Below are positions 1-64,000 of a stretch of 64,000 nt of DNA, piece by piece. Made by a program: the position numbers and the translations under genes. A model generated the notes under the pieces. It saw only the letters and a list, made by a program, of their open reading frames with translations, made no database searches and was not told the DNA's origin. The stretch lies in the NCBI GenBank assembly GCA_017937385.1, contig JAGBDR010000004.1, positions 57,540 to 121,539 on the forward strand, written 5' to 3'. The stretch is from Parabacteroides sp. Its GTDB lineage: Bacteria > Bacteroidota > Bacteroidia > Bacteroidales > Tannerellaceae. How positions within the stretch are numbered: the stretch's first letter is position 1; every line of letters starts with the position of its first letter.

Positions 1-95
1 GCCGCCCCTCGCGGGATACGGTTTGCATAGTCAATATGATCGAGCGATTTCAGCCATTCTGCTCCCCACCAAGTAAATCCGAATTTTTGTGCCAT
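1..95 (-). CDS. SWIM zinc-finger family protein, N-terminal fragment (cut by window edge)
   Basis: Only the first 31 codons are in the window; the gene continues beyond base 1. The reading begins MAQKFGFTWWGAEWLKSL and continues to a DYANRIPRG segment. This TWWGxxWL...NRxxRG pattern is what I know from the N-terminus of SWIM-type zinc-finger proteins of the COG4279 kind, which often sit beside SNF2 helicases; the zinc-binding SWIM motif itself would lie outside the window. The ATG directly follows a TAA stop (TAAATG) belonging to decayed coding sequence upstream, so the gene looks like the last visible member of the minus-strand defence operon. Its role is unknown; a nucleic-acid or protein-binding partner of the helicase is an inference from context. 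Confidence 0.6.
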   Translation of the reverse strand, partial: MAQKFGFTWWGAEWLKSLDHIDYANRIPRGA

Positions 96-355
96 TTATC
101 GTATTGTTTGAATGGAAACAAATGTATGAATTTTTTTGATTCCGGGTTGTTTTTTCGGGAGATGTTTGTATTGTTCGTTTTCGATAATCATAATTCGTGG
201 TGGTTGATTTCTATTATAGATATCAACTTTTTCTGGTACGAAACTTGTTGGTCATCGTTTCCTTGGTAACAATCCATATACCGTCATCCTGAAAATCTGG
301 ACAAGGGTTAGAGAGATTGAGTTCATTTATCTCAGCAGCAATGAAGAGGAATCAT
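96..355 (-). pseudogene. Decayed small gene between helicase and SWIM gene
   Basis: No intact gene spans this gap, yet it reads like coding sequence. An ATG overlaps the helicase stop (TGATG, 353-357). After a first frame change the stretch IAAEINELNLSNPCPDF (about 300-345) continues without stops to base 226. A second frame change near base 240 leads into IIENEQYKHLPKK and on to a TAA at 96-98 that abuts the next ATG. Both junctions are typical of a tightly packed operon, so I read this as a gene of roughly 85 codons inactivated by two small indels. Sequencing error or programmed frameshifting are alternatives. No family is recognised. Confidence 0.45.
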
Positions 356-3189
356 CACATAATATGCCATTTGAATCTGAACATAACTTTAGAATGAATT
401 ACATTTTTCATCTCACTCTGTAGTTTTTCTGTCATCTTGTCTACCTTGTCATGGTATTCGTCTTCCATGGCATACATTTGAACTCTTTTATGACTGAGGA
501 GTCTGGATATTTGATTTTCTTCTTTTTTTAATTGTAACTTGATAGTTGCGTTATGCTCTTTTCTTATTTGGCGACGGAGAGCATCGTGTTCTCTACTCAA
601 TTCCATCACCTCCTTTTGTGACGGAACAAGTTGGTCGTCAGCCCACATTTCATATTTATTGATTTCGTAATCAACATACTGATTGGTCCTCTCTTCTATT
701 ATCTGTTGGTTTTCCAATAGTTGTTTTTCATATTCTGCTTTAAATAAATCATCAGCGACATCAAGATTAGTTTCCGTTTCATTAACACATTCTATTTCCA
801 AAAGTTTAAAGACGAATTCCTTTGGAAGTCTTTCCCCTTTGTTTGTTTTGGCACAACCAATGAGATATTCTTCGGAATCATATTTATTCGAAGACGAAAC
901 CCTATAAACACAGGCTATGCCACTTTCCCCCTTATATTGTTCTACTAAGGCAGACCTGAATGGATAAGAATCCAGATCGAAGACCAATTTATAGTCCGAT
1001 ATATTTGTACTTATCGCCTTATTTATAATGTATTGTCCCAACGGATGCCCGTATCTCAGTTGAACGTATTTATCAGACTCTCTGTTCAAGATGTATGTTC
1101 CTGCAGGAATATCTTCGGCCAAAGATTTGTCGAGGGTGAAGATATGCTGTGTTTTATCCACATTTGATATGTCCTTTTTTAATACATTTATAGCAATTTT
1201 CCACAGATGTCTATTATATGAATCCATGCGCTCGGCATCCTCGTACTGGCGCATACGAAGTTTGTTGACTACCTCTTCATCAAAGTTTTCTAATAATGAC
1301 TTCCTTGTAGATTCAATTCTCTCCTTTATGATTGATTCCAACTCTTTTTGCAAGTCATCAAAGGCTGCGGCTATTTCTCGTTCTGTTCGACAGGTATTGT
1401 ATATAGTGTTCAGTTTGCGCTCAAAGTCAACACCAGAGTCCATCGAACCAAGGACCTCATCACTTGCTCCAAACACTCCATCAAACAGAGAAAATTTGTC
1501 TCGGAGTAATTTATACACACGACAATCAGCGTAATTTGCTTGATTAACAAAGTTGACTACAACCACATCATTTTTTTGGCCATATCGATGGCAACGCCCT
1601 ATGCGTTGTTCTATGCGTTGAGGATTCCATGGCATGTCGTAATTGACCACCAATGAGCAAAACTGAAGGTTTATACCCTCGGCACCAGCTTCGGTGGCAA
1701 TCATTATCTCTGCCTTGTCACGGAAGGTATCTACTAATGCCTGTTTTTTGTCAATGACAGTATTTCCTGAAATTCTGTTCGTTCCCTCATATTGCATAAG
1801 CCATAGACGATAGATATTTTTGGCTTCTGCGGAATCATTGGTGCCATTGAAACAAATCACCTTATCTTTATATCCATTATCCGATAAGAATTTTAATAGA
1901 TATTCTTGAGTTCTGCGGCTTTCGGTAAATATCAAAGCTTTATTTTGTCCACCAAGAGTCTTAATCTTTTCGAATGATACATCAAGCGCTTTCAATAGTT
2001 CCAGAGCCTTTGTCTCATCTCCTATTGCACGTGCCATCTTTATATATTTCTTCAGTTCTTCAATCTCACTATCCAGACTTTCGAATGAATAGTTTCCTGA
2101 TAGCGAATTGTCGTTATAAATGTTATACTCATCATTGTCGCCCTCAAAATCATCAGATATACAAGATAATGCGGAAATCATCTCTCCTGTTGTCTTATAC
2201 TCTTCCAAACGGTTGATGAAACGCTCCAATGTATAGGCAAGGGCGTATGACGAAGAAGCCATGATTTTCCTTACCAGAAGAGACAGTAGCGGACGTTGTT
2301 TTTTGGGTATTCCATATGTTCCTTCGCGCATCAGATAATTACCAATGTATTCATATAACTTAATCTCAGCTTCCGAGGGATAATACTCCTGCACGAAAGC
2401 AGTTCTTTTTGTGAAGTTCACATACTCCTCAACCTGTTTTCTTAGCGTACGGTGGATTATATGAGAAATTCGTCCCTTCAGTTCCCCGTATTTAGCAGCA
2501 TCACGTGTCGTAACAGCATTATATTGTTCGGCAAATGTGTCCAATCCTGAGAAGAATTGAGGGTCAATGATACTTATCAGTCCGTAAAGCTCTTTCAGGT
2601 TGTTCTGTAATGGTGTTGCAGTCAGCAATACTTTCTTGTAGTTCTGAAATGCATTACGGAGCGTATTTGCCATCACATTGCCTTTCTTATAAACATTCCT
2701 CAATTTATGAGCCTCATCAAAGACGATCAAGTCCCATGCCTTTTTTTTTAGGGAATCCGCATTAGCTACTGCAAAGTTATATGAACATATAAATATCAGG
2801 CTCTTACCCTTGATGTTTTGTCTTTTTGCATCATCCAAAGAGTTGCTGTCCAAAATGAATGAGGGGAGATAAAACTTCTCCATCAATTCAATGTTCCATT
2901 GATTGCGCAAAGATGCTGGCACAACAATAAGAATTTTTTTCCTGTTCTCCGCCCACAGTTCTGAGAGTATAATACCCGCCTCAATGGTTTTACCCAGTCC
3001 CACTTCGTCCGCCAGAATAGCCCCTTTGCTCAGAGGCGATTTAAAGGCGAACAATGCTGCTTCCACCTGATGTGGGTTGAGATCAACTCTGGCTTCCGAA
3101 AGAACACCCGTAAAACGACTGTCATCACTTACGGATTTCTTGTGAGAAATATCCCAAGCGTAATATAGTTGTTGAATCTGTGATAACAT
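355..3189 (-). CDS. SNF2/RapA-like helicase of a Zorya-type system
   Basis: This 944-residue superfamily 2 helicase should act as a DNA translocase. Visible motifs are a Q-motif-like NPHQ near residue 38, Walker A DEVGLGKT at 61-68, DEAH at 159-162, TATPLQN after it, and a C-terminal RecA lobe ending in the motif VI arrangement QRIGRCHRYGQ. A charged, coiled region precedes the natural end VMFRFKWHIM. No nuclease signature is apparent in the C-terminal third, unlike ZorD of type I Zorya, which pairs helicase and nuclease activities. The gene starts 4 bp after the GHKL-nuclease gene stops, so the two are surely cotranscribed. The family is certain; its place in a proton-motor defence system follows from the neighbours. 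Confidence 0.88.
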   Translation of the reverse strand: MLSQIQQLYYAWDISHKKSVSDDSRFTGVLSEARVDLNPHQVEAALFAFKSPLSKGAILADEVGLGKTIEAGIILSELWAENRKKILIVVPASLRNQWNIELMEKFYLPSFILDSNSLDDAKRQNIKGKSLIFICSYNFAVANADSLKKKAWDLIVFDEAHKLRNVYKKGNVMANTLRNAFQNYKKVLLTATPLQNNLKELYGLISIIDPQFFSGLDTFAEQYNAVTTRDAAKYGELKGRISHIIHRTLRKQVEEYVNFTKRTAFVQEYYPSEAEIKLYEYIGNYLMREGTYGIPKKQRPLLSLLVRKIMASSSYALAYTLERFINRLEEYKTTGEMISALSCISDDFEGDNDEYNIYNDNSLSGNYSFESLDSEIEELKKYIKMARAIGDETKALELLKALDVSFEKIKTLGGQNKALIFTESRRTQEYLLKFLSDNGYKDKVICFNGTNDSAEAKNIYRLWLMQYEGTNRISGNTVIDKKQALVDTFRDKAEIMIATEAGAEGINLQFCSLVVNYDMPWNPQRIEQRIGRCHRYGQKNDVVVVNFVNQANYADCRVYKLLRDKFSLFDGVFGASDEVLGSMDSGVDFERKLNTIYNTCRTEREIAAAFDDLQKELESIIKERIESTRKSLLENFDEEVVNKLRMRQYEDAERMDSYNRHLWKIAINVLKKDISNVDKTQHIFTLDKSLAEDIPAGTYILNRESDKYVQLRYGHPLGQYIINKAISTNISDYKLVFDLDSYPFRSALVEQYKGESGIACVYRVSSSNKYDSEEYLIGCAKTNKGERLPKEFVFKLLEIECVNETETNLDVADDLFKAEYEKQLLENQQIIEERTNQYVDYEINKYEMWADDQLVPSQKEVMELSREHDALRRQIRKEHNATIKLQLKKEENQISRLLSHKRVQMYAMEDEYHDKVDKMTEKLQSEMKNVIHSKVMFRFKWHIM

Positions 3190-3193
3190 ATTC

Positions 3194-6100
3194 TTATTGA
3201 TTTTGCTTCTGTTCTATTCTGATAGCATATTCAGGAGAGAGAGCATCGAACTCTTCGATTTTTGCTCCTTTCCAGTATTTTTTTGATACATCTTCACAAC
3301 GTTTCCTTAAATGTGGATTCTCCATAGGATTTGCATCCTTACCATAAGTGTCGCGCAATTCCTCGTATGACTGTTTAAGATTAAGATCAACCAGAGAGAT
3401 GCGGACAATATGGTACTTAGAATCCGGATGCTTCTGCATGAAGACGTTTTGTGAACAATGCAAATAGAATGGTGCCGTGCCATCTTTCAAACTGTAGAGC
3501 GTTGTCTTAACATCGACAAAAATCTTCTCTGCCTTTATTTCAAAATCATATTCTCCTACACCTTCGAGAGCAGCATGGATGAAATCCTTGTCTTTCACAA
3601 GTTTCTTGTTTTCCAAATAATGGCTATAGATAAGTTCGCCGATAAAGCCAATGGTTTGCCTTACCTGAGATCCTTTCTCTTCTTCGGCTTCGGCTTCAGC
3701 TTCAGTCAAGTCATCCATCATCTGCAGAATCTTGTCTTTCTTCTCTGCAAGTCTCTCAATGTCCTCCTTGTCAAGACCTTCAATCAGTTCCTTTATAGAC
3801 TTTGCCATTTCATTGAGCTTATCAAGTTCGTCACCATTCATTTGCTTGGTGATATTGTTGACTTGCTCTATATTTTCGGCAGTTTCAGTTGAAATCTTGT
3901 TAATTGCCTCTTGCGCTTGTTCTTCAGTGAGCGAACTATTGGTGAGGTCAATGTTTGACTTCCCATTTTCTTCATTATCACCATTTGTTCCTTGTTGCAA
4001 AAGTTCCCATTGATCAACATATAAAGACTGCAGAGCAATGAACGGTTGTTGGAAGAAGTCCATGCTACTAATATGCTTTGCAATAGTTCTCATCAAACTA
4101 AGACCGTCTTTATTGGGCTGTTGAACAATAACTCTTTTTCCTGGCTCATATCCAAATTCGCTATCATGCATCTTATCTGCAAATATACTTGTATTTGATG
4201 ACATGATATTGAATTTCATCATAATAGGCCTTTCAGATGTATGTATTGTGATTCCTTTAGATTCATCAGACTTCTTCCATAACTGGTAAACCGGGTCATC
4301 ATGTTCAGGAAAATCTTTAATGTCTACCGATGTTTGTAAATTCCAACGAGGATTTTTCTTAAACCCATGGTTGAAAAGTAACTCCTTATCACCATAGAGG
4401 TAGACAATGCTGTCCTTAATGAACTTTGCCAACTTCTTGCTACCATTAAGTCTTTCCTGAAACTGAGATCCAGCCCAGGCATACCATGAAAGGAAAGAAC
4501 CACCATCCTGATATCTTTCCAACATAAAAATTGGTTTCGGTATTGCAAATTCATTCTCTACAGGAGCTACGTTACCTGTATATCTAAGGAATGGCATAAC
4601 CACATACTCCGATGGCAATTTTTCAATTATTGCCATCATAGTATAGTACCTCTCAGACATATATGTATAGTTAAGCTTCTTCTCTATAGCCCAGTTTATT
4701 GTATTATCAATATCTCCCTTGTGAACTACATCAGCAAAACATACCACATCGCTATATGCTTCATTATCAAGTAATGCTTGACGTACAGCAATGTATGGAT
4801 TGGATGATGTTATGAGTCTTGTAAACAAATGCAAGGAACTTGGATTGTTGTCAATCCATTTTTGTATTACATCAGGCAAAAATTCACTTTCAAGAAGTAT
4901 CTCATGTTTAGCGTACACTTGTTTATCAAAATCAACATCTTCCATCTTGAAATGATTATCAAAACCTTCAAAGTTGTTTTTCAAGATCATATCAAGTGCA
5001 TCTGTAAGGCTTTCGTCTTCGGTTATTTCAAGGTCATCACAATTTGTATTGTTTGCTATAGCATAGTCTATACAGAATCTAAGTTGTTCAATAGAAAGAT
5101 AATGGGTACTGAGTTCTTCGAAAAGAACCTGTGTATCGACCTCATCTTCTTTTCCCTTATAATAATGTTCCTTGAAATAATCTATTTCAGTTTGTGATGG
5201 AAGACATTTCAAGAAGGAATCTATCGTTTGATTATCTTTCTTATAGTCTTCATCTAAAACATATACATCATATTCGTTCGCACCGACTTTTACAAATTGT
5301 TGAGTTATGGATGCTGGCAGTTCATTATCCTTATGGCGAATAAGTCCAAAAACCGTGTCAATATACTCATTTTCGTCTGTGTTACGCTGCACGGCAAATT
5401 CTATAATCTGCCATTTCAAATCCTCCTTCTTGATTTCACTATCAATGTTGATATTGTTCAATTTATTGAAGAACGATTCAACGACATTGGCATTAGCCTG
5501 TTTGACAAATGGGAAGAGTTTTATAGGATTGTTGAGACGTTCTATCGCTTTTAAAAGCATTGTCTCATTGGAGGCAAACCTATACTTGCCACTTTCTGTT
5601 TGCAATACCTCCTGTACATTGTTTGGAATACGATAGAAGTTTGCCGCGAGCAGTTCTGATTGTAATTCAGAAGAAACTGAATCAATATAATTATAACCAC
5701 TCGAAGTCTTTGTTATGATATATTTGCCGGAATTCTCTTGTGTTCTATATAACTGCAAGTATGCATCTGTAATTTTAATAAAAATACGCAAAAGTGTCTC
5801 ATCTGCGGTCAGCGAATCATTGACGATATTGGCAGATTGAACAGTTTCCACACGGAATGGAGCCTCCATAAGCTCTTTGTGGTATTCGTATGGCAGTAAC
5901 CTTAAATGCGATACTTTTTTAGCCAAATAATTGTATTCTTCTTCGGAAAGTCTTGAAACGTTATTTACGACTGCGCGTAACTGAGAAGTAGGCTTTCCAT
6001 ATTCATCTAGATACAATGTTAACTCCGTTTTATCGACATTACTCTGTGCATCTGTACCAACAGCCTTATATACTGTCTTTATGTCAGAGATATACTTATG

Positions 6101-8245
6101 GGTGTTTTCTCCCCATTCTTCGTTGTTTTGAAGATTTTCCCAATGAGAAATAACCCATTGCCAGCATGGTTTCTTTGCCTTGGCAGGGTTTAACAACCAA
6201 TTATTGGTTTTAACAGCCTCTGGTATATAACCTTTGACACAATATTTGTCAAAGAGTATGGTATCATTGGGACGCTCTAACATGATATTATCAAAAGAAT
6301 CATAAGTATCATGCCAGTTCTGAAGAAGTAAAATCTCGCTTCTTATTCTTGATATATAAGACTCGCTTTTTGACGCTATCCATGCTAAAAGGTTGGCAGC
6401 ATCATCCTTTGTAGAGTCTGACACTCTGAATGAAGTGATATTTGTCTTTATCTTTTCAAAAAGATTTGAAATATAGTTTGAAAGGTCAATATCCGATAGA
6501 ATCTCGCTAATGTGTTCACACTCACCAAATTTCATTCCTTCTTCATAGGCATAATATATGTTGTTCGTACTCCTCAATTCATTGTAACTGTAAAGATTAC
6601 CTTTATTTGAGCGGAATATTTTATAAGTCTGTACGCCACTTTCATTCTTATGGAAATCGCAAAGTCCATTAAAGACTTTATAATCATTAGTTGACAGAGT
6701 TTTTATCCAAACAGACAATTTTGTTGAGTCTGCATCAGACAGTAAGGTAGAGAAGTTAATGACTTCAACATCAACTTTATGACGTTTAAGGTCATTTTTG
6801 ACAGCATCATCTATCCACTTATATTTACTTATGCCTATTTCCTTCAATGGAATCTGTTTTTTTTCTTCAAAAGAACGAACATTTTCTTTTTTGTCATATT
6901 CTCCAGTAGATGTAAGAACAAACTCCTCGAAGAAAGGCATAAATACTTCCTGGAAGGCTTCTTTAATAAACTTAAAATCTTCACCATCAAGATATTTTGT
7001 AGCAGCAATTGCTTTGTATATGTAGTCAAACTTCGTTGGATTTGTATTCTTTAATTCTCTAAGTTCCTTAACAAGTTCTGCGAAAGCTCTTATCAACTGT
7101 CCCTTGGTTTTCTCTTTGTCACTGATACGTTGACGACTGCTATCAACATCAAATTTTTGGCTGTCGATGATAAAACCGAGTCTAAGTTTTGTTTCAAGAA
7201 TAGGAAGTCCCTTAAATAGATTGACGAAATTTCTCTCCGCAAAAATGGGATTAAACGCAAAATGATAGTAGAAGGGTTTACCATCTACCTTGAAATCTAC
7301 AAACACAGATTGAACTTCATGCTGTTCAACCTCTTCTCCCATGACGTATATATGGTCAACAGTCTTTCCTTCGTTTCTTTCCTGGTCTTTGGTGATGGAT
7401 GCAAAGCCACCTAAACGGGTCTTTACTCGTTCAAGGTTTGCTCCTGATGTGATTTTTTCATATTTCCCTTTACCGAGAGGAATAATCAGTGCTGTTCCTC
7501 TATTCAAAAAGTGAAAATTACGCCTTGGATCAACGAGAGAATCGAAAGCTTCTATTGCATCTAATGCTTCCTTTGTCGAGAACAATTCTTCGGAAGTACC
7601 AGGAGCAATAGGATAATAACTCATAAGAATCTTGGCAAACAGTATGTTTTCTTTGTAATCATCTCCTTGTGCAGGTATCCATTCTCCCTGCTTTTGTAAG
7701 AGGTTTGCAAGCTGTTTTCTATCATACCATGAGATAAGATATGGGCCTTTCTTCTCATCGTATAGCGTCTTTATTAAGAGTTCTTCATTCTCTTCGCTTT
7801 CACTAACCTCTGTCAGAAGTGTATAAAGCAATTTGGATCCCTGTCCATATTTCCCGAGCTTGTTGCTATCGGAGCGTTTTAGTGATTTCCCTTTAGCAAG
7901 AAAGTTGTATAGTTGTCCATCTCGAACACTCTCTGATTCAAAGATGTCAAAGTCAGTATAGAAAGGTTCACCATTATTCAATACGATCAGATATTTCTCG
8001 TTAGCGTAAAAAAATAGTGAATTAGCACTTGCATCATACGCATTCTGTACGAATTCATAAAATAACTGTTCCTCTGCATTACTAGCAAAACTTGCTGCAT
8101 CAGAAATAACAGACTTCACTTGGTCACGAGATGGGTCTTGACCATATATTTTCTGAAGAAGCAATTCTTTATTTGTACCAAGTAAATGTAAAGTTTCTTG
8201 GCCACAAAGTTTTACTATATATTGACCTACATTTCTTATATTCAT
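3194..8245 (-). CDS. Giant GHKL (sacsin-like) ATPase with C-terminal DUF3883/PD-(D/E)XK nuclease-like domain
   Basis: This 1683-residue protein begins with a Hsp90/sacsin-like GHKL ATPase. It has an N-box (E64, N68, D71 in EFVQNAYDA), a G1-like LNNGEPF around 89-95 with Asn in place of the usual Asp, and a glycine-rich GKYGQGSK at 131-138. A long central region without recognised domains leads to an acidic coiled coil around 1430-1525 and a C-terminal DUF3883-type domain: GFIGE near 1533-1537, then D1567 and VDVKTT at 1577-1582, giving a D...DxK nuclease-like core. It lies between zorB-like (7 bp away) and helicase (4 bp away) genes. I infer it replaces ZorC/ZorE as sensor-effector, possibly ATP-gated DNA cleavage. 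It should be compared with Zorya type III ZorF/ZorG, whose domain content I cannot check here. Confidence 0.75.
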   Translation of the reverse strand: MNIRNVGQYIVKLCGQETLHLLGTNKELLLQKIYGQDPSRDQVKSVISDAASFASNAEEQLFYEFVQNAYDASANSLFFYANEKYLIVLNNGEPFYTDFDIFESESVRDGQLYNFLAKGKSLKRSDSNKLGKYGQGSKLLYTLLTEVSESEENEELLIKTLYDEKKGPYLISWYDRKQLANLLQKQGEWIPAQGDDYKENILFAKILMSYYPIAPGTSEELFSTKEALDAIEAFDSLVDPRRNFHFLNRGTALIIPLGKGKYEKITSGANLERVKTRLGGFASITKDQERNEGKTVDHIYVMGEEVEQHEVQSVFVDFKVDGKPFYYHFAFNPIFAERNFVNLFKGLPILETKLRLGFIIDSQKFDVDSSRQRISDKEKTKGQLIRAFAELVKELRELKNTNPTKFDYIYKAIAATKYLDGEDFKFIKEAFQEVFMPFFEEFVLTSTGEYDKKENVRSFEEKKQIPLKEIGISKYKWIDDAVKNDLKRHKVDVEVINFSTLLSDADSTKLSVWIKTLSTNDYKVFNGLCDFHKNESGVQTYKIFRSNKGNLYSYNELRSTNNIYYAYEEGMKFGECEHISEILSDIDLSNYISNLFEKIKTNITSFRVSDSTKDDAANLLAWIASKSESYISRIRSEILLLQNWHDTYDSFDNIMLERPNDTILFDKYCVKGYIPEAVKTNNWLLNPAKAKKPCWQWVISHWENLQNNEEWGENTHKYISDIKTVYKAVGTDAQSNVDKTELTLYLDEYGKPTSQLRAVVNNVSRLSEEEYNYLAKKVSHLRLLPYEYHKELMEAPFRVETVQSANIVNDSLTADETLLRIFIKITDAYLQLYRTQENSGKYIITKTSSGYNYIDSVSSELQSELLAANFYRIPNNVQEVLQTESGKYRFASNETMLLKAIERLNNPIKLFPFVKQANANVVESFFNKLNNINIDSEIKKEDLKWQIIEFAVQRNTDENEYIDTVFGLIRHKDNELPASITQQFVKVGANEYDVYVLDEDYKKDNQTIDSFLKCLPSQTEIDYFKEHYYKGKEDEVDTQVLFEELSTHYLSIEQLRFCIDYAIANNTNCDDLEITEDESLTDALDMILKNNFEGFDNHFKMEDVDFDKQVYAKHEILLESEFLPDVIQKWIDNNPSSLHLFTRLITSSNPYIAVRQALLDNEAYSDVVCFADVVHKGDIDNTINWAIEKKLNYTYMSERYYTMMAIIEKLPSEYVVMPFLRYTGNVAPVENEFAIPKPIFMLERYQDGGSFLSWYAWAGSQFQERLNGSKKLAKFIKDSIVYLYGDKELLFNHGFKKNPRWNLQTSVDIKDFPEHDDPVYQLWKKSDESKGITIHTSERPIMMKFNIMSSNTSIFADKMHDSEFGYEPGKRVIVQQPNKDGLSLMRTIAKHISSMDFFQQPFIALQSLYVDQWELLQQGTNGDNEENGKSNIDLTNSSLTEEQAQEAINKISTETAENIEQVNNITKQMNGDELDKLNEMAKSIKELIEGLDKEDIERLAEKKDKILQMMDDLTEAEAEAEEEKGSQVRQTIGFIGELIYSHYLENKKLVKDKDFIHAALEGVGEYDFEIKAEKIFVDVKTTLYSLKDGTAPFYLHCSQNVFMQKHPDSKYHIVRISLVDLNLKQSYEELRDTYGKDANPMENPHLRKRCEDVSKKYWKGAKIEEFDALSPEYAIRIEQKQNQ

Positions 8246-8252
8246 AATGAAA

Positions 8253-8954
8253 TCAATAAGTTATATATGGAATAATTTGTATGATGAATGTTTTGTTTCT
8301 GTCTTCACCATTTGGACCATATCCAGTATATCTACCTTTGCCTTCTAAGCCTGATCCAGAGATAAACACTTCACCATTCTGTTTCTCGATATTCTTCAGC
8401 AGCCCTTTGGTACGCCAAAATAAATGTAGATTTCGTGCACGTTCATAACTAAGGCGTGCTGCATAGGCTTTCTGTGCATCATTGGGTGTTGGGTTGTTAT
8501 GAGAGCGTGCTGCGCGTCCTTCTATAACAACCTTGAAAGAAATATTTGTAGATTCCTTAAATTTTTCGATAATTTCTTCTACTTCTTTGCCGGCATCTTC
8601 AAGTTGAGAGTAACATTCCTGAGGGATAATAGGACTTTCTGGCTCAAAAGTAACATTTACGGTACATTCAAATCTTTGATATTTTTCGTTATACTTAAAA
8701 TATTTACGACTAATAGATTTCTGCGCGTCCTGAAACTCTCTAATTTTTTTATAGAGTTCTGCATTAACCACAATATCATTGATGTTGATTTCTGTTATAC
8801 CTTTGTTATGGTACAAATCAACATATACCTTATAACTACCATACGCAACGAGGCTTGTAATGATAAATACTATAAGGAATCCTGACATCAAATCGGTATA
8901 GTTTTGCCAGAAATTATGCTCTTCTCCGTTATCACGAAATGATATTCTACTCAT
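8253..8954 (-). CDS. zorB: ZorB-like stator protein (MotB/OmpA fold)
   Basis: A 233-residue inner-membrane protein. It has a short cytoplasmic N-terminus, one membrane helix at about 22-41 opening with NYTD (Asp21, positioned like the proton-binding Asp of MotB), and a periplasmic OmpA-like peptidoglycan-binding domain from about 105. In that domain VIEGRAA (143-149) and ARLSYERARNL (166-176) match the classic EGxxD...LSxxRAxxV pattern. In Zorya systems ZorA and ZorB form a proton-driven motor anchored in the cell wall that couples envelope sensing to cytoplasmic effectors. Its start overlaps the end of the zorA-like gene by 4 bp. The symbol is by analogy; MotB of a flagellum is excluded since no flagellar genes occur and the partner has a long tail. 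Confidence 0.8.
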   Translation of the reverse strand: MSRISFRDNGEEHNFWQNYTDLMSGFLIVFIITSLVAYGSYKVYVDLYHNKGITEININDIVVNAELYKKIREFQDAQKSISRKYFKYNEKYQRFECTVNVTFEPESPIIPQECYSQLEDAGKEVEEIIEKFKESTNISFKVVIEGRAARSHNNPTPNDAQKAYAARLSYERARNLHLFWRTKGLLKNIEKQNGEVFISGSGLEGKGRYTGYGPNGEDRNKTFIIQIIPYITY

Positions 8955-10510
8955 CTGTTATTAGCGATTTTATTTAGCACTGATTCCAATTTTTGCAATT
9001 CAACGATAGTTCCACTAACAGAATTAATTTGCTTAATGAGATGTTCGATATTCTCTTGACGATTTGTTAGTATATCAAGAACCTTAGAAATCATTTGATT
9101 TGTTTCTTCTATGGCTTGAAGACTCTTATTGTTTTCAAGAATAGCCTTTCCCGTTGTTTCATTCGTTCTATGAACATTTACGACTGCATCACCATAAGCA
9201 AGGACAGCTTGCTCATAATTCTGACGAATTTCTGCCACTAAAGTCTCAATGAACCTATAAGCCTTATTGAGTGATTCTACATTATTTGAGATTGCTGTAC
9301 CAAGTTCTGTGCATTGAGTAGTAATAATACTCTGTAAATCATTTACAAATACCGTAATCGACTCACGAAGGTCAGAAGTCGCTTTTTCGTTCATCTGAAG
9401 TGTGTTTGAAAGTATATCTGATGTTGCTTCTTGATATGCCGTGCGCAAATCTACCATCTGTTGAAGACTATTTACATTATGTTCTTGTACCTTTAAATAA
9501 TCTCTTTGCAACTGTTCTGTTATTTTGATTGCAAAATCATTGTTCTGTTCAGATAGTTTAGTTGCAAGTGAATCATAATTATTGATGATAGTATTTAGCC
9601 GGTCAGATTGCTGCGAATTGAGGGCTGCAAGAGACGTTTGAACCTCTTTAGTCAAGCTGTCCAGAGCCTCAGTAACAGAGGTGGTGATTTTCCCAATTTC
9701 AGAATTTGTACTGTTCATCATTGTTTCAACAGATTTACGCTGACTATCGATGATACCTTCTGAAACAGTACTTAATCTTTCAGTTATAGATGTTAGGAGT
9801 TGGCTTGTCTTTGTAAATTGCTCTTCACCAAACTCATGTACCTGTTTTTGAATAGCGCCGTGCATCTGCTTGAAGATTTCATCCATACGCTTAATAAAGC
9901 CATCAATGAATTCTTTGAGAATTTCACTTTGGTGACTAATGTTGTTATTCAGTTTATCATTATACTCTCTGTTTCTCTTTTCTTCTTCCTTATGAAGAGA
10001 TATTAATTCGGCTAATAGTTCATTATGCTTATCAAAAATAGGCTTGTTATAGGTCATCTCTTTTGAATAGATGGCAATATCTCGAATATACTCTTCAGGT
10101 GTGGTATTTGCAAGTTTACTGTTCTCTTCAACTTCTTCTTTCGCAAATTTTGTTTTTGACCATAGGGTAACAGCAAGTGCGCCAATAAGGCCTATGATAG
10201 ATGTTGTAAATGCAGGTATAAGCTTGCTGATAATCTGCATTATATTAATGACTTGACCACCTTCTGTTTTAACCTCTGCTAAAGTTTTACCCGTATTATC
10301 AATAACTTCAGAATTAGCATCTAATCCATGTAAAGAAAGACAAATTGCACAAAATGTTCCAAGAAGACCGAGAGATGTCCATACTCCAGGGAGACAAGTT
10401 AATAATGGTTTAGACTTTGTGTCGTCATACTTCTTTTTGCACCAAAATGTTGCTAATAAACCAATAGACAACACGATTAAATTCCACTCATTCCATAACA
10501 AATCAATCAT
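8951..10510 (-). CDS. zorA: ZorA-like proton channel with long coiled-coil tail (MotA/ExbB family)
   Basis: A 519-residue membrane protein with three hydrophobic helices at about 10-24, 42-60 (GVWTSLGLLGTF) and 97-117 (IPAFTTSIIGLIGALAVTLW), matching the MotA/TolQ/ExbB channel fold. About 380 residues of heptad-rich helix follow. That architecture, a short channel plus a very long intracellular tail, is the hallmark of ZorA, where the tail pentamer carries the signal from the membrane to the effectors. The ATG overlaps the last codons of a truncated upstream reading frame (stop at 10503-10505), so this gene was not originally first in the operon. Assignment as ZorA-like is strong from architecture and pairing with ZorB; the subtype is uncertain. 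Confidence 0.82.
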   Translation of the reverse strand: MIDLLWNEWNLIVLSIGLLATFWCKKKYDDTKSKPLLTCLPGVWTSLGLLGTFCAICLSLHGLDANSEVIDNTGKTLAEVKTEGGQVINIMQIISKLIPAFTTSIIGLIGALAVTLWSKTKFAKEEVEENSKLANTTPEEYIRDIAIYSKEMTYNKPIFDKHNELLAELISLHKEEEKRNREYNDKLNNNISHQSEILKEFIDGFIKRMDEIFKQMHGAIQKQVHEFGEEQFTKTSQLLTSITERLSTVSEGIIDSQRKSVETMMNSTNSEIGKITTSVTEALDSLTKEVQTSLAALNSQQSDRLNTIINNYDSLATKLSEQNNDFAIKITEQLQRDYLKVQEHNVNSLQQMVDLRTAYQEATSDILSNTLQMNEKATSDLRESITVFVNDLQSIITTQCTELGTAISNNVESLNKAYRFIETLVAEIRQNYEQAVLAYGDAVVNVHRTNETTGKAILENNKSLQAIEETNQMISKVLDILTNRQENIEHLIKQINSVSGTIVELQKLESVLNKIANNR

Positions 10511-10610
10511 ATGTATTTAGTATTTTTAAATTATCCTTGATTTCGTAACATAATTGATAATCGTTTTTTATAAGTTTCTGCGCATCAAAATATTGCCCAG
10601 GATTTTGCTG
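10503..10610 (-). pseudogene. 3' remnant of a lost operon gene upstream of zorA
   Basis: The frame reads 35 clean codons, starting QQNPGQYFDAQK and continuing through NDYQLCYEIKDNLK, and ends in a TGA that overlaps the zorA-like ATG by 8 bp. The residue content is that of a real protein C-terminus, and overlapping stop/start is the rule in this operon. Upstream the frame closes at a TAA inside IS1380-like sequence, so the body of the gene appears removed by the insertion. The family cannot be told from so short a tail. Confidence 0.5.
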
Positions 10611-10671
10611 TATTAGACTTTACACTTATCTTAGTGTTGCGAATCCAAAGACAAGGAAAATCGTAACAGAC

Positions 10672-10924
10672 ATGGCGAAGGTAGCGATAAAATCCGAAAA
10701 ACTCACCCCTTCTGGAGGTGTATTTCCAAGTCATGGAGCAATTTCCCTCCATTCTTCCCTCTATAATAGATTCAGTACTTGGGTTGAGAGGCAAACTCTA
10801 TGGTTATCAATACAGAAAAATCATCTGCTCACTCTTATGCATTTACTTTTGTGGCGGTTCTTGTGTTGAGGATGTCACCACCCACTTGATGGGGCTCTTT
10901 CTTATACCATCCACCATGCTATAA
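10672..10924 (+). mobile_element. IS1380-family transposase N-terminal remnant (frameshifted)
   Basis: The frame starts MAKVAIKSEKLTPSGGVF at 10672, then shifts by one frame near 10720 to continue VMEQF...LGLRGKLYGYQY...YFCGGSCVEDVTTHLM up to 10924. These segments match the N-terminus of IS1380-family transposases common in Bacteroides as I remember them. The catalytic DDE core and the right end are missing, so the element is dead. It sits exactly between the truncated gene upstream of zorA and the stop codon of hicB, and therefore marks a rearrangement point at the island edge. The left IS end should lie within about 10590-10670 but I cannot fix the terminal repeat. Confidence 0.7.
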
Positions 10925-11311
10925 TAAGTTTATTGCTGCTAACTCCTTCGTTAAAGACTGAATGCCTTTCTGGATTTTTTCTAACTGCTGCCTGCGAGGT
11001 TTGTGAACTCCGGCAGCGTAGTGCCACAACTGGCGTTCGTTAATTCCGGTAATCCGGCTCAAAGCAGCCTTGGTAAAGATACTGCTATAATAGTTGATAA
11101 AAGTAGCAGCATCTATCTTAAATTTCAATTCAAATTCTCCCGACAAAACTTTACATGGATTCGGATTATCTTCCAGATACAAATCAATTGCTTCCTTCAT
11201 GTTATCCTCAATCTCTTTCATGTCATTGCCTACAGTTATAACCGGAGCACCTTCGATATAAGCACTCAAATTCTTTCCTGCATGTTCTACAATTACTTCT
11301 ACTGTTTTCAT
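10919..11311 (-). CDS. hicB: HicB-like antitoxin
   Basis: A 130-residue protein with an N-terminal HicB partial-RNase-H-like fold (VEVIVEHAGKNLSAYIEG, then the IEDNMKEAIDLYLED helix). A C-terminal helix-turn-helix-like region follows (ALSRITGINERQLWHYAAG). HicB neutralises the HicA ribonuclease and represses the operon through its DNA-binding part. The gene follows hicA by 35 bp on the same strand, which is the usual toxin-first order. Its stop codon touches the IS1380 remnant. The assignment is firm because of the pairing. Confidence 0.85.
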   Translation of the reverse strand: MKTVEVIVEHAGKNLSAYIEGAPVITVGNDMKEIEDNMKEAIDLYLEDNPNPCKVLSGEFELKFKIDAATFINYYSSIFTKAALSRITGINERQLWHYAAGVHKPRRQQLEKIQKGIQSLTKELAAINLL

Positions 11312-11346
11312 ATTACTTCTTTTTTTAATTGAGAGAACAAGAAGGG

Positions 11347-11535
11347 TTACTTTAACCCCGCTTGTCTCAAAATGCTGTAATAAGTGCCTTTCTCAACGCC
11401 TTTACTAATATGATTCGGCACAATAACCACTTTACCATCTTTTTCAAATTTCATGTGGCTACCTTTCTGACTCTTTAAAACAAAACCGTTTTCTTGCAAC
11501 ATAGTTACAACGTCTTTTACTGATTTGTAACTCAT
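11347..11535 (-). CDS. hicA: HicA-like mRNA interferase toxin
   Basis: A 62-residue dsRBD-fold toxin of normal HicA length. The catalytic His is in KGSHMKF (His27) and the C-terminal part has the usual HISKGVEKGTYYSILRQAG pattern. HicA cleaves mRNA independently of ribosomes and is held inactive by HicB. It is the first gene of the pair and is preceded by a full promoter (11561-11591, minus). It may stabilise the neighbouring defence island, which is an inference. Confidence 0.88.
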   Translation of the reverse strand: MSYKSVKDVVTMLQENGFVLKSQKGSHMKFEKDGKVVIVPNHISKGVEKGTYYSILRQAGLK

Positions 11536-11560
11536 AATGCTTTAGACTTAAATTACCATG

Positions 11561-11591
11561 CAAATATAGTAATAATATGAATATTATCAAA
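11561..11591 (-). promoter_or_regulatory. Bacteroidetes-type promoter of hicAB
   Basis: On the minus strand a TTTG -33 element (11588-11591) is separated by exactly 19 bp from a TATATTTG -7 element (11561-11568), the Bacteroides sigma-ABfr consensus. Transcription would begin about 10 bp later, upstream of the hicA ATG at 11535. Confidence 0.75.
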
Positions 11592-11618
11592 TCGTGGGGG
11601 CGGGGCTGACTTCTGCCC

Positions 11619-12617
11619 CTACGGTTTGTATTTCGATCCGGTCAGGATGGCCTGGCTATCGTTGTTTTGCATGAGGGCTTCCGGGGTCGAATGGGTTTCC
11701 CGCATATATCGGTCGATGATCTGCCAGCCGAGCCAGCTGCCGAGGTTGCCGGGGGCGTCGCTTGACAGGAAGGTGCTGGGGGAACAGTCGAAATATTTGT
11801 CTGTCGTCATCTGGTCGGGCGTATAAAGATGCTTGCGCCCGATGACGGCTTTCCACAGGTTGGATTCGTTCTCTTGGCACCACTTATAGGCGGTTTCCGT
11901 GTAGCCCATGAGCGTTTCCGGTTTCAGTTCGGGGAATGCTTGGTGGATCAGGTATTTGATCTTGCCTTCGTAGAGCATCCGGTCGAGCAATATGTTCTCT
12001 TTCCCTTCAAACGGATATTCGGACATCAGCCAACCGGCGAGGTAGTCGGGGACGATCTGTTCGGGTGTCATCAACCGGCGCTGGAAATCATAGAAGAAAT
12101 CCTGGTATAACGGGTATGCTTCACCTAAATATTTATCGATCGAGATAGACAACAGGCTGTCGCCGACCAACACATTCTGGTTGAAGCCGGAAACATGCAT
12201 ATAGATGGTCGGAACCTGCATGGTCGGGAAGCAGGTTTTCAGCCACGCGAAACCGTTGCCGAGGGCTTGTTCGATCCGGGAAACATCGTCGTATTGGCGG
12301 ACCGCATCGGTATACAGACCTTTTAAGGTCGGTTCGGAATAATAGTTGGACAGTTTATCGAAGAAACCGGGCATGGCCGGCGATTTCAAATTCAGGATGC
12401 CTTTCCCTACTACGTCGAGCATTTGCGGATATTCGCGGGCAAGCCCGGCTTGCAGGGTGGAGTCGTTCGTCTCGACCAGTTTCAAGAGTTCCTTGTCGAA
12501 ACGGTTGATTTTGATCGGGGCAGCCGATGTGACCGCCTCCGGGATATGAGGATTCTGCCCGTTGCAACTGAAAAGGTAAAACGACAGATAGAATATCAGC
12601 CCTAATTTCGTCTTCAT
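11619..12617 (-). CDS. gldB: GldB-family lipoprotein
   Basis: A 332-residue predicted lipoprotein with signal peptide and lipobox (LFSC, Cys18). The body contains PQMLDVVGKGIL, CFPTMQVPTIYMHVSGF and the YLAGWLMSEYPFEGKENILLDRM-type segment that I associate with gliding-motility lipoprotein GldB. In Flavobacterium GldB is needed for gliding. Non-gliding gut Bacteroidales keep the protein, where its role is unclear, probably in the outer or inner membrane envelope. It stands alone here, with a MATE exporter divergent upstream. GC-rich codon use separates it sharply from the AT-rich island that ends just downstream. Confidence 0.72.
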   Translation of the reverse strand: MKTKLGLIFYLSFYLFSCNGQNPHIPEAVTSAAPIKINRFDKELLKLVETNDSTLQAGLAREYPQMLDVVGKGILNLKSPAMPGFFDKLSNYYSEPTLKGLYTDAVRQYDDVSRIEQALGNGFAWLKTCFPTMQVPTIYMHVSGFNQNVLVGDSLLSISIDKYLGEAYPLYQDFFYDFQRRLMTPEQIVPDYLAGWLMSEYPFEGKENILLDRMLYEGKIKYLIHQAFPELKPETLMGYTETAYKWCQENESNLWKAVIGRKHLYTPDQMTTDKYFDCSPSTFLSSDAPGNLGSWLGWQIIDRYMRETHSTPEALMQNNDSQAILTGSKYKP

Positions 12618-12781
12618 TCTGAGAGTTATTTAGGCACCATTGTGCCGGTTTATTTCCATAATAAACGAAAGTTTTCCGCTTATATTGTACAATCCGTTCC
12701 GATTATCTTTTCTCTGTAAATCAAGTCCGCGTATCCCCGAAAATTTCTGTACCTTTGTACCTCTTTTTATCAGACAATAAT

Positions 12782-14104
12782 ATGCAATTTACGAACAAAC
12801 AGATTCTGCAAATAACATTCCCCGTTTTGATGAGTCTCCTGATGGAACATTTGGTCGGGTTGACCGATACGGCCTACTTGGGTCGGGTCGGGGAAGTTGA
12901 GTTGGGGGCGTCGGCGTTGGCGGGCGTCTATTATCTGGTGATTTATATGCTGGGCTTCGGTTTCAGTATCGGCGCACAGGTCTTGATTGCCCGGCGGAAC
13001 GGTGCGCGGGAATATCGGCGGATCGGTCCGGTCTTCTTGCAAGGGACCTCCTTCCTGTTGTTGTTTGCCGCGTTGCTGTTTACGGCTTCGCATCTGTATT
13101 CGCCTTTTCTCCTGCGCAAACTGATTGGTTCCGACGAGGTTTACCGGGCCACGATGAAGTATGTGGACTGGCGTGTCTATGGCTTTTTCTTCTCCTTTGT
13201 GGCCGTTATGTTCAGGGCTTTTTATGTCGGCATTACAAAGACTCGGATCTTGACCTTGAATTCGGTCGTGATGGTGTTGGCCAATGTCATGCTGAACTAC
13301 GTCCTGATATTCGGAAAGTTCGGGTTTCCGGCGTTGGGAATAGCCGGGGCGGCGATCGCTTCATCGGTTTCGGAGGCGGTATCGGTGTTGTTCTTCATTC
13401 TCTATACGTGGAAGAAAGTCGATTATGGGAAATACGGATTGTTTGAGTATTCGGGGATCGACTTCCGGATGTTGAGGCAGATATTAGGTGTCTCTGTCTG
13501 GATTATGATTCAGCACGGGATTGCCTTTTTAGGCTGGTTCGTGTTCTTTGTCGTGATGGAGCACCAGGGTGAGCGGCCGTTGGCGATCACGAATGTGATA
13601 CGGAGCATTTCCGCGTTCCTGTTTATGTTTGTCAATGCCTTTGCTTCCACCTCCAGTTCGCTGGTCAGCAATCTGATCGGTGCCGGAAAATCGGAGCAGG
13701 TGATGGGATTGTGCAGGCATATGATACGGCTTTGCTACTATTTCGTTTTGCCGCTCGGCGTTTTGCTCGCCTTGTTTCCGGAATGGGTCCTGCGTATCTA
13801 TACGGATAATCCGGACCTGATAGCCGGTTCCGTGTCGTCCCTTTGGGTGATGCTTTCGTCCTATCTGGTCGCGGTGCCGGCTTTTATCTTCTTTTTCAGT
13901 GTGTCGGGAACGGGAAACACGCAGACGGCATTGCTGATCGATATGGCAAGCATCTTGGTCTATGTGGCCTATGCACTCTGGGTCGGTGTCCGGATGCATG
14001 CGGATGTGGCGGTTTGCTGGACAACGGAGCACGTCTACGATTTGATGATCCTGTCCGCTTTCTTCTACCTCTGGAAAGGGAACTGGCGGAACAAGAAGTT
14101 ATGA
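12782..14104 (+). CDS. MATE-family efflux transporter
   Basis: A 440-residue, roughly 12-helix inner-membrane protein of the MATE (DinF/NorM-like) family, which exports drugs or metabolites using a Na+ or H+ gradient. Family features are the LMEHLVGLTDTAYLGRVGEVELGA segment near the N-terminus and its counterpart in the second half. The start at 12782 is chosen because a TACCTTTG -7 promoter element lies at 12750-12757 and would overlap any earlier start. It runs divergently from gldB and convergently with the delta' gene, their stops being 20 bp apart. The substrate cannot be told. Confidence 0.88.
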   Translation: MQFTNKQILQITFPVLMSLLMEHLVGLTDTAYLGRVGEVELGASALAGVYYLVIYMLGFGFSIGAQVLIARRNGAREYRRIGPVFLQGTSFLLLFAALLFTASHLYSPFLLRKLIGSDEVYRATMKYVDWRVYGFFFSFVAVMFRAFYVGITKTRILTLNSVVMVLANVMLNYVLIFGKFGFPALGIAGAAIASSVSEAVSVLFFILYTWKKVDYGKYGLFEYSGIDFRMLRQILGVSVWIMIQHGIAFLGWFVFFVVMEHQGERPLAITNVIRSISAFLFMFVNAFASTSSSLVSNLIGAGKSEQVMGLCRHMIRLCYYFVLPLGVLLALFPEWVLRIYTDNPDLIAGSVSSLWVMLSSYLVAVPAFIFFFSVSGTGNTQTALLIDMASILVYVAYALWVGVRMHADVAVCWTTEHVYDLMILSAFFYLWKGNWRNKKL

Positions 14105-14124
14105 CCGGTGAGGTGATCCGGTGT

Positions 14125-15249
14125 TTACCGTTTTATCAGTACGGTCAGCCGTAGGGAAAGATCGAAAAAGATCATCTTCGCATTCACGTTTTGCGTCACA
14201 TGTTGTTCCGCCTTTGCCAGTTCGTCCATGATGTCGATCACGTTCCGTTCGTTGATGAAAGGGGCGAACTTCACGGCAAAACCGGCTTCGTCCCGGTTCA
14301 TGTAATTAAGTTCCGGCGACTGGAACCGGTACATGAAGTTTTCGCGTATCAGGTGCTGGCAATAGGTGAGGAAGTTCTTCTGCCGTTCGCGTCCGATGCT
14401 TGCCAACAGGTCGGCCATATTTTTCATGCCTCTGACATTACGCGCCCAGGAGTTGCGCATCATGCCTTTGAACTGTTCCAGGTAGAATTGGTTCTCTTCT
14501 CCTACGCTGATCGCCTCGATCGCTTTCAGGTAACTGCCGCCGGCCAAGTGGGCGACGTGTTGGGCATCTTCGGGTGTCAGGTTGAACCGGGTGGTCATGG
14601 CGGCGGCGATATCTTCCGGATGAATTCCGCGCACGTTGATCCGCTGCGCACGGGACAGGATCGTCCCTAAAACCAGGTCGGGAAGTTCCGATACCATCAG
14701 GATTACCGTGTTTCGGGGAGGTTCTTCTATGATCTTCAGAAGCTTGTTGGCACAAGTCGGATGGAGCTTTTCCGGCAGCCAGACCAGTAGGATGCGGTAG
14801 GCCGCTTCGTATATCTTGAGGCTCAGCTTCCGGATGATCTCGTCGCTCTCTTTCGAGTAGATCAGGGCTTGCGAGTTGCCGGCATCGATATGCTCCAGCC
14901 AGTCGTCGATGTCGAAATAGGGGCGCTCTTTCAGAAAACCTCTCCATTCGGCGAGGTAATCGTCGCAGACCTCCTTTTTCTTCTCTTTCTTGGACACGAT
15001 CGGAAATACGAAGTGCAGGTCCGGGTGGGCCAACTCGTTATACTTCAGGCATGACGGACAATGCCCGCATGAATCCGTTTCCGTCCGGTCCGTGCAGTTC
15101 AGGTAACGCGCATACGCTAATGCAAGAGGAAAGGCGCCGGCTCCACTCTGTTCCATGAATAACTGGGCATGCGGGACAACGCCTGTCTGTGCCGAATGTA
15201 TAAGCCGTCGTTTTATTTCTTCCTGACCGATGATATCCTTGAAGTACAT
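14125..15249 (-). CDS. holB: DNA polymerase III delta' subunit
   Basis: A 374-residue clamp-loader subunit of the AAA+ superfamily. The opening FKDIIGQEEIKRRLIHSAQTGVVPHAQLF, the zinc-binding CGHCPSCLKY, and LLKIIEEPPRNTVILM with SRAQRINVR are standard for delta'. It works with delta and tau/gamma to load the beta clamp. A nucleotide-binding P-loop is degenerate (EQSGAGAFPLA), as expected for delta'. A TACCTTTG -7 box lies at 15275-15282 on the minus strand, just upstream of the ATG. Confidence 0.92.
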   Translation of the reverse strand: MYFKDIIGQEEIKRRLIHSAQTGVVPHAQLFMEQSGAGAFPLALAYARYLNCTDRTETDSCGHCPSCLKYNELAHPDLHFVFPIVSKKEKKKEVCDDYLAEWRGFLKERPYFDIDDWLEHIDAGNSQALIYSKESDEIIRKLSLKIYEAAYRILLVWLPEKLHPTCANKLLKIIEEPPRNTVILMVSELPDLVLGTILSRAQRINVRGIHPEDIAAAMTTRFNLTPEDAQHVAHLAGGSYLKAIEAISVGEENQFYLEQFKGMMRNSWARNVRGMKNMADLLASIGRERQKNFLTYCQHLIRENFMYRFQSPELNYMNRDEAGFAVKFAPFINERNVIDIMDELAKAEQHVTQNVNAKMIFFDLSLRLTVLIKR

Positions 15250-15312
15250 GTTGCTCTTTCTTGAGTTGATAGAGCAAAGGTACGAATAATCGGGGAAATA
15301 AGAAACCGCGTC

Positions 15313-15417
15313 TTAATACTCGGCCTGTATTTTTTCTTTAATGCATTGGCCGATAAAGAGCACAAGCAAAAAGGGATATAACACCAGATCCATTGTGATA
15401 AACAATATGTATTTCAT
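15313..15417 (-). CDS. Possible 34-residue membrane microprotein
   Basis: A short frame beginning MKYILFITMDLVL, followed by LYPFLLVLFIG and a charged tail CIKEKIQAEY, gives one hydrophobic helix. It is preceded by an A/G-rich stretch (AATGAAGAAAG) that could serve for translation initiation. It lies in an otherwise empty 460-bp gap between holB and the asparaginase gene. The only support is composition and the upstream context, so the call is tentative. Confidence 0.3.
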   Translation of the reverse strand: MKYILFITMDLVLYPFLLVLFIGQCIKEKIQAEY

Positions 15418-15633
15418 CTTTCTTCATTTATGATTTCGTCTGTAAGACCAAGATGTTCGGGAAAACCCCTATCCGATAACAGACTTTTTTTTCATTTTGT
15501 TGCATGGCTGTCGGCGCGTGGTTTGTCCCGATGGACCGACCCGATTTGGAGAATTGACAAAATGTAATATGCGTTTGCGCGTATTTTCGATATGTGGGCT
15601 TTGGTGATAAATTTTAATTATTTTATTGTGGTG

Positions 15634-15664
15634 TTTGATTCCAAAATGATAGTTGCTATCTTTG
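15634..15664 (+). promoter_or_regulatory. Promoter of the asparaginase gene
   Basis: TTTG (15634-15637), 19 bp, TATCTTTG (15657-15664) matches the Bacteroidetes consensus. The start of transcription would be about 15672-15675, which rules out any translation start upstream of the ATG at 15712. Confidence 0.78.
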
Positions 15665-15711
15665 TGCCTGAAATAAGGAAAAAAGGAAACTACATAAATA
15701 CGAATGGTATT

Positions 15712-16755
15712 ATGAATGTATGCAAAAGTGACGCTTCTATTCTGATTATCTATACGGGAGGTACTATCGGAATGATAGAGAATCCGGAGACAGGCGCTTT
15801 GGAGGCCTTTAACTTCGAACATTTGGAGGTACATGTTCCCGAACTGAAAAACCTGGGATATAAAGTATCGTCTATCCAGTTCGATCCCCCGATGGATTCA
15901 TCGGAGATGGGACCCGATTCATGGATGAAGATCGTGCATATCATAGCGGAACATTATCATGATTATGACGGCTTTGTCGTCCTGCATGGAACCGATACGA
16001 TGGCTTTTACCGCTTCGGCCTTGAGCTTCATGCTGGAAAACCTGAGCAAGCCGGTGGTCCTGACCGGTTCGCAGCTTCCGATCGGTATGCTTCGCACGGA
16101 TGGAAAGGAGAACCTGATTACGGCGATAGAGATTGCCGCTGCCCGCGAAAACGATATGCCGTTGGTCCCGGAAGTCTGTATTTTCTTTGAGAACGACCTG
16201 TTGCGCGGGAATCGTACCAGCAAGACGAATGCCGATAATTTCAATGCGTTCCGTTCCTATAATTATCCTCCGCTGGCACATGCCGGCATTTCGATCAAGT
16301 ATGATGTCTCCCAGATTTACCATCCGGTATCCCGGAAACCGCTGAAGCCGCATTACCTGTTGGACCGAAATATCGCAATCCTGAAGATATTCCCCGGGAT
16401 TTCCCCGCTTGTGGTGGAAAGCATTCTGAATATTCCCGGTTTGAAAGGGGTCGTGATGGAAACATTCGGTAGCGGGAACGCGCCCGGATGTGACTGGTTG
16501 TTGGAAATGTTGAGGGAGGCGGTCGACCGGGGCATTGTCATTGTCAATGTGACCCAATGCCTGGCCGGAAGCGTGGAGATGCACCGCTATGAGACCGGAC
16601 ACAAATTACTGGAGGCCGGTGTGGTGAGTGGCTACGACAGTACGACCGAATGTGCGGTTGCCAAGTTGATGTTCCTGTTCGGGCATGGCATGACACCGGA
16701 CCAGGTAAAAGAGCATTTGAATTGTTCGCTGATCGGGGAGATCACGATTGCGTGA
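15712..16755 (+). CDS. ansA: Type I (cytoplasmic) L-asparaginase
   Basis: A 347-residue enzyme hydrolysing L-asparagine to aspartate and ammonia. The first catalytic Thr is in YTGGTIGM near the N-terminus; the second is in LHGTDTMAFTASALS. There is no signal peptide, so it is cytoplasmic, and it has the length and spacing of type I enzymes. The start was set from the promoter at 15634-15664, although the frame stays open further upstream. It is monocistronic and convergent with metF, with a four-copy 22-bp repeat between them. Confidence 0.92.
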   Translation: MNVCKSDASILIIYTGGTIGMIENPETGALEAFNFEHLEVHVPELKNLGYKVSSIQFDPPMDSSEMGPDSWMKIVHIIAEHYHDYDGFVVLHGTDTMAFTASALSFMLENLSKPVVLTGSQLPIGMLRTDGKENLITAIEIAAARENDMPLVPEVCIFFENDLLRGNRTSKTNADNFNAFRSYNYPPLAHAGISIKYDVSQIYHPVSRKPLKPHYLLDRNIAILKIFPGISPLVVESILNIPGLKGVVMETFGSGNAPGCDWLLEMLREAVDRGIVIVNVTQCLAGSVEMHRYETGHKLLEAGVVSGYDSTTECAVAKLMFLFGHGMTPDQVKEHLNCSLIGEITIA

Positions 16756-16770
16756 ACAGAGTTTCCCCGG

Positions 16771-16858
16771 CATGGAAATAGAGTTTCATGGGCATGGAAA
16801 TAGAGTTTCATGCCCATGGAAATAGAGTTTCATGGGCATGGAAATAGAGTTTCATGCC
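16771..16858. repeat. Four tandem 22-bp partly palindromic units
   Basis: Four head-to-tail units of 22 bp (16771, 16793, 16815, 16837) each begin CATGGAAATAGAGTTTCAT and end alternately in GGG and GCC. Within a unit ATGGAAA pairs with TTTCAT, and neighbouring units pair through GGGC/GCCC, so the array can form large hairpins. It lies between the convergent asparaginase and metF genes and may act as a two-way terminator. Confidence 0.85.
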
Positions 16859-16869
16859 CATGAAATTTT

Positions 16870-17820
16870 TCAGTACACCTCTCGGGCCACTTTGCGGACA
16901 CTGTCCGAAGCCATCATCGTATAGAAATGCAGGCTCGGGACGCCGTGCGCGATCAGGTCTTTGCATTGCTGGATGCACCATTCGACGCCGACGGCTTTCG
17001 CATCATCGTCTGTCTTGCATTTGCGGAGTTCCGCGGCAAACGGTTCGGGAATGTCCGAACGGAATATCTTGGGCAGCACGGTAAGCTGGTTCTTGAATAC
17101 GATCGGTTTGATTCCCGGAATGATGGGGACCGTGATACCTTCCGCCCGGCAACGGTCTACGAAAGCGTAATACTTTTCGTTGTCGAAGAACATCTGCGTC
17201 ACTAAATAATCCGCCCCGTTCTTTACCTTCTCTTTCAGATAGAAAATATCCGACTCCATGTTGGGCGCCTCTTCGTGCTTTTCCGGATAGCAAGCCATTC
17301 CGTAGGAGAACGGGGTTTCGTTGGCTTCGAACGTAGAGCCGTCGAGGGCGATTCCTCGGTTGAAATCGTTCACCTGTTTTTGGAGGTCGGTAGCGTGTTC
17401 ATGGTAGAGGTCCGCGTTTTGTCCGGCTTCCAGTGTCTTGATATCTCCCCGGAGCAACAACAGGTCGTAAACGCCTAAAAAGTTCAAGTCGATCAGCGCA
17501 TATTCCGTTTCGTCTTTCGTGAACCCTTTGCAGATGATATGAGGCACGGCCGTTACGCCATATTTATTCTGGATGGCCGACGCGATAGCGACCGATCCGG
17601 GCCGTTTGCGGATATTCACCTTCTGGAAACTACCGTCCGGCAAGGTCTTATAGATATATTCGCTGTGATGGGACGTTATGTTGATGTATTTCGGGTCGAA
17701 CTCGATCAGTTTGTCGATGACGTTGTATACTTTTTGTATGCTGTTCCCTTTCAGAGGAGGAAGTATTTCAAATGAAAAAGCGGTACTCTTGCTACTGTTG
17801 ATCAGATCAATTACTTTCAT
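16870..17820 (-). CDS. metF: 5,10-methylenetetrahydrofolate reductase
   Basis: A 316-residue FAD-dependent TIM-barrel enzyme reducing methylenetetrahydrofolate to methyltetrahydrofolate for methionine synthesis. Signs are FSFEILPPLKG at the N-terminus (catalytic Glu), YINITSHHSEY, LLLRGDIK and DYLVTQMFFDNEKYY. The start MKVIDLINSS at 17820 is preferred because a TACATTTG -7 box lies just upstream (17845-17852, minus). Length and motifs are normal. It is monocistronic. Confidence 0.93.
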   Translation of the reverse strand: MKVIDLINSSKSTAFSFEILPPLKGNSIQKVYNVIDKLIEFDPKYINITSHHSEYIYKTLPDGSFQKVNIRKRPGSVAIASAIQNKYGVTAVPHIICKGFTKDETEYALIDLNFLGVYDLLLLRGDIKTLEAGQNADLYHEHATDLQKQVNDFNRGIALDGSTFEANETPFSYGMACYPEKHEEAPNMESDIFYLKEKVKNGADYLVTQMFFDNEKYYAFVDRCRAEGITVPIIPGIKPIVFKNQLTVLPKIFRSDIPEPFAAELRKCKTDDDAKAVGVEWCIQQCKDLIAHGVPSLHFYTMMASDSVRKVAREVY

Positions 17821-17947
17821 GTCGTTCTTTTTTATTTTGGGTGGCAAATGTACGTAAAAAACGGTTCTTCTTTTGCAGAAAATTGCAAAACATGATGTTT
17901 TTTTAATTTGAATGTGTAAATTTGACGCGTATAAAAAATGGAAAAAC

Positions 17948-18520
17948 ATGTTGGAAGAAAAACAGTTGTTGAAAAAGTTAACCGAAGGATCTGAATTTGG
18001 TTTCAATGCTTTATATAATCTTTGGGCTTCCAGGTTGTATGGTTTTGTATATTCATATCTGAAATCGGATAGTGCGGCAAAGGACATTGTGCAGGAAACA
18101 TTTGTCAGGGTTTGGACCAACAGGGCCGGGATAAATCCGGATGCATCCTTTAAATCTTACTTGTTTACGATTGCTTATCATCTTTTACTGAAAGAACTTC
18201 GCCGCCAATTGAACCACCCTCAAATGGAGAATTACTTGGATTTGAAAAATGAATCCGCCTCTTCGGAAGATATCGAAGCCCAATATGATTTTGAACTCTT
18301 CTTGAAAGCGTTGGAAGTGGCCAAAAAGAAGTTGCCTTTGAAGCAAAGGGAGATTTTTGTGTTAAATAAAGAGTATAGCTTGTCGGTTCGGGAGATAGCC
18401 CTTCGCCTCTCTATTTCGGAACAGGTGGTGCGTAACCAGCTTTCGGCAGCTTTGAAGTTGCTTCGGCGCGAATTGGCCAATTATTCGTACTTGTTCATTC
18501 TCTATGTAATGAATTTATAG
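17948..18520 (+). CDS. ECF-type RNA polymerase sigma factor
   Basis: A 190-residue sigma-70 family factor with region 2 (FNALYNLWASRLYGFVYSYLKS, then DIVQETFVRVW) and region 4 (LPLKQREIFVLNKEYSLSVREIALRLSISEQVVRNQLSAALK). A TAAATTTG -7 box at 17917-17924 lies inside the longer open frame, so translation should start at MLEEKQLL (17948). The next gene encodes a FecR anti-sigma factor and then comes a SusC with an STN domain. This is the standard trans-envelope relay: receptor plug, FecR, ECF sigma. Confidence 0.92.
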   Translation: MLEEKQLLKKLTEGSEFGFNALYNLWASRLYGFVYSYLKSDSAAKDIVQETFVRVWTNRAGINPDASFKSYLFTIAYHLLLKELRRQLNHPQMENYLDLKNESASSEDIEAQYDFELFLKALEVAKKKLPLKQREIFVLNKEYSLSVREIALRLSISEQVVRNQLSAALKLLRRELANYSYLFILYVMNL

Positions 18521-18586
18521 GAAATATGTTTTATAACATACAAAAACGGATGTTATAAATTTCGCCTTTGTGGATATAACTCATAA

Positions 18587-19615
18587 ATGAATATTAAAAG
18601 TCCATTTATGAGTGCATCTGTAAATCATGATTTGAAGGATCTGTTGACGAAATACCAGGCTGGACAGATCAGCCGGGAAGAATTTCGTGAACTCACCCAG
18701 GCGGTCAATAACCACACGGATGAAGAACTTTATCCTGTTTTACTCGATCGTTGGAACCATTGGGAAGGCGGGAAGGAGATGTCGCCGGAAGAGGCGCGTG
18801 AATTATTGCTTCGTACCCGACGACAGGCGAACATGGAGGGGGCAATGGAACGAAAGAAAACGGACTGGCGGCGATTGGCGGCTGTTATTGCCCTTCTTAT
18901 CATGGGAAGCCTTTCGGCTTATTTGTATATGGATAACCGGAGCATCACGCAACTGGCGGACCGGAATATGGTCGTGAATGTGGGAAAAGGAGAACGGGTT
19001 TCGATAACCTTGCCCGATGGAACGAAAGTAAAGCTCAATTCGGAATCGGTTCTTTCTTATAAGCAAAATTTCGGGAAGAAAGACCGGCGTGTGACACTTT
19101 CGGGTGAAGGATACTTTGAAGTTCGGAAAGACCTGCAAAAGAAGTTTGTGGTAAATACGGAATATATGGATATAGAGGTGACGGGGACTTCTTTTAACGT
19201 GTATGCCTATTCGGACCAGGACATAATGGAGATGGCATTGGTTGAGGGAAGTGTTACGGTTTCTTCCGTCCGTCCTCCTTTCAAGAAACTGGATGTTGCG
19301 CCTAATGAAAAGGTCGTTTATAATAAAAAAACCGGCATGATGGAGAAAACAACGACTTCGAACGGGTTGGAAACGGCCTGGATTAGTAAAGAGTTGGTCT
19401 TTAGATCGGAAACAATGGATGTCGTCTTGAAAAGAATCGGCCGGAAATATGGCGTATCCATAGCTGTTTCCGACTCGTCTTTGGTGGAGGAAACCTATAC
19501 GGGTGTGTTTGATGATGAAGAAATCGAGGAAGTAATGGATATTTTGAAATTCCATTATGGATTTGACTACAGGATAAAAGGAACCGACATAAGGCTCTTT
19601 GCGAAAGAAAAATGA
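18587..19615 (+). CDS. FecR-family anti-sigma factor
   Basis: A 342-residue inner-membrane protein. The N-terminal cytoplasmic part binds the sigma factor, one helix (LAAVIALLIMGSLSAYLYM, about 100-118) crosses the membrane, and the periplasmic FecR domain (VGKGERVSITLPDGTKVKLNSES, LSGEGYFEVRKD, VTGTSFNVYAY) is followed by a DUF4974-type C-terminal domain. It should relay signal from the STN domain of the downstream SusC. An internal ATG at 18608 is an alternative start. Confidence 0.92.
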   Translation: MNIKSPFMSASVNHDLKDLLTKYQAGQISREEFRELTQAVNNHTDEELYPVLLDRWNHWEGGKEMSPEEARELLLRTRRQANMEGAMERKKTDWRRLAAVIALLIMGSLSAYLYMDNRSITQLADRNMVVNVGKGERVSITLPDGTKVKLNSESVLSYKQNFGKKDRRVTLSGEGYFEVRKDLQKKFVVNTEYMDIEVTGTSFNVYAYSDQDIMEMALVEGSVTVSSVRPPFKKLDVAPNEKVVYNKKTGMMEKTTTSNGLETAWISKELVFRSETMDVVLKRIGRKYGVSIAVSDSSLVEETYTGVFDDEEIEEVMDILKFHYGFDYRIKGTDIRLFAKEK

Positions 19616-19672
19616 TTGTTAAACTAAAAAATAAGAAAGCGTATGAGTATATAGTATAGTAGCAAAACAAAG

Positions 19673-19702
19673 AAATCCGGAAAGCGGGCAGGCTTTCCGG
19701 AT
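19673..19702 (+). promoter_or_regulatory. Perfect hairpin in the leader between fecR and susC
   Basis: AATCCGGAAAGC (19673-19684) and its exact complement (19691-19702) flank a 6-nt loop GGGCAG. No U-tract follows, so it is more likely an RNA-processing or attenuation element separating regulator and transporter transcripts than a simple terminator. Confidence 0.65.
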
Positions 19703-19776
19703 TAAGGGACTTAGTTCACATGACCATGTTGGAAGCATGGCAGTATAAACTAAAAATCAACTTTAAATTTTATATC

Positions 19777-22700
19777 ATGAATAATATTGATGATTTGATT
19801 ACTACCAAGTACAAAAGTAATAGATTTGGTGGAAAAAACTGGTTGTTTGCGTTAGGTTTTACCTTTTTAACAACATTTTCGGGATATGCGCAAACAGGCA
19901 ATGTCACTTTGAAGGTAAGAAATATGTCATTGCCACGCCTTTTTCAAGAAATAGAAAAACAATCGACTTACCGGTTTTCATATAAGGATGCCGATCTTGC
20001 CGGCGCAGAAAAAGTGACGGTCTCGGTTAAGGAACAGTCATTGAAAAGTTTGCTGACCGACGTGTTGGCAAAGCGGAATTTGACTTATCAGGTGTCTGGT
20101 AACAAGATTCTGGTGACGGTTGTTATTAAAAATTCCAAGTCGACCAAAAAGAAAAAAGTCAGTGGTGTCGTGGTCGACCAGAACGGTGAAACCCTGATCG
20201 GGGTCAATATCTCGGAGAAAGGAACCGCCAATGGGACTATTACCGATATGGACGGACGTTTCACGCTTCAGGTGGGAGATAATAGCAGCTTGTTGGTTTC
20301 CTATATCGGTTATGACGGGCAGGAGATATCGGTCAGCGGGAAAAGTGAGTTTAACATTGTCATGAAAGAGGACTCACAGGCGTTGGACGAAGTTGTCGTG
20401 ATCGGTTATGGCAGCCAGTCTCGTGAATTGATCACCACTTCGGTTTCGAAAGTGGATAAAAAGACGTTGGAAAATATTCCTTACAGCAATCTTGCCTCCG
20501 CTTTGCAGGGATCTGTTTCCGGTGTGAGAGTACAAAGTACCTCCGGACAACCCGGAGAGGCACCACGAATCGTGGTTCGTGGTGGTACATCCATTAACAA
20601 TCCGGATGGCGCAGCTCCTTTATATGTGGTCGATGGGGTCACACGTGATGATATCAATCACTTGTCCAGCAATGATATCGAATCCATACAAGTGTTGAAA
20701 GATGCCGCGTCTACTTCCATTTACGGGGCGAAAGGATCGAATGGCGTTGTGATTGTGACGACCAAGTCGGCTAAAGCAGGCAAGGCAACAGTCTCTTATT
20801 CGTATGATTTCACCGTATCGACCATCGGGAAAAAATATAAGATGGCGAATGCTGTGGATTACCTGACTTTGCAACGTAAAGGTATGATTATGCAAGATAA
20901 ATTTCCGGATGCGACCAGCGAGTTGGGGATGGCAAAAGGATTCGGGACCGGAAATGACTTGACGAACCAGACGGTGTTTACGACCCAATATCTGAATGAT
21001 TCGAACAAGCATAAGCTGAATGAAGGGTGGATGAGTATGCCGGACCCTATCGATCCCACCAAAACGTTGATATTCCAAGATAACAAAGTGTCGGATTTGG
21101 CTTATCGTACCGGATTTTCCCACAATCACCATGCTGAGGTGAGCGGAAGTTCGGAAAGGGCGAAATTCCTGGCTGGAATAGGGTATTTGAAAAACGAGGG
21201 TACTTTGCGTTCTACGGATTATAATCGTTTCTCTTTCAATATTAACGGAGAGGTACAGGTGTTGGATAATTTGAGTGTTACGGGGAAAGTGTACTATTCG
21301 AATACGCGGACCCATTCGTCACCATTCAATACGGATGTCACGTTTTACCGGAATGCCAGTTTAGCACCTACTGCCAAGATTTATTTTGAAGACGGTTCCT
21401 ATTCTCCGGGGCCGCAATGGGGAATGAGCAATCCGTTGTATTCCATGTCGATTGCTAAAAATACGGATAAATCGGAAAATTACACCTTGTCTTTGGGGGC
21501 CGACTGGACGATATTGCCCGGACTTTCCTTTAGACCTCAAATTGCCTTGTATAAAACCAATACGGATAAGAACCGTTTTATGCCGGCCTATTGGAACGGG
21601 CCGAACCAATTGGTAAAGACGAGGGATGCTTCTGCCAATCATGACGAATGGTCGCATTATCAGGCTGATGCCGTGTTGGATTATATGAAAACGTTTTGGG
21701 AGGATCACATTTTCTCAGCCATGTTGGGATTGAATTATACCGAGCGGATCATAGATTCGATCGAGGCTGCCGGCCGGGGTGGTGCCACAGACAACATTAC
21801 GACGGTAAACGGTATTGCGGAAAGAACGAAAGCAGGCAGTTCGAGTTCCACACATAAGATGATGGGATATTTCGGTCGAATAAATTACAATTACAAAAAT
21901 AAGTATCTGTTGACTTTCAGTGCCCGTTATGACGGCGCTTCAAATCTGGGACGTAATAACCGGTATGGGTTTTTTCCTGGTATTTCGGGCGGTTGGCATG
22001 TCGATCAGGAGAATTTCTACCCCGACGAACTGAAAAAAGTTGTGAAGGCGAAATTACGTGCCAGCTATGGTGTGAACGGTAATATCACCGGACTTGCCGA
22101 CTGGGCGGCTGATGGTTATTATAGCGTGGGAAGTACTTTCTTCGGTAATCCGGCGGTACGTCTTGGCTTTCCTGTGAATAATGATGTGAAATGGGAGCGT
22201 TCGAAAACCTTTGATGTAGGTGGTGATTTCAAATTCTTGAATGGACGGTTGAGCGTTACGGCTGATTATTTCAGAAGAAAAACGGACCATCTGATTACGA
22301 TGTTTACGCTTCCGCCCTCGACAGGATTGAACAGTGTCTATACGAATTTGGGAAGCCTTGAAAACAAAGGGGTTGAATTGGAAGTCAATGCTGAAGTCAT
22401 TCGTTTCGGAAAAGATGGCAGTTGGACACTTGGTTTCAACGCGTCGAGAGTGAAAAACAAAATTCTGGAGTTGCCGGAAAATGGTGTGGAAAATAATCGC
22501 ATTGGCGGTGAATATGTGTGGGACCCGTCGCAGAACAAGCATGCTTGGCTGGGTGGTCTGCAAGAAGGAGGCACTATGGGAGATATGTTCGGTTATAAAC
22601 AACTGGGTGTCTATTCGACTGACGAAGAGGCTGCCGGTGCTCCTGAAGATATGCTCGTGACCATTGAGGATAAAACGAAGTTCGGTGGTGACGTGAACTG

Positions 22701-23256
22701 GCTGGACGCGGACGGCGACGGTAAGATCGATTCGAAAGACCGGGTGTATCTGGGTAACCAGTATCCGAAGTGGACAGGTGGTATTTCCAGTAATTTGTCG
22801 TTCAGTGGCTTTGATTTCTATGTACGGGCGGATTATACAGCCGGGCATACCATCTATAACTGGGCGAAAATGTTTATGGACTATGGATTGTTCGGAGGAA
22901 ACAACATGACACAGGATATCGTAAAATATTCTTGGAAAGAGCAGGGAGATGTGACGAACTATCCTCGTTTCTACGAAGGTAATTTTACGCAATGCAACAC
23001 GACGGGAGCGAGACCGATGTCACTGTATTATGAAAAAGGAAATTTCTTGTGTTTCCGTGAAGTGACACTGGCTTATTCTTTCTTGCCGGAAATATTCAAA
23101 AAATTGAGTCTGAGTAATGTGCGTGCATCCGTTACAGGTAGTAACCTTCTATACATTACGGGATATAAAGGGTTGAATCCGGAAGAGGGCGGAACCGACT
23201 TGGGACGCTATGCAATGCCGAGAAACGTGACTTTTTCACTTAATCTTACATTTTAA
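19777..23256 (+). CDS. SusC-like TonB-dependent outer-membrane transporter with STN domain
   Basis: A 1159-residue outer-membrane importer. After a signal peptide (LFALGFTFLTTFSGYAQ) come an STN signalling domain (LKVRNMSLPRLFQEIEKQS...), a carboxypeptidase-regulatory-like domain (VSGVVVDQNGETLIGVNI), the plug (YGSQSRELITTSVSKV, LYVVDGVTRDDI) and a 22-strand barrel. It imports oligosaccharides captured by the SusD partner 12 bp downstream. The STN domain links it to the upstream FecR/ECF pair. The start at 19777 is taken because the added upstream codons lack signal-peptide character. Confidence 0.95.
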   Translation: MNNIDDLITTKYKSNRFGGKNWLFALGFTFLTTFSGYAQTGNVTLKVRNMSLPRLFQEIEKQSTYRFSYKDADLAGAEKVTVSVKEQSLKSLLTDVLAKRNLTYQVSGNKILVTVVIKNSKSTKKKKVSGVVVDQNGETLIGVNISEKGTANGTITDMDGRFTLQVGDNSSLLVSYIGYDGQEISVSGKSEFNIVMKEDSQALDEVVVIGYGSQSRELITTSVSKVDKKTLENIPYSNLASALQGSVSGVRVQSTSGQPGEAPRIVVRGGTSINNPDGAAPLYVVDGVTRDDINHLSSNDIESIQVLKDAASTSIYGAKGSNGVVIVTTKSAKAGKATVSYSYDFTVSTIGKKYKMANAVDYLTLQRKGMIMQDKFPDATSELGMAKGFGTGNDLTNQTVFTTQYLNDSNKHKLNEGWMSMPDPIDPTKTLIFQDNKVSDLAYRTGFSHNHHAEVSGSSERAKFLAGIGYLKNEGTLRSTDYNRFSFNINGEVQVLDNLSVTGKVYYSNTRTHSSPFNTDVTFYRNASLAPTAKIYFEDGSYSPGPQWGMSNPLYSMSIAKNTDKSENYTLSLGADWTILPGLSFRPQIALYKTNTDKNRFMPAYWNGPNQLVKTRDASANHDEWSHYQADAVLDYMKTFWEDHIFSAMLGLNYTERIIDSIEAAGRGGATDNITTVNGIAERTKAGSSSSTHKMMGYFGRINYNYKNKYLLTFSARYDGASNLGRNNRYGFFPGISGGWHVDQENFYPDELKKVVKAKLRASYGVNGNITGLADWAADGYYSVGSTFFGNPAVRLGFPVNNDVKWERSKTFDVGGDFKFLNGRLSVTADYFRRKTDHLITMFTLPPSTGLNSVYTNLGSLENKGVELEVNAEVIRFGKDGSWTLGFNASRVKNKILELPENGVENNRIGGEYVWDPSQNKHAWLGGLQEGGTMGDMFGYKQLGVYSTDEEAAGAPEDMLVTIEDKTKFGGDVNWLDADGDGKIDSKDRVYLGNQYPKWTGGISSNLSFSGFDFYVRADYTAGHTIYNWAKMFMDYGLFGGNNMTQDIVKYSWKEQGDVTNYPRFYEGNFTQCNTTGARPMSLYYEKGNFLCFREVTLAYSFLPEIFKKLSLSNVRASVTGSNLLYITGYKGLNPEEGGTDLGRYAMPRNVTFSLNLTF

Positions 23257-23268
23257 AAACACGATGTC

Positions 23269-24771
23269 ATGAAAAATAGGATCAAAATAATCAGAAATGT
23301 GGTAATAGGGGTTTTGTTTGCCTCGATGATGAGTTGTGACGTGCTGGATGTCGAGTCGCCGAGTGTGATCAGCGGTAGTGCGTATTGGAAGACCGAAGAA
23401 GACCTCAAGGCGGCTAACCAGGCGATTTATACGTATCTGAGGGAAGTGGATGAACAATTGTTTCTTTTGGGTGAATCTCGTGCTGAGACGGCAGGTTTGA
23501 ATGCGGTCGGTAGTGCCGGCGGGTATGATATTTATTTCAACAATACACTGACGTCTGCAACGGTAGGTGCTTCATGGCAACCGTTTTATGCCTTGATTAA
23601 TGCTTGTAACCTGGTTATCAAATATGCAGAAGGCATTCATTTTAATTCACAGGCGGATAAGGACTATTATCTGGCCCAGTCGTATGTGATGAGAGCGTAT
23701 GCCTATTATGTCATGGTCCGTTCCTGGGGAGAGCTGATTATCCGTACAGAGCCGGTAGAGGGGACTGATCCCAAGGTTCTGTATAAAGAGAGATCGTCGG
23801 TTGAAGAGGTGTTTGCTTTGATAAAAAGTGATATCGACAAGTCTATCGAATTGTTTGGCGACCACCCGAACAGCAGTGCGCCGGCAAGCGGAAGGATCTA
23901 TTGGAATAAACCGGCGGCGAATGCTTTGAAAGGGGATGTTTATCTCTGGACTGGAAAACGTCTGAACGGTGGAGAGAAAGATTTTACGATTGCTTTGAAC
24001 GCTCTTAAAGAGGTGAAGGAACCGGGCGTGGAACTGATTCCTGATTTTGGAAAGATTTTTGATGTGGGGAATAAGTTCAATTCCGAGCTTTTGTTTTGCG
24101 CTCACTATCAGAAAGATGAAAGGAATCATAATTTTTATTGGCACACGTGGATAATCCAGGCAGGCGTTCCCGGTAACATCGATGAAGAAACGAAAAATAC
24201 CCTTTTCCCGACAGGTGGCGGCCAAGCGCTTACCGTACCGACCAAGTTGTTGGTGGACGCTTACGATCCGGATGATACCCGTAAAGCCGGTACCTTATAT
24301 GAAATATATACGTATGATGAGGAAGGAAACCGGGAATATTATCAAAGTGTGTGCACGAAAGGAAAAGGGTTGGTGGAATCCGGACATCGTTATTTCATGA
24401 GCCATGTGATTCTGTATCGCTATGCGGATGTCCTGTTGATGATGGCGGAGGCCAAAAATGCCTTGGGTATGGATCCTTCTGACGAGATCAACCAGATCCG
24501 GCAAAGAGCGTATGGGGAAAATTTCGACAAGCATGTTTTTGTCAGTGGGTCGAAAGCCTATAACGACGAAGTGATTCTGAAAGAGCGTTTGTTGGAATTT
24601 GCCTTTGAGTGTAAAAGATGGTGGGACCTGTTGCGCTTTGATAAAGCGTTTGATCTGGTCCCCTCTCTTCAGAACAAGAAAGGCAAGGATTACCTGAAGC
24701 TGTTTCCGATCAGCGATGATTTGTTGAGTAAAGAACCTATGGTCAGACAAAATCCGGGTTATGACGAGTAA
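23269..24771 (+). CDS. SusD-like surface glycan-binding lipoprotein
   Basis: A 500-residue SusD/RagB-family lipoprotein (lipobox SMMSC, Cys23) that forms the lid over the SusC barrel. Typical segments are YWKTEEDLKAANQAIYTYL, FYALINACNLVIKYAE, AQSYVMRAYAYYVMVRSWGEL and the C-terminal ERLLEFAFECKRWWDLLRF. It starts 12 bp after susC and is surely cotranscribed. The ligand cannot be read from sequence; the enzymes downstream suggest an amino-sugar-containing glycan. Confidence 0.94.
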   Translation: MKNRIKIIRNVVIGVLFASMMSCDVLDVESPSVISGSAYWKTEEDLKAANQAIYTYLREVDEQLFLLGESRAETAGLNAVGSAGGYDIYFNNTLTSATVGASWQPFYALINACNLVIKYAEGIHFNSQADKDYYLAQSYVMRAYAYYVMVRSWGELIIRTEPVEGTDPKVLYKERSSVEEVFALIKSDIDKSIELFGDHPNSSAPASGRIYWNKPAANALKGDVYLWTGKRLNGGEKDFTIALNALKEVKEPGVELIPDFGKIFDVGNKFNSELLFCAHYQKDERNHNFYWHTWIIQAGVPGNIDEETKNTLFPTGGGQALTVPTKLLVDAYDPDDTRKAGTLYEIYTYDEEGNREYYQSVCTKGKGLVESGHRYFMSHVILYRYADVLLMMAEAKNALGMDPSDEINQIRQRAYGENFDKHVFVSGSKAYNDEVILKERLLEFAFECKRWWDLLRFDKAFDLVPSLQNKKGKDYLKLFPISDDLLSKEPMVRQNPGYDE

Positions 24772-24801
24772 AGATTACTGGGTTATTGATAAAATGCAGA
24801 A

Positions 24802-25980
24802 ATGAATATGAGATTATTTTTATTGACCTTGTTGGCGTTGTCTTGTCTGTCCGGCAATATACAGGGAAAGGACTTGGGTAAGCGGCCGGAAGTAAGGAAA
24901 ATCAAAGATATAGTGGTCTATGAAGATCCGCAGTTTTATGTTGCGTTTCCATCCGTCGTAAAAAGCGGGGATGATTATCTGGTCGCTTTCCGCCGTGCGC
25001 CCAACAGAGTCATGTTGGGAGAGCCCTATCCGACACATACGGACATGAATAGCTATTTGGTTATGGTCCGTTCGAAAGACGGCGAAAACTGGACGAAGGA
25101 ACCGGAACTGATTTATGCGCATCCTTTTGGAGGATCGCAAGATCCTTGTCTGTTGAAGTTGAGGGATGGCACGTTACTTTGTACGAGCTATGGATGGATC
25201 CAACTTCGGGAGGATGCGATAGCTAAAATGGAACAGCCTGTTTATCATGAAGGTGGATGGGTTCCCCTTGGCGGTTATATTGTGCGTTCTTTCGACAATG
25301 GAAAAACGTGGGAAGGACCGATCTATCCGCCTGCCGTCAAAGGCGGAATTTATAAGGATCCGATGGGGAAACCGTTACCTGCCTATAACAGAGGTGCGTT
25401 GTATGAGGGGAAAAGTGGAAGGATTTTCTGGGTGGTAGCGGCTATGGACGATAACCCGCTGACAAAAACTTCCAATCATCTGCTCTACTCGGACGATAAG
25501 GGATTGACCTGGCAATATTCGGGTATTGTGGCAACGCATGAAAAATTCATATTTAACGAGGCTTCTGTTTATGAAACGCCGAAAGGGGATATTGTCGCTT
25601 TCATCCGTACTGAAAATCCGGAGACCCGTGCTTGTATAGCACGGTCTACGGATGGAGGAAAAACATTCAAGTGGCAACCTATGGGATTCTACGGACATCC
25701 TTTGGCGGCGGTCAGGCTTCCTGATAACCGCGTTTTCTTGACGTATGGTTATCGGGAGAAACCCTGTGGGGTCCGGGCTCGAATACTGAATGCGGAGTGT
25801 ACGGATTTTGCGACTGCAGAGGAAATCATACTGCGTGATGACAACGGGCCTGGAACGGATGTCGGATATTCATGGCCGGTCGTTTTGGACGATAACCGGG
25901 TACTTGTCGTTTATTACATCACCAGAGCGGACGGTTTGCGTTATATTGGCGGTACGATTTTGGAAATAGGTTCCAATTAA
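24802..25980 (+). CDS. BNR/Asp-box repeat glycosidase (sialidase superfamily)
   Basis: A 392-residue secreted or lipid-anchored beta-propeller protein (signal with LALSC). At least four Asp-box-like repeats occur: SKDGENW, SFDNGKTW, SDDKGLTW and STDGGKTF. This places it in the sialidase superfamily. A clear RIP arginine motif of GH33 sialidases is not visible, only AFRRAPNR near residue 55-62, so sialidase activity is plausible rather than shown. It is 30 bp after susD and followed by a GH20 gene, which suits removal of terminal acidic sugars before hexosaminidase action. Confidence 0.78.
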   Translation: MNMRLFLLTLLALSCLSGNIQGKDLGKRPEVRKIKDIVVYEDPQFYVAFPSVVKSGDDYLVAFRRAPNRVMLGEPYPTHTDMNSYLVMVRSKDGENWTKEPELIYAHPFGGSQDPCLLKLRDGTLLCTSYGWIQLREDAIAKMEQPVYHEGGWVPLGGYIVRSFDNGKTWEGPIYPPAVKGGIYKDPMGKPLPAYNRGALYEGKSGRIFWVVAAMDDNPLTKTSNHLLYSDDKGLTWQYSGIVATHEKFIFNEASVYETPKGDIVAFIRTENPETRACIARSTDGGKTFKWQPMGFYGHPLAAVRLPDNRVFLTYGYREKPCGVRARILNAECTDFATAEEIILRDDNGPGTDVGYSWPVVLDDNRVLVVYYITRADGLRYIGGTILEIGSN

Positions 25981-25989
25981 GCATTTGAG

Positions 25990-28272
25990 ATGAAGAAATA
26001 TGTCATATACTGTTTGCTCTTTTCTTTTGTATCCTGCCAGATGCAGATAGAGGAGAAGGAGTATAATAGGGGAATCCATATTATTCCACAACCCTTACAA
26101 TTGGAAGTAGGGGTTGGGACCTTTGATATCAATGCTTCGACTACCATCGTCCTGGAGGATAACATTTGGGAGGATGAAGCCGGTTGGTTGAAGGATAAAT
26201 TGGAGTGTGTAGGTTGTTGTAAACTCTCTTTTGCAGATCGGCCGGCGGAAAATAGTATCCTGTTTAAGACGAATGAAAATCTGGAGAAGGAAGGATATGA
26301 GATCGTCGTCGATGAAAAACGGGTTTCACTTTCCGCTGCGACGGAAGCCGGTATGTTTTATGCTATACAGACGTTGTTGCAACTGTTACCGGCAGAAATA
26401 GAGAGTCCGGTACCGGTCCCGTTCGGATTGTCCGTGCCCGTCGTTCGGATCGTGGACCATCCTCGGTTTCGTTATCGCGGACTGATGATAGATGTCTGCC
26501 GCCATTTCTTTTCGGTAGAGGAACTGAAAAAGCAAATATCGGTGATGGCGATGTTGAAGCTGAATTACCTGCATCTGCATTTGACGGATAATCAAGGCTG
26601 GCGCATTGCCATAGACAAGTATCCCCAGTTGGTCGAATGCTCGGCAATACAGGAAACGTATAACGGAGAGATGTATGGTCCCTATTATTACACGAAAGAG
26701 GATATAAAAGAACTGGTGGAGTATGCGAGCCGTCACCACATAGAGGTGATACCGGAGATCGAGTTTCCGGGGCATAGTTTGTCGGCTTTGATTCCTTTCC
26801 CTGAACTCTCCTGTATGGGAGGCCCTTTCAAAAGCGAACAGGTTTTTGGAGTCGAAGAGAATGTCTTTTGCGTAGGAAACGATTCGGTCTTTGTCTTGAT
26901 GGAAAATATTCTGAAGGAGGTTGCCGAGTTATTCCCCTCGCGGTATCTGCACATTGGTGGGGATGAGTGTGTGAAAAGGTATTGGAAAACATGCCCCCGT
27001 TGTCAGGCGTTGGCAAAAAGACTGGGACTGAAACCTACCGGCGAACATTCGGTTGAGGAACAACTGCAAAGCTATGCAATCAAACGGATGGAACGTTTTG
27101 TTTCCGATACATTGGGCAAACGAATGCTCGGTTGGGAAGAGATTCTGGAGGGCGGATTGCCGGAAGATGCAACCGTGATGAGCTGGAAAGGGACGGAAAG
27201 TGGGGCTAAAGCGGCTGCTATGGGCCATGACGTCATTATGGCATCGATGGCCGACGGGCTTTATTTGTGTGCGGCACAAGGAGCGGACGAGGTGGAGCCT
27301 GCCGCTATGGGAGGACAGTCGTATTTGAAAGATGTGTATGAGTTTGAACCGGTATCCGAAGGATTGTCGGATGAACACAAACACTATGTGGTGGGCGCTC
27401 AGGCTTGCTTATGGAGTGAATGGACTTCGTCTGTGGATCTTTTGGAGTATATGTTATATCCACGTGCTGTTGCCTTGGCGGAAACCGCATGGTCCCTGCC
27501 TGAAAATAAAGACTGGGTTGATTTTCAGAGGCGTCTGGAGAATATGCAGGCCCGATTGGATTTGAGAGGTGTTAATTACCATATTCCGATGCCGGAAGGG
27601 GAATTGACGACAAACAAAGTTTTTACAGCTGATTCCGTGGTACTGGAATTTACCAATAGCCGTTCCCTTCCGATGGTCTATACGGTGGATGGTACCGATC
27701 CGGATGCGGATTCTCCTTGTTTACCGGAACGGCTTGTGTTGCAGTCATCGTGTGTTTTGAAAGTCTGTACGAAAGCGGGGAGCGGCAAGCTCAGTCCGGT
27801 TCGTCTTGTCAATGTTGAGAAACAAACGGCTGTTCCGGCTCTGCAAGGCGGTTGTTCCGGGCAAATCCATCTGAAATTGGCGAGTGGACTTTTTAAAAAC
27901 GAGGAGGATTATGCAAAGGCACGGTTTGAAAAGGATACGGTGATCCGTTCTTTTTCATGCTATAATAGGGATAAATTCGATTTCAAGACACCCGGTCTGG
28001 CTGTTTATACCGGAGAATTTCAAGTACCGGAAACGGGGGTTTACACCTTTAGGTCGAATGCGGATGAATTGTGGATTGCAGGTTCGCGATTGATTTACAA
28101 CCCGACCTCTTCCCGTTTTTATGAAAAGAAGACGCAGATAGCTTTGGAAAAGGGTATACATCCCTTTAAACTGGTCTTTTCCAATCGGTTGAAAGAGGGA
28201 TTCGCTTCTTGTTGGTATCCGATAGATTTTCAGTATCTGTTGCCGTCTGGTGGCGAATGGGTGAAAAAATAA
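25990..28272 (+). CDS. GH20 beta-N-acetylhexosaminidase with C-terminal CHB_HEX and PA14-like domains
   Basis: A 760-residue lipoprotein (FVSCQ lipobox). A GH20b N-terminal domain is followed by the TIM barrel with FRYRGLMIDVCRHFF, HLHLTDNQGWRI and the catalytic HIGGDECVKR (Asp-Glu pair near residues 324-325). A chitobiase-type C-terminal domain (YTVDGTDPDADSP) and a PA14-like module (GVYTFRSNADELWIAGSRL) follow. It removes terminal GlcNAc or GalNAc from oligosaccharides, probably in the periplasm or at the surface. It starts 10 bp after the BNR gene in the same operon. All catalytic features are present, in contrast to the GH20 remnant at 31.4 kb. Confidence 0.93.
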   Translation: MKKYVIYCLLFSFVSCQMQIEEKEYNRGIHIIPQPLQLEVGVGTFDINASTTIVLEDNIWEDEAGWLKDKLECVGCCKLSFADRPAENSILFKTNENLEKEGYEIVVDEKRVSLSAATEAGMFYAIQTLLQLLPAEIESPVPVPFGLSVPVVRIVDHPRFRYRGLMIDVCRHFFSVEELKKQISVMAMLKLNYLHLHLTDNQGWRIAIDKYPQLVECSAIQETYNGEMYGPYYYTKEDIKELVEYASRHHIEVIPEIEFPGHSLSALIPFPELSCMGGPFKSEQVFGVEENVFCVGNDSVFVLMENILKEVAELFPSRYLHIGGDECVKRYWKTCPRCQALAKRLGLKPTGEHSVEEQLQSYAIKRMERFVSDTLGKRMLGWEEILEGGLPEDATVMSWKGTESGAKAAAMGHDVIMASMADGLYLCAAQGADEVEPAAMGGQSYLKDVYEFEPVSEGLSDEHKHYVVGAQACLWSEWTSSVDLLEYMLYPRAVALAETAWSLPENKDWVDFQRRLENMQARLDLRGVNYHIPMPEGELTTNKVFTADSVVLEFTNSRSLPMVYTVDGTDPDADSPCLPERLVLQSSCVLKVCTKAGSGKLSPVRLVNVEKQTAVPALQGGCSGQIHLKLASGLFKNEEDYAKARFEKDTVIRSFSCYNRDKFDFKTPGLAVYTGEFQVPETGVYTFRSNADELWIAGSRLIYNPTSSRFYEKKTQIALEKGIHPFKLVFSNRLKEGFASCWYPIDFQYLLPSGGEWVKK

Positions 28273-28292
28273 TTTTAATTGTTGCACGTAAA

Positions 28293-29315
28293 ATGAAAAG
28301 TATATATAAACTGTTTATAGGGGTGATTCTGTTGGGCAGCTGCCGGCCGGTAGGTAATCAGGCTGATTTGAATGCGGATCGGGATTCGAATGCGCTGTTT
28401 CTGAATATGGCTCCTCACAAAAAAATGATCGTCGATGTCGATATGTGTACAGATGTGGATGATGCTTGTGCATTGAGGATCGCAACCGCACTGGATGATG
28501 ATGGCGTTATCGATCTGATGGGAGTCGCGTTTTCGGTGAACGGCCCCAATAATCTGGAGGCACTGCGGGGGTTTTTGCTTTACGAAGGCAAACCGGATGT
28601 ACTGATCGGAAAAAGCGCGGTAGCCAATGGACCCGAAGAATCTCCTTATTGGGATTTGATGGCTGAATATAGCGATGGAAATGTCCATGCTTATGAGGCT
28701 GTAAAGATGTATCGGAAAATATTGTCTGAAAGCGATACTCCGGTGGATATCGTCACGACCGGGTATACGACCAACATAGAGTGTCTGTTGAAGAGTGAAG
28801 CGGATGAGTATTCCGCGTTATCGGGTTTGGAACTCGTCAAAAAGAAATGCGGGCAGTTGTATGTTGTGGGCGCGACCTATCCGGAAGGCCGTTGCAACAA
28901 CATCTGGTTTGCCCCGGCCGCCAGGACAGCCGCTGATTATATCAGCAAGAATTGGCCTTATCCAATACTCTTTTTTACGAATAATGTAGGCGGGAGGCTC
29001 GTGTGCGGAGCTCAGTTGCAATTGGTCGATCTGGACCGGAACGACATTGTCACCAAGGCTCTGGTGGCATTCGGAACCGAAACCGGACGGCTTGCCTGGG
29101 ACCCTTTTGGCGTATGGTGTGCCGGATATGCTTGCGGAAAAATCAACCGGTTGGGTTTCAAACGGGTCAATATATGCATTGATACGGAAACCGGATGTAA
29201 TACATTTACGGATGCTGACGATGGAAAGCATTTTGTCATATATCCTTTGTGTGATAATGATAACTATTACAATACCATGATGGATCATCTATTGATCAAA
29301 AAAGCCAAGCTTTAA
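28293..29315 (+). CDS. Nucleoside hydrolase-like lipoprotein
   Basis: A 340-residue protein with a lipobox (LLGSC, Cys17) and the calcium-binding motif of inosine-uridine nucleoside hydrolases near the N-terminus: IVDVDMCTDVDDACAL (D48, D50, D54, D56, D57). Further segments VDIVTTGYTTNIECLL and a C-terminal CDND fit the fold. These enzymes cleave N-glycosidic bonds of nucleosides; export as a lipoprotein within a glycan locus suggests an extracytoplasmic glycosidic substrate. The start follows the GH20 stop by about 20 bp. Confidence 0.78.
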   Translation: MKSIYKLFIGVILLGSCRPVGNQADLNADRDSNALFLNMAPHKKMIVDVDMCTDVDDACALRIATALDDDGVIDLMGVAFSVNGPNNLEALRGFLLYEGKPDVLIGKSAVANGPEESPYWDLMAEYSDGNVHAYEAVKMYRKILSESDTPVDIVTTGYTTNIECLLKSEADEYSALSGLELVKKKCGQLYVVGATYPEGRCNNIWFAPAARTAADYISKNWPYPILFFTNNVGGRLVCGAQLQLVDLDRNDIVTKALVAFGTETGRLAWDPFGVWCAGYACGKINRLGFKRVNICIDTETGCNTFTDADDGKHFVIYPLCDNDNYYNTMMDHLLIKKAKL

Positions 29316-29375
29316 TTGTTACCGAGATTGTTCAAGAACCATTTAAAACACACTAATAAAGTAAACTGAGAAAAT

Positions 29376-30581
29376 ATGGAAAAAATAAACAGACGACAAT
29401 TCATAAGTCGGTTCGGATTGGCAACGACAGCCGTATGTTTGTCTCCGCGTTTTGCCTTTGCGCAACCGTTGAATTCGAATAAGAAAATTCGTATAGGGGT
29501 AGTTGGCGGAAACTTTGGTTTGGGTTTCTTCTTCCATGAACATCCTAATTGCATAGTTGAGGCGGTGAGTGACCTGAATATGCAGAGAAGGGAGAAACTG
29601 ATGGAGGTCTATCAGTGTAAAAAGTCTTATGAGTCATTGGATAAATTGCTGAAGGATCCTAAAGTGGAGGCGGTTGCCTTGTTTACTCCGGCTCCAGATC
29701 ATGTACGTCATACGATCCAGTGTATGAAAGCCGGGAAACATGTGCTTTGTGCTGTACCGGCTGCCATGACGGAAGAGGAGTGCAGTCAATTATTTGAAGC
29801 TGTAAAACATTCCGGCCTCACGTATATGATGGCAGAAACTTCCACCTATCGGGAAGAAACAATGATGGTCAAGGAATTGTACAAGTCCGGCAAGTTCGGG
29901 AATATTTTCAGCAGTGCCGCCCAATATTATCATCCGGGTTTGGAGACGTTATATTTTGACGAAAACAGGAAACCTACTTGGAGGCATGGGCTTCCTCCTA
30001 TGTTGTACCCGACACATGTCACCTCTTTCCTGATCGCAGTAACGGGAGAAAGGCTGACCAGTGTGACTTGTAACGGATGGGGCGACGGTAGCCCGATATT
30101 GGACAACAATCCGTTCGGCAATCCTTTCTGGAACGAGACGGCTCTTTTCCGGACAGACAAGGGCAATTCCTTCATCGGCGAAGTTTGCTGGCGAGGGGCC
30201 TTGGTCGGTGTTGAGAGAGGTGAGTGGCATGGCGACAAAATGAGTTATTATGCGGAATACAAAGGTCTGAAATCGCATGAAGTGATCTCAGCCGACGTAC
30301 AGGGAAAAGATGAAGGCGGTTTTGTTGTCGATGAACCGGAGATGCATTTTGTTGAAATGAAAGAATGGTGGAAGACCGGCTTGCCGGGTAAAATCAGCCA
30401 TACGAGTGGACATGGCAATTCGCATTGTTTTATTACGCATGAATTTATCAGTGCCCTTGTCGAAAATCGGGTTCCTGAAGTGAATATACATGAAGCGTTG
30501 GCCTATACGATTCCGGGTATTGTCGCGCATCAATCGGCCATGCGGGGCGGTGAGTTGTTGAAGATTCCCGTATTCGATTGA
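29376..30581 (+). CDS. Exported Gfo/Idh/MocA-family protein
   Basis: A 401-residue protein with a twin-arginine-like leader (NRRQFISRFGLATTAV) and a Rossmann NAD-binding segment (IRIGVVGGNFGLGFFF). VEAVALFTPAPDHVRHTIQCMKAGKHVLCA is the standard second motif of Gfo/Idh/MocA oxidoreductases. Exported members in Bacteroidales loci include the GH109 alpha-N-acetylgalactosaminidases, which use NAD non-catalytically; this protein is shorter than typical GH109 members and I cannot assign it there. It follows the nucleoside hydrolase by 60 bp and likely acts in the periplasm. Confidence 0.8.
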   Translation: MEKINRRQFISRFGLATTAVCLSPRFAFAQPLNSNKKIRIGVVGGNFGLGFFFHEHPNCIVEAVSDLNMQRREKLMEVYQCKKSYESLDKLLKDPKVEAVALFTPAPDHVRHTIQCMKAGKHVLCAVPAAMTEEECSQLFEAVKHSGLTYMMAETSTYREETMMVKELYKSGKFGNIFSSAAQYYHPGLETLYFDENRKPTWRHGLPPMLYPTHVTSFLIAVTGERLTSVTCNGWGDGSPILDNNPFGNPFWNETALFRTDKGNSFIGEVCWRGALVGVERGEWHGDKMSYYAEYKGLKSHEVISADVQGKDEGGFVVDEPEMHFVEMKEWWKTGLPGKISHTSGHGNSHCFITHEFISALVENRVPEVNIHEALAYTIPGIVAHQSAMRGGELLKIPVFD

Positions 30582-30612
30582 AATTAGTAACTTATCAATA
30601 AAATATAGAAGT

Positions 30613-31287
30613 ATGAAAGATTTGAAAAAATGGTTGCTGATAAGCGTTTGTATGTTGGCAACGGTCCCTTTGTTTGGACAGCAGGCTGTTGATTGGGCTA
30701 ATTTTGAACGGTATGCCGAACAAAACAAAACGGTCAAGAAACCGGCGAAAGTCGTGTTCATGGGCAATTCGATTACGGAGTGCTGGTGGAATGCGGATTC
30801 GCTTTTCTTCAAGGATAACGGATATATTGCCAGAGGCATCAGTGGTCAGGTGACCTCCCAGATGCTGGTCCGTTTCCGCAGGGATGTGCTCGAATTGGAA
30901 CCCAAGGCGGTGGTAATCCTTGCCGGAGCGAATGATATAGCCGAAAACAATGGATATATTTCATTGGAAAATATCAAAGGCAACATCATTTCCATGATCG
31001 AGTTGGCAAAACTCCATAAGATTGATGTGATTCTTTGTTCTTTGCTGCCTGCCTATGACTTTAGTTGGCATAAAGGATTGGAACCGGCTGGTAAGATCAT
31101 TGAGCTGAACAAAATGCTGAAAGAGTATGCCGATCGTAATAACATCACCTATGTGGACTATCATTCCGAAATGGCAGATGAACGGAACGGTTTACCGCTC
31201 AACTATTCGGAAGACGGCGTGCATCCGACTTTGGAAGGATACAAGGTGATGGAAAAAATCATTGATCCGGTCTTGAAACGCTATTGA
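30613..31287 (+). CDS. SGNH/GDSL-family esterase
   Basis: A 224-residue secreted hydrolase with the four SGNH blocks: GNSIT (nucleophile Ser53), GISGQ (75-79), GAND (Asn107) and DGVHP (Asp201, His204). A signal peptide ending near LFGQQ exports it. Related Bacteroidales enzymes remove acetyl groups from sugars, so in this operon it may de-O-acetylate the glycan before or after glycosidase action. It is the last plus-strand gene before a hairpin terminator. Confidence 0.85.
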   Translation: MKDLKKWLLISVCMLATVPLFGQQAVDWANFERYAEQNKTVKKPAKVVFMGNSITECWWNADSLFFKDNGYIARGISGQVTSQMLVRFRRDVLELEPKAVVILAGANDIAENNGYISLENIKGNIISMIELAKLHKIDVILCSLLPAYDFSWHKGLEPAGKIIELNKMLKEYADRNNITYVDYHSEMADERNGLPLNYSEDGVHPTLEGYKVMEKIIDPVLKRY

Positions 31288-31299
31288 CGGATTTGGGAA

Positions 31300-31337
31300 C
31301 CTGTTTGAATGATCGTACCTATCGAAATTCAAACAGG
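31300..31337. terminator. Bidirectional hairpin after the SGNH gene
   Basis: CCTGTTTGAAT (31300-31310) pairs perfectly with 31327-31337 across a 16-nt loop, between the convergent SGNH and GH20-remnant genes. The stem is strong but U-tracts are short. Confidence 0.65.
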
Positions 31338-31358
31338 CCCTTATTCTGAATCGGGCAT

Positions 31359-32204
31359 TTAGCGGTTGCCTGTTGGGGGCGTTTTCGACCAGCTCTTTTC
31401 GGCAATGGGCACTAAATGTTCGAATATTTGTTTTTTATTTTCCTTGGAATGCGGGATGTTGGATTCCCGGATCATTTGTTCTACATGAAAAGGAAGGTTG
31501 GATGCGATACCTTCCGGACGCATCATTCCGCTTGAGATGGTGACTTTTTTGGCTTGGGCGTATAAAATCATGTTCTCTGCTTCTGGCTGCGGTTTCGGGA
31601 TGAAACTATAAAGTCCCTCCATAAAATGAAGCCTGTTTATTTTTAGCATGGCCATGCAATCAATCAATTCTTTCAGATTTTCATCGGGGATGAGATGTAA
31701 AGGCGTGTATAGCACGACCGACCGGTTGTCGCATTGAGGCCCGTCTAAAATCGTCATTCCCGGAACTCTCCATTTGATGTTTTCTACCGGGGTAAGGCTG
31801 TTGATAGCCGGAGGGAGCAGGCAACGTAATGTCTGCATGGCATAAAAGAATCCTTTCTGTCCGGAAGCTTCTACCAGAATACAAGACGGGGCTATGTTCA
31901 GCTTGTAATGTTCTTTGGCTAATTTACTGTCTGTACGGAATTGGATGTCTGCCTGTTTGTCTTGTATGACGATTTTCGGGGTGAATCCGGCGGCCTGATT
32001 AAGCAGGTTTGTCAGTTCACGGGCAATCAGGGCCTGTTTCTCATTTTCTACACTGATAAGGGTGGTCTTGTTGAAGACAAAATCGCCTTTGTCCGATACG
32101 CTTTGTTGGGGAAGGGGAATGATTTCTGTTTTTGTGTCCGACGAAGTGTATTTTGCGAATATCACAACTAAAAGAATTGAAAATATACCAGTTCTGAGTA
32201 ACAT
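31359..32204 (-). pseudogene. GH20 remnant lacking the catalytic core
   Basis: A 281-residue open frame with a signal peptide and a GH20b-type N-terminal domain (FFYAMQTLRCLLPP, like the equivalent of intact GH20s). It then has only the first barrel segment (LKELIDCMAMLKINRLHFM) with the expected HLTDxxGW replaced. It jumps straight to a C-terminal piece (VPIAEKSWSKTP) resembling the family's late AExxW segment. The HxGGDE catalytic motif and some 250 residues are absent, which is best explained by an internal in-frame deletion. It lies opposite the operon and could be an inactive binding protein if expressed. Confidence 0.7.
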
Positions 32205-32386
32205 ATAAGATTGATTTTAATGATACATGATTATTGTTCGATTTTTGTTTGTTGCAAATCTATGATTCTCAATATACGGTTTAGGTTCGATATTGTCCGG
32301 GAAAACTCAAAATTTGTTTTTTTGCTCTGTAAGGCTTGTTTTTCGGATGATTTTGTATTTTTGCAGGACAAAGGGTTATATACATT

Positions 32387-35300
32387 ATGCAAGTGTTAGG
32401 GCGATATAAACAAGTATATCTATTATTCTTTTTTTTATTTTTGACAGGGACTCTTCAGGCGATCCCCAGGTATTATTTTAAACAAATATCATTGGCGGAT
32501 GGCTTGTCTCAATCTTCAGTGAAATGTGTATTGGTGGACGACCGGGGGGTTCTGTGGATTGGGACCCGGTTTGGTTTGAACCGTTTCGATAGGGAAAAGA
32601 TCACAGTTTATCAGGAAGAACATGACAACCCGTATTCTCTTCCATATAATGATGTCGTTTTTCTGGAGGAAGATGCGGAACGGAATATTTGGGTCGGGAC
32701 CAGTCGGGGATTAGCCACTTTCGACCGGAATTCCCGTAAATTTGATTGTCTGGAATTGGACGGAGAACCGATCGTGGCGACTTGTTGCCTGCTTATGCCG
32801 GAAGGTGTCTATTTTTTCGGTGCGAAGGGTGTGTATTATTATTCCTATGCGGAAAAGAAAATCGGCAAGTGCCAGTTGAATGATACCATGCCGCTTTCAG
32901 TTCCCAACCGTGCTTATTTATATGACGAAAAGGAGGAAAAGATCATTCTGTCTTTCCGGGGGAACGGCATTTGGTGGTATTATCCGAAGAAAGGAACAAT
33001 GGAGCGGGTTCCGTTTATCCAGGAAAGAAACATACCGGCCCTGTTTCAGGATTCTCTTGGAAGGACTTGGGTGTCAGTCTATAATAAAGGCGTTTATTGT
33101 TATGACCGTGGTGGGCGGTTGGTCGAACATCTGGAAACACCGGAACGTTTGACACACAATGTTGTGCAGGATATGCAGGAAAAGGACGGTGAACTTTGGT
33201 TGGCAACCGACGGAGGAGGCATCAATATCTATAATTATGCTGACAGGACCGTAAAAGGAATCATGCACCTTCCGGGTGATCGTCATTCGCTTCCGGTCAA
33301 TTCTTTTGCCAGCCTGTATATCGACGATGAAGGAAATATCTGGGCCGGTAGTATTTTGGGCGGACTGATCGGTATCAAGCCTGTCTACATGACAACCTAT
33401 CGGGATGCGCCTCCCGGAGCGACCTATGGATTGAGTTTCCAATCGGTTGCATCCATGTATGAAGATCATGACGGGAAGATTTGGATGGGGACAGATGGGG
33501 GCGGAATGGATTTGTTTGATCCGAAAAGTGAGACGTTTCAGGAATATAGGCAGACGGAGAACATGAAGATCGTTTCCATTATGCCTTATAATGATTCGGA
33601 GTTGTTGCTGTCCTTGTTTGGTGTGGGAATTTATCGTTTTAACAAGAAGACCGGTGAGTGCCGGGAGTTCCCGTTGAACTGGGGAAACGTCCGACAAGAT
33701 CTTTTCCTGTGTGGAAATTCGGTCTGTTTGCGTCGGATGGATGATGACCGTTTTTGTCTTTTGACCGACAATTATCTGTTCGTATATGACCATCGGAAAC
33801 ATCAGTTCGAATCCTTTTCGGAAAATATGTTGCCGAACTTCCAGGCTCCTCGTTTTGTTGCGGGTGATTCGTGCTACATCGGTACTTCTGCCGGATTATA
33901 TGTTCTGGACTTTCCTGCCAGAGAACTGCGTCCGATTTTCTTGCCCGGCGATGGGATCGGCACGATAACGGCGGTAAAGCAAGGAAAAGACAGACGTTTT
34001 TGGCTGGGTACGACTTCCGGCTTGTATGTCTATGACCGTGCCCTGCAAAAGTTGGATACGGTTGAAACGAAACGCTTTATCGGAGTCATGTCTCTTGCTT
34101 TTGATAACCGTGACCAGCTGTGGGTTAGCACGCATGAAGGATTGTATGCGTATGTCCCAAAAGAGAAACGTATCGTCGTTTTGGGAGAATCCGATGGTGT
34201 TTTTACACATGAGTTTTTACCGCAAGCGGCATTGGAATCCGTCTATGGCGACATTTACATGGCAGGTGTGGAAGGTGTCGTGCGGATACGTCCGGATCAG
34301 AAGTTTCAGGAAGAGAAAGATTTTTCCGTCAGTCTGATCAACTTGGCGTTGGATGGCTCTTTTATCCATCAGGATGGTCTGTTTGGCGAGCAGGAGATAT
34401 CCATTCCTTGGGATTATTCCTCTTTAGGATTGAGTGTTATCGTCAAGGAAAAGGATCTGATACGGAAGAAATTATTCCGTTTTTATATCAAAGGAGACCG
34501 TGAGGATTTGTTGGAAACATCCAGCCATGCCTTTTCGTTTCCGGCTCTTTCTCCCGGTAATTACGAGTTGTGGGTTTCTTATAGCAAGCGAAACGGCGAC
34601 TGGAGCATTCCTTTGAAACTGTTGGTGGTCCATGTGGTCCCTCCTCTATGGCGCCGTGCCTGGTTTTGGGCTGTTTTGGTTTTGCTGTTGGTGACTGTTG
34701 CCGCCTGGATCGTCCGGTCGGTCATGAAGCGTAAGGAACGGGAACTCGCCTGGACAATGAAAGAGCATGAACGCAAATTCTATGAAGAGAAAGTCCGTTT
34801 CATGGTCAATATCAGTCATGAACTTCGTACGCCGTTGACTTTGATCTACGCTCCGCTCAAACGTTTGTTGAAATCCGGGAGGGTGACGGATGAAGAGGTT
34901 TCCAAGCAACTGGATGGTTTGTTGTTGCAGACTTGCCGGATGCAGGAAATTGTTGATATGGTATTGGAAGCACAAAGATCAGACACGAACGGCGATGTCA
35001 TGGATATTCGTTTTCACAACATCGCGGATTGGATACGGACCGTGACGGATGATTTTGCACAGGAATTTGAAGCACGTGGTATTCGGTTGGAATACAAATT
35101 GGATGCATCTGTGGAGAAGATACCTTTCGATGCGGCCAAATGTCGTGTCGTATTGTCCAATTTGTTGATTAATGCGATGAAATTCAGCGATCCGAATACC
35201 TTGTTGGTCATTCGTACGGAACGTATGGGAGCCTTTTTGCGTATTTCACTTGCCGATCAGGGGATCGGGTTGGATCATGTAGACATGGATCGTCTGTTTT

Positions 35301-36319
35301 CCCATTTTTATCAAGGCAACCACAATTATAAGGGGAGCGGGATCGGTTTGGCATACGCCCGCAAACTGGTGGAACTGCATGGTGGGAGTATAGGTGCCTG
35401 CAAAAATGAAGATGGTGGTGCTACTTTCTATTTTGATTTGCCGTTGGAACAGACGATGGCTTTGGGAGAGCCGGACAGCGATGTCAGCTCTGTCGGAGGA
35501 GAGACCGGAGAGGCTGAGCTTCGGGTGGTACCGGCCGATTTGTCTTTTGCAAAATATACGGCTTTGGTGGTTGAAGACGAACCGGAATTGCGTAGCTATT
35601 TGTCCGGTGTCTTGCAGGCGGAGTTCAAGAATGTATATGTGACCGGTGACGGTGAGGAGGCCTGGGAGTTTTTGAAACAATCTCAGCCGGATATCATCAT
35701 CAGTGATGTCATGATGCCCCGGATGGATGGATACGAGTTATGCCGCCGGATTAAGAATGATTTGAAGGTCAGCCATATTCCGGTGATATTGTTGACCGCT
35801 AAGGCTGATCCGGCAAGTTCGGTCGAGGGATATAAGTCTGGGGCGGATATCTATCTGGCAAAACCTTTTGATGTGGATTCTTTGATGGTCATTTTGCAGA
35901 ATGTGCTGCGACAACGGGAACAACTGCGGGCGCGTTACCGGGAATCCGGCTGCTTGTTCTCTCCCAAAGAAGATGCCGTGAGCAATGCGGATGAACAATT
36001 CATGCAGAAATTGAATCTGTTGATTCATGAGAATCTGGCCAATCCGGATCTGAACGTCGCCTTTATCGCTTCCGGTATGGCGATGAGCCGTACGACGCTT
36101 TATAGCAAGTTTAGTCAATTGTCGGATATTTCGATCGGCGATTACGTGACCCGGTTCCGTATGGTCGAAGCTACCCGTTTGCTTTCTTCCCACAAAGAGA
36201 TGAGCATTCAGGACGTGGCGGATCGTACCGGTTTTTCCAGTGCCCGTTATTTTAGTACGGTTTTCAAACAGAATTATGGAATGACTCCGACTGAATATCG
36301 TCGTAATAATCAGGCATGA
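32387..36319 (+). CDS. Hybrid two-component system regulator (HTCS)
   Basis: A 1310-residue one-protein sensor and transcription factor. After a signal peptide, a periplasmic pair of beta-propellers (repeats such as GVLWIGTRFGLNRFD, NIWVGTSRGLATFD) and a Y_Y_Y domain bind ligand. One helix lies near 758-778, HisKA has its phospho-His in SHELRTPLTL (about 810), and HATPase has GSGIGLAYARKLVELHGG. A receiver with DVMMPRMDG (Asp near 1105) and a C-terminal AraC HTH (about 1205-1310, ending YGMTPTEYRRN) complete it. A TATTTTTG -7 box lies at 32356-32363. It presumably senses a glycan breakdown product and controls this locus in addition to the ECF/FecR pair. Confidence 0.95.
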   Translation: MQVLGRYKQVYLLFFFLFLTGTLQAIPRYYFKQISLADGLSQSSVKCVLVDDRGVLWIGTRFGLNRFDREKITVYQEEHDNPYSLPYNDVVFLEEDAERNIWVGTSRGLATFDRNSRKFDCLELDGEPIVATCCLLMPEGVYFFGAKGVYYYSYAEKKIGKCQLNDTMPLSVPNRAYLYDEKEEKIILSFRGNGIWWYYPKKGTMERVPFIQERNIPALFQDSLGRTWVSVYNKGVYCYDRGGRLVEHLETPERLTHNVVQDMQEKDGELWLATDGGGINIYNYADRTVKGIMHLPGDRHSLPVNSFASLYIDDEGNIWAGSILGGLIGIKPVYMTTYRDAPPGATYGLSFQSVASMYEDHDGKIWMGTDGGGMDLFDPKSETFQEYRQTENMKIVSIMPYNDSELLLSLFGVGIYRFNKKTGECREFPLNWGNVRQDLFLCGNSVCLRRMDDDRFCLLTDNYLFVYDHRKHQFESFSENMLPNFQAPRFVAGDSCYIGTSAGLYVLDFPARELRPIFLPGDGIGTITAVKQGKDRRFWLGTTSGLYVYDRALQKLDTVETKRFIGVMSLAFDNRDQLWVSTHEGLYAYVPKEKRIVVLGESDGVFTHEFLPQAALESVYGDIYMAGVEGVVRIRPDQKFQEEKDFSVSLINLALDGSFIHQDGLFGEQEISIPWDYSSLGLSVIVKEKDLIRKKLFRFYIKGDREDLLETSSHAFSFPALSPGNYELWVSYSKRNGDWSIPLKLLVVHVVPPLWRRAWFWAVLVLLLVTVAAWIVRSVMKRKERELAWTMKEHERKFYEEKVRFMVNISHELRTPLTLIYAPLKRLLKSGRVTDEEVSKQLDGLLLQTCRMQEIVDMVLEAQRSDTNGDVMDIRFHNIADWIRTVTDDFAQEFEARGIRLEYKLDASVEKIPFDAAKCRVVLSNLLINAMKFSDPNTLLVIRTERMGAFLRISLADQGIGLDHVDMDRLFSHFYQGNHNYKGSGIGLAYARKLVELHGGSIGACKNEDGGATFYFDLPLEQTMALGEPDSDVSSVGGETGEAELRVVPADLSFAKYTALVVEDEPELRSYLSGVLQAEFKNVYVTGDGEEAWEFLKQSQPDIIISDVMMPRMDGYELCRRIKNDLKVSHIPVILLTAKADPASSVEGYKSGADIYLAKPFDVDSLMVILQNVLRQREQLRARYRESGCLFSPKEDAVSNADEQFMQKLNLLIHENLANPDLNVAFIASGMAMSRTTLYSKFSQLSDISIGDYVTRFRMVEATRLLSSHKEMSIQDVADRTGFSSARYFSTVFKQNYGMTPTEYRRNNQA

Positions 36320-36384
36320 GTTGGAAATCTGCGATGGGTTGCACAAAAGCCTGGAAAATGCGGATTGTAATGGAGAGTGTAAGA

Positions 36385-36418
36385 GGGGTGTCATATTGTT
36401 AAAAATGACAATATCCCC
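36385..36418 (+). terminator. Terminator of the HTCS gene
   Basis: GGGG...ATATTGT pairs with ACAATAT...CCCC around an A-rich loop, followed by TTTT. It lies 65 bp after the HTCS stop. Confidence 0.65.
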
Positions 36419-36422
36419 TTTT

Positions 36423-36988
36423 AGAGCGTTTTTCTATTTTGCATGAAATTTCGGACAAGTTGTGACTGACGTTTTTCTCCTTTACCTCGGTATGAATGAA
36501 CAGCCGGTAAAATGAGATCGGCACAAAATCAGAAAAGCAGTTCTTTTTGTCAGTAAAAAGCAGGAAATCCTGACAGAGTGAAAAAGCTGAACTCCCGGAG
36601 AATCACCTGTAGCAAATAAAAGTTCCCTCCGATCCGAATATCTCAAAAGAAATTTTACCCTTTTCCGCCATGAGGAGGGACTTCATCGCCGTGAAGTCCC
36701 TCCTCATGGCTCCCGAAGCCGGACTTCAGGCGATATGAAGTCGGACTTCACGGCGATGGCGACCGTCTTCAGGGTAAAAAACTGCGCACTTCGCGGATGA
36801 AATCCCGTTTTCCATCATTAAAGAGCGAATTTCTCAGCTATTTACAAAGGTTGTATATTTTCATTAAAGAAACGAAATTATACAATAAGGGTTGTTTTTG
36901 AGAGTCATGGGATTGATTGGGGGGTGATCTCGAAATATCCTCTAAAAATAGAAAGTGAAGGCTTTCGGGTGTTTGGATTCTCGTATAC
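36423..36988. other. Gene-free interval
   Basis: No coding frame of gene quality is seen on either strand here. The stretch holds a cluster of GGACTTCA-containing hairpins at 36669-36770 (listed separately) and otherwise low-information sequence, ending at the promoter of the ADP-ribosylglycohydrolase gene. Confidence 0.6.
36669..36708. repeat. Perfect 17-bp inverted repeat with related copies
   Basis: CATGAGGAGGGACTTCA (36669-36685) and its exact complement (36692-36708) enclose a 6-nt loop. Two further GGACTTCA copies linked to GGCGAT follow within 70 bp. The stem is long enough to be a strong terminator or a REP-like element. Confidence 0.8.
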
Positions 36989-37019
36989 TTTGGAGGTAAC
37001 GAACTGTTTTGTATATTTG
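36989..37019 (+). promoter_or_regulatory. Promoter of the ADP-ribosylglycohydrolase operon
   Basis: TTTG (36989-36992), exactly 19 bp, TATATTTG (37012-37019): a consensus Bacteroidetes promoter 24 bp before the ATG at 37043. Confidence 0.78.
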
Positions 37020-37042
37020 TCTGTAAATAAAAATGAAAGAAT

Positions 37043-37822
37043 ATGATTGGTGCAATAGCTGGGGATATTATCGGTTCCGTGTATGAGTTTGATAATATAA
37101 AGACAACGGTTTTTCCGTTATTTACAAGGGGTAGTAGTTATACAGATGATACGATTATGACGGTTGCCATAGCGGATTGGCTATTGCATGGAGGTGATCT
37201 TGTTCAGGTGATGCTTCGTTACGGTAGGGAATATCCGTGTCCGATGGGTGGTTATGGAGGGCGTTTCGGGCAATGGCTTTGCGAAACGAATCCGCAGCCT
37301 TACAATAGTTGGGGCAATGGTTCGGCTATGCGGGTCAGTGCTGTGGGATGGATGTTCGACTCGTTGGAAAAGACATTGGAAGTGGCGAAGGAAACAGCTG
37401 TGGTTACTCATAATCATATTGAAGGAATAAAAGGCGCACAAGCGACTGCAGCTGCAATTTATCTTGCGCGGATCGGAAAAAGCAAGCCGGAAATCAGGCG
37501 ATATATCCAAGCAACATTCTCTTATGACTTGAACCGGACTTGTGATGAAATCAGACCGGATTACTTTTTTGATGAGAGTTGCCAAGGAACCGTACCAGAA
37601 GCGATTATCGCGTTTCTGGACAGTACGGATTTTGAAAATGCAATTCGCCTGGCCGTCTCTCTTGGAGGTGATAGCGATACATTGGCTTGCATAACAGGAG
37701 GAATCGCAGAAGCCTATTATGGAATCCCCGATGATTTCGCAGAAGAAATACTAAGACGATTGCCGGCCGCTTTTGTCCGGGTGATCGAGGAACTACATGG
37801 AGAAAATAAGAAAAAAGTATGA
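37043..37822 (+). CDS. ADP-ribosylglycohydrolase (DraG family)
   Basis: A 259-residue Mg-dependent hydrolase that removes ADP-ribose from proteins or nucleic acids. Metal ligands are visible in SYTDDTIMT (Asp35, Asp36) and GGDSDTLACITGG (Asp210, Asp212). The compact length equals short DraG-like proteins of bacteria and phages. It overlaps the following gene by 4 bp (ATGA), so the two are translationally coupled. An ADP-ribosyltransferase-like DUF3990 gene lies 6 kb downstream, although nothing shows that the two act on the same target. Confidence 0.9.
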   Translation: MIGAIAGDIIGSVYEFDNIKTTVFPLFTRGSSYTDDTIMTVAIADWLLHGGDLVQVMLRYGREYPCPMGGYGGRFGQWLCETNPQPYNSWGNGSAMRVSAVGWMFDSLEKTLEVAKETAVVTHNHIEGIKGAQATAAAIYLARIGKSKPEIRRYIQATFSYDLNRTCDEIRPDYFFDESCQGTVPEAIIAFLDSTDFENAIRLAVSLGGDSDTLACITGGIAEAYYGIPDDFAEEILRRLPAAFVRVIEELHGENKKKV

Positions 37823-38460
37823 AAATGGATAAGAAACAGCAAATAGATTTATTGCAGGAAATAGTAGAGCAATCTTATAAATTATTGATAAATAAGATTA
37901 GCTTTGGTGGGCTTGTTTTGGATAAAGAAGATGATTTTCGAAAGGAATTGGGAGATGCCCTGAGAAAAAGTTGGGAACTTTATGGATTTAAAGCCGAAGA
38001 TAAATTTAATTTGAATTTGAAATATAGTATACCTTCATCTTTAAAAGATACAGATATAGAAAAGTTAAAATTGCATATAGATATAGTTGTCGAGTACAAT
38101 GATGTAAAAGCTGCGATAGAGCTGAGGTTTTTTAAAAAAGTAAATTATCGTGAACCTAATAATAGATGTGATGCTTTTATTGATTTGAGAGATCTTGAAT
38201 TTTATAAAAAACATGGTATAGATATCGGCTTTTTCATAGTAGGTACAGACCATACTCATTATGTGAATCAAAAATCATATTCGCTTCATACAGGCGATTT
38301 TGATATGAGAGATGGAACGGAATATCAAGCTGATACAGAATTGAAATATAAAACTGAAAATCCTTATATAAAAAATTCTATTGTATTGGAACAAGATTAT
38401 GTATTTAAATGGGATAGAATAAAGAATAGCAATCTGTATTTTTTAAAGGTTAAGGTATGA
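37819..38460 (+). CDS. Uncharacterised protein with possible PD-(D/E)XK-like fold
   Basis: A 213-residue protein of no family I recognise. The middle has LKLHIDIVVEYNDVKAAI followed by ELRFF: Asp88, then Glu101 and Arg103, which resembles the D...ExK core of restriction-like nucleases with Arg in place of Lys. CDAFIDLRDLEFYKKHGIDIGFFIV after it suits the next helix and strand. It is AT-rich and translationally coupled to the DraG-like gene, suggesting the two work together or form an accessory cassette. Nuclease function is inference from the motif only. Confidence 0.55.
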   Translation: MKMDKKQQIDLLQEIVEQSYKLLINKISFGGLVLDKEDDFRKELGDALRKSWELYGFKAEDKFNLNLKYSIPSSLKDTDIEKLKLHIDIVVEYNDVKAAIELRFFKKVNYREPNNRCDAFIDLRDLEFYKKHGIDIGFFIVGTDHTHYVNQKSYSLHTGDFDMRDGTEYQADTELKYKTENPYIKNSIVLEQDYVFKWDRIKNSNLYFLKVKV

Positions 38461-38486
38461 AATAACCTTTGGAATTACTAATGATT

Positions 38487-38524
38487 AAATCGTGGGGTAG
38501 AAAATAAAGATCTACCCCCGATTT
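38487..38524. terminator. Bidirectional terminator
   Basis: AAATCGTGGGGTAGA pairs with TCTACCCCCGATTT (one-base bulge) around a 9-nt A-rich loop, between the 213-residue protein gene and an opposing small frame. Confidence 0.7.
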
Positions 38525-38530
38525 GAGCAT

Positions 38531-38737
38531 TTATAGATCACTGTTGTTAGTGCTCTTCAAGTTTTGATTTTCTTTGTTCTTTTTTGTTAACTTTTTAAGA
38601 CAATGTTCCATCCCTTTTAAAGAATGTATCATTGAAATTCTGTATGAATCAGCAGTAGACATAACCTCTTTTTCTGATTTTATAAGAACCCATCCTTCGG
38701 CTCCTCCTCTCCATCTTGCATCGTTTTTTTTAGTCAT
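38531..38737 (-). CDS. Possible small protein (68 residues)
   Basis: A short frame beginning MTKKNDARWRGGAEGWVLIK and ending in a Lys/Asn-rich tail, preceded by an A-rich leader. It stops at the bidirectional terminator and fills the gap between two real genes. It is the only coding candidate in 38461-38821. No family is recognised; the balanced, hydrophilic composition makes expression possible. Confidence 0.4.
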   Translation of the reverse strand: MTKKNDARWRGGAEGWVLIKSEKEVMSTADSYRISMIHSLKGMEHCLKKLTKKNKENQNLKSTNNSDL

Positions 38738-38821
38738 TTTATTTTGTTTAATTGGATTTGTATATCATTTTAATGATTGTTTGATATAAAGGGTATGAAA
38801 GAACATCGTGATAATGTTTGG

Positions 38822-39397
38822 TTAATCCTTTATCTCTTTAATCACACGGCATGGATTTCCAACAGCAATACTGTGAGGCGGTATATCACGTGTTACGACA
38901 CTACCTGCGCCAATGGTCGTACCGTCTCCGATGCTCACGCCTGGCAGGATAATGCTTCCTCCACCAATCCAAACGTTCTTTCCTATATTTACGGGTGCGG
39001 TGAGCGATTTCCAAAAACAGCTGTTTTTACCTAATCGTTCCTGCGGTATGGTCGGATGGAAAACCGTATAGATATGTACACCCGGACCTATTCCTGAATA
39101 GTCACCTATGGTGATGGTGTTGCAATCTAAAAAAACACAATTCATATTTATTTCTACATTTCTTCCAATATGTATGTTTTCACCGTAGTCTACAAAGATC
39201 GGTGCTGAAATCCACACGTTTTCTCCTCTTGAACCGATTAATTTATCCAATAAAACGGATAGTTTTTCTGTATCATCAGACGGAGTATTGTTGTATTCTT
39301 TCTGCAATTGTTTGGCCAAATGCCATCTGTTGATTAATTCAGTGTCTCTGCAATCATAAAGCTCTCCTGCGAGCATCTTTTCTTTTTCAGTTCTCAT
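38822..39397 (-). CDS. Sugar O-acetyltransferase (maltose/galactoside acetyltransferase family)
   Basis: A 191-residue left-handed beta-helix acyltransferase using acetyl-CoA. The N-terminal EKMLAGELYDCRDTELI is the Mac domain. Hexapeptide repeats run through NIHIGRNVEINMNCVFLD, ITIGDYSGIGPGVHIYT and VNIGKNVWIGGGSIILPGVSIGDGTTIGAGSVVTRDIP, ending IAVGNPCRVIK. The catalytic His lies in the YTVFHP segment. The start MRTEKEKMLAG at 39397 is preferred over a longer frame. It is probably a cytoplasmic detoxifying acetylase of excess sugars; no partner is nearby. Confidence 0.9.
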   Translation of the reverse strand: MRTEKEKMLAGELYDCRDTELINRWHLAKQLQKEYNNTPSDDTEKLSVLLDKLIGSRGENVWISAPIFVDYGENIHIGRNVEINMNCVFLDCNTITIGDYSGIGPGVHIYTVFHPTIPQERLGKNSCFWKSLTAPVNIGKNVWIGGGSIILPGVSIGDGTTIGAGSVVTRDIPPHSIAVGNPCRVIKEIKD

Positions 39398-39516
39398 GAT
39401 ATCACTTAAATCTTTAACACACAGCACTACTTAAATCAGCAGTAAAGATAAGCATTTCATTATTTAGTACAACAAAATGTTATTGGAATATTGGATTAAT
39501 ACGTTGAAAATGAAGA

Positions 39517-39556
39517 AAAACTTCGTTATCTATGACAGTCGTGTGAGAGCGGCATT
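39517..39556 (+). pseudogene. 40-bp copy of part of the 264-residue protein gene
   Basis: This stretch matches 42498-42537 with one mismatch and in the same orientation. It encodes NFVIYDSRV of that protein, but no open gene surrounds it. It lies just before a copy of the oxyR 3' end, so the two fragments appear to be left over from an earlier copy of the region. Confidence 0.8.
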
Positions 39557-39580
39557 TGTCAGCAGGGATATGAGTTAAAT

Positions 39581-39771
39581 CATACCTCCCGCAACCTCGC
39601 TTGTAGCGTGCGCATCTCTTTCGTGATGGATTTCTTGATGTTTTCGATCAGGATAACTGCGATTGAATGGCGGATGAAGTCTTCGCGGGTGACCCAGACG
39701 ATTTCACGGGCCGGCTTGGGGATGGCGAACGGTCGTACCAGCTCTTTTTGCTGTTCGCTTAGCTGATGGAT
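39581..39771 (-). pseudogene. Detached copy of the oxyR 3' end
   Basis: These 191 bp align without gaps to 43985-44175, the last 62 codons of oxyR, with about 12 mismatches. The frame is still open and most differences are conservative: WVTREDF replaces WITRKDF. The rest of the gene is missing, so it is a non-functional fragment. The direct orientation relative to intact oxyR makes the 4.4 kb between the copies look like inserted or duplicated DNA. Confidence 0.88.
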
Positions 39772-39872
39772 ATTATTGATTTAAGGAGGGTGATGTTTAA
39801 TATTTTCTCGGAATTGGAAGAGATGGGAAAATACCAAAATCCATTACGTCATGACGGACTTGATTTATAATC

Positions 39873-40736
39873 TTAAGGATTGTTGTACAAATTAATCATA
39901 TTCTGTGCTTCTTCTTTGATCCTTTGTTGGATGGAAAGAGGGGAGAGAACCTTGATGTTTTGGCCGTAAGATAATAGTTTCTGTAATAGTTCGATGGAAA
40001 AAAAAGCAGTGAATTGAAAAATATCTTTTTTTATTTCTTGTTGTGAATGGTGAATAGGGCTTGTTCGCAAATAAGGGCTATAGGATGGAGAAACTTCAAG
40101 AGTGATGGTATGCAGTTCTAAGTGAGGAGCATAAGTTATTCCGTAACAATCTTTAAAATAAAGTTGATTGTTGAAATCGGCCGGGATGGAATAAGATATT
40201 GTAGTCTGTTCTATGCACATTATTCTGTCTAAAGCAAATGTGCGGATTTGTTGGTGGTAATCAGAGAAACCCAATACATACCAACGTTGTTGAAAGGCTT
40301 TCAGGCAATAGGCTGAAAATAGGGTCGTGTAGGGCTTTTTATCGAATGGATGATAAGTCAATTGTATTTGTTCGGATGCGTCCATTGCTTCTAATAATTC
40401 AGACAAATAGAAATAACCGGTAGCGGGTTCTTCCAAGAGAATTCGCTCTTGCTGATTTTTATACTTTTGTAATGTGGTGGATACGGACAAGGTTTTCAAA
40501 AGCCAGTTGTGTACACTGTTTTTTTTGAATATTTCTGCATCTTCGAAATAGTATTCATGTGTTTGTGCATTATAGGATATAGTTGTATCAAACAAACGTT
40601 CGACCTTGTTTTTGGTTTCTTGAAAGGTGCGTCTGTTTAAGGGCTTTCCGTAGCTGATATTGCTTCTTGACCATTCCTGCTCTATTTGAAAACGGGTTGC
40701 TCTTTTTTTGCGATATAAAAATTCTGCGAGCCACAA
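39873..40736 (-). CDS. WYL-domain transcriptional regulator
   Basis: A 287-residue regulator: an N-terminal winged helix (EFLYRKKRATRFQIEQEW...KPLNRRTFQETKNKVERLF), a central WYL domain (QIQLTYHPFDK, YCLKAFQQRWYVLGF, IRTFALDRI) and a C-terminal WCX extension. WYL proteins bind nucleotides or ssDNA-like ligands and often control defence genes. The frame has no ATG at its front; it opens at TTG (40736), while ATGAT sits 2 bases out of frame just upstream, so the start may have been damaged by a small indel. It is divergent from the 296-residue unknown gene, whose promoter it may control. Confidence 0.82.
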   Translation of the reverse strand: MWLAEFLYRKKRATRFQIEQEWSRSNISYGKPLNRRTFQETKNKVERLFDTTISYNAQTHEYYFEDAEIFKKNSVHNWLLKTLSVSTTLQKYKNQQERILLEEPATGYFYLSELLEAMDASEQIQLTYHPFDKKPYTTLFSAYCLKAFQQRWYVLGFSDYHQQIRTFALDRIMCIEQTTISYSIPADFNNQLYFKDCYGITYAPHLELHTITLEVSPSYSPYLRTSPIHHSQQEIKKDIFQFTAFFSIELLQKLLSYGQNIKVLSPLSIQQRIKEEAQNMINLYNNP

Positions 40737-40854
40737 TGCTTTGTGGCTGTTATCATACTAACAATTTTTTGAGAGCAAAAATAGAAAAAAATATCAAGTG
40801 CACATGTTTTTTGTGCACCAATGATAGAACTTTGCAGTAAAATAAAAAATAGAT

Positions 40855-41745
40855 ATGGAACAGATAAATGAAATTTTTTTTGGAGAACATGGTTTGACTT
40901 CCACTTCTGCGGATCATTTAGCAAATATTGCTCAAGAAATCATAACTTGTCATGAGGAAAAGTTGAAGAATATGAGTTTTATAACAACGAAAGTTGACAT
41001 AATAGGATCGCCTGCGTATTCAGAAAAGATGGTAAATATCGGATATGATGAAATTTTTTTGCAACAAATCCCGAATTTGTTGGAAGAAATGATTGAAATG
41101 AATGCTTTTTGTGCTTGGATTAGAGAAGCTATTAAAGCAAAAAATAGTGAGTTGAAAAAACTTGATGAAATGGATGCTGAAGAATGGTGTAAAAAGAGTG
41201 GTATTGAATTCTATAAAGAACCCGAACGGCCGAAGGTATTATGTGCAAGTGATATTATTGCCAGAATGAATATTAAAGAGCGGAATGAATACTATCAGTT
41301 AGAAGCTGCTGCTGCAACAATTGGTAAGTGTATACATAAAGATGGAACTTTGTCGAAAGCGCGAAACGAGCTTCAGTGTAAGCTTGTAAAGCCGATAAAT
41401 ACAGATGGTGCTGGAAGGGAAATGTTAATTTATTCTCATTCGCCTTCTGTTGGTATGTCGCAAGTTGAGAATTTATTTTTTGAACTTCAGAAATGGCATC
41501 GCAGTAATGAACAGAAATTGAATAAAATCAAGTTTAGCATAAAGAAATTGGTGGAGGAAGAAAATTTGAAAAATATGCAGGAATATAATGTTGAGCTTAA
41601 AAAAGCTAAATCGAATATGATGGCTCAATTGGCTACTTTTAATGAATGGCAGATAAAAGAGCGAACCCGGTTGTCTAATCTTAAAATAGTAATACCAAAT
41701 AATTTGCAGAGTACTTATGACAAACTTACTCTATTAGAAAAATAG
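40855..41745 (+). CDS. Uncharacterised 296-residue coiled-coil protein
   Basis: I do not recognise the family. The N-terminal two thirds are mixed helix-rich sequence (LTSTSADHLANIAQEIITCHEEK, then VNIGYDEIFLQQIPNLLEEM). The C-terminal third is charged and likely coiled coil (KIKFSIKKLVEEENLKNMQEYN). There is no signal peptide or membrane helix, so it is cytoplasmic. It is divergent from the WYL regulator with 118 bp between starts. Low GC and position within the oxyR-repeat-bracketed segment mark it as accessory. The WYL neighbour hints at defence or stress, which is inference only. Confidence 0.7.
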   Translation: MEQINEIFFGEHGLTSTSADHLANIAQEIITCHEEKLKNMSFITTKVDIIGSPAYSEKMVNIGYDEIFLQQIPNLLEEMIEMNAFCAWIREAIKAKNSELKKLDEMDAEEWCKKSGIEFYKEPERPKVLCASDIIARMNIKERNEYYQLEAAAATIGKCIHKDGTLSKARNELQCKLVKPINTDGAGREMLIYSHSPSVGMSQVENLFFELQKWHRSNEQKLNKIKFSIKKLVEEENLKNMQEYNVELKKAKSNMMAQLATFNEWQIKERTRLSNLKIVIPNNLQSTYDKLTLLEK

Positions 41746-42034
41746 GGAAGGTAGTTGAAACTTAAATCTCAATGGATTTTAATTCAACTTTTGAAGAGAA
41801 GAGATAGACTTTTATTTTTACTTTTAATGATTCTGCGAAGTTATTAGGAACATATAGTTAATGAATGTTCCTGTCTTTGCCTTTTGTCATGGTCTTTGTC
41901 TTTGTCGTGGTGTCGTTTATATACACCGGTAGGTCTTTTTCTTCTCTTACTTCTTTTAATTTGAATATATTTAGACTATTCATTCCAAATTGCTAAATTT
42001 GCATGATTAGTAAAAACTTAATAGAGACTATATT

Positions 42035-42829
42035 ATGGAAGCAGAGAATATAAGGGTGGTGGATCAATTCGTCGATTGGTTGTTGGATAAGATTGATAAT
42101 AAATTTGAACATGGATATGTCAATCGGAAAACAAATCAGCCTTGGTGTTGTTTGAACGTTTATGATGCATACGAGAAATATGAATGGCCTTTTTCTGTAG
42201 GACAGGGAGAAAAGAAAGGGAGAACGTTTGAAGAGAGCGAACATTTATTGAAGCAGTTGTCCGGAAATTTGAAAGATTCACTTTTGAGAGAAGATAATGA
42301 TTTGTGTAGGTATACCTGTTTGAAGGTACTTGAATGGGGTGGTGTTTTGCGTGGAAACCGTGAGAAGATAGAGATGCTGAGTGAAGAAGATGGATTGGTT
42401 CGATATTTGAAAGCAGTTCCGGATAAGTTGAAACAGAACGAATATGAAGGTGTGTATATGAATTCCGGATTTACGAAGATTTATTCTCTTTATATTGAAA
42501 ACTTCGTTATCTATGACAGTCGTGTGGGAGCGGCATTGGGTTATCTTGTCAGAAAATTTTGTCAGGAATCCGGTAACGATATTCCCGATGCTTTGCGGTT
42601 TGCTTATGGTAAAGGACGTGGAAATCGGAATCGGAATCCGGATCCGGTGAGAAACCGTTTTCCCTTGTTGAGTAACAGAAACCATGTTGAAAACAATTTG
42701 AAAGCAAATCGATTGTTGCAAAAGGTGCTTTCCCGTCCTTCCAAGTTTACGAAGTTGCGTCCTGATAATGCTTTAAGAGCATTGGAAGCAGCTTTGTTTA
42801 TGATTGGTTATCAGCTGCCTGATAAATAG
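42035..42829 (+). CDS. Uncharacterised 264-residue protein
   Basis: I do not recognise the family with confidence. The segment YMNSGFTKIYSLYIENFVIYDSRVGAAL (given here only in part: FTKIYSLY, YDSRVGAALGYLV) faintly recalls helix-hairpin-helix glycosylase-like proteins. A basic, Asn/Arg/Pro-rich linker (RGNRNRNPDPVRNR) follows, and the C-terminus ends in ALRALEAALFMIGYQ. A TAAATTTG -7 element at 41994-42001 precedes the ATG by 33 bp. A 40-bp piece of this gene is duplicated at 39517-39556. Confidence 0.7.
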   Translation: MEAENIRVVDQFVDWLLDKIDNKFEHGYVNRKTNQPWCCLNVYDAYEKYEWPFSVGQGEKKGRTFEESEHLLKQLSGNLKDSLLREDNDLCRYTCLKVLEWGGVLRGNREKIEMLSEEDGLVRYLKAVPDKLKQNEYEGVYMNSGFTKIYSLYIENFVIYDSRVGAALGYLVRKFCQESGNDIPDALRFAYGKGRGNRNRNPDPVRNRFPLLSNRNHVENNLKANRLLQKVLSRPSKFTKLRPDNALRALEAALFMIGYQLPDK

Positions 42830-42996
42830 AAGTCTGTGATGCATTGATTATCTGCAATCGGATATCGAGAGAAATAGTTCCTTCTATTGGTCCGATGTTT
42901 AAAGGAAATGGTTACTTTTGTCTTAAATATAAATATGCAGGTGGGTTATGGCGACGATTTATCCGGTAGGCATACTGATTAAAAAAATAGAATAAT

Positions 42997-43230
42997 ATGA
43001 ACTATGCAGATAATGAGACATATAGACGTATTCATTTTGCTGTCATGGCGATAGAAAGCGGTGCCCGCAAATTGGGGATTTCCGGTAAGGAAATGCATGA
43101 CAGGTTGCAGAAACAGGGGTTGATACATCGCCGTCTGATAAGGAAATATGAGGACCTTCATACGCAAAGCCTTGATTGGGTGGCAGATGATATTTGTGAG
43201 ACATTGTTAAATTGGGAGGCTGAAGTATGA
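42997..43230 (+). CDS. DUF3791-like small protein
   Basis: A 77-residue helical protein (HFAVMAIESGARKLGISGKEMHDRLQ...YEDLHTQSLDWVADDI). The GxSGKExxxxLxxxG...LHTQ pattern is that of DUF3791 proteins, which lie beside DUF3990 genes. It overlaps the DUF3990 gene by 4 bp, so translation is coupled. As the first gene of a toxin-like cassette it may be an antitoxin or chaperone for the ADP-ribosyltransferase-like product. A TACTTTTG -7 box is found at 42913-42920. Confidence 0.65.
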   Translation: MNYADNETYRRIHFAVMAIESGARKLGISGKEMHDRLQKQGLIHRRLIRKYEDLHTQSLDWVADDICETLLNWEAEV

Positions 43231-43733
43231 TTACATTATTTCATGGATCTTATATATCTGTTTCAACTCCATTAGTAAAACTTGGCAGAAAGAATGTTGA
43301 TTTCGGTCATGGTTTTTATCTTACAAAACTACGTAAGCAAGCTGAGTCATGGGCGGGAATAGTAGCGGAAAGAAAAGGACGTCATGTTCAACCCACTTTA
43401 ACGACCTATTTATTTGACTATGATGCTGTCAAGTCTGAAGGTTATCGGATTAAGATATTTGAAGCCTATAATATTGAATGGTTGGATTATGTGGTGGATT
43501 GTCGAAAAGGCGGTGTGATACAGTATCAATATGATATTGTAGAAGGTGGTGTGGCGAATGACAATGTAATTGATACCGTTGAGGATTATGAAAACGATGT
43601 TATCACGGCGGAACAGGCTCTTGGGCAATTGAGATATAAAGAAGTGAATCATCAGATTTGTATCTTAAATCAAGATATTGTGGATAAGTTTTTGTCATTT
43701 GTTTCGTCTGAAACATTAAAAAGGGAAGATTAA
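43227..43733 (+). CDS. DUF3990 protein, ADP-ribosyltransferase-like
   Basis: A 168-residue protein of the DUF3990 family, which belongs to the ADP-ribosyltransferase fold. The N-terminus has LFHGSY (His6) and FGHGFYLTK (Tyr near 31), fitting the H-Y-E type of catalytic site; the third residue may be in AEQALGQLRY near the C-terminus. It is flanked and overlapped by two small helical proteins, a layout expected for a toxin with its partners. The target is unknown. The DraG-type hydrolase 5.4 kb upstream could reverse the same modification, which is inference. Confidence 0.75.
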   Translation: MITLFHGSYISVSTPLVKLGRKNVDFGHGFYLTKLRKQAESWAGIVAERKGRHVQPTLTTYLFDYDAVKSEGYRIKIFEAYNIEWLDYVVDCRKGGVIQYQYDIVEGGVANDNVIDTVEDYENDVITAEQALGQLRYKEVNHQICILNQDIVDKFLSFVSSETLKRED

Positions 43734-43735
43734 CC

Positions 43736-43942
43736 ATGAGAGATACAGTACTTTGGCGTAAGCAAAGCCGTATAATCATGTTATTGGCAGATGCTTTGCA
43801 GATTGATGCAGAGCGGGCACTTGACTTGTTTTATACGACTAAGGTCTATCAGCAGTTGTCCGATCCTAAATATGGTTTGCAGTTAATGAGCGATGCTTAT
43901 ATTCTGGAAGAACTTATTGACGAATTAAGAAGTTTGCAATAA
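43736..43942 (+). CDS. Small helical protein of the DUF3990 cassette
   Basis: A 68-residue all-helical protein (LADALQIDAERALDLFYTTKVYQQLSDP, then GLQLMSDAYILEELIDEL). It begins 2 bp after the DUF3990 stop. Similar proteins commonly accompany DUF3990 and are usually annotated DUF3791 as well; I cannot separate the two types with certainty. It is probably the third member of one toxin-antitoxin-like operon. Confidence 0.65.
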   Translation: MRDTVLWRKQSRIIMLLADALQIDAERALDLFYTTKVYQQLSDPKYGLQLMSDAYILEELIDELRSLQ

Positions 43943-43983
43943 ATAAAATATAACCCATGAAATGATGTACTAAACCTTCTTTT

Positions 43984-44910
43984 TCATACTACCCGCAACC
44001 CCGCCTGTAGCGTGCGCATCTCTTTCGGGACGGATTTCTTGATGTTTTCGATCAGGATAGCTGCGATTGAATGGCGGATGAAGTCTTTGCGGGTGATCCA
44101 GACGATTTCACGGGCCGGTTTGGGGATGGCGAACGGGCGTACCAGCTCTTTTTGTTGTTCGCTTAGCTGATGGATGGCCAGCTCCGGGATGAACGTGATG
44201 CCGTTGCCGCTTTCTACCATGCGCATGAAAGTCTCTAAGCTGCCTAAACGATAAGCGGCTTGGCGGAGTTTGACCTTTTCCATCTGGCAGAAACGCATCA
44301 GCTGGTCGCGGAAACAATGGCCTTCGTCCAACAGCCAAAGATGCTCGTCGCTGATGTCGGCGGAACGGATTACCTCTTTCTTGAACACGCTTTCATTGCG
44401 GGCAACATAAGCGTAAAACTGTTCGTAATAGAGAGTATCTCCCTGCAACTGCATCTCTGTCGGTTGGTTCGCAATGATGGCCGCATCTACCTCGCCGTTC
44501 AGGAGGGCTTTTATGGTAGGAGCTGTCTGCATTTCCAAAATGCGGATATCTAAGTCAGCGTGTTTCTCCGATACTTGTTGGAAAAAGCGGGGGAGCAGAT
44601 AGGGGGCGATTGTCGGAAGCACGGCGAGGCGGAATGTCCCTTTCAGGGATTGTTCTTCCTCTTTGACGATATCTTTAATGAGAGACGTCTGGTAGAGAAC
44701 GACACGTGCCTGATCGATAACCTTGCGTCCGGCAGGGGTAGGGCAGACCGGTTGGATGTTACGGTCGAAGAGCTTCACGCCCAGTTCGTCTTCCAGTTTC
44801 TGGATCATCATGCTTAATGTCGGTTGAGTGACACGGCAATGTTCTGCTGCCTTGGCAAAATGGCGGTACATATCTACAGCCAGGATGTATTCGAGTTGTT
44901 GTATGTTCAT
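43984..44910 (-). CDS. oxyR: OxyR-type LysR-family peroxide sensor
   Basis: A 308-residue LysR regulator with the N-terminal winged HTH (YRHFAKAAEHCRVTQPTLSMMIQKLEDELG) and a substrate-binding-like regulatory domain. The redox pair is present in DEGHCFRDQLMRFC: Cys199 and Cys208, at the same positions as in E. coli OxyR. It should activate catalase, dps and ahpCF upon peroxide stress; none of those genes is in the window. It converges with the DUF3990 cassette (41 bp apart) and its last 191 bp are duplicated at 39581-39771. Confidence 0.92.
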   Translation of the reverse strand: MNIQQLEYILAVDMYRHFAKAAEHCRVTQPTLSMMIQKLEDELGVKLFDRNIQPVCPTPAGRKVIDQARVVLYQTSLIKDIVKEEEQSLKGTFRLAVLPTIAPYLLPRFFQQVSEKHADLDIRILEMQTAPTIKALLNGEVDAAIIANQPTEMQLQGDTLYYEQFYAYVARNESVFKKEVIRSADISDEHLWLLDEGHCFRDQLMRFCQMEKVKLRQAAYRLGSLETFMRMVESGNGITFIPELAIHQLSEQQKELVRPFAIPKPAREIVWITRKDFIRHSIAAILIENIKKSVPKEMRTLQAGLRVV

Positions 44911-45143
44911 CTTTTTTATCTGTTGTTGCGCTTCCTGTCAAGCGATAATTTTCACGAAGGTAGCAAAAAAAGATAAAGTATGAAACATCGCGGTCCGGTT
45001 CTGCCGGAAAGAGGCCTGATGGAGGGCGGATAAAATATTTGTGTAAAAAAGACATTTTATTGCCGAAATCCTTTTATAAGTCTGGGAAATAGATTTTCTT
45101 TGTGCTTGTTAACTGATTTATAACCATGTAATAAATAACGTTT

Positions 45144-47606
45144 ATGTTGCAAAAGTTAGTGTCGGCCATCGGAGTTGCAGTTGCTTTCAGTAGCTGTCAT
45201 CCTACTTCGTATCATTCCGACGAACCGATTGTCGAGGTACCTTTCACTGAGGTACATGTAACGGATCATTTCTGGGCACCCCGTATCGAGGTGAACCGGA
45301 CGGTTTCTATCCCTTCCGCCTTCAGGCAGTGTGAAGTAAACGGACGTTTCGACAACTTCGCCTTGGCGGGCGGCTTGATCGAAGGAGAGCATAAAGGTGA
45401 TTTCCCGTTCGACGATACCGATCCCTATAAAATCATCGAAGGCGCGTCTTATTCATTGGCCGTAAAATATGATCCGCACTTAGATGCTTATCTGGATAGT
45501 GTCATCACCTTGATCGGGGCGGCCCAGGAACCGGACGGCTACCTGACTACTTGCGTGACGAACAAGTGCGAACGGCTGAACCGCTGGTGGGGATCGAAGC
45601 GCTGGGAAAAGTTGAACAGCCACGAACTCTATAATAGCGGGCATCTTTATGAGGCAGCCGTAGCGCATTATCAGGCGACAGGCAAACGGAACCTACTCGA
45701 TGTCGCCATCAAGAATGCGGATCTGGTCTGTCAGGATTTCGGACCGGACGAGGGCCAGAAACATGTGCCCTCCGGACATCCGATTATCGAGATGGGACTT
45801 GCCAAACTGTATAAAGTGACCGGGGACCGGAAATACCTGGATATGGCAAAATATTTTGTCGAAGAGGCCGGGCGGGGCACGGATGGGCACCGTCTGAACG
45901 CCTATAGCCAGGACCATAAGCCGATTCTGCAACAGGAGGAGATCGTGGGTCATGCCGTCCGTGCCGGTTATTTGTATTCCGGTGTGGCCGATGTCGCAGC
46001 GTTGACGAAAGATACGGCCTACTTCCATGCGATTTGCCGGATATGGGACAACATGGCGACCAAGAAACTATACATAACGGGCGGTATCGGATCGCGTGCA
46101 CAGGGAGAAGGTTTCGGACCGGAATATGAGTTGCACAATCATAGTGCCTATTGCGAGACCTGTGCTTCCATTGCCAACGTCTATTGGAACCAACGGATGT
46201 TTCTGGCGACGGGAGATGCCAAATATATGGATGTGTTGGAACGGGCTTTGTATAACGGAGTGATTTCAGGCGTGTCGTTGAGCGGGGACAAGTTTTTCTA
46301 TGACAATCCGCTTGAATCGATGGGACAGCACGAACGGGCGCCCTGGTTCGGTTGTGCTTGTTGTCCGGGCAATGTCACCCGTTTTATGGCCTCCATCCCG
46401 AAGTATATGTATGCGACACAGGGAAACAGCCTTTACGTGAATTTGTATGTAGGCAGCGAAAGCCGGATTGCCTTGGCGGATGATACGGTCACGTTGGTCC
46501 AGGAAACGGAATATCCTTGGGAGGGAACCGTCAAACTGACCGTTTCGCCGCAGCATGTACCTGCGGCTTCCTTTCGCCTGAAACTGCGTATTCCCGGTTG
46601 GACGGGAGACGGGCTCGTGCCCGGAAGCGATTTGTATGCTTATACGAAAAAGAGCGGAGAACCGTGGACGGTTTGGGTAAATGGAAAACCGTTGGAAGCT
46701 CCGGCGCATCATGGATATGCCGTGATCGACCGGAAATGGGAGCCGGGGGATGTCGTCGAACTTCGTATGCCGATGGAAGTCCGGCGGGTGAAAGCGCATG
46801 AGCGGGTACGGGCCGACGAAGGCTTGCTGGCTGTCGAACGCGGACCGGTCGTCTATTGCCTGGAGGGAGTGGATATGCCCGATCGCCATGTGTTCAACAA
46901 ATATCTACCGGAGGATGCCGCTTTCACTTGCCGGTATGAAAAAGACAAGCTCAACGGCATTGTGGAACTGGGCACTACGGTGAAAGAATTGGGACGCGAC
47001 AACGTGAGCGGCGTTGTTTCGGAAACGGAAGTCCCGGTGAAACTGATCCCTTATTCGACCTGGAACAATCGCGGCAATGCCGAGATGGCCGTCTGGATTC
47101 CGGCTTCGGCCGGTTATGCGAGACCGACCCCGGAACCCAGCATCGCTTCCCGTGCGGAATCGTATACGGTTGTCAGTGCGCCGATCCAGAAAGACGGTAT
47201 CGCCCATGAATACCGCGAGTGGTGTTATGGCGTAAATGACCAATGGGACCCGAAGAGTTCGGACGATATGTCGAAGCCTTATTGGTATTTCTGGCTGAAG
47301 GAGGGGACGCAGGAGTCTATCGAGTATGTGTTCTCCGAGCCGGAAACGGTCCGGAACGTCCAGGTGTACTGGCTCGATTTCGACCACTACGACGGGAACT
47401 TCCGGGTTCCGGCAAGCTGGAAGGTACAGTATCAGACCGGAAACGGCTGGAAGGATGTCGAAGCGAAAGGTGAATACGGTTGCCGGAAGGATTGCTACAA
47501 TTCCGTCGATTTTGCTCCTGTAAGGACTACCGGTCTGAAATTGGTTGTCCAGTTGCAGGAAGGAGAGTCGGGCGGTGTGATTGAATGGAAAGTAAATGGA
47601 TATTGA
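45144..47606 (+). CDS. GH127 beta-L-arabinofuranosidase-like enzyme with C-terminal F5/8-type domain
   Basis: An 820-residue predicted lipoprotein (FSSC lipobox) of the GH127/DUF1680 family. The (alpha/alpha)6 barrel shows CETC (Glu338, Cys340) and CACC (Cys406, Cys407), the Zn-binding Glu/Cys3 site in which a cysteine is the nucleophile. GPEYEL just before carries the probable acid/base Glu. About 130 residues at the C-terminus (VRNVQVYWLDFDHYDG... to the end) resemble a discoidin-like carbohydrate-binding module absent from the second copy. It is the first gene of a two-gene operon. The sugar could be arabinofuranose or another beta-L-linked residue. Confidence 0.88.
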   Translation: MLQKLVSAIGVAVAFSSCHPTSYHSDEPIVEVPFTEVHVTDHFWAPRIEVNRTVSIPSAFRQCEVNGRFDNFALAGGLIEGEHKGDFPFDDTDPYKIIEGASYSLAVKYDPHLDAYLDSVITLIGAAQEPDGYLTTCVTNKCERLNRWWGSKRWEKLNSHELYNSGHLYEAAVAHYQATGKRNLLDVAIKNADLVCQDFGPDEGQKHVPSGHPIIEMGLAKLYKVTGDRKYLDMAKYFVEEAGRGTDGHRLNAYSQDHKPILQQEEIVGHAVRAGYLYSGVADVAALTKDTAYFHAICRIWDNMATKKLYITGGIGSRAQGEGFGPEYELHNHSAYCETCASIANVYWNQRMFLATGDAKYMDVLERALYNGVISGVSLSGDKFFYDNPLESMGQHERAPWFGCACCPGNVTRFMASIPKYMYATQGNSLYVNLYVGSESRIALADDTVTLVQETEYPWEGTVKLTVSPQHVPAASFRLKLRIPGWTGDGLVPGSDLYAYTKKSGEPWTVWVNGKPLEAPAHHGYAVIDRKWEPGDVVELRMPMEVRRVKAHERVRADEGLLAVERGPVVYCLEGVDMPDRHVFNKYLPEDAAFTCRYEKDKLNGIVELGTTVKELGRDNVSGVVSETEVPVKLIPYSTWNNRGNAEMAVWIPASAGYARPTPEPSIASRAESYTVVSAPIQKDGIAHEYREWCYGVNDQWDPKSSDDMSKPYWYFWLKEGTQESIEYVFSEPETVRNVQVYWLDFDHYDGNFRVPASWKVQYQTGNGWKDVEAKGEYGCRKDCYNSVDFAPVRTTGLKLVVQLQEGESGGVIEWKVNGY

Positions 47607-47608
47607 AT

Positions 47609-49579
47609 ATGAAACAAATCTTATTATTGGCACTTGCCGGAATCAGTTTCGTCGGCAGTGCACAGACACATGATGGCGGCTACCCGATTACGCCTGTCCC
47701 TTTCACTTCCGTAAAAGTGACCGATGCTTTCTGGGGGCAAAGGCTGAAAGCCAGCCGGGAAGTGACGATCCCCCTCGCATTCAGCAAATGCGAGGAGACC
47801 GGGCGGTATGAAAACTTTGTAAAGGCGGCTCATCCGGATAGCACTTACAAGGTCGAAGGGTATTCGTTTGACGACACGGATGTCTATAAAACCATCGAGG
47901 GGGCAAGTTATTCGATGCAGACCTACCCCGACAAGAAGCTGGACCGGTATATCGACAGTGTCCTGACGATCGTGGCGGCGGCTCAGGAACCGGACGGCTA
48001 TCTGTATACCGCCCGCACCATGAACCCGCAGCATCCGCATGAATGGGCGGGAAGCGAACGATGGGAAAAAGTGGAAGACTTGAGCCATGAGTTTTACAAT
48101 TTAGGGCACATGGTCGAAGGGGCTGTCGCCCATTATCAGGCGACCGGAAAGAAGACGTTTCTGAATGTGGCGATCCGTTATGCCGACTGTGTCGAGAAAG
48201 CGATCGGCGACAAACCCGGGCAACTGGTCCGGGTGCCCGGCCATCAGATTGCCGAGATGGCGCTTTGCAAACTCTATCTGGTGACGGGACAGCAGAAATA
48301 CCTCGATCTGGCCAAATTCTTCCTGGACAAGCGGGGACATACCGAACGCCGGGATGCCTACAGCCAGGCGCATAAACCGGTGCTGGAACAGGATGAAGCG
48401 GTCGGTCATGCCGTCCGGGCCGCCTATATGTATTCCGGCATGGCGGATGTGGCTGCCCTGACAGGCGATACGGGATATGTCCACGCGATCGACCGTATCT
48501 GGGAGAATGTGGTGTCGAAGAAGCTGTATATTACGGGCGGCATAGGGGCTACGAATATGGGAGAGGCCTTTGGCGAGAATTATGAATTGCCGAATCTGAC
48601 GGCCTATTGCGAGACCTGTGCCGCGATCGGGAATGTCTATTGGAACTATCGCCTGTTCTTGCTTCATGGCGAATCCAAATATTACGATGTGTTGGAGCGT
48701 ACCTTATATAACGGCTTGATTTCGGGTGTCTCTCTTGAAGGCAACGGATTTTTCTACCCGAACCCGTTGGCATCGACCGGCCGGTACCAGCGTAAACCCT
48801 GGTTCGGTTGTGCTTGTTGCCCGTCTAATATCAGCCGCTTTATCCCTTCGCTGCCGGGCTATATCTATGCGGTTCACGACCGGGATGTCTATGTCAATCT
48901 CTTTATGAGTAATGCTTCCGACTTGAAAGTAGGTGGTAAACGTTTGACACTCACGCAAAGTACCGGTTATCCTTGGAACGGGGATATCCGCCTGGAGGTG
49001 GCTCCCAAAGGCAAACAAGACTTCACGTTGAAGATCCGTGTCCCGGGTTGGGTGAGGGGCGAAGTGCTTCCGAGCGACCTGTACACCTTCGTCGACGGCA
49101 AGCAATTGGGCTATTCAGTCAAGGTGAACGGCGAACCGGTGGAAAGCCGTCTGGACAAAGGGTATTTCTCCATCGACCGCCTGTGGAAGAAAGGGGATGT
49201 GGTGGAAGTCCATTTCGATATGGAACCGCGTATGGTCAAGGCGCATGAACAGGTGGAAGCCGACCGTGGGCGTGTCGCTGTGGAACGCGGACCGGTCGTT
49301 TACTGTGCCGAATGGCCCGATAACAGCTTCGGGGTCATGAGCGTATTGATGAACCGGAAACCGGAATTTACGGTCGAACATAAATCAGACCTCTTATATG
49401 GTATCAATCAGATCAAGGCAAACGCACAAGCCCTGAGTTACGACCCGGACGGCCGTCTGAACGTGAAGCCTGTGACGTTGACATTGATCCCCTATTATGC
49501 TTGGGCCCATCGAGGCCAAGGAGAAATGACCGTCTGGTTGCCTCAGGAGGTGAGTGCGGTGGTGCCGGAGCGTAGATGA
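47609..49579 (+). CDS. Second GH127-family enzyme
   Basis: A 656-residue paralogue of the preceding gene, with a signal peptide (QILLLALAGISFVGSAQ), the same CETC and CACC zinc/nucleophile motifs, and FDDTDVYKTIEGASY near the front. It lacks the C-terminal carbohydrate-binding module. The start MKQILLLAL at 47609 lies 2 bp after the upstream stop; an earlier in-frame start would overlap it. Tandem copies with different end domains suggest enzymes acting in sequence on one arabinose-containing glycan. No SusCD pair lies beside them. Confidence 0.88.
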   Translation: MKQILLLALAGISFVGSAQTHDGGYPITPVPFTSVKVTDAFWGQRLKASREVTIPLAFSKCEETGRYENFVKAAHPDSTYKVEGYSFDDTDVYKTIEGASYSMQTYPDKKLDRYIDSVLTIVAAAQEPDGYLYTARTMNPQHPHEWAGSERWEKVEDLSHEFYNLGHMVEGAVAHYQATGKKTFLNVAIRYADCVEKAIGDKPGQLVRVPGHQIAEMALCKLYLVTGQQKYLDLAKFFLDKRGHTERRDAYSQAHKPVLEQDEAVGHAVRAAYMYSGMADVAALTGDTGYVHAIDRIWENVVSKKLYITGGIGATNMGEAFGENYELPNLTAYCETCAAIGNVYWNYRLFLLHGESKYYDVLERTLYNGLISGVSLEGNGFFYPNPLASTGRYQRKPWFGCACCPSNISRFIPSLPGYIYAVHDRDVYVNLFMSNASDLKVGGKRLTLTQSTGYPWNGDIRLEVAPKGKQDFTLKIRVPGWVRGEVLPSDLYTFVDGKQLGYSVKVNGEPVESRLDKGYFSIDRLWKKGDVVEVHFDMEPRMVKAHEQVEADRGRVAVERGPVVYCAEWPDNSFGVMSVLMNRKPEFTVEHKSDLLYGINQIKANAQALSYDPDGRLNVKPVTLTLIPYYAWAHRGQGEMTVWLPQEVSAVVPERR

Positions 49580-49609
49580 ACTTTGCCGATAGGAATAGGA
49601 TATTGGCAC

Positions 49610-49644
49610 TGTGTCAAAAAGCGCCTACAGCGCTTTTCGACACA
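49610..49644. terminator. Bidirectional terminator after the GH127 pair
   Basis: TGTGTCAAAAAGCGC (49610-49624) pairs with 49630-49644 (one mismatch) around loop CTACA, between two convergent genes. A/T runs in the stem serve as U-tract on either strand. Confidence 0.75.
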
Positions 49645-49669
49645 CTTCCATGGCCAACCATAGCGGGGC

Positions 49670-52600
49670 TTATCGGACTGCCGCCTTATAGCTCTTGTCC
49701 TTTATCCGCACGATGTAAGGGCCTGCCGGCAGGTACCAGCGAGAGTCGCCTGCCGGTATCCGGCCCTGGCGGAGAAGGGAACCGCTGAAGGTATAGACAC
49801 GAACTTCTTGTGGCGTGCCTGATTGCATGTACAGGCAGCCTGTGCCTCCCCAGACCTTGACCTGATCGGCCTTGAGGCTCTCATTGGCCACCGCGTCGGG
49901 GTTCTTCACGATACCGGAGATACGGATCCCGACATCGCTCCTGATGGACCGGATCACATACTTGCCATCGCTTTGCCGGGGTTCGAGCGTCTCGCCCCGG
50001 TCGGTGGTGACTATCGGTTGCGACTGGTCGTAATCGGCGTCTAACGTCAGGAAGAACCCGAAGCTGTCCCACTCCTCTACCTCATACCGGCCGGCAGTCG
50101 GGTCGGTCATCGCGCCTTCCACGTCGGGGAGGGTGACAACGTAGTAGATAGGATCCGGGTCTGGCGTTGGATCGGGGTCAGGGTCTACCGGCGGGGTCAC
50201 GGTCTTCGGCTTGAAGGTGGCCGTGACGGTCACAGCGGCTGCCGGCATGGTGAATGTGTTTCCGGTGATTGCTTCCGTTTGCCCATCGTAAGTGTATGAC
50301 AAGGATTCCCGTTCGTAGCCATTAGCGGGCGTGACGGTCAGGGTGACGGTTTCGCCCTCGGTGGCTTCCGTCTTGTCGGCTGTGACGGAGCCGTTCGTAA
50401 TGGAAGCGTCTATCGTGATGGCATGGGTGGGTAGAGAGGCGAGGATTGTAAATGTCCCGATTTCCAGTTCGGTTTCCATTGGCTCGTTATTGCTTCCTTC
50501 CTCCACGGTGACTTTGACCGTGTAGCTGCCTTGTTCGACAGGTGCGCCATCCATGAGATTCCCTTCATTATTATAATAGGAAACCGTCACATCGCCCATA
50601 CCGGTTATCTTCGGTTGCGGATCCACTGTGACCTCCTTCGGAGTGTTATTGCTATGCAGATTCTCCGGCAGGGTTACGGCGAAATAGTTCCCGAAGTTCT
50701 CTGCTGTCAGGGTGGCCTTCGCAATACTGAAGTGCAGGTATTGCTGTATATATGTGTCTAATTCTATCACTGACGCATGATTATTCTCCCCTTCGGCAAA
50801 AGAAATCTTAATGGGTGTATATGTGCCGGCATCTATCGGTTGGGAGGTCTCTTTTCCTTCCCCATAGGTATAGATGACGGTGGCGGCACCTAACTTGTCT
50901 GAACCCGGCTCAGACGAATGAGTTAATGACCAATTGATATGCTCTTTCCCATCATAAGGCACTCCGCTTAGATTTCTATCAAACTCTTCATCGTATAACC
51001 AATCGTAATTGTCTTCATTAATACGCACCTTTACAACCTCTATCACCCAACTCTCATCTGTCAACGGGTCTGTTGTCTCATAAATATTATCATCTCCGCA
51101 ATATTTGATAGCAACTTTGTATTTACCAAGATGTGGTGGCGAGCTGTATTTGTTTCCTGCTTCATCAATAAAGATATATGTAAACCCCCAATATGCGTAA
51201 CTTTTATAAAGGAGTACATCGTCAGTATCACTACTATACTCCATCTGCTTCATATCTTCATTTACCGTAAAATCTTCAACAGCAAGGGTCGCCTTCTGCA
51301 TATTCAAAGAGATAAAGCGCGTTACTTTTCCATTTTCGTATCTATATATATTGCTCCAATCGTAATTCAATAGCTCACCGGAGATCTCATAATAAGCCTG
51401 GCCTCCTCTCATATCTATCACCGACAGCCGTTCATTTTCATCACACCATTTCCATCCTTCGGGAAGAGGGAGCTCTTTCAATCGAATCCCATAGGTGTAC
51501 GGTTCGGTCAGGGTGGGCACTTGAATCATATCTTCCGAAGCCATAGCCTGCTTGACGGTTATAAGCAGTTCTTTTTGTATTGAAGCATAATTCTTCGTAT
51601 TGACCGGGGTAAAGGTTGCCGTATGTCTCTGTGTCCCGGCATTTCCCACCTTCGTGTTCGGCTGATCCCACACCCATCCCCTTGGTAGGGTTATCTCCTT
51701 CAAATCCTGTCCATAGGTGACTTGCAGGTTTGTTGGGTCTTTCATTGGGTCTTCATACTCGGGTGCATATATGCCCGCAGCTGGGATAATCTGAATGCTT
51801 TGTACCTCAACCTCGGAGGGCAGGCTTGTTTCCGATCCGCCATATTGGGCGTATAGTTTATACGTGCCGGCGTCCAGGTAAGAGAGGTCGATTGTTGGGG
51901 CTTCGGTTGCTGCTGCTTCTGCATCAAACCGGTACGTGCGGCATACATTTCCCTCGCTATCTTTCACTACCATCTTGACAATACCCATACCGGCTTTCAA
52001 CGGCTCACTACTTGCAGACGATGAACCGCCCGTCTCTTTTAAGGTAAAGGAAACGGTCGGTTTTACCTCTCCATATACCGAAGAAATAGCTGAAGAAGAG
52101 AATTGAATAGTAGAAACCTCTGTTGGAGTAGTAGTCTCTCCTTGTTGTTCAAAGGTAAATTTATTATCACCTGAACAGATAGCTTTATAGGTCGTTACTT
52201 CCCCGCTGTTGTTGCGCACCACGACGGTATGTTCTTCGCTGTTTGTCAGATATAAGTAGATGTTGTTGTTTTTATTATGGTTCGTGTCTATGTGATAGGA
52301 TTTCTCATCGACGGTTACGGAGTTGACATCGGTAATATTTTCTAAAGTGGCTAAGTAAAGAGGGTTTCCTGCGTTGTCTTTAGGAGCTACACCAAAATTT
52401 CCTGCCAAATACCCACGTGTATGAACGCTTCCTCCCTCAATAATCGTTACGCCGCCCTCGTTTGAGGCACCTCTTCCGCCACCGATAGGAGATCCTGCTC
52501 CTGAACTGGCATAGACAGTCCCTCCATAGATATAGGTGTTGCCGGGTCTGCCTTTGCCATTTGTTCCATAACCATCCCCTCCGCCTATTCCGGCTCCATA

Positions 52601-54022
52601 ACCACCTATAGCCTCCACATAACCTCCGTAAATATACACCGTTTTGCCATTTTGGGTACCATTTCCGCCGATACCGGCTCCACCTTGACCTCCTTCAGCG
52701 ATTACCCTGCCGCCATGAATATAAACAATACTGCTATTGATGGCAGCATCATCTGATTTAAGCTGCCACTCCCCACCGTAGATTGTGCACTTCGAGCCGG
52801 CGATAGAGGTTTTTCCGGAAGAAGAACCGTTGTAAAGTGTTATATTCCCTTCAAGTTTACAATCCGTAAACGTGGTTCCTTGGACAAAAATGGTTGTTCC
52901 ATTGATCGTACAACCTTGAAACGTTTGTTGGGTAAGTGTTACTACGGGCTGGATGAAAGTCAGAGACTTTTCAGATTTCGTATTAATTATGGAAATCTTC
53001 TCATCGATGGAGATGATTTTATCGAAAGAGCAGTCGGTGAAAGTACCGTCTTTCAAGATCGTTTCACCACTGAAAGTACAGTCGCTGAAAGTGCCGCCTT
53101 TCAAGGTCATTTCACTGGTGAAAGTGCAGTTGGTGAAAGTACCGCCTTCCAAGGTCATTCCACCGGTGAAAGTGCAATCGGTGAAAGTACCTCTTTTTAC
53201 AACACCCGAACCCTCTATTGTCCAGTTTTCGATTGTTGAAGTGGACGAATCGCCAATGGTTATATTTCCGATTGAAATGGTTTTATATGTAGTCCGCTCA
53301 TGGCATGATGTCGTGATACTCCCGCCATTCAGCGTAATATTTCCCATTATGCCGGAAGATCCATATTCTTTTCCGCCGGCAGTTACATTTCCCCCGTCGA
53401 TGATAAGGATTCCTTCCTTGAATGGCTCCATTCTTAAGAAACAACCGCCTCCCAATCCGAAAGCCCAGTCGCCGGCATAGGCGTTGACCGTTCCGCTTTT
53501 TATCCGGATCGTCCCGCACGTGGTTCCATCTCCGGCACCGATACCGGCACCGCCCCAGCCGCCTTGCGCTGTCAACGTCCCATTGCCCTCGATTTGTATC
53601 GAAGCGCCCTTTTCTACCTGTATGGCAGCTTTGCTTGCGCCGCTTTGCAAAGAGTTGGTTGCGGATATCGTGAGTGTTACGGCTGCCCCGTTCTTGATTT
53701 CAAAGGCGCATGTGCCGGTTTCTTTGTGATCGCTTTGCCCATCCGAGAACGTGATGCTTGCCCCGTTGAGCGTCACGTTCGCCGCCACCCCCTCGGCCAC
53801 TACAATGCGGTCGGTCGTGGTCTCGCCCGAAAAGGTTAAGGGTTGGTTGGTCTGCACGGTATAGATGTTGTCCGTATAGGTGTAGTCCGTGCCGCTTGTT
53901 CCGCCTGTTACTGTCAAACCTTGCCCCCAGGCCGTTGGCAGGCATAAAAAAAGGGACATGAGGAGCCATGCACCTGTCTTGATCAATCTGTCGATGTATC
54001 TTCTGTTCATGTTAATTGTCAT
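49670..54022 (-). CDS. Large secreted beta-helix protein with T9SS-like C-terminus
   Basis: A 1450-residue exported protein. After a signal peptide (LLMSLFLCLPTAWGQG) comes a right-handed beta-helix of Gly-rich turns (GGWGGAGIGAGDG, GGYGAGIGGGDG), including four 16-residue units at 53024-53191. Ig/MBG-like domains (VTYGQDLKEITLPRGW, TYGIRLKELPLPEGW), an InlB-like repeat (NGSVTADKTEATEGETVTL), a DP-rich spacer and a C-terminal YTFSGSLLRQG...LPAGPYIVRI piece resembling type IX secretion sorting domains follow. It is probably a surface adhesin. Start could also be the ATG at 54010. It shares strand with the DUF4469 gene upstream. No enzyme motif was seen. Confidence 0.75.
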   Translation of the reverse strand: MTINMNRRYIDRLIKTGAWLLMSLFLCLPTAWGQGLTVTGGTSGTDYTYTDNIYTVQTNQPLTFSGETTTDRIVVAEGVAANVTLNGASITFSDGQSDHKETGTCAFEIKNGAAVTLTISATNSLQSGASKAAIQVEKGASIQIEGNGTLTAQGGWGGAGIGAGDGTTCGTIRIKSGTVNAYAGDWAFGLGGGCFLRMEPFKEGILIIDGGNVTAGGKEYGSSGIMGNITLNGGSITTSCHERTTYKTISIGNITIGDSSTSTIENWTIEGSGVVKRGTFTDCTFTGGMTLEGGTFTNCTFTSEMTLKGGTFSDCTFSGETILKDGTFTDCSFDKIISIDEKISIINTKSEKSLTFIQPVVTLTQQTFQGCTINGTTIFVQGTTFTDCKLEGNITLYNGSSSGKTSIAGSKCTIYGGEWQLKSDDAAINSSIVYIHGGRVIAEGGQGGAGIGGNGTQNGKTVYIYGGYVEAIGGYGAGIGGGDGYGTNGKGRPGNTYIYGGTVYASSGAGSPIGGGRGASNEGGVTIIEGGSVHTRGYLAGNFGVAPKDNAGNPLYLATLENITDVNSVTVDEKSYHIDTNHNKNNNIYLYLTNSEEHTVVVRNNSGEVTTYKAICSGDNKFTFEQQGETTTPTEVSTIQFSSSAISSVYGEVKPTVSFTLKETGGSSSASSEPLKAGMGIVKMVVKDSEGNVCRTYRFDAEAAATEAPTIDLSYLDAGTYKLYAQYGGSETSLPSEVEVQSIQIIPAAGIYAPEYEDPMKDPTNLQVTYGQDLKEITLPRGWVWDQPNTKVGNAGTQRHTATFTPVNTKNYASIQKELLITVKQAMASEDMIQVPTLTEPYTYGIRLKELPLPEGWKWCDENERLSVIDMRGGQAYYEISGELLNYDWSNIYRYENGKVTRFISLNMQKATLAVEDFTVNEDMKQMEYSSDTDDVLLYKSYAYWGFTYIFIDEAGNKYSSPPHLGKYKVAIKYCGDDNIYETTDPLTDESWVIEVVKVRINEDNYDWLYDEEFDRNLSGVPYDGKEHINWSLTHSSEPGSDKLGAATVIYTYGEGKETSQPIDAGTYTPIKISFAEGENNHASVIELDTYIQQYLHFSIAKATLTAENFGNYFAVTLPENLHSNNTPKEVTVDPQPKITGMGDVTVSYYNNEGNLMDGAPVEQGSYTVKVTVEEGSNNEPMETELEIGTFTILASLPTHAITIDASITNGSVTADKTEATEGETVTLTVTPANGYERESLSYTYDGQTEAITGNTFTMPAAAVTVTATFKPKTVTPPVDPDPDPTPDPDPIYYVVTLPDVEGAMTDPTAGRYEVEEWDSFGFFLTLDADYDQSQPIVTTDRGETLEPRQSDGKYVIRSIRSDVGIRISGIVKNPDAVANESLKADQVKVWGGTGCLYMQSGTPQEVRVYTFSGSLLRQGRIPAGDSRWYLPAGPYIVRIKDKSYKAAVR
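53024..53191 (-). repeat. Tandem 48-bp repeats in the beta-helix gene
   Basis: The period is exactly 48 bp (53191, 53143, 53095, 53047). Units encode GTFTDCTFTGGMTLEG and variants, with the last one degenerating. They form one turn of the beta-helix each and could vary in number by recombination. Confidence 0.8.
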
Positions 54023-54083
54023 TCTCTGTTCATTTGCTTGTTTTTAAAATTAGGTGCATTTGTCTCTTTGCCTCACGCAGCGT

Positions 54084-54160
54084 GTGCGTCAGCCCTGACG
54101 CACATGCTGCGTCACCGTTGACGCAGGTAGTGCGTCAGGGGTGACGCCGTGTATGCGTCA
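54084..54160. repeat. Array of alternating TGCGTCA/TGACGCA heptamers
   Basis: Seven copies in 77 bp: TGCGTCA at 54085, 54108, 54131 and 54154, TGACGCA at 54096 and 54119, and a near-copy at 54142. The forward copies are spaced exactly 23 bp apart. Pairs form perfect hairpins (54084-54103 and 54107-54126). It lies in the 155-bp gap between the DUF4469 gene and the beta-helix gene. Confidence 0.85.
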
Positions 54161-54177
54161 GCAACTGCGGGTGAGGG

Positions 54178-54939
54178 TTACAATTCTCCCGGGCGTTCCT
54201 CATCGTCGCCTCCGGAGGTCGGTTTGCCGCCGATCCAGATTTGGGTGGAGGCGCTTCGGGGGGATTTCAGGGAGACGTTCCCCTTGCTGTATTGAGTAGT
54301 GACGGTTAGTGCATATTCGCCATCCGCAAGCGAGGCGGGCAGGAGCAGGGTCAGTTCGGACGGCTTGTTGATGGTGATGTCGTCGTCGTCGATCTTCGTC
54401 ACTTCGCCCTTGTCGTTCGTGAGGGTGACGCCTACCGACGGGTCGTCGCCCATGACCTTGAGCATCGCGCCGCGCACGAAGAGGTTCTTGCCTGCCGTCG
54501 CGCTGCCGTCCTTGAGCTTCGTCTTGCGGTCTTCGGTCTCGAGGATGTACATCACGTTGGCCTTCTCGCCGAGGATCGAGACGGCGGTCTCGGCGATGCC
54601 TTGGCGCAGCTCCTGGCCTTGCGTGAGGGAGACGTAGACGGAGTTCTTCTCCGGGTTCCATTTGCCCCCGTCGACCACGCCGACGAATTTCGCCACGCCG
54701 TAGAACAGCCCGGTGTTGACCTGCATGCCTTCGAGCAGGGCGTCGAGCACGATGCGGTGGTAGAGGTCTACCACGTGGCGGAGCGTTTCGGGCTGCAAGC
54801 CCGTGTTGGCGGCGAACATCTTTTCGAGGATGTCTTCCTTGTTCATCGCGCCTGCCGATTCGAGCAGCAGGATCTTGTCAGTCGTGTTGTCGGCGGTGAC
54901 GGCATTGTCTGCCAGCCAACCTTTCAAAGTGTGTTTCAT
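54178..54939 (-). CDS. HU-like DUF4469 domain protein
   Basis: A 253-residue protein. The first half resembles the IHF/HU-like domain of Bacteroidetes (MNKEDILEKMFAANTGLQPETLRHVVDLYHRIVLDALLEG in essence), and the second is an Ig-fold DUF4469 domain (VRGAMLKVMGDDPSVGVTL, ITINKPSELTLLLPASLADGEYALTVTTQYS). Such proteins are common in gut Bacteroidales, often near surface-protein genes; whether they bind DNA is not known to me. The gene is GC-rich and likely cotranscribed with the beta-helix gene through the heptamer array. Confidence 0.82.
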   Translation of the reverse strand: MKHTLKGWLADNAVTADNTTDKILLLESAGAMNKEDILEKMFAANTGLQPETLRHVVDLYHRIVLDALLEGMQVNTGLFYGVAKFVGVVDGGKWNPEKNSVYVSLTQGQELRQGIAETAVSILGEKANVMYILETEDRKTKLKDGSATAGKNLFVRGAMLKVMGDDPSVGVTLTNDKGEVTKIDDDDITINKPSELTLLLPASLADGEYALTVTTQYSKGNVSLKSPRSASTQIWIGGKPTSGGDDEERPGEL

Positions 54940-55125
54940 ACTGTGATATGATTATGTATAATGAATAAATATTTCGCATTTTCGTTTGCCGTCGTAAAAG
55001 TCGCGAAAGAGTCCGAGACAGGTGTGACAAATAGTCCCTGGGGGTGATAAAAAGTCCCTCAAAGGTTCTAAAATGGTGGTTTTCGGGGGGATTCTTAGTC
55101 GGTTTTATAAATATTGGAATGTAAT

Positions 55126-55156
55126 TTTGAATTGTAGAATTGTCGTCATACCTTTG
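55126..55156 (+). promoter_or_regulatory. Promoter of the HigA-like gene
   Basis: TTTG (55126-55129), 19 bp, TACCTTTG (55149-55156): full consensus. It fixes translation at the ATG at 55227 rather than at an upstream in-frame codon. Confidence 0.75.
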
Positions 55157-55226
55157 TCACACGTCAGTTTGTGTATATTCGCTTTATGGGTACTTATTAA
55201 AGAATACGATAAAAAAGTTTAGGATT

Positions 55227-55592
55227 ATGACAAAGATAGAAAATCAAGCCCAGTATGAATGGGCGGTGAAAAGAGTAGAGTATCTTCTTCCATTGGTGAA
55301 AGATGATACTCCTTTGAACGACCCCCATAGCATAGAATTGGAGCTTCTGTCTAATTTGGTTGCTGATTATTCCGAAGAACATTTTGCATTAGGAGAACCG
55401 ACATTGGTGGATGTTCTTAAACTTCGTATGTATGAAATGGGGCTTAATCAAAAATCACTTGCTAAATTGGTGGGGATTAGCCCATCACGTCTTAGCGACT
55501 ATATTTCTGGAAAATGCGAACCGACTTTGAAAGTAGCTCGCGAAATAAGTCGGAAACTAAATATTGATGCCAATATAGTGTTAGGGGTATGA
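55227..55592 (+). CDS. HigA-like antitoxin / XRE regulator
   Basis: A 121-residue protein with the N-terminal region typical of HigA-type antitoxins (YEWAVKRVEYLLPLV, IELELLSNLVADYSEEHF) and a C-terminal XRE HTH (LRMYEMGLNQKSLAKLVGISPSRLSDYISGKCEPTLKVAREISRKL). HigA normally pairs with a HigB ribonuclease encoded just upstream. Here the promoter lies directly in front and no toxin frame is found on either side, so it is an orphan. It may be a domesticated regulator or an anti-toxin for systems elsewhere. Confidence 0.8.
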   Translation: MTKIENQAQYEWAVKRVEYLLPLVKDDTPLNDPHSIELELLSNLVADYSEEHFALGEPTLVDVLKLRMYEMGLNQKSLAKLVGISPSRLSDYISGKCEPTLKVAREISRKLNIDANIVLGV

Positions 55593-55594
55593 AT

Positions 55595-55626
55595 GACCAT
55601 TCAATGCGTCGTCTCCGCAATTGAAT
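55595..55626. terminator. Bidirectional terminator
   Basis: CCATTCAATGCG (55595-55606) pairs with CGCAATTGAATGG (55614-55626) with a one-base bulge, between the HigA-like gene and the opposing 58-residue gene. Confidence 0.6.
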
Positions 55627-55672
55627 GGCTTCGTTTCATAGTCGGAGGTTAATGGGATCAGTTTCATACGCG

Positions 55673-55849
55673 TCAAATACAAATTTCAATTTCTTTACAG
55701 GCTTCTTCGTATAGCCGATCCAATTCTTCTCCGTTCTTCCGACGTTGTTCTTCACTCATGTTGTCGACCTCCTCCATCAGCCGTTCGAAGCGGCGGGCGG
55801 AGCGTCCGTAAAGGATCGGGGTCTCTCTGAAAGGATACTTAGTCTTCAT
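55673..55849 (-). CDS. Small conserved-looking protein (58 residues)
   Basis: A short frame starting MKTKYPFRETPILYGRSARR and continuing FERLMEEVDNMSEEQRRKNGEE. The opening KYPFRETPxLxGxxARRFE matches small hypothetical proteins of Bacteroidales that I remember, and the hydrophilic helical tail looks genuine. It converges with the HigA-like gene at the 55595-55626 hairpin. Function is unknown; no nearby gene gives a clue. Confidence 0.6.
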   Translation of the reverse strand: MKTKYPFRETPILYGRSARRFERLMEEVDNMSEEQRRKNGEELDRLYEEACKEIEICI

Positions 55850-56084
55850 AGTTCTATATATATTAAATGGTTTGCAGCGGCAAAGATAAAGTTTCTATTG
55901 TAAAGTTCCAATACCTTGTGAGTGTGTTCCTTTACAATTGCATCGCCGTTTTTTTGGGAGGAGGGACTATTTGTCATAACATCCGTGACAATTTGTGCCA
56001 ACCAGGCCGGGCGAGGGTTGGCGGGAGAAGAAACGTTTGTGTTCCTTTGCAGGCGAGTATGGATTTATAGATAACGGGTCGCTT

Positions 56085-56309
56085 ATGGGAATGATACGGA
56101 TAACGGCGGGTGGAATGATACCCGAAACGGTCAGCTTGAATGCAGGCGAGGTCCTGCTGGTCGTGATTGTGTTTTTGGTCTTGGTCGATACGATTTTCCT
56201 CTTGGTAATGAAATACAAATATACCGTCGGGTTGAAAAACCGCAAGCTGCGGGAGTTCATCGAAAAGCTGCTGTTGAAAAAGGGAGAGTTGAAAAATGGA
56301 AGAAAATGA
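56085..56309 (+). CDS. Possible small membrane protein (74 residues)
   Basis: The frame starts MGMIRITAGGMIPE, then has one strong hydrophobic helix (EVLLVVIVFLVLVDTIFLLV) and a basic tail (LKNRKLREFIEKLLLKKGE). The topology is sensible for an inner-membrane protein. It lies 70 bp before the DUF1016 gene but a TACATTTG -7 box at 56332-56339 suggests the latter has its own promoter. No family recognised. Confidence 0.4.
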   Translation: MGMIRITAGGMIPETVSLNAGEVLLVVIVFLVLVDTIFLLVMKYKYTVGLKNRKLREFIEKLLLKKGELKNGRK

Positions 56310-56381
56310 TGGGGATTTTGCGGTATTTGTTTACATTTGGACGGTTAATAAGGAATTATTTTACCAACAAGGTAACAATGT

Positions 56382-57515
56382 ATGGAAAAGGAAATAAAAT
56401 ATAGTGATTTGACGAATGCCGTTCAAACCATCAAAGATGCGATTTTGCAGGGGCAGAAACGGGCTTTGGAAACGATAAACCAAGAACAATTGGCTCTTTA
56501 TTATGGTATCGGACGGTATATATCCGTTAATACCCGTGATAAAAATTGGGGGAAAGGTTTTATTGAAGCTATCAGCGAGCAGTTGCGTAAAGAACTGCCG
56601 GGACTGAGGGGCTTTTCAGCTTCCAGTTTGCGGAAAATGCGTGCTTTTTTCGAAGAATGGCGAATGCTTTCTGATAATTCGTTCGTTGAAACGAACAAAT
56701 TGGAATCTGATGCTCAAAATTCGTTCGTTCCAACGAACGAATTACCTACTGTCCGTTTTAAGATAGATGCCGATTTCCCTATTGCAGCTTTTATGAATAT
56801 CAGTTTTACCCACCATTATGCTATCATCAGAAAAGTAAAGGATACGGAAAAACGCAAATTTTATATTCAATATGCTGCTGATACAAAGACAACGGTCGAA
56901 GAGTTGGAACAAATAATAGAAGGTGATTTATATAGCCATCGGGGAGAACTGCCTAATAATTTCAAAAAAACGATTCCAGATCCATTATTGGCATATCGTG
57001 CAATTACGATGTTCAAGGATGAATATTTACTTGATTTCATCAATGTGGAAGAATTGTTCGTTCGTGAGAAAGACAGGGACGAACGGACAATTGAACAAGG
57101 TATTATTCAGAAAGTAAAAGATTTCATTATGACATTCGGTAAAGATTTCACATTTGTAGGAAACCAGTATCATTTGGAAAAATATGGAGTGGAAGAGTTT
57201 CCGGATTTGCTGTTTTTCAATAGGGAATTGGCCGCTCTTGTTTGTGTGGAACTGAAGGATGGTCCATTTAAGACAAGCTACCTCGGGCAATTGGCAGCTT
57301 ATCTGCGTATTCTTGACGATGAAGTTCGCAAACCGAATGAAAATGCTTCTATCGGAATCATTCTTTGTAAAAGTGCAAATAAGAAATTTGTAGAGTATGT
57401 CATTCAGGATTACGACAAGCCGATGGGTGTAGCAACCTATAAAACAACTGTTGACATGAACGACCGATTCAGAAAACTTCTTCCTCCTGTGGAGGAGTTG
57501 GAAAAATTGTTGTGA
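56382..57515 (+). CDS. YhcG/DUF1016-type PD-(D/E)XK nuclease
   Basis: A 377-residue protein with the N-terminal DUF1016 helical domain (LALYYGIGRYISVN, GFSASSLRKMRAFFEEW) and a C-terminal PD-(D/E)XK nuclease domain (EEFPDLLFFNRELAALVCVELKDGPFK: Asp then ExK). Family members often sit with type I restriction genes, but here the gene is alone. A linker around residues 100-122 contains two similar peptides, SFVETNKL and SFVPTNEL, encoded by inverted-repeat DNA. It starts with a standard promoter 40 bp upstream. The nuclease role is family knowledge, not shown here. Confidence 0.88.
   Translation: MEKEIKYSDLTNAVQTIKDAILQGQKRALETINQEQLALYYGIGRYISVNTRDKNWGKGFIEAISEQLRKELPGLRGFSASSLRKMRAFFEEWRMLSDNSFVETNKLESDAQNSFVPTNELPTVRFKIDADFPIAAFMNISFTHHYAIIRKVKDTEKRKFYIQYAADTKTTVEELEQIIEGDLYSHRGELPNNFKKTIPDPLLAYRAITMFKDEYLLDFINVEELFVREKDRDERTIEQGIIQKVKDFIMTFGKDFTFVGNQYHLEKYGVEEFPDLLFFNRELAALVCVELKDGPFKTSYLGQLAAYLRILDDEVRKPNENASIGIILCKSANKKFVEYVIQDYDKPMGVATYKTTVDMNDRFRKLLPPVEELEKLL
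56681..56743 (+). repeat. Two nested palindromes inside the DUF1016 gene
   Basis: GTTCGTT/AACGAAC (56681-56696) is followed by the perfect 12-bp palindrome pair AATTCGTTCGTT/AACGAACGAATT (56718-56743). They encode the interdomain linker and keep the frame open. Confidence 0.75.
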
Positions 57516-57555
57516 TTGTGTTCATAAGAATAGAAGTTCCAAATAGAATAAAAAA

Positions 57556-59409
57556 ATGAAACATAGTACTTTATATGTAGTTATAGTCATGTTGTTTGTC
57601 TTCTTGCCTGGCAAGAAGCTTCAGGCTATACCTTCAGGCTATACCTTCAGGCTATACCTTCAGGCTATACCTTCGGCACAGCCTGAAGGGTATGTACCGG
57701 ATAGTTTGCTGACCGTCCGGGCGATACGAAACGCCGCCCTTTCCGATCCCGACCGGGCGTTGCTGCTGCTGGACGAGGCGGAAAAGAGGGAGTCGCTCCC
57801 GCAATTCCAGATCGACTGGACACGGGCGCAGATCTACGGAGGCCCCAAGCGGATGGAACGCATGGCGGTGAAGTGGGCCAAGCGGGTGTTGGAAAACGAC
57901 TCGGTACGCAACAATCCGCAGTACTATTTCAATATGTGCGGCAACCTGATCGAGTCGATGGTTGCCAGCCGTGACTACGAGGAGGCGATGCGCTATGCCC
58001 GCTCGATGATCGATATGGTCGATCGTTCGGGCGGGTCAGATTTTAACTACCATCATTCCTATTGGGCGATGGCCCGCGTCTATCGGGCGATGGGCAATCC
58101 GGACGAGGCTTACAAGTATATGGGCGAGGCAATCCGCTGTTGCCGTGAACAGATAGACATCAAGCAGAAACGGGGACATCCGATTGTCTCGAATGAATTA
58201 AAGCTGTTGCTTTATGAACTGAACCTCGCGGACTGGCAGCAGGCAGACGGGCGGACGGCAGATGCCCTGAAGACGGCCCTCTCCATGCAAGAGGAAATCG
58301 AACGGCTGCGCCCGTTGAAAGGCGGCGCATTCCCGCATAAAATACCCGATGCCTCCTTTCAGGCGAAGGAAGGGATTATGGCCGGCAAATTGGCTTGCCT
58401 CTACGTGCAGGCAGGGCAGGCCGGCAAAGGACGGGAATGGTTCGGAAAGTTGCAGGAGAACCCGTTGGCAGGTCGCAATCCGGACTTGGTTCGCTTAGAA
58501 ATCGAGTACTACAAGCATACGCACGAATATGGCAAACTGGTCGGGAAGGCCCGCCGGCTGGCCGATCCGGCGGCCTACGATGACAGCATTCACGAACAGC
58601 GCAAGGAGGCGTGCCTGCTGTTGGCAGATGCCTACCGGCAGTTAGGGAAAGAGGGCGAGGCGAATGCCTTCTATGAGACCGCCTTGTCGCTGGCAGACAG
58701 CCTGAACCGGCGGGACAACGAGAACAACGCGCTCGAAATGGCGACCCTCTTGGAAACCCGCGAGAAGGAACGGCAGATCGAGCGGCAGGCGGAAGAGCTG
58801 AAGTGGCACAGGACCCTGACTTCAGTGGCAGTGGGGACGCTTTTCCTTATCTGCGTTATTTTCGTGCTGGTTGTCCGCCATTCCCGTATTGTGGGGCGCA
58901 AAAACAAGCTGATGGCGCAACAGATCGACCGGAACCTCTCTTACCGCAACGAATGGCAGGCGGCGCAAGAGCGCATCCGGCAGCTGGAAGGCGCGTTGGC
59001 GGAGCAGGCGGCTCCCGGCATAACGGAGAAGAAACCGGAGGAAGAGGTTGTGCGGGCGGATACGAACGAGGCCGACAAGCGGTACTTTGAGGAACTGGAC
59101 ACGAAGATCCGCAGCGAGCAGCTTTTCCTGGATTCGGATTTGTCGAGAGACAGGCTCCTCCAACTGACGCCTGTCGGCAAGAACCGCATCTCCTCGTTGT
59201 TGCAGACGTTCACGGGAGAGAATTTCAACGGGTATATCAATGGCCTGCGGCTGGAGTATTCGTTGGGCTTGCTGAAAGATTTCGACTACTACACGATCGA
59301 GGCGGTCGCGATGGATTCCGGTTTCAACAATGTCCGCACTTTCCAGCGGCTTTTCCGGGAGAAATATGGAATGTCGCCAGCCGAATACAGGAAGAGCTTG
59401 GTGGAATAA
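57556..59409 (+). CDS. TPR-containing membrane regulator with AraC HTH
   Basis: A 617-residue protein. A signal peptide (STLYVVIVMLFVFLPGKK) leads to TPR-like helical repeats in the periplasm (AMRYARSMIDM, AMARVYRAMGNPDEAYKYMGEA). One helix at about 426-446 (LTSVAVGTLFLICVIFVLVV), a coiled coil and a C-terminal AraC-type HTH in the cytoplasm (FNGYINGLRLEYSLGLL, FNNVRTFQRLFREKYGMSPAEYRKS) follow. It resembles one-component membrane regulators of Bacteroidales. Residues 22-39 are encoded by four 13-bp repeats, so the frame depends on their number. Targets are unknown. Confidence 0.85.
   Translation: MKHSTLYVVIVMLFVFLPGKKLQAIPSGYTFRLYLQAIPSAQPEGYVPDSLLTVRAIRNAALSDPDRALLLLDEAEKRESLPQFQIDWTRAQIYGGPKRMERMAVKWAKRVLENDSVRNNPQYYFNMCGNLIESMVASRDYEEAMRYARSMIDMVDRSGGSDFNYHHSYWAMARVYRAMGNPDEAYKYMGEAIRCCREQIDIKQKRGHPIVSNELKLLLYELNLADWQQADGRTADALKTALSMQEEIERLRPLKGGAFPHKIPDASFQAKEGIMAGKLACLYVQAGQAGKGREWFGKLQENPLAGRNPDLVRLEIEYYKHTHEYGKLVGKARRLADPAAYDDSIHEQRKEACLLLADAYRQLGKEGEANAFYETALSLADSLNRRDNENNALEMATLLETREKERQIERQAEELKWHRTLTSVAVGTLFLICVIFVLVVRHSRIVGRKNKLMAQQIDRNLSYRNEWQAAQERIRQLEGALAEQAAPGITEKKPEEEVVRADTNEADKRYFEELDTKIRSEQLFLDSDLSRDRLLQLTPVGKNRISSLLQTFTGENFNGYINGLRLEYSLGLLKDFDYYTIEAVAMDSGFNNVRTFQRLFREKYGMSPAEYRKSLVE
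57622..57673 (+). repeat. Four perfect 13-bp tandem repeats in a coding start
   Basis: CAGGCTATACCTT occurs four times without gap (57622, 57635, 57648, 57661). Because 13 is not a multiple of three, gain or loss of one or two units shifts the frame, and three units restore it. It lies right after the signal peptide of the TPR/AraC regulator, where slipped-strand changes would switch the gene off. Confidence 0.92.
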
Positions 59410-59457
59410 GGGGGGTGTCCGTTTTTCTCCGTATATTTGTCCGAAAATAGGAACGGG

Positions 59458-61017
59458 ATGATGGACAGGATGGAAAAAGAACCGCTTATCCAGGCGGATA
59501 GGCGCCTTCCGGATGTGACGGATGTAGACGGTTTGGTCTCTTTTATGGGCCGGTTGACGGATGGACGGGATTGTTGTTGTCTCGATTTGCTGTTGGCAGC
59601 ATCGGTTCGTCTGCATCCTTTCATAAAGGCGGAGGAGGTGGAACGCATGATGCCGGTTTTCAAGTGGGCCGGAACCGTCATGGAGCAGCCGGCTGGCGGG
59701 ATGGGGGCGTTGGACATGCTGGCCGCCTCTTTTCTGCTGGATTATGCCGTCGTGCTTGCCGGGATGGAAAAACGCACCAAATGCCTGAAACAGCAACCTT
59801 TCCGGGACTATAAACCCTATCTGGATCTTGTGAAATTGGCGTTGAGACGGATAAAAAGGTGTAATACGTTGCCTCTGCTTTCGACCCCGACCCATCGTCC
59901 GGCCTGGATCGATCCGGTCGTCCTTGTTTCCCGGTTGTCGGAGTATCAGAAAAGGAGGATGAAACCGGACTCGTTGGACTTTCAAATAGCCGTTTCGCGT
60001 GTGGCATTGGATGATACGGGCAAAGCGGTCCGGTTGGCCGAACAGGCGTTGGCGGGCGAATATCGCGAACTGTTGCTTTTCTTGTTCAGGCCGGAAGCGC
60101 GTCCTCACGGGCCTTTTACGTTCCAGGCCGTTTGGATGACTGCCGCTTTGGTTAAAAGTCCCGATACCGTTTATGACGAGTTTGCCGATTTTCCCTATTC
60201 TGCCGTGCACCGGAGGTATTTGACGGGAGATATTCCCTTCGACGTGTCCATTTTCGAAAAGCCGTTGGGGAAAGCCGATCGCATTGTGCAGTTGATTCCT
60301 CCGGCAAGCAAGAATGTCGCGATCAAATGGATGTTCGGGGGGTATGCTTTATACATGGATTACCGGCCTTGTTTCCCGATTCCGCTTTTGGTGGAGACTT
60401 TTTGGATGATCCCTTTGCGGGAAAAGGATTTGAGGCGGCTTTTGTTGCTGTCTCCGAATGCGCCTCGGGTTTTCCTGGCTTTGTTGGTGCGGGATCGTGT
60501 AAGGGATGCGTATTGGAACGATCTGGAGCTGGCAAAACTGAGCTTGGTCGCCCTCCAGACGCTGCGCGAACTTGATAGGGAGTGGAGAGGGGGAATGGCG
60601 TTGGCTTTCCTGGCGGTGTGCCTGTTGAGCGTCGATCGTCCTGTCCGCTTGTGTGCGGCGGATCTTTGGGCGGAACTGGCCGAAAAGGAACTGATCGACA
60701 ATGCGGCTTTGGGCCGGGTGTTCGGGAAGCTCCAGTCTTTGGAATGGGCGCCTGTACAGCGGATTTCAGCTCTGGTTGCCGAGATGCTGATAAACCGGTC
60801 TTCGTTCCATAATAAAGAACTGTCTGTGCTGTTTGTCTCTTTTTTGTCCTGTCTGCCGGAAAAGCCGGTGAAGGACTTGAAACTGTTGCTGGAAGTCTTT
60901 TCGGAAATCCAGACGGTCAATAACTGGCCGAAAGTGAAATATGAACCGCTTCTTTCCTTGTTTGAGGCGTGGAAGAAAAAACGGAGATTGGCGGCGGTGA
61001 TAGACTCTTTGTATTAA
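59458..61017 (+). CDS. Uncharacterised 519-residue protein (possibly DUF6493-like)
   Basis: A mostly helical cytoplasmic protein without signal peptide. The second half has FGGYALYMDYRPCFPIPLLVETFWMIPLREKDLRRLLLLSP and then HEAT-like helices (LSLVALQTLRELDREWRGGMALAFLAVCLL). It faintly recalls the C-terminal part of DUF6493 proteins of Bacteroidales, which are longer; I hold this lightly. The start at 59458 follows from the TATATTTG -7 element at 59432-59439, which overlaps an earlier possible start. It stands between an AraC regulator and aguA with no obvious link. Confidence 0.6.
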   Translation: MMDRMEKEPLIQADRRLPDVTDVDGLVSFMGRLTDGRDCCCLDLLLAASVRLHPFIKAEEVERMMPVFKWAGTVMEQPAGGMGALDMLAASFLLDYAVVLAGMEKRTKCLKQQPFRDYKPYLDLVKLALRRIKRCNTLPLLSTPTHRPAWIDPVVLVSRLSEYQKRRMKPDSLDFQIAVSRVALDDTGKAVRLAEQALAGEYRELLLFLFRPEARPHGPFTFQAVWMTAALVKSPDTVYDEFADFPYSAVHRRYLTGDIPFDVSIFEKPLGKADRIVQLIPPASKNVAIKWMFGGYALYMDYRPCFPIPLLVETFWMIPLREKDLRRLLLLSPNAPRVFLALLVRDRVRDAYWNDLELAKLSLVALQTLRELDREWRGGMALAFLAVCLLSVDRPVRLCAADLWAELAEKELIDNAALGRVFGKLQSLEWAPVQRISALVAEMLINRSSFHNKELSVLFVSFLSCLPEKPVKDLKLLLEVFSEIQTVNNWPKVKYEPLLSLFEAWKKKRRLAAVIDSLY

Positions 61018-61074
61018 GAATGATGGAAAATAAGCCTATCTTTGCGTCCGGATAGAATCGTATATTTTAAACAG

Positions 61075-62106
61075 ATGGAAGATCAAATCATATTACCGGC
61101 GGAATGGTATCCGCAAAGTGCCGTCCAGTTGACATGGCCGCATGAGGGGACGGATTGGGCACCGATCCTCGACGAAGTGATTCCGTGTTTCGTGGCGATC
61201 GCCAAAGAGGTGGTCAAACATGAGAAGCTCCTGGTCGTCTGCCCCGACGCAGAGGCGGTCCGCGAGCAGTTGGGCGATGTGGATGAGAGCCGGATCCTGT
61301 TCCGGGAGATGGCGACGAATGATACTTGGGCACGCGACCACGGGGGCATTACGGTATTCGACTGCGGAGAGCCGGTCGTGTATGACTTCGTGTTCAACGG
61401 CTGGGGAATGAAGTTCGCGGCGAACCTGGACAACCTGATTACACGCAACCTGTCGGTGCAGGGCACCTTTGCCGACGGGGTCCCGGTCATCAATATGCAG
61501 CCGTTCGTCCTGGAGGGCGGCAGCATCGAGTCGGACGGCAAGGGCACGTTGCTGACGACCGTCGAATGCCTTTCGTCCCTGAACCGGAACGAATATCTGC
61601 AAAAGGAGGAGTTGGAAGCCTACCTGAAAGATGTCTTTGGTCTGGAACGCATCTTATGGTTGGAAAACGGCTACCTGGCCGGCGATGATACGGACAGCCA
61701 TGTCGATACGTTGGCACGTTTTTGCAGTGAAGACACGATTGCCTACGTGCAGTGCCGGGATGAATCGGACGAACATTTCGAGGAGTTGCAAGCGATGGAA
61801 CAGGAGTTGCAGGCTTTCAAAAAGGCCGACGGTACGCCCTACCGCCTGATCGCCCTGCCGATGGCCGACCCGGTGGTCTGGGAAGGCGAACGTCTCCCGG
61901 CCACATACGCCAATTTCCTGATTATAAACGGCGCCGTTTTGCTCCCTTATTACAACTCCCCGAAAGACGAACAGGCGAAAGCAGCCTTGCAAGCCGCCTT
62001 CCCGGACCGGGAGATTGTCGGCATCAATTGCCTGCCGTTAATCAAACAGCACGGCTCGCTGCATTGCGTGACGATGCAGTATCCGGAGGGGGTGATTGAC
62101 AATTGA
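61075..62106 (+). CDS. aguA: Agmatine deiminase
   Basis: A 343-residue cytoplasmic enzyme converting agmatine to N-carbamoylputrescine and ammonia. Family marks are LPAEWYPQSAVQLTWPHEGTDW, NDTWARDHGGIT, LEGGSIESDGKGTLLTT, and the catalytic Cys331 in LHCVTMQYP at the C-terminus. The start is MEDQIILPAEW (61075), after a TATCTTTG -7 box at 61037-61044. It is followed by the next pathway enzyme, 77 bp away. Confidence 0.95.
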   Translation: MEDQIILPAEWYPQSAVQLTWPHEGTDWAPILDEVIPCFVAIAKEVVKHEKLLVVCPDAEAVREQLGDVDESRILFREMATNDTWARDHGGITVFDCGEPVVYDFVFNGWGMKFAANLDNLITRNLSVQGTFADGVPVINMQPFVLEGGSIESDGKGTLLTTVECLSSLNRNEYLQKEELEAYLKDVFGLERILWLENGYLAGDDTDSHVDTLARFCSEDTIAYVQCRDESDEHFEELQAMEQELQAFKKADGTPYRLIALPMADPVVWEGERLPATYANFLIINGAVLLPYYNSPKDEQAKAALQAAFPDREIVGINCLPLIKQHGSLHCVTMQYPEGVIDN

Positions 62107-62183
62107 TAATTGACAATTGACAATTTGTAGAGACGCAGCGTGCTGCGTCTCAATTATAAATCATAAATCACAAATCATAAATC
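62107..62183. repeat. Repeat-rich spacer with 10-bp hairpin between aguA and aguB
   Basis: Short direct repeats (AATTGACAATTG-like) end near 62125, then GAGACGCAGC (62130-62139) pairs perfectly with 62142-62151, and four AAATCAYAAATC-type repeats lead up to the aguB ATG. The hairpin could trim aguB transcription; similar spacers are widespread in Bacteroidetes. Confidence 0.7.
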
Positions 62184-63059
62184 ATGAAAATAGCTTTAGT
62201 GCAGCAGGCGAACACGAATGACCGGGCTGCGAATATCGATAAATTGAAACGGAATATCCGTGCTTGTGCGCTGCAAGGGGCCGAACTGGTTGTCCTGCAG
62301 GAACTGCATAACGGACTTTATTTTTGCCAGACGGAGAATACGGAGATGTTCGACCAGGCGGAGCCGGTTCCGGGACCTTCTACGGAGGAGTTCGGGGCGT
62401 TGGCAAAGGAGTTGGGAATCGTGTTGGTGCTTTCCCTGTTTGAGAAACGGGCGCCCGGCCTGTACCACAATACGGCGGTCGTCCTTGAAAAAGACGGCAC
62501 GATCGCCGGGAAGTACCGTAAGATGCACATTCCGGATGACCCGGCTTATTATGAGAAGTTCTATTTTACGCCCGGCGACCTCGGGTTCGAGCCGATCCGG
62601 ACTTCGGTCGGTACGTTGGGCGTATTGGTTTGCTGGGACCAGTGGTATCCGGAGGCAGCCCGTCTGATGGCGATGAAAGGGGCGGAACTGTTGATTTATC
62701 CGACTGCCATCGGTTGGGAGAGCAGCGATACGGAGGAAGAAAAGCAACGTCAGTTAGGGGCTTGGGTGACTGTGCAACGTGGTCATGCTGTGGCAAACGG
62801 GCTTCCGGTTATTACGGTGAACCGTGTCGGACATGAGCCGGACCCATCCGGACAGACGAATGGCATCCGGTTCTGGGGAAACAGCTTCGTGGCCGGTCCG
62901 CAAGGCGAACTCTTAGCTGAACTTTCCAATAGTGAAGAAGAGATACGAGTGGTGGAGATCGACAAGGCCCGCAGCGAGAACGTCCGCCGTTGGTGGCCTT
63001 TCTTCCGCGACCGCCGCATCGATGCTTTTGGGGGCTTGACCGAACGTTTTCTGATATGA
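62184..63059 (+). CDS. aguB: N-carbamoylputrescine amidase
   Basis: A 291-residue nitrilase-fold amidase hydrolysing N-carbamoylputrescine to putrescine, CO2 and ammonia. The catalytic triad is visible: Glu40 (VVLQELHNG), Lys113 (KYRKMHIPDDP) and Cys150 (LVCWDQWYPE). The GIRFWGNSFVAGPQGE segment is typical. Together with aguA it completes the agmatine route to putrescine. Its stop overlaps the ATG of pabB by 4 bp. Confidence 0.95.
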   Translation: MKIALVQQANTNDRAANIDKLKRNIRACALQGAELVVLQELHNGLYFCQTENTEMFDQAEPVPGPSTEEFGALAKELGIVLVLSLFEKRAPGLYHNTAVVLEKDGTIAGKYRKMHIPDDPAYYEKFYFTPGDLGFEPIRTSVGTLGVLVCWDQWYPEAARLMAMKGAELLIYPTAIGWESSDTEEEKQRQLGAWVTVQRGHAVANGLPVITVNRVGHEPDPSGQTNGIRFWGNSFVAGPQGELLAELSNSEEEIRVVEIDKARSENVRRWWPFFRDRRIDAFGGLTERFLI

Positions 63060-63862
63060 GATGCTATAACCGTATAGAGGCCGTCTGCCGTATGAACCGA
63101 TTGGGTGCGGAAAGGCGGCCTTTCCTGTTTGTGGTCGATTACAAGCAGGAGCAGGTGATTGTGGAAGAGCCGGGGCAGGTCGATCCGGAGGAATTGCTCT
63201 ACGATTTGGACGGGGTGACGAATGCTGATGTTGCCCGCCTTGCGAATGGCCGGGGGGACCGGGCTTCTGCAATCCGCTGGGAAACGTTTCCAATCGCACA
63301 GGCCGACTACGCCGGCTCGTTCCATAAGGTGGTCCGTCATATCCGGGCGGGAAACTCGTACCTGACGAATCTGACTTGCGCCACGCCCGTCCGGACCAAT
63401 CTGAGCTTGAAGGAGGTCTTTGCCCGTTCGGAAGCCCGGTATAAGCTCTGGATGAAAGACCGTTTTGTCGTTTTCTCTCCTGAGATATTCGTGAAGATAC
63501 GGGAGGGGCTGATCTATTCCTATCCGATGAAGGGGACGATCGACGCCACGTTGCCGGATGCCCGAAGGCGGATATGGGACGATCCGAAAGAGGCGGCGGA
63601 ACATGCTACGATTGTCGACCTGATCCGGAATGACCTGAGCCGGGTGGCAAGCGAGGTGACGGTAACCCGCTACCGGTACATCGATGAATTGACGACCCAT
63701 AAAGGCGCTTTGTTGCAGGTCAGTTCGGAGATCCGGGGCCGCCTTGCCGGGAACTGGCAGGCTGAGGTGGGCGATTTGCTCTTCTGCCTTCTTCCGGCAG
63801 GCTCCATTACCGGAGCTCCCAAAAAGAAAACGATGGAGATCATAGCGGAAGCCGAGACCTAA
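63056..63862 (+). pseudogene. pabB: Aminodeoxychorismate synthase component I, 3'-truncated
   Basis: The frame encodes 268 residues of a chorismate-binding enzyme: HIRAGNSYLTNLT, FSPEIFVKI, YSYPMKGTID, VDLIRNDLSRVASEV, and LPAGSITGAPKKKTMEIIAEAE. It should continue with the RGxYTGxxG segment and the final strands, but a TAA comes at once, and no other frame carries the missing part in the remaining 138 bp. PabB makes 4-amino-4-deoxychorismate for folate. Loss of the last part of the fold probably abolishes activity. The start overlaps aguB by 4 bp. Truncation by an insertion or a deletion at about 63857 is the likely cause. Confidence 0.78.
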
Positions 63863-64000
63863 ATCCCGCAAAACGAAATGTGCTGGTCGTGAAAAACGAA
63901 ACGCGCATTTTGGAGCAAAAACGAAAAGTGATTCAAAAGTTCCAATAGTAACCTTTTCGTTCGGGTTGTTCAACCAAAATATAAGCGCCATTCAAACAGC
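63863..64000. other. Non-coding end of window after truncated pabB
   Basis: No gene is seen. A loosely repeated AAAACGAAA motif occurs three times (about 63877, 63894 and 63919). This sequence replaces the expected 3' end of pabB, so it may belong to an inserted element extending past the window. Confidence 0.5.

Follow-up and report, generated by a model that had tools for sequence, protein, structure and literature searches.

The operon at the start of the window, the window being the whole stretch of 64,000 nucleotides of Parabacteroides sp. DNA that was analysed, looks like a rare combination of an ion-driven motor, an ATP-binding giant with a probable DNA-cutting end, and a helicase. Judged from sequence, the four proteins would form an anti-phage (or anti-foreign-DNA) system that is Zorya-like with a different cytoplasmic arm, and the best reading is a Zorya-like, motor-gated and DNA-destroying defence with a Tiamat-type effector (probability about 0.6). 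This reading rests on the conserved gene order, on the selection acting on the genes, on the patchy presence and low GC of the unit, on its defence-type neighbours and on the motifs that have been kept.

The operon, its conservation and its neighbourhood

Table 1. Genes of the operon and the adjoining SWIM gene (positions in the window)
Feature	Position	Strand	Length	Remark
ZorA-like motor subunit (A subunit)	8951..10510	-	519 aa	
ZorB-like motor subunit (B subunit)	8253..8954	-	233 aa	
TmtA-type GHKL protein	3194..8245	-	1683 aa	
SNF2 helicase, DrmD-like	355..3189	-	944 aa	
SWIM protein	start near base 95, runs leftward out of the window			neighbour of the operon; read from ORF/profile output

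The set of a ZorA-like gene, a ZorB-like gene, a GHKL giant and a SNF2 helicase described in the initial annotation was confirmed as tightly packed minus-strand ORFs (Table 1). The first two reading frames overlap by 4 bp, and gaps of 7 bp (ZorB to GHKL) and 4 bp (GHKL to SNF2) follow, so the spacing of 4-8 bp given earlier was about right. The SWIM protein, which had been counted as a further part, was rejected as an operon member: no SWIM homologue was found in the DNA examined of the 14 related loci, eight of which extend past the helicase (five by about 2 kb, three by 0.3-0.5 kb), and the matches in these loci were only the SNF2 gene.

The order ZorA-ZorB-GHKL is kept in all 14 related loci, with the helicase next in each of the eight whose contig reaches it. 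Prevotella sp. P5-50, which has been cultured, is one carrier (locus L015). Values of dN/dS were 0.034-0.086 in the six of 12 comparisons that were not saturated; the operon is under purifying selection, beyond chance with the order kept in 14 of 14 loci. Distances between the operon proteins are correlated (r 0.937-0.983), a result that plain joint inheritance gives as well. A distant set from another lineage of the same class (L151) has ZorA, ZorB and GHKL genes in this order without the helicase, and its GHKL protein is a full-length relative (297 bits, 22% identity). This set makes clear that the helicase is not obligatory.

Presence is patchy, with a full-length GHKL protein in three of 197 relatives, the own genome counted, and the GC of the operon is 0.366 against 0.398-0.516 across 85 windows of the remaining genome, as for a laterally moved unit. 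With L151 included, a GHKL search of the class matched eight of 295 genomes; leaving aside the own genome and G928, no motor adjoined the match in any of the five that were read of the six further genomes (G229, G1125, G1074, G1071 and G958). The ZorB search of the phylum matched six of 395 genomes, the own one included, and about 10 kb on each side of the match held no GHKL or SNF2 genes in the other five. With a three-row ZorA profile, six of 393 genomes of the order were matched, two of them strongly, the own genome being among them. No relative of ZorB or of the GHKL protein was found in viral_contigs, no ZorB relative in phages and no GHKL relative in plasmids; one ZorB relative (28.6%) lies on a Parabacteroides plasmid record.

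Defence-type genes occur within 10 kb in at least eight of the 14 loci, and in the own genome an AbiL-type pair lies 6 kb from the operon. UvrD helicases and methylases, which also stand beside the operon, are not confined to defence. The insert at locus L013 was identified by Pfam as Schlafen AlbA_2. GldB adjoining MATE is kept in three of the five same-genus genomes examined (L113, L114 and L117); as the left flank differs, no insertion point is claimed from the empty-site search around GldB-MATE.

The motor pair

The ZorA-like protein has a MotA/ExbB-type membrane core followed by a cytoplasmic helical tail of about 380-400 residues. The PADLOC models ZorA2 and ZorB1 were matched by 15 of 15 ZorA-like and 15 of 15 ZorB-like relatives, respectively (E<=0.01). 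The top PDB match of the ZorA-like protein is the ZorA chain 8qyk (2.6e-9), in a top set formed by 8qyk, 8qyd, 8qyy and 8vvn. Residues T52 and S104 are invariant in all 15 rows and align with T147 and S184 of the 8qyk chain, which we take to be ion-path positions. Pfam MotA_ExbB gave no match in the window protein, the search of the own genome finding two other genes instead, and the protein falls below the NCBIfam ZorA cut-offs; the ZorA of L151 reaches the Pfam cut-off. Thus, from the earlier description of a MotA/ExbB-like channel with a 380-residue tail, the tail was recovered and the putative channel has PADLOC and PDB support, though no Pfam match.

In its partner, a single membrane helix holds Asp21, which is the same in every one of 15 rows, and the periplasmic domain is a variant of the OmpA-like type. 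In the part of PMC11890865 that was available, the membrane Asp of ZorB is D24 in type I and D21 in type II. The protein matches PDB chain 8vvn_B (1.9e-9; profile score 41 bits), and 8vvn is, in our reading of the entry together with the available part of PMC11890865, a Zorya entry. Both subunits find their best solved matches in ZorAB entries, among chains that bear the name ZorA or MotB-related protein. In Pfam the OmpA match reaches 16.9 bits where the cut-off is 27.2, whereas the ZorB of L151 passes this cut-off. Hence the MotB/OmpA partner proposed earlier holds as to its membrane aspartate, while its OmpA half stays sub-threshold.

The OmpA-type motif GHTD is replaced by GR[AL]A (GRAA or GRLA) in all 15 ZorB-like rows, and the later arginine (R172) is kept. 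GHTD is present in 8vvn_B and in L066-L068, and GHTS in E. coli ZorB2 and L151; on the same inspection, Klebsiella ZorB1 had no GHTD-type motif, and the pattern is therefore not universal in Zorya. Since the Asp of the motif is missing from every row, a Zorya-like anchoring to peptidoglycan is doubtful.

By profile, the ZorB-like domain is closest to motor sets that include a tubulin-like gene (L108-L111, and L112 in part) and to the Parabacteroides pair L148. Its profile scores 72-145 bits across L108-L111 and L148, reaching 142-145 bits on L108-L110 versus 16-20 bits on three Zorya-type ZorB proteins, and GRAA, GQAS or GQSS stands at the motif in L110, L112 and L148. The ZorA core, in contrast, is nearest to Zorya and scores 1-11 bits on the same sets, which also differ in their other partners and, as far as they were read, contain neither a GHKL nor an SNF2 gene. 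The tubulin/FtsZ-like protein of L108 is below the Pfam cut-off, and we know of no published name for these sets. A mixed origin of the two subunits rests on the opposite profile scores and the motif rather than on the trees of ZorA and ZorB, which separate the groups and, being unrooted with long branches, give such an origin no root. A bolder and tentative version, to which we give rather little credence, is a fourth kind of motor-driven immunity. Its rotary motor would be a hybrid, combining a wheel of Zorya type with an axle that scores with another motor family and is without the usual OmpA-type peptidoglycan motif. Ion-driven torque would pass from this motor to the Hsp90/MORC-like GHKL clamp, which would destroy incoming DNA with its own nuclease, and the helicase would be a later addition, in a single Bacteroidales lineage, to a core of motor and clamp.

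The GHKL giant and the helicase

The 1683-residue protein is predicted to have GHKL ATPase motifs at about 59-141, a long middle and, at about 1526-1620, a C-terminal NOV_C/DUF3883-like PD-(D/E)xK core. The PADLOC TmtA model PDLC03970, which we take to be Tiamat, is matched with 635 bits (residues 1-1643 to model positions 1-1544 of 1552), the best match to this model among 395 genomes. Residues E64, N68, N90-N91-G92, G131, G134 and G136, which make up the N-box E..N and the glycine boxes, are invariant in 10 of 10 rows, and the first glycine box reads NNG, HNG, HDG or NDG in relatives. Pfam gave no GHKL or DUF3883 match in the window protein; a sacsin-type NCBIfam match is below the cut-off (29.5 of 50 bits), as is the HATPase_c_3 match in the L151 protein. 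The ZorA-like, MotB-like and GHKL assignments accordingly rest on the PADLOC and PDB profiles, the motifs, this sub-threshold sacsin-type match and the distant set L151.

At the C-terminus, all 10 rows share E1537, D1567, D1578 and K1580, with Glu at the D1578 position in L151, and the motif E...D...(D/E)xK is in register with NOV_C. For PF13020, hmmscan gave no match in the window protein or in L151 (E<=0.1), and the family was not among the best 25 of 28 for 10 C-terminal domains; in a genome search, the L151 gene scored 22.2 bits, just above the curated cut-off of 22.1. When the family with L151 was compared by hhalign with the NOV_C rows excluding L081, a probability of 90% and a score of 46.5 were obtained, where 30 column shuffles gave no more than 16.8. 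For the Bacteroidales family alone the values were 44% and 32.8, versus at most 20.5 in shuffles, and the probability was 20% with both L081 and L078 excluded. An initial comparison had given a probability of 54% and a score of 28.9, with 20 shuffles reaching no more than 10.1; it no longer counts as evidence, since L081, among its seven rows, is L151 itself, a distant relative of the GHKL protein. Of eight other GHKL proteins, none was detected by the C-terminal profile with default filters, and two scored 19.0 and 11.6 bits with the filters off. Fusions of GHKL and NOV_C are common, and at L072 a TmtA protein carries a NOV_C tail. The GHKL ATPase with a DUF3883 nuclease-like end that had been proposed is therefore upheld by motifs, the TmtA model and profile comparison, although not by Pfam. 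The NOV_C-type motif also supports placing the putative nuclease on this protein rather than on the helicase, in which no nuclease was recognised.

The SNF2 protein was rightly named, being a clear helicase by Pfam (PF00176, 2.8e-36; Helicase_C, 8.1e-21), with K67, D158, E159, R529 and R532 invariant in 10 of 10 rows and RapA as the nearest solved structure (1.3e-46). It is DrmD-like over residues 17-649 (PADLOC PDLC02619, 640 bits, versus 109.7 bits on ZorD), a likeness to DISARM. However, the C-terminal third has no DrmD match, the 644 bits scored with NCBIfam NF038318 fall short of the 950 that this model requires, and no other DISARM gene is present in the operon.

Relation to known systems and proposed action

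In Zorya, ZorAB is combined with ZorC/ZorD (type I), ZorE (type II) or ZorF/ZorG (type III). The operon shares with these types a packed ZorA-ZorB pair in the same order, a ZorA core with a long helical tail, the membrane Asp of ZorB and soluble partners downstream; it differs in its nuclease-like domain, located on the GHKL giant, in its DrmD-like helicase and in the exchanged ZorB motif. No ZorC, ZorE, ZorF or ZorG match was found with NCBIfam or with PADLOC (E<=1; for the helicase, among the best 25 of 53 matches). By profile, the operon fits none of the described types I-III, which bears out the view of a variant with a distinct layout. The idea that it may equal type III is refuted, as ZorF and ZorG are DUF3348 and DUF2894 proteins in the available part of PMC8565338 and neither stands among the profile matches listed. 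Among the matches listed in a literature search, which left most subscription papers outside, no description of a set of motor, GHKL and SNF2 genes was found. Tiamat is a single-gene system, so that the GHKL protein, although a full-length TmtA match with GHKL at its N-terminus, differs in being locked to a motor and a helicase, behind ZorA-ZorB in 14 of 14 loci; the three next-best TmtA matches had no motor in the 19.5-20 kb examined.

According to the part of PMC11890865 available, ZorAB of types I and II are 5:2 motors for which the flow of ions, the tail of ZorA and binding to peptidoglycan are important, and ZorE is directed to the membrane by ZorAB on infection. By analogy of parts, the ZorA-like and ZorB-like proteins would make up a rotary channel of the inner membrane that is driven by ions and triggered when the envelope is disturbed by an infecting particle. 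Through the long ZorA tail, the signal or movement would reach the cytoplasm, and the tail would also gather the effector at the entry site. There, the GHKL protein, as an Hsp90/MORC-like ATP-gated clamp, would close on the incoming DNA and cut it with its C-terminal NOV_C-type nuclease, while the SNF2 translocase may feed or track the DNA, an aid that the L151 relative does without. The nuclease would thus sit on the clamp and not on the helicase as in ZorD. The unit has no methylase, and self/non-self discrimination is therefore unexplained by the best reading.

Three other explanations have to be weighed against this motor-gated defence. The strongest, which we nevertheless regard as improbable, is that the Tiamat-type protein and the DrmD-like helicase are the working unit and that the motor pair only tethers it to the membrane: the TmtA-type giants at L063, L064, L065, L162, L163 and L164 have no motor gene in the DNA read around them, two of them adjoining BREX-type genes (L063 and L065), and the usual peptidoglycan motif is missing from the ZorB-like subunit. 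However, the motor genes come first in all 14 loci and in L151, and a mere tether would not need T52, S104 and D21, which are invariant in 15 rows. Somewhat less probable still is an action on plasmids or conjugative elements instead of phages, with the motor sensing mating or envelope stress; a helicase, a clamp and a nuclease suit any incoming DNA, and the Bacteroidales are rich in conjugative elements. Against it, the nearest motor systems act against phages, defence having been reported for Zorya type III (PMC8565338) and types I and II (PMC11890865), as far as the available parts of both sources go. A non-defence function in the cell envelope or in chromosome maintenance, like that of the tubulin-linked motor sets, is suggested by the scores of the ZorB-like profile on these sets, well above the 41 bits on 8vvn_B, and by the tubulin/FtsZ-like protein of L108, yet it is very unlikely given the patchy presence, the low GC, the defence-type neighbours, the TmtA- and DrmD-like partners and a ZorA core that scores closer to Zorya.

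The operon bears on how ZorAB motors communicate with their effectors, for it pairs a related motor with an effector of quite another kind. The presence of a putative GHKL clamp-nuclease, from a family catalogued as stand-alone, together with a DISARM-like helicase makes the idea of interchangeable motors testable. The operon is also an instance from nature of a motor whose peptidoglycan motif has been replaced, and it hints at a way of switching on a Tiamat-type protein.

Operon layout and conservation as a unit

As the initial annotation had proposed, a motor pair, a GHKL protein and an SNF2 helicase are encoded by four tightly spaced minus-strand genes at the window start (contig base 57540 of a 3.73 Mb genome), with a 4-bp overlap of the ZorA-like and ZorB-like genes followed by gaps of 7 and 4 bp. 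The GC fraction of the operon is 0.366, as against 0.398-0.516 in 85 equal-length windows across the remaining window. Upstream of it, a 130-aa protein, HicB/HTH-like by eye and with no match in Pfam or PADLOC, is a possible regulator. An SNF2-SWIM type protein of about 1.17 kaa, starting near window base 95 and running leftwards, had been put forward as a further part; it was instead judged to be a neighbour, given its distance of about 260 bp from the helicase end, its GC of 0.493 and the lack of a counterpart in the examined DNA of related loci.

Relatives were sought by a ZorB-alignment pattern scan of one genome per species (84,980 species), in which 14 of 58 pattern matches encode relatives; since exact short motifs were used, distant sets are missed, as the set in locus L151 (genome G928) shows. 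The relatives are labelled as Prevotella, Phocaeicola, Mediterranea, Cacconaster, Porphyromonadaceae or Bacteroidales, two carrying the label Bacteroidia only. In 14 of 14 loci the ZorA and ZorB genes are followed, with order and strand unchanged, by the GHKL gene or at least its beginning. The SNF2 gene comes next in eight (L013, L014, L015, L018, L019, L021, L025, L026), and the contig ends before its position in six (L016, L017, L020, L022, L023, L024). The GHKL frame ends early in L016 (630 aa), just short of the contig end, and is split in two in L020; only in L013 does another gene, Schlafen AlbA_2/RecG-C-like, sit between GHKL and SNF2. Loci L010 (similar to L023) and L011 carry the four genes too. 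When 197 relatives were queried with the GHKL protein, it was found at full length in three, own genome included, and as a weak partial match in one. Comparisons with three near relatives gave dN/dS values of 0.034-0.086 in six of 12 gene comparisons, the other six being saturated at synonymous sites. Pairwise distances of the four proteins correlate (r 0.937-0.983, nine complete sets), as plain joint inheritance would also give.

Coordinates of the operon and of related or neighbouring features (window positions unless a locus is named)
Feature	Location	Strand	Remark
SNF2 helicase	355-3189	-	944 aa
GHKL protein	3194-8245	-	1683 aa
ZorB-like	8253-8954	-	233 aa
ZorA-like	8951-10510	-	519 aa
Candidate regulator	10919-11311	-	130 aa
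ZorA-ZorB-GHKL set, genome G928	L151:8291-15476		no helicase; GHTS ZorB
TmtA-type GHKL giants beside BREX-type genes	L063:5227-12150; L065:6060-11411
Schlafen AlbA_2/RecG-C-like gene	L013:15830-17419
Druantia III DruE	L013:1970-8383		893 bits
AbiEii	L014, L015 flanks		PADLOC
GajB-like UvrD helicases	L019, L024, L026 flanks		PADLOC
Type III restriction enzyme	L021 flank		PADLOC
Type II methylase	L023 flank		PADLOC
AbiL-type pair (RloB/AbiLii, AAA_21/AbiLi)	L003:12467-14274		own genome
DUF4433 gene, unknown gene, ZorA/ZorB-like pair	L148:8505-12627		plasmid record
ZorA/ZorB-like pairs, small third gene	L067:4052-7066; L068:7290-9800		GHTD-type ZorB

The motor subunits and a possible hybrid origin

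The MotA/ExbB-like channel protein initially described is ZorA-like: PADLOC ZorA2 is matched by 15 of 15 relatives, and among solved structures the profile matches best to the ZorA chains 8qyk (2.6e-9), 8qyd, 8qyy and 8vvn. The window protein does not match Pfam MotA_ExbB. After these chains, apolipoproteins and other helical proteins follow from 1e-4. T52 and S104 of the core are kept in 15 of 15 and align with T147 and S184 of 8qyk; a ring of serines and threonines is described in PMC11890865. In a hydropathy scan L019 and L025 each have three membrane segments, the first of which stays under the applied threshold in the window protein.

PADLOC ZorB1 is matched by 15 of 15 ZorB relatives, among which the previously noted membrane Asp21 is invariant; the best solved match of the profile is 8vvn_B (1.9e-9), 8qyd_F being weak (0.018). 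The OmpA-like domain carries GHTD in 8vvn_B and in the Zorya-type or Zorya-like loci L066-L068; in E. coli ZorB2 and L151 the motif is GHTS, and in 15 of 15 operon-type proteins it is GRAA or GRLA, with a later Arg retained. Klebsiella ZorB1 showed no motif of the GHTD/GHTS type. Against the ZorB profile, L108-L110 reach 142-145 bits, L148 77 and L111 73, compared with 41 for 8vvn_B, 20 for L151 and 16-20 for E. coli ZorB2, Klebsiella ZorB1 and L066. The ZorA core profile shows the opposite trend, with 17-30 bits for Zorya and Zorya-like proteins and at most 11 for L108-type sets. In view of these opposite scores the motor may be a hybrid, its ZorB-like axle having been exchanged after the split from L151. 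The subunit trees, which have long branches and no root, are no proof of a swap.

L108-L111, and L112 in part, form a separate conserved set, in which a MotA/MotB-like pair accompanies proteins of 1126-1157 and 482-505 aa and for which we know of no name. In L108, the only member run against Pfam, these two proteins gave a weak FtsA match and a tubulin/FtsZ-like match below cut-off, and the A subunit exceeded the MotA_ExbB cut-off. The genes of L148 are consecutive in an integrase-bearing stretch of a Parabacteroides distasonis plasmid record. The third protein of L067 has no Pfam match.

The GHKL protein and a distant set without helicase

The GHKL gene is assigned by profile to the PADLOC TmtA family, PDLC03970 covering residues 1-1643 (635 bits). 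Among 395 genomes of the phylum 43 matched the GHKL search at all and, besides the own genome, only G229, G567 and G492 exceeded 400 bits; their proteins (L063, L064, L065) share 23-32% identity with the window protein across N-terminal stretches and have no motor within the 19.5-20 kb inspected. L063 and L065 adjoin BrxL, and L065 adjoins PglZ too; TmtA proteins may thus be modules that are exchanged between systems.

Of the proposed giant with a DUF3883-like end, the GHKL motifs were found, and all 10 of 10 full-length proteins share E1537, D1567, D1578 and K1580 without change (Glu replaces D1578 in L151). The C-terminal assignment draws on profile comparison. Pfam scans of the proteins gave no PF13020 match, although a genome search placed the L151 gene just above that cut-off (22.2 of 22.1 bits); no solved chain has significant similarity to this region. 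Because L081, one of the NOV_C rows, lies within the L151 protein, it was left out and scores were compared with shuffles. The ten-protein family reached 44% probability with a score of 32.8 (highest of 30 shuffles 20.5), and 20% (28.7; at most 18.8) with the L078 row also removed; with L151 added to the family, the values rose to 90% (46.5; at most 16.8) and 83% (41.5; at most 20.0). The L151 set outweighs the weakened NOV_C test. Further GHKL proteins in this phylum likewise carry NOV_C tails (L070, L072, L073, L074), and one of them matches TmtA model PDLC03972 (1176 bits). PMC3710099 terms DUF3883 a novel REase domain, fused there to an SNF2 helicase, and reports GHKL 'paraMORC' fusions in restriction neighbourhoods. 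The GHKL-nuclease fusion is therefore already known, and what is new is its pairing with a motor.

L081 lies inside a 1675-aa GHKL protein of G928, a genome of the same class; the family profile matches this protein over 1-1602 (297 bits). It is preceded by a 504-aa ZorA-like protein whose PF01618 score equals the cut-off (22.9 bits) and by a 215-aa ZorB-like protein with OmpA at 44.1 bits (cut-off 27.2). The gene directly downstream encodes no helicase but a large protein of secreted type that bears a CHU_C signal. With the L151 row included, the search matched eight of 295 genomes of the class (own genome 2583 bits, G928 1898, the rest at most 208), and no motor gene was found by the GHKL matches in the five of these others that were inspected. 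Given this set, the motor-GHKL pair predates the helicase link, or else the helicase was lost; L151 is likely the older form of the pair.

Neighbourhood, classification and proposed mechanism

The residues examined in the SNF2 protein are invariant in 10 of 10. By PADLOC it resembles DISARM DrmD over residues 17-649 (640 bits), though below the NCBIfam cut-off, and is much less similar to ZorD (109.7 bits). The flanks of the 14 loci hold 66 ORFs of at least 200 aa, of which 58 were scanned against PADLOC, eight cut by the locus end being left out. Defence-type matches at E<=1e-15 were placed in 8 of 14 loci, with two further reverse-transcriptase matches whose locus was not assigned; the flanks of L017 and L025 are minimal. 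Neither helicases nor methylases are confined to defence. In one group of ten proteins scanned, four had no match. In the own genome, the AbiL-type pair lies about 6 kb past the operon end. In L013, about 60 bp separate DruE from the ZorA-like gene that follows it in the same orientation; PMC13192584 reports that Druantia III and Zorya II act synergistically.

By the profile matches listed, the suggested equivalence to Zorya type III did not hold. ZorA and ZorB are homologous to those of Zorya, but no ZorC, ZorE, ZorF or ZorG is among the matches listed and ZorB departs from the ZorB motif; on these grounds the operon is Zorya-like and a candidate new type. As described in PMC11890865, Zorya motors are 5:2 assemblies in which the ZorA tail, ion flow and peptidoglycan binding are all required, and ZorE is recruited to the membrane upon infection. 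The parts, how they are conserved and where they lie are observed; that the motor senses infection and passes on torque, and that the clamp closes and cuts, is inferred. By analogy with Zorya, the motor would sense an envelope disturbance, and the ZorA tail would bring in or activate an effector, an ATP-gated GHKL clamp carrying its own nuclease, which in this lineage a translocating SNF2 protein would assist.
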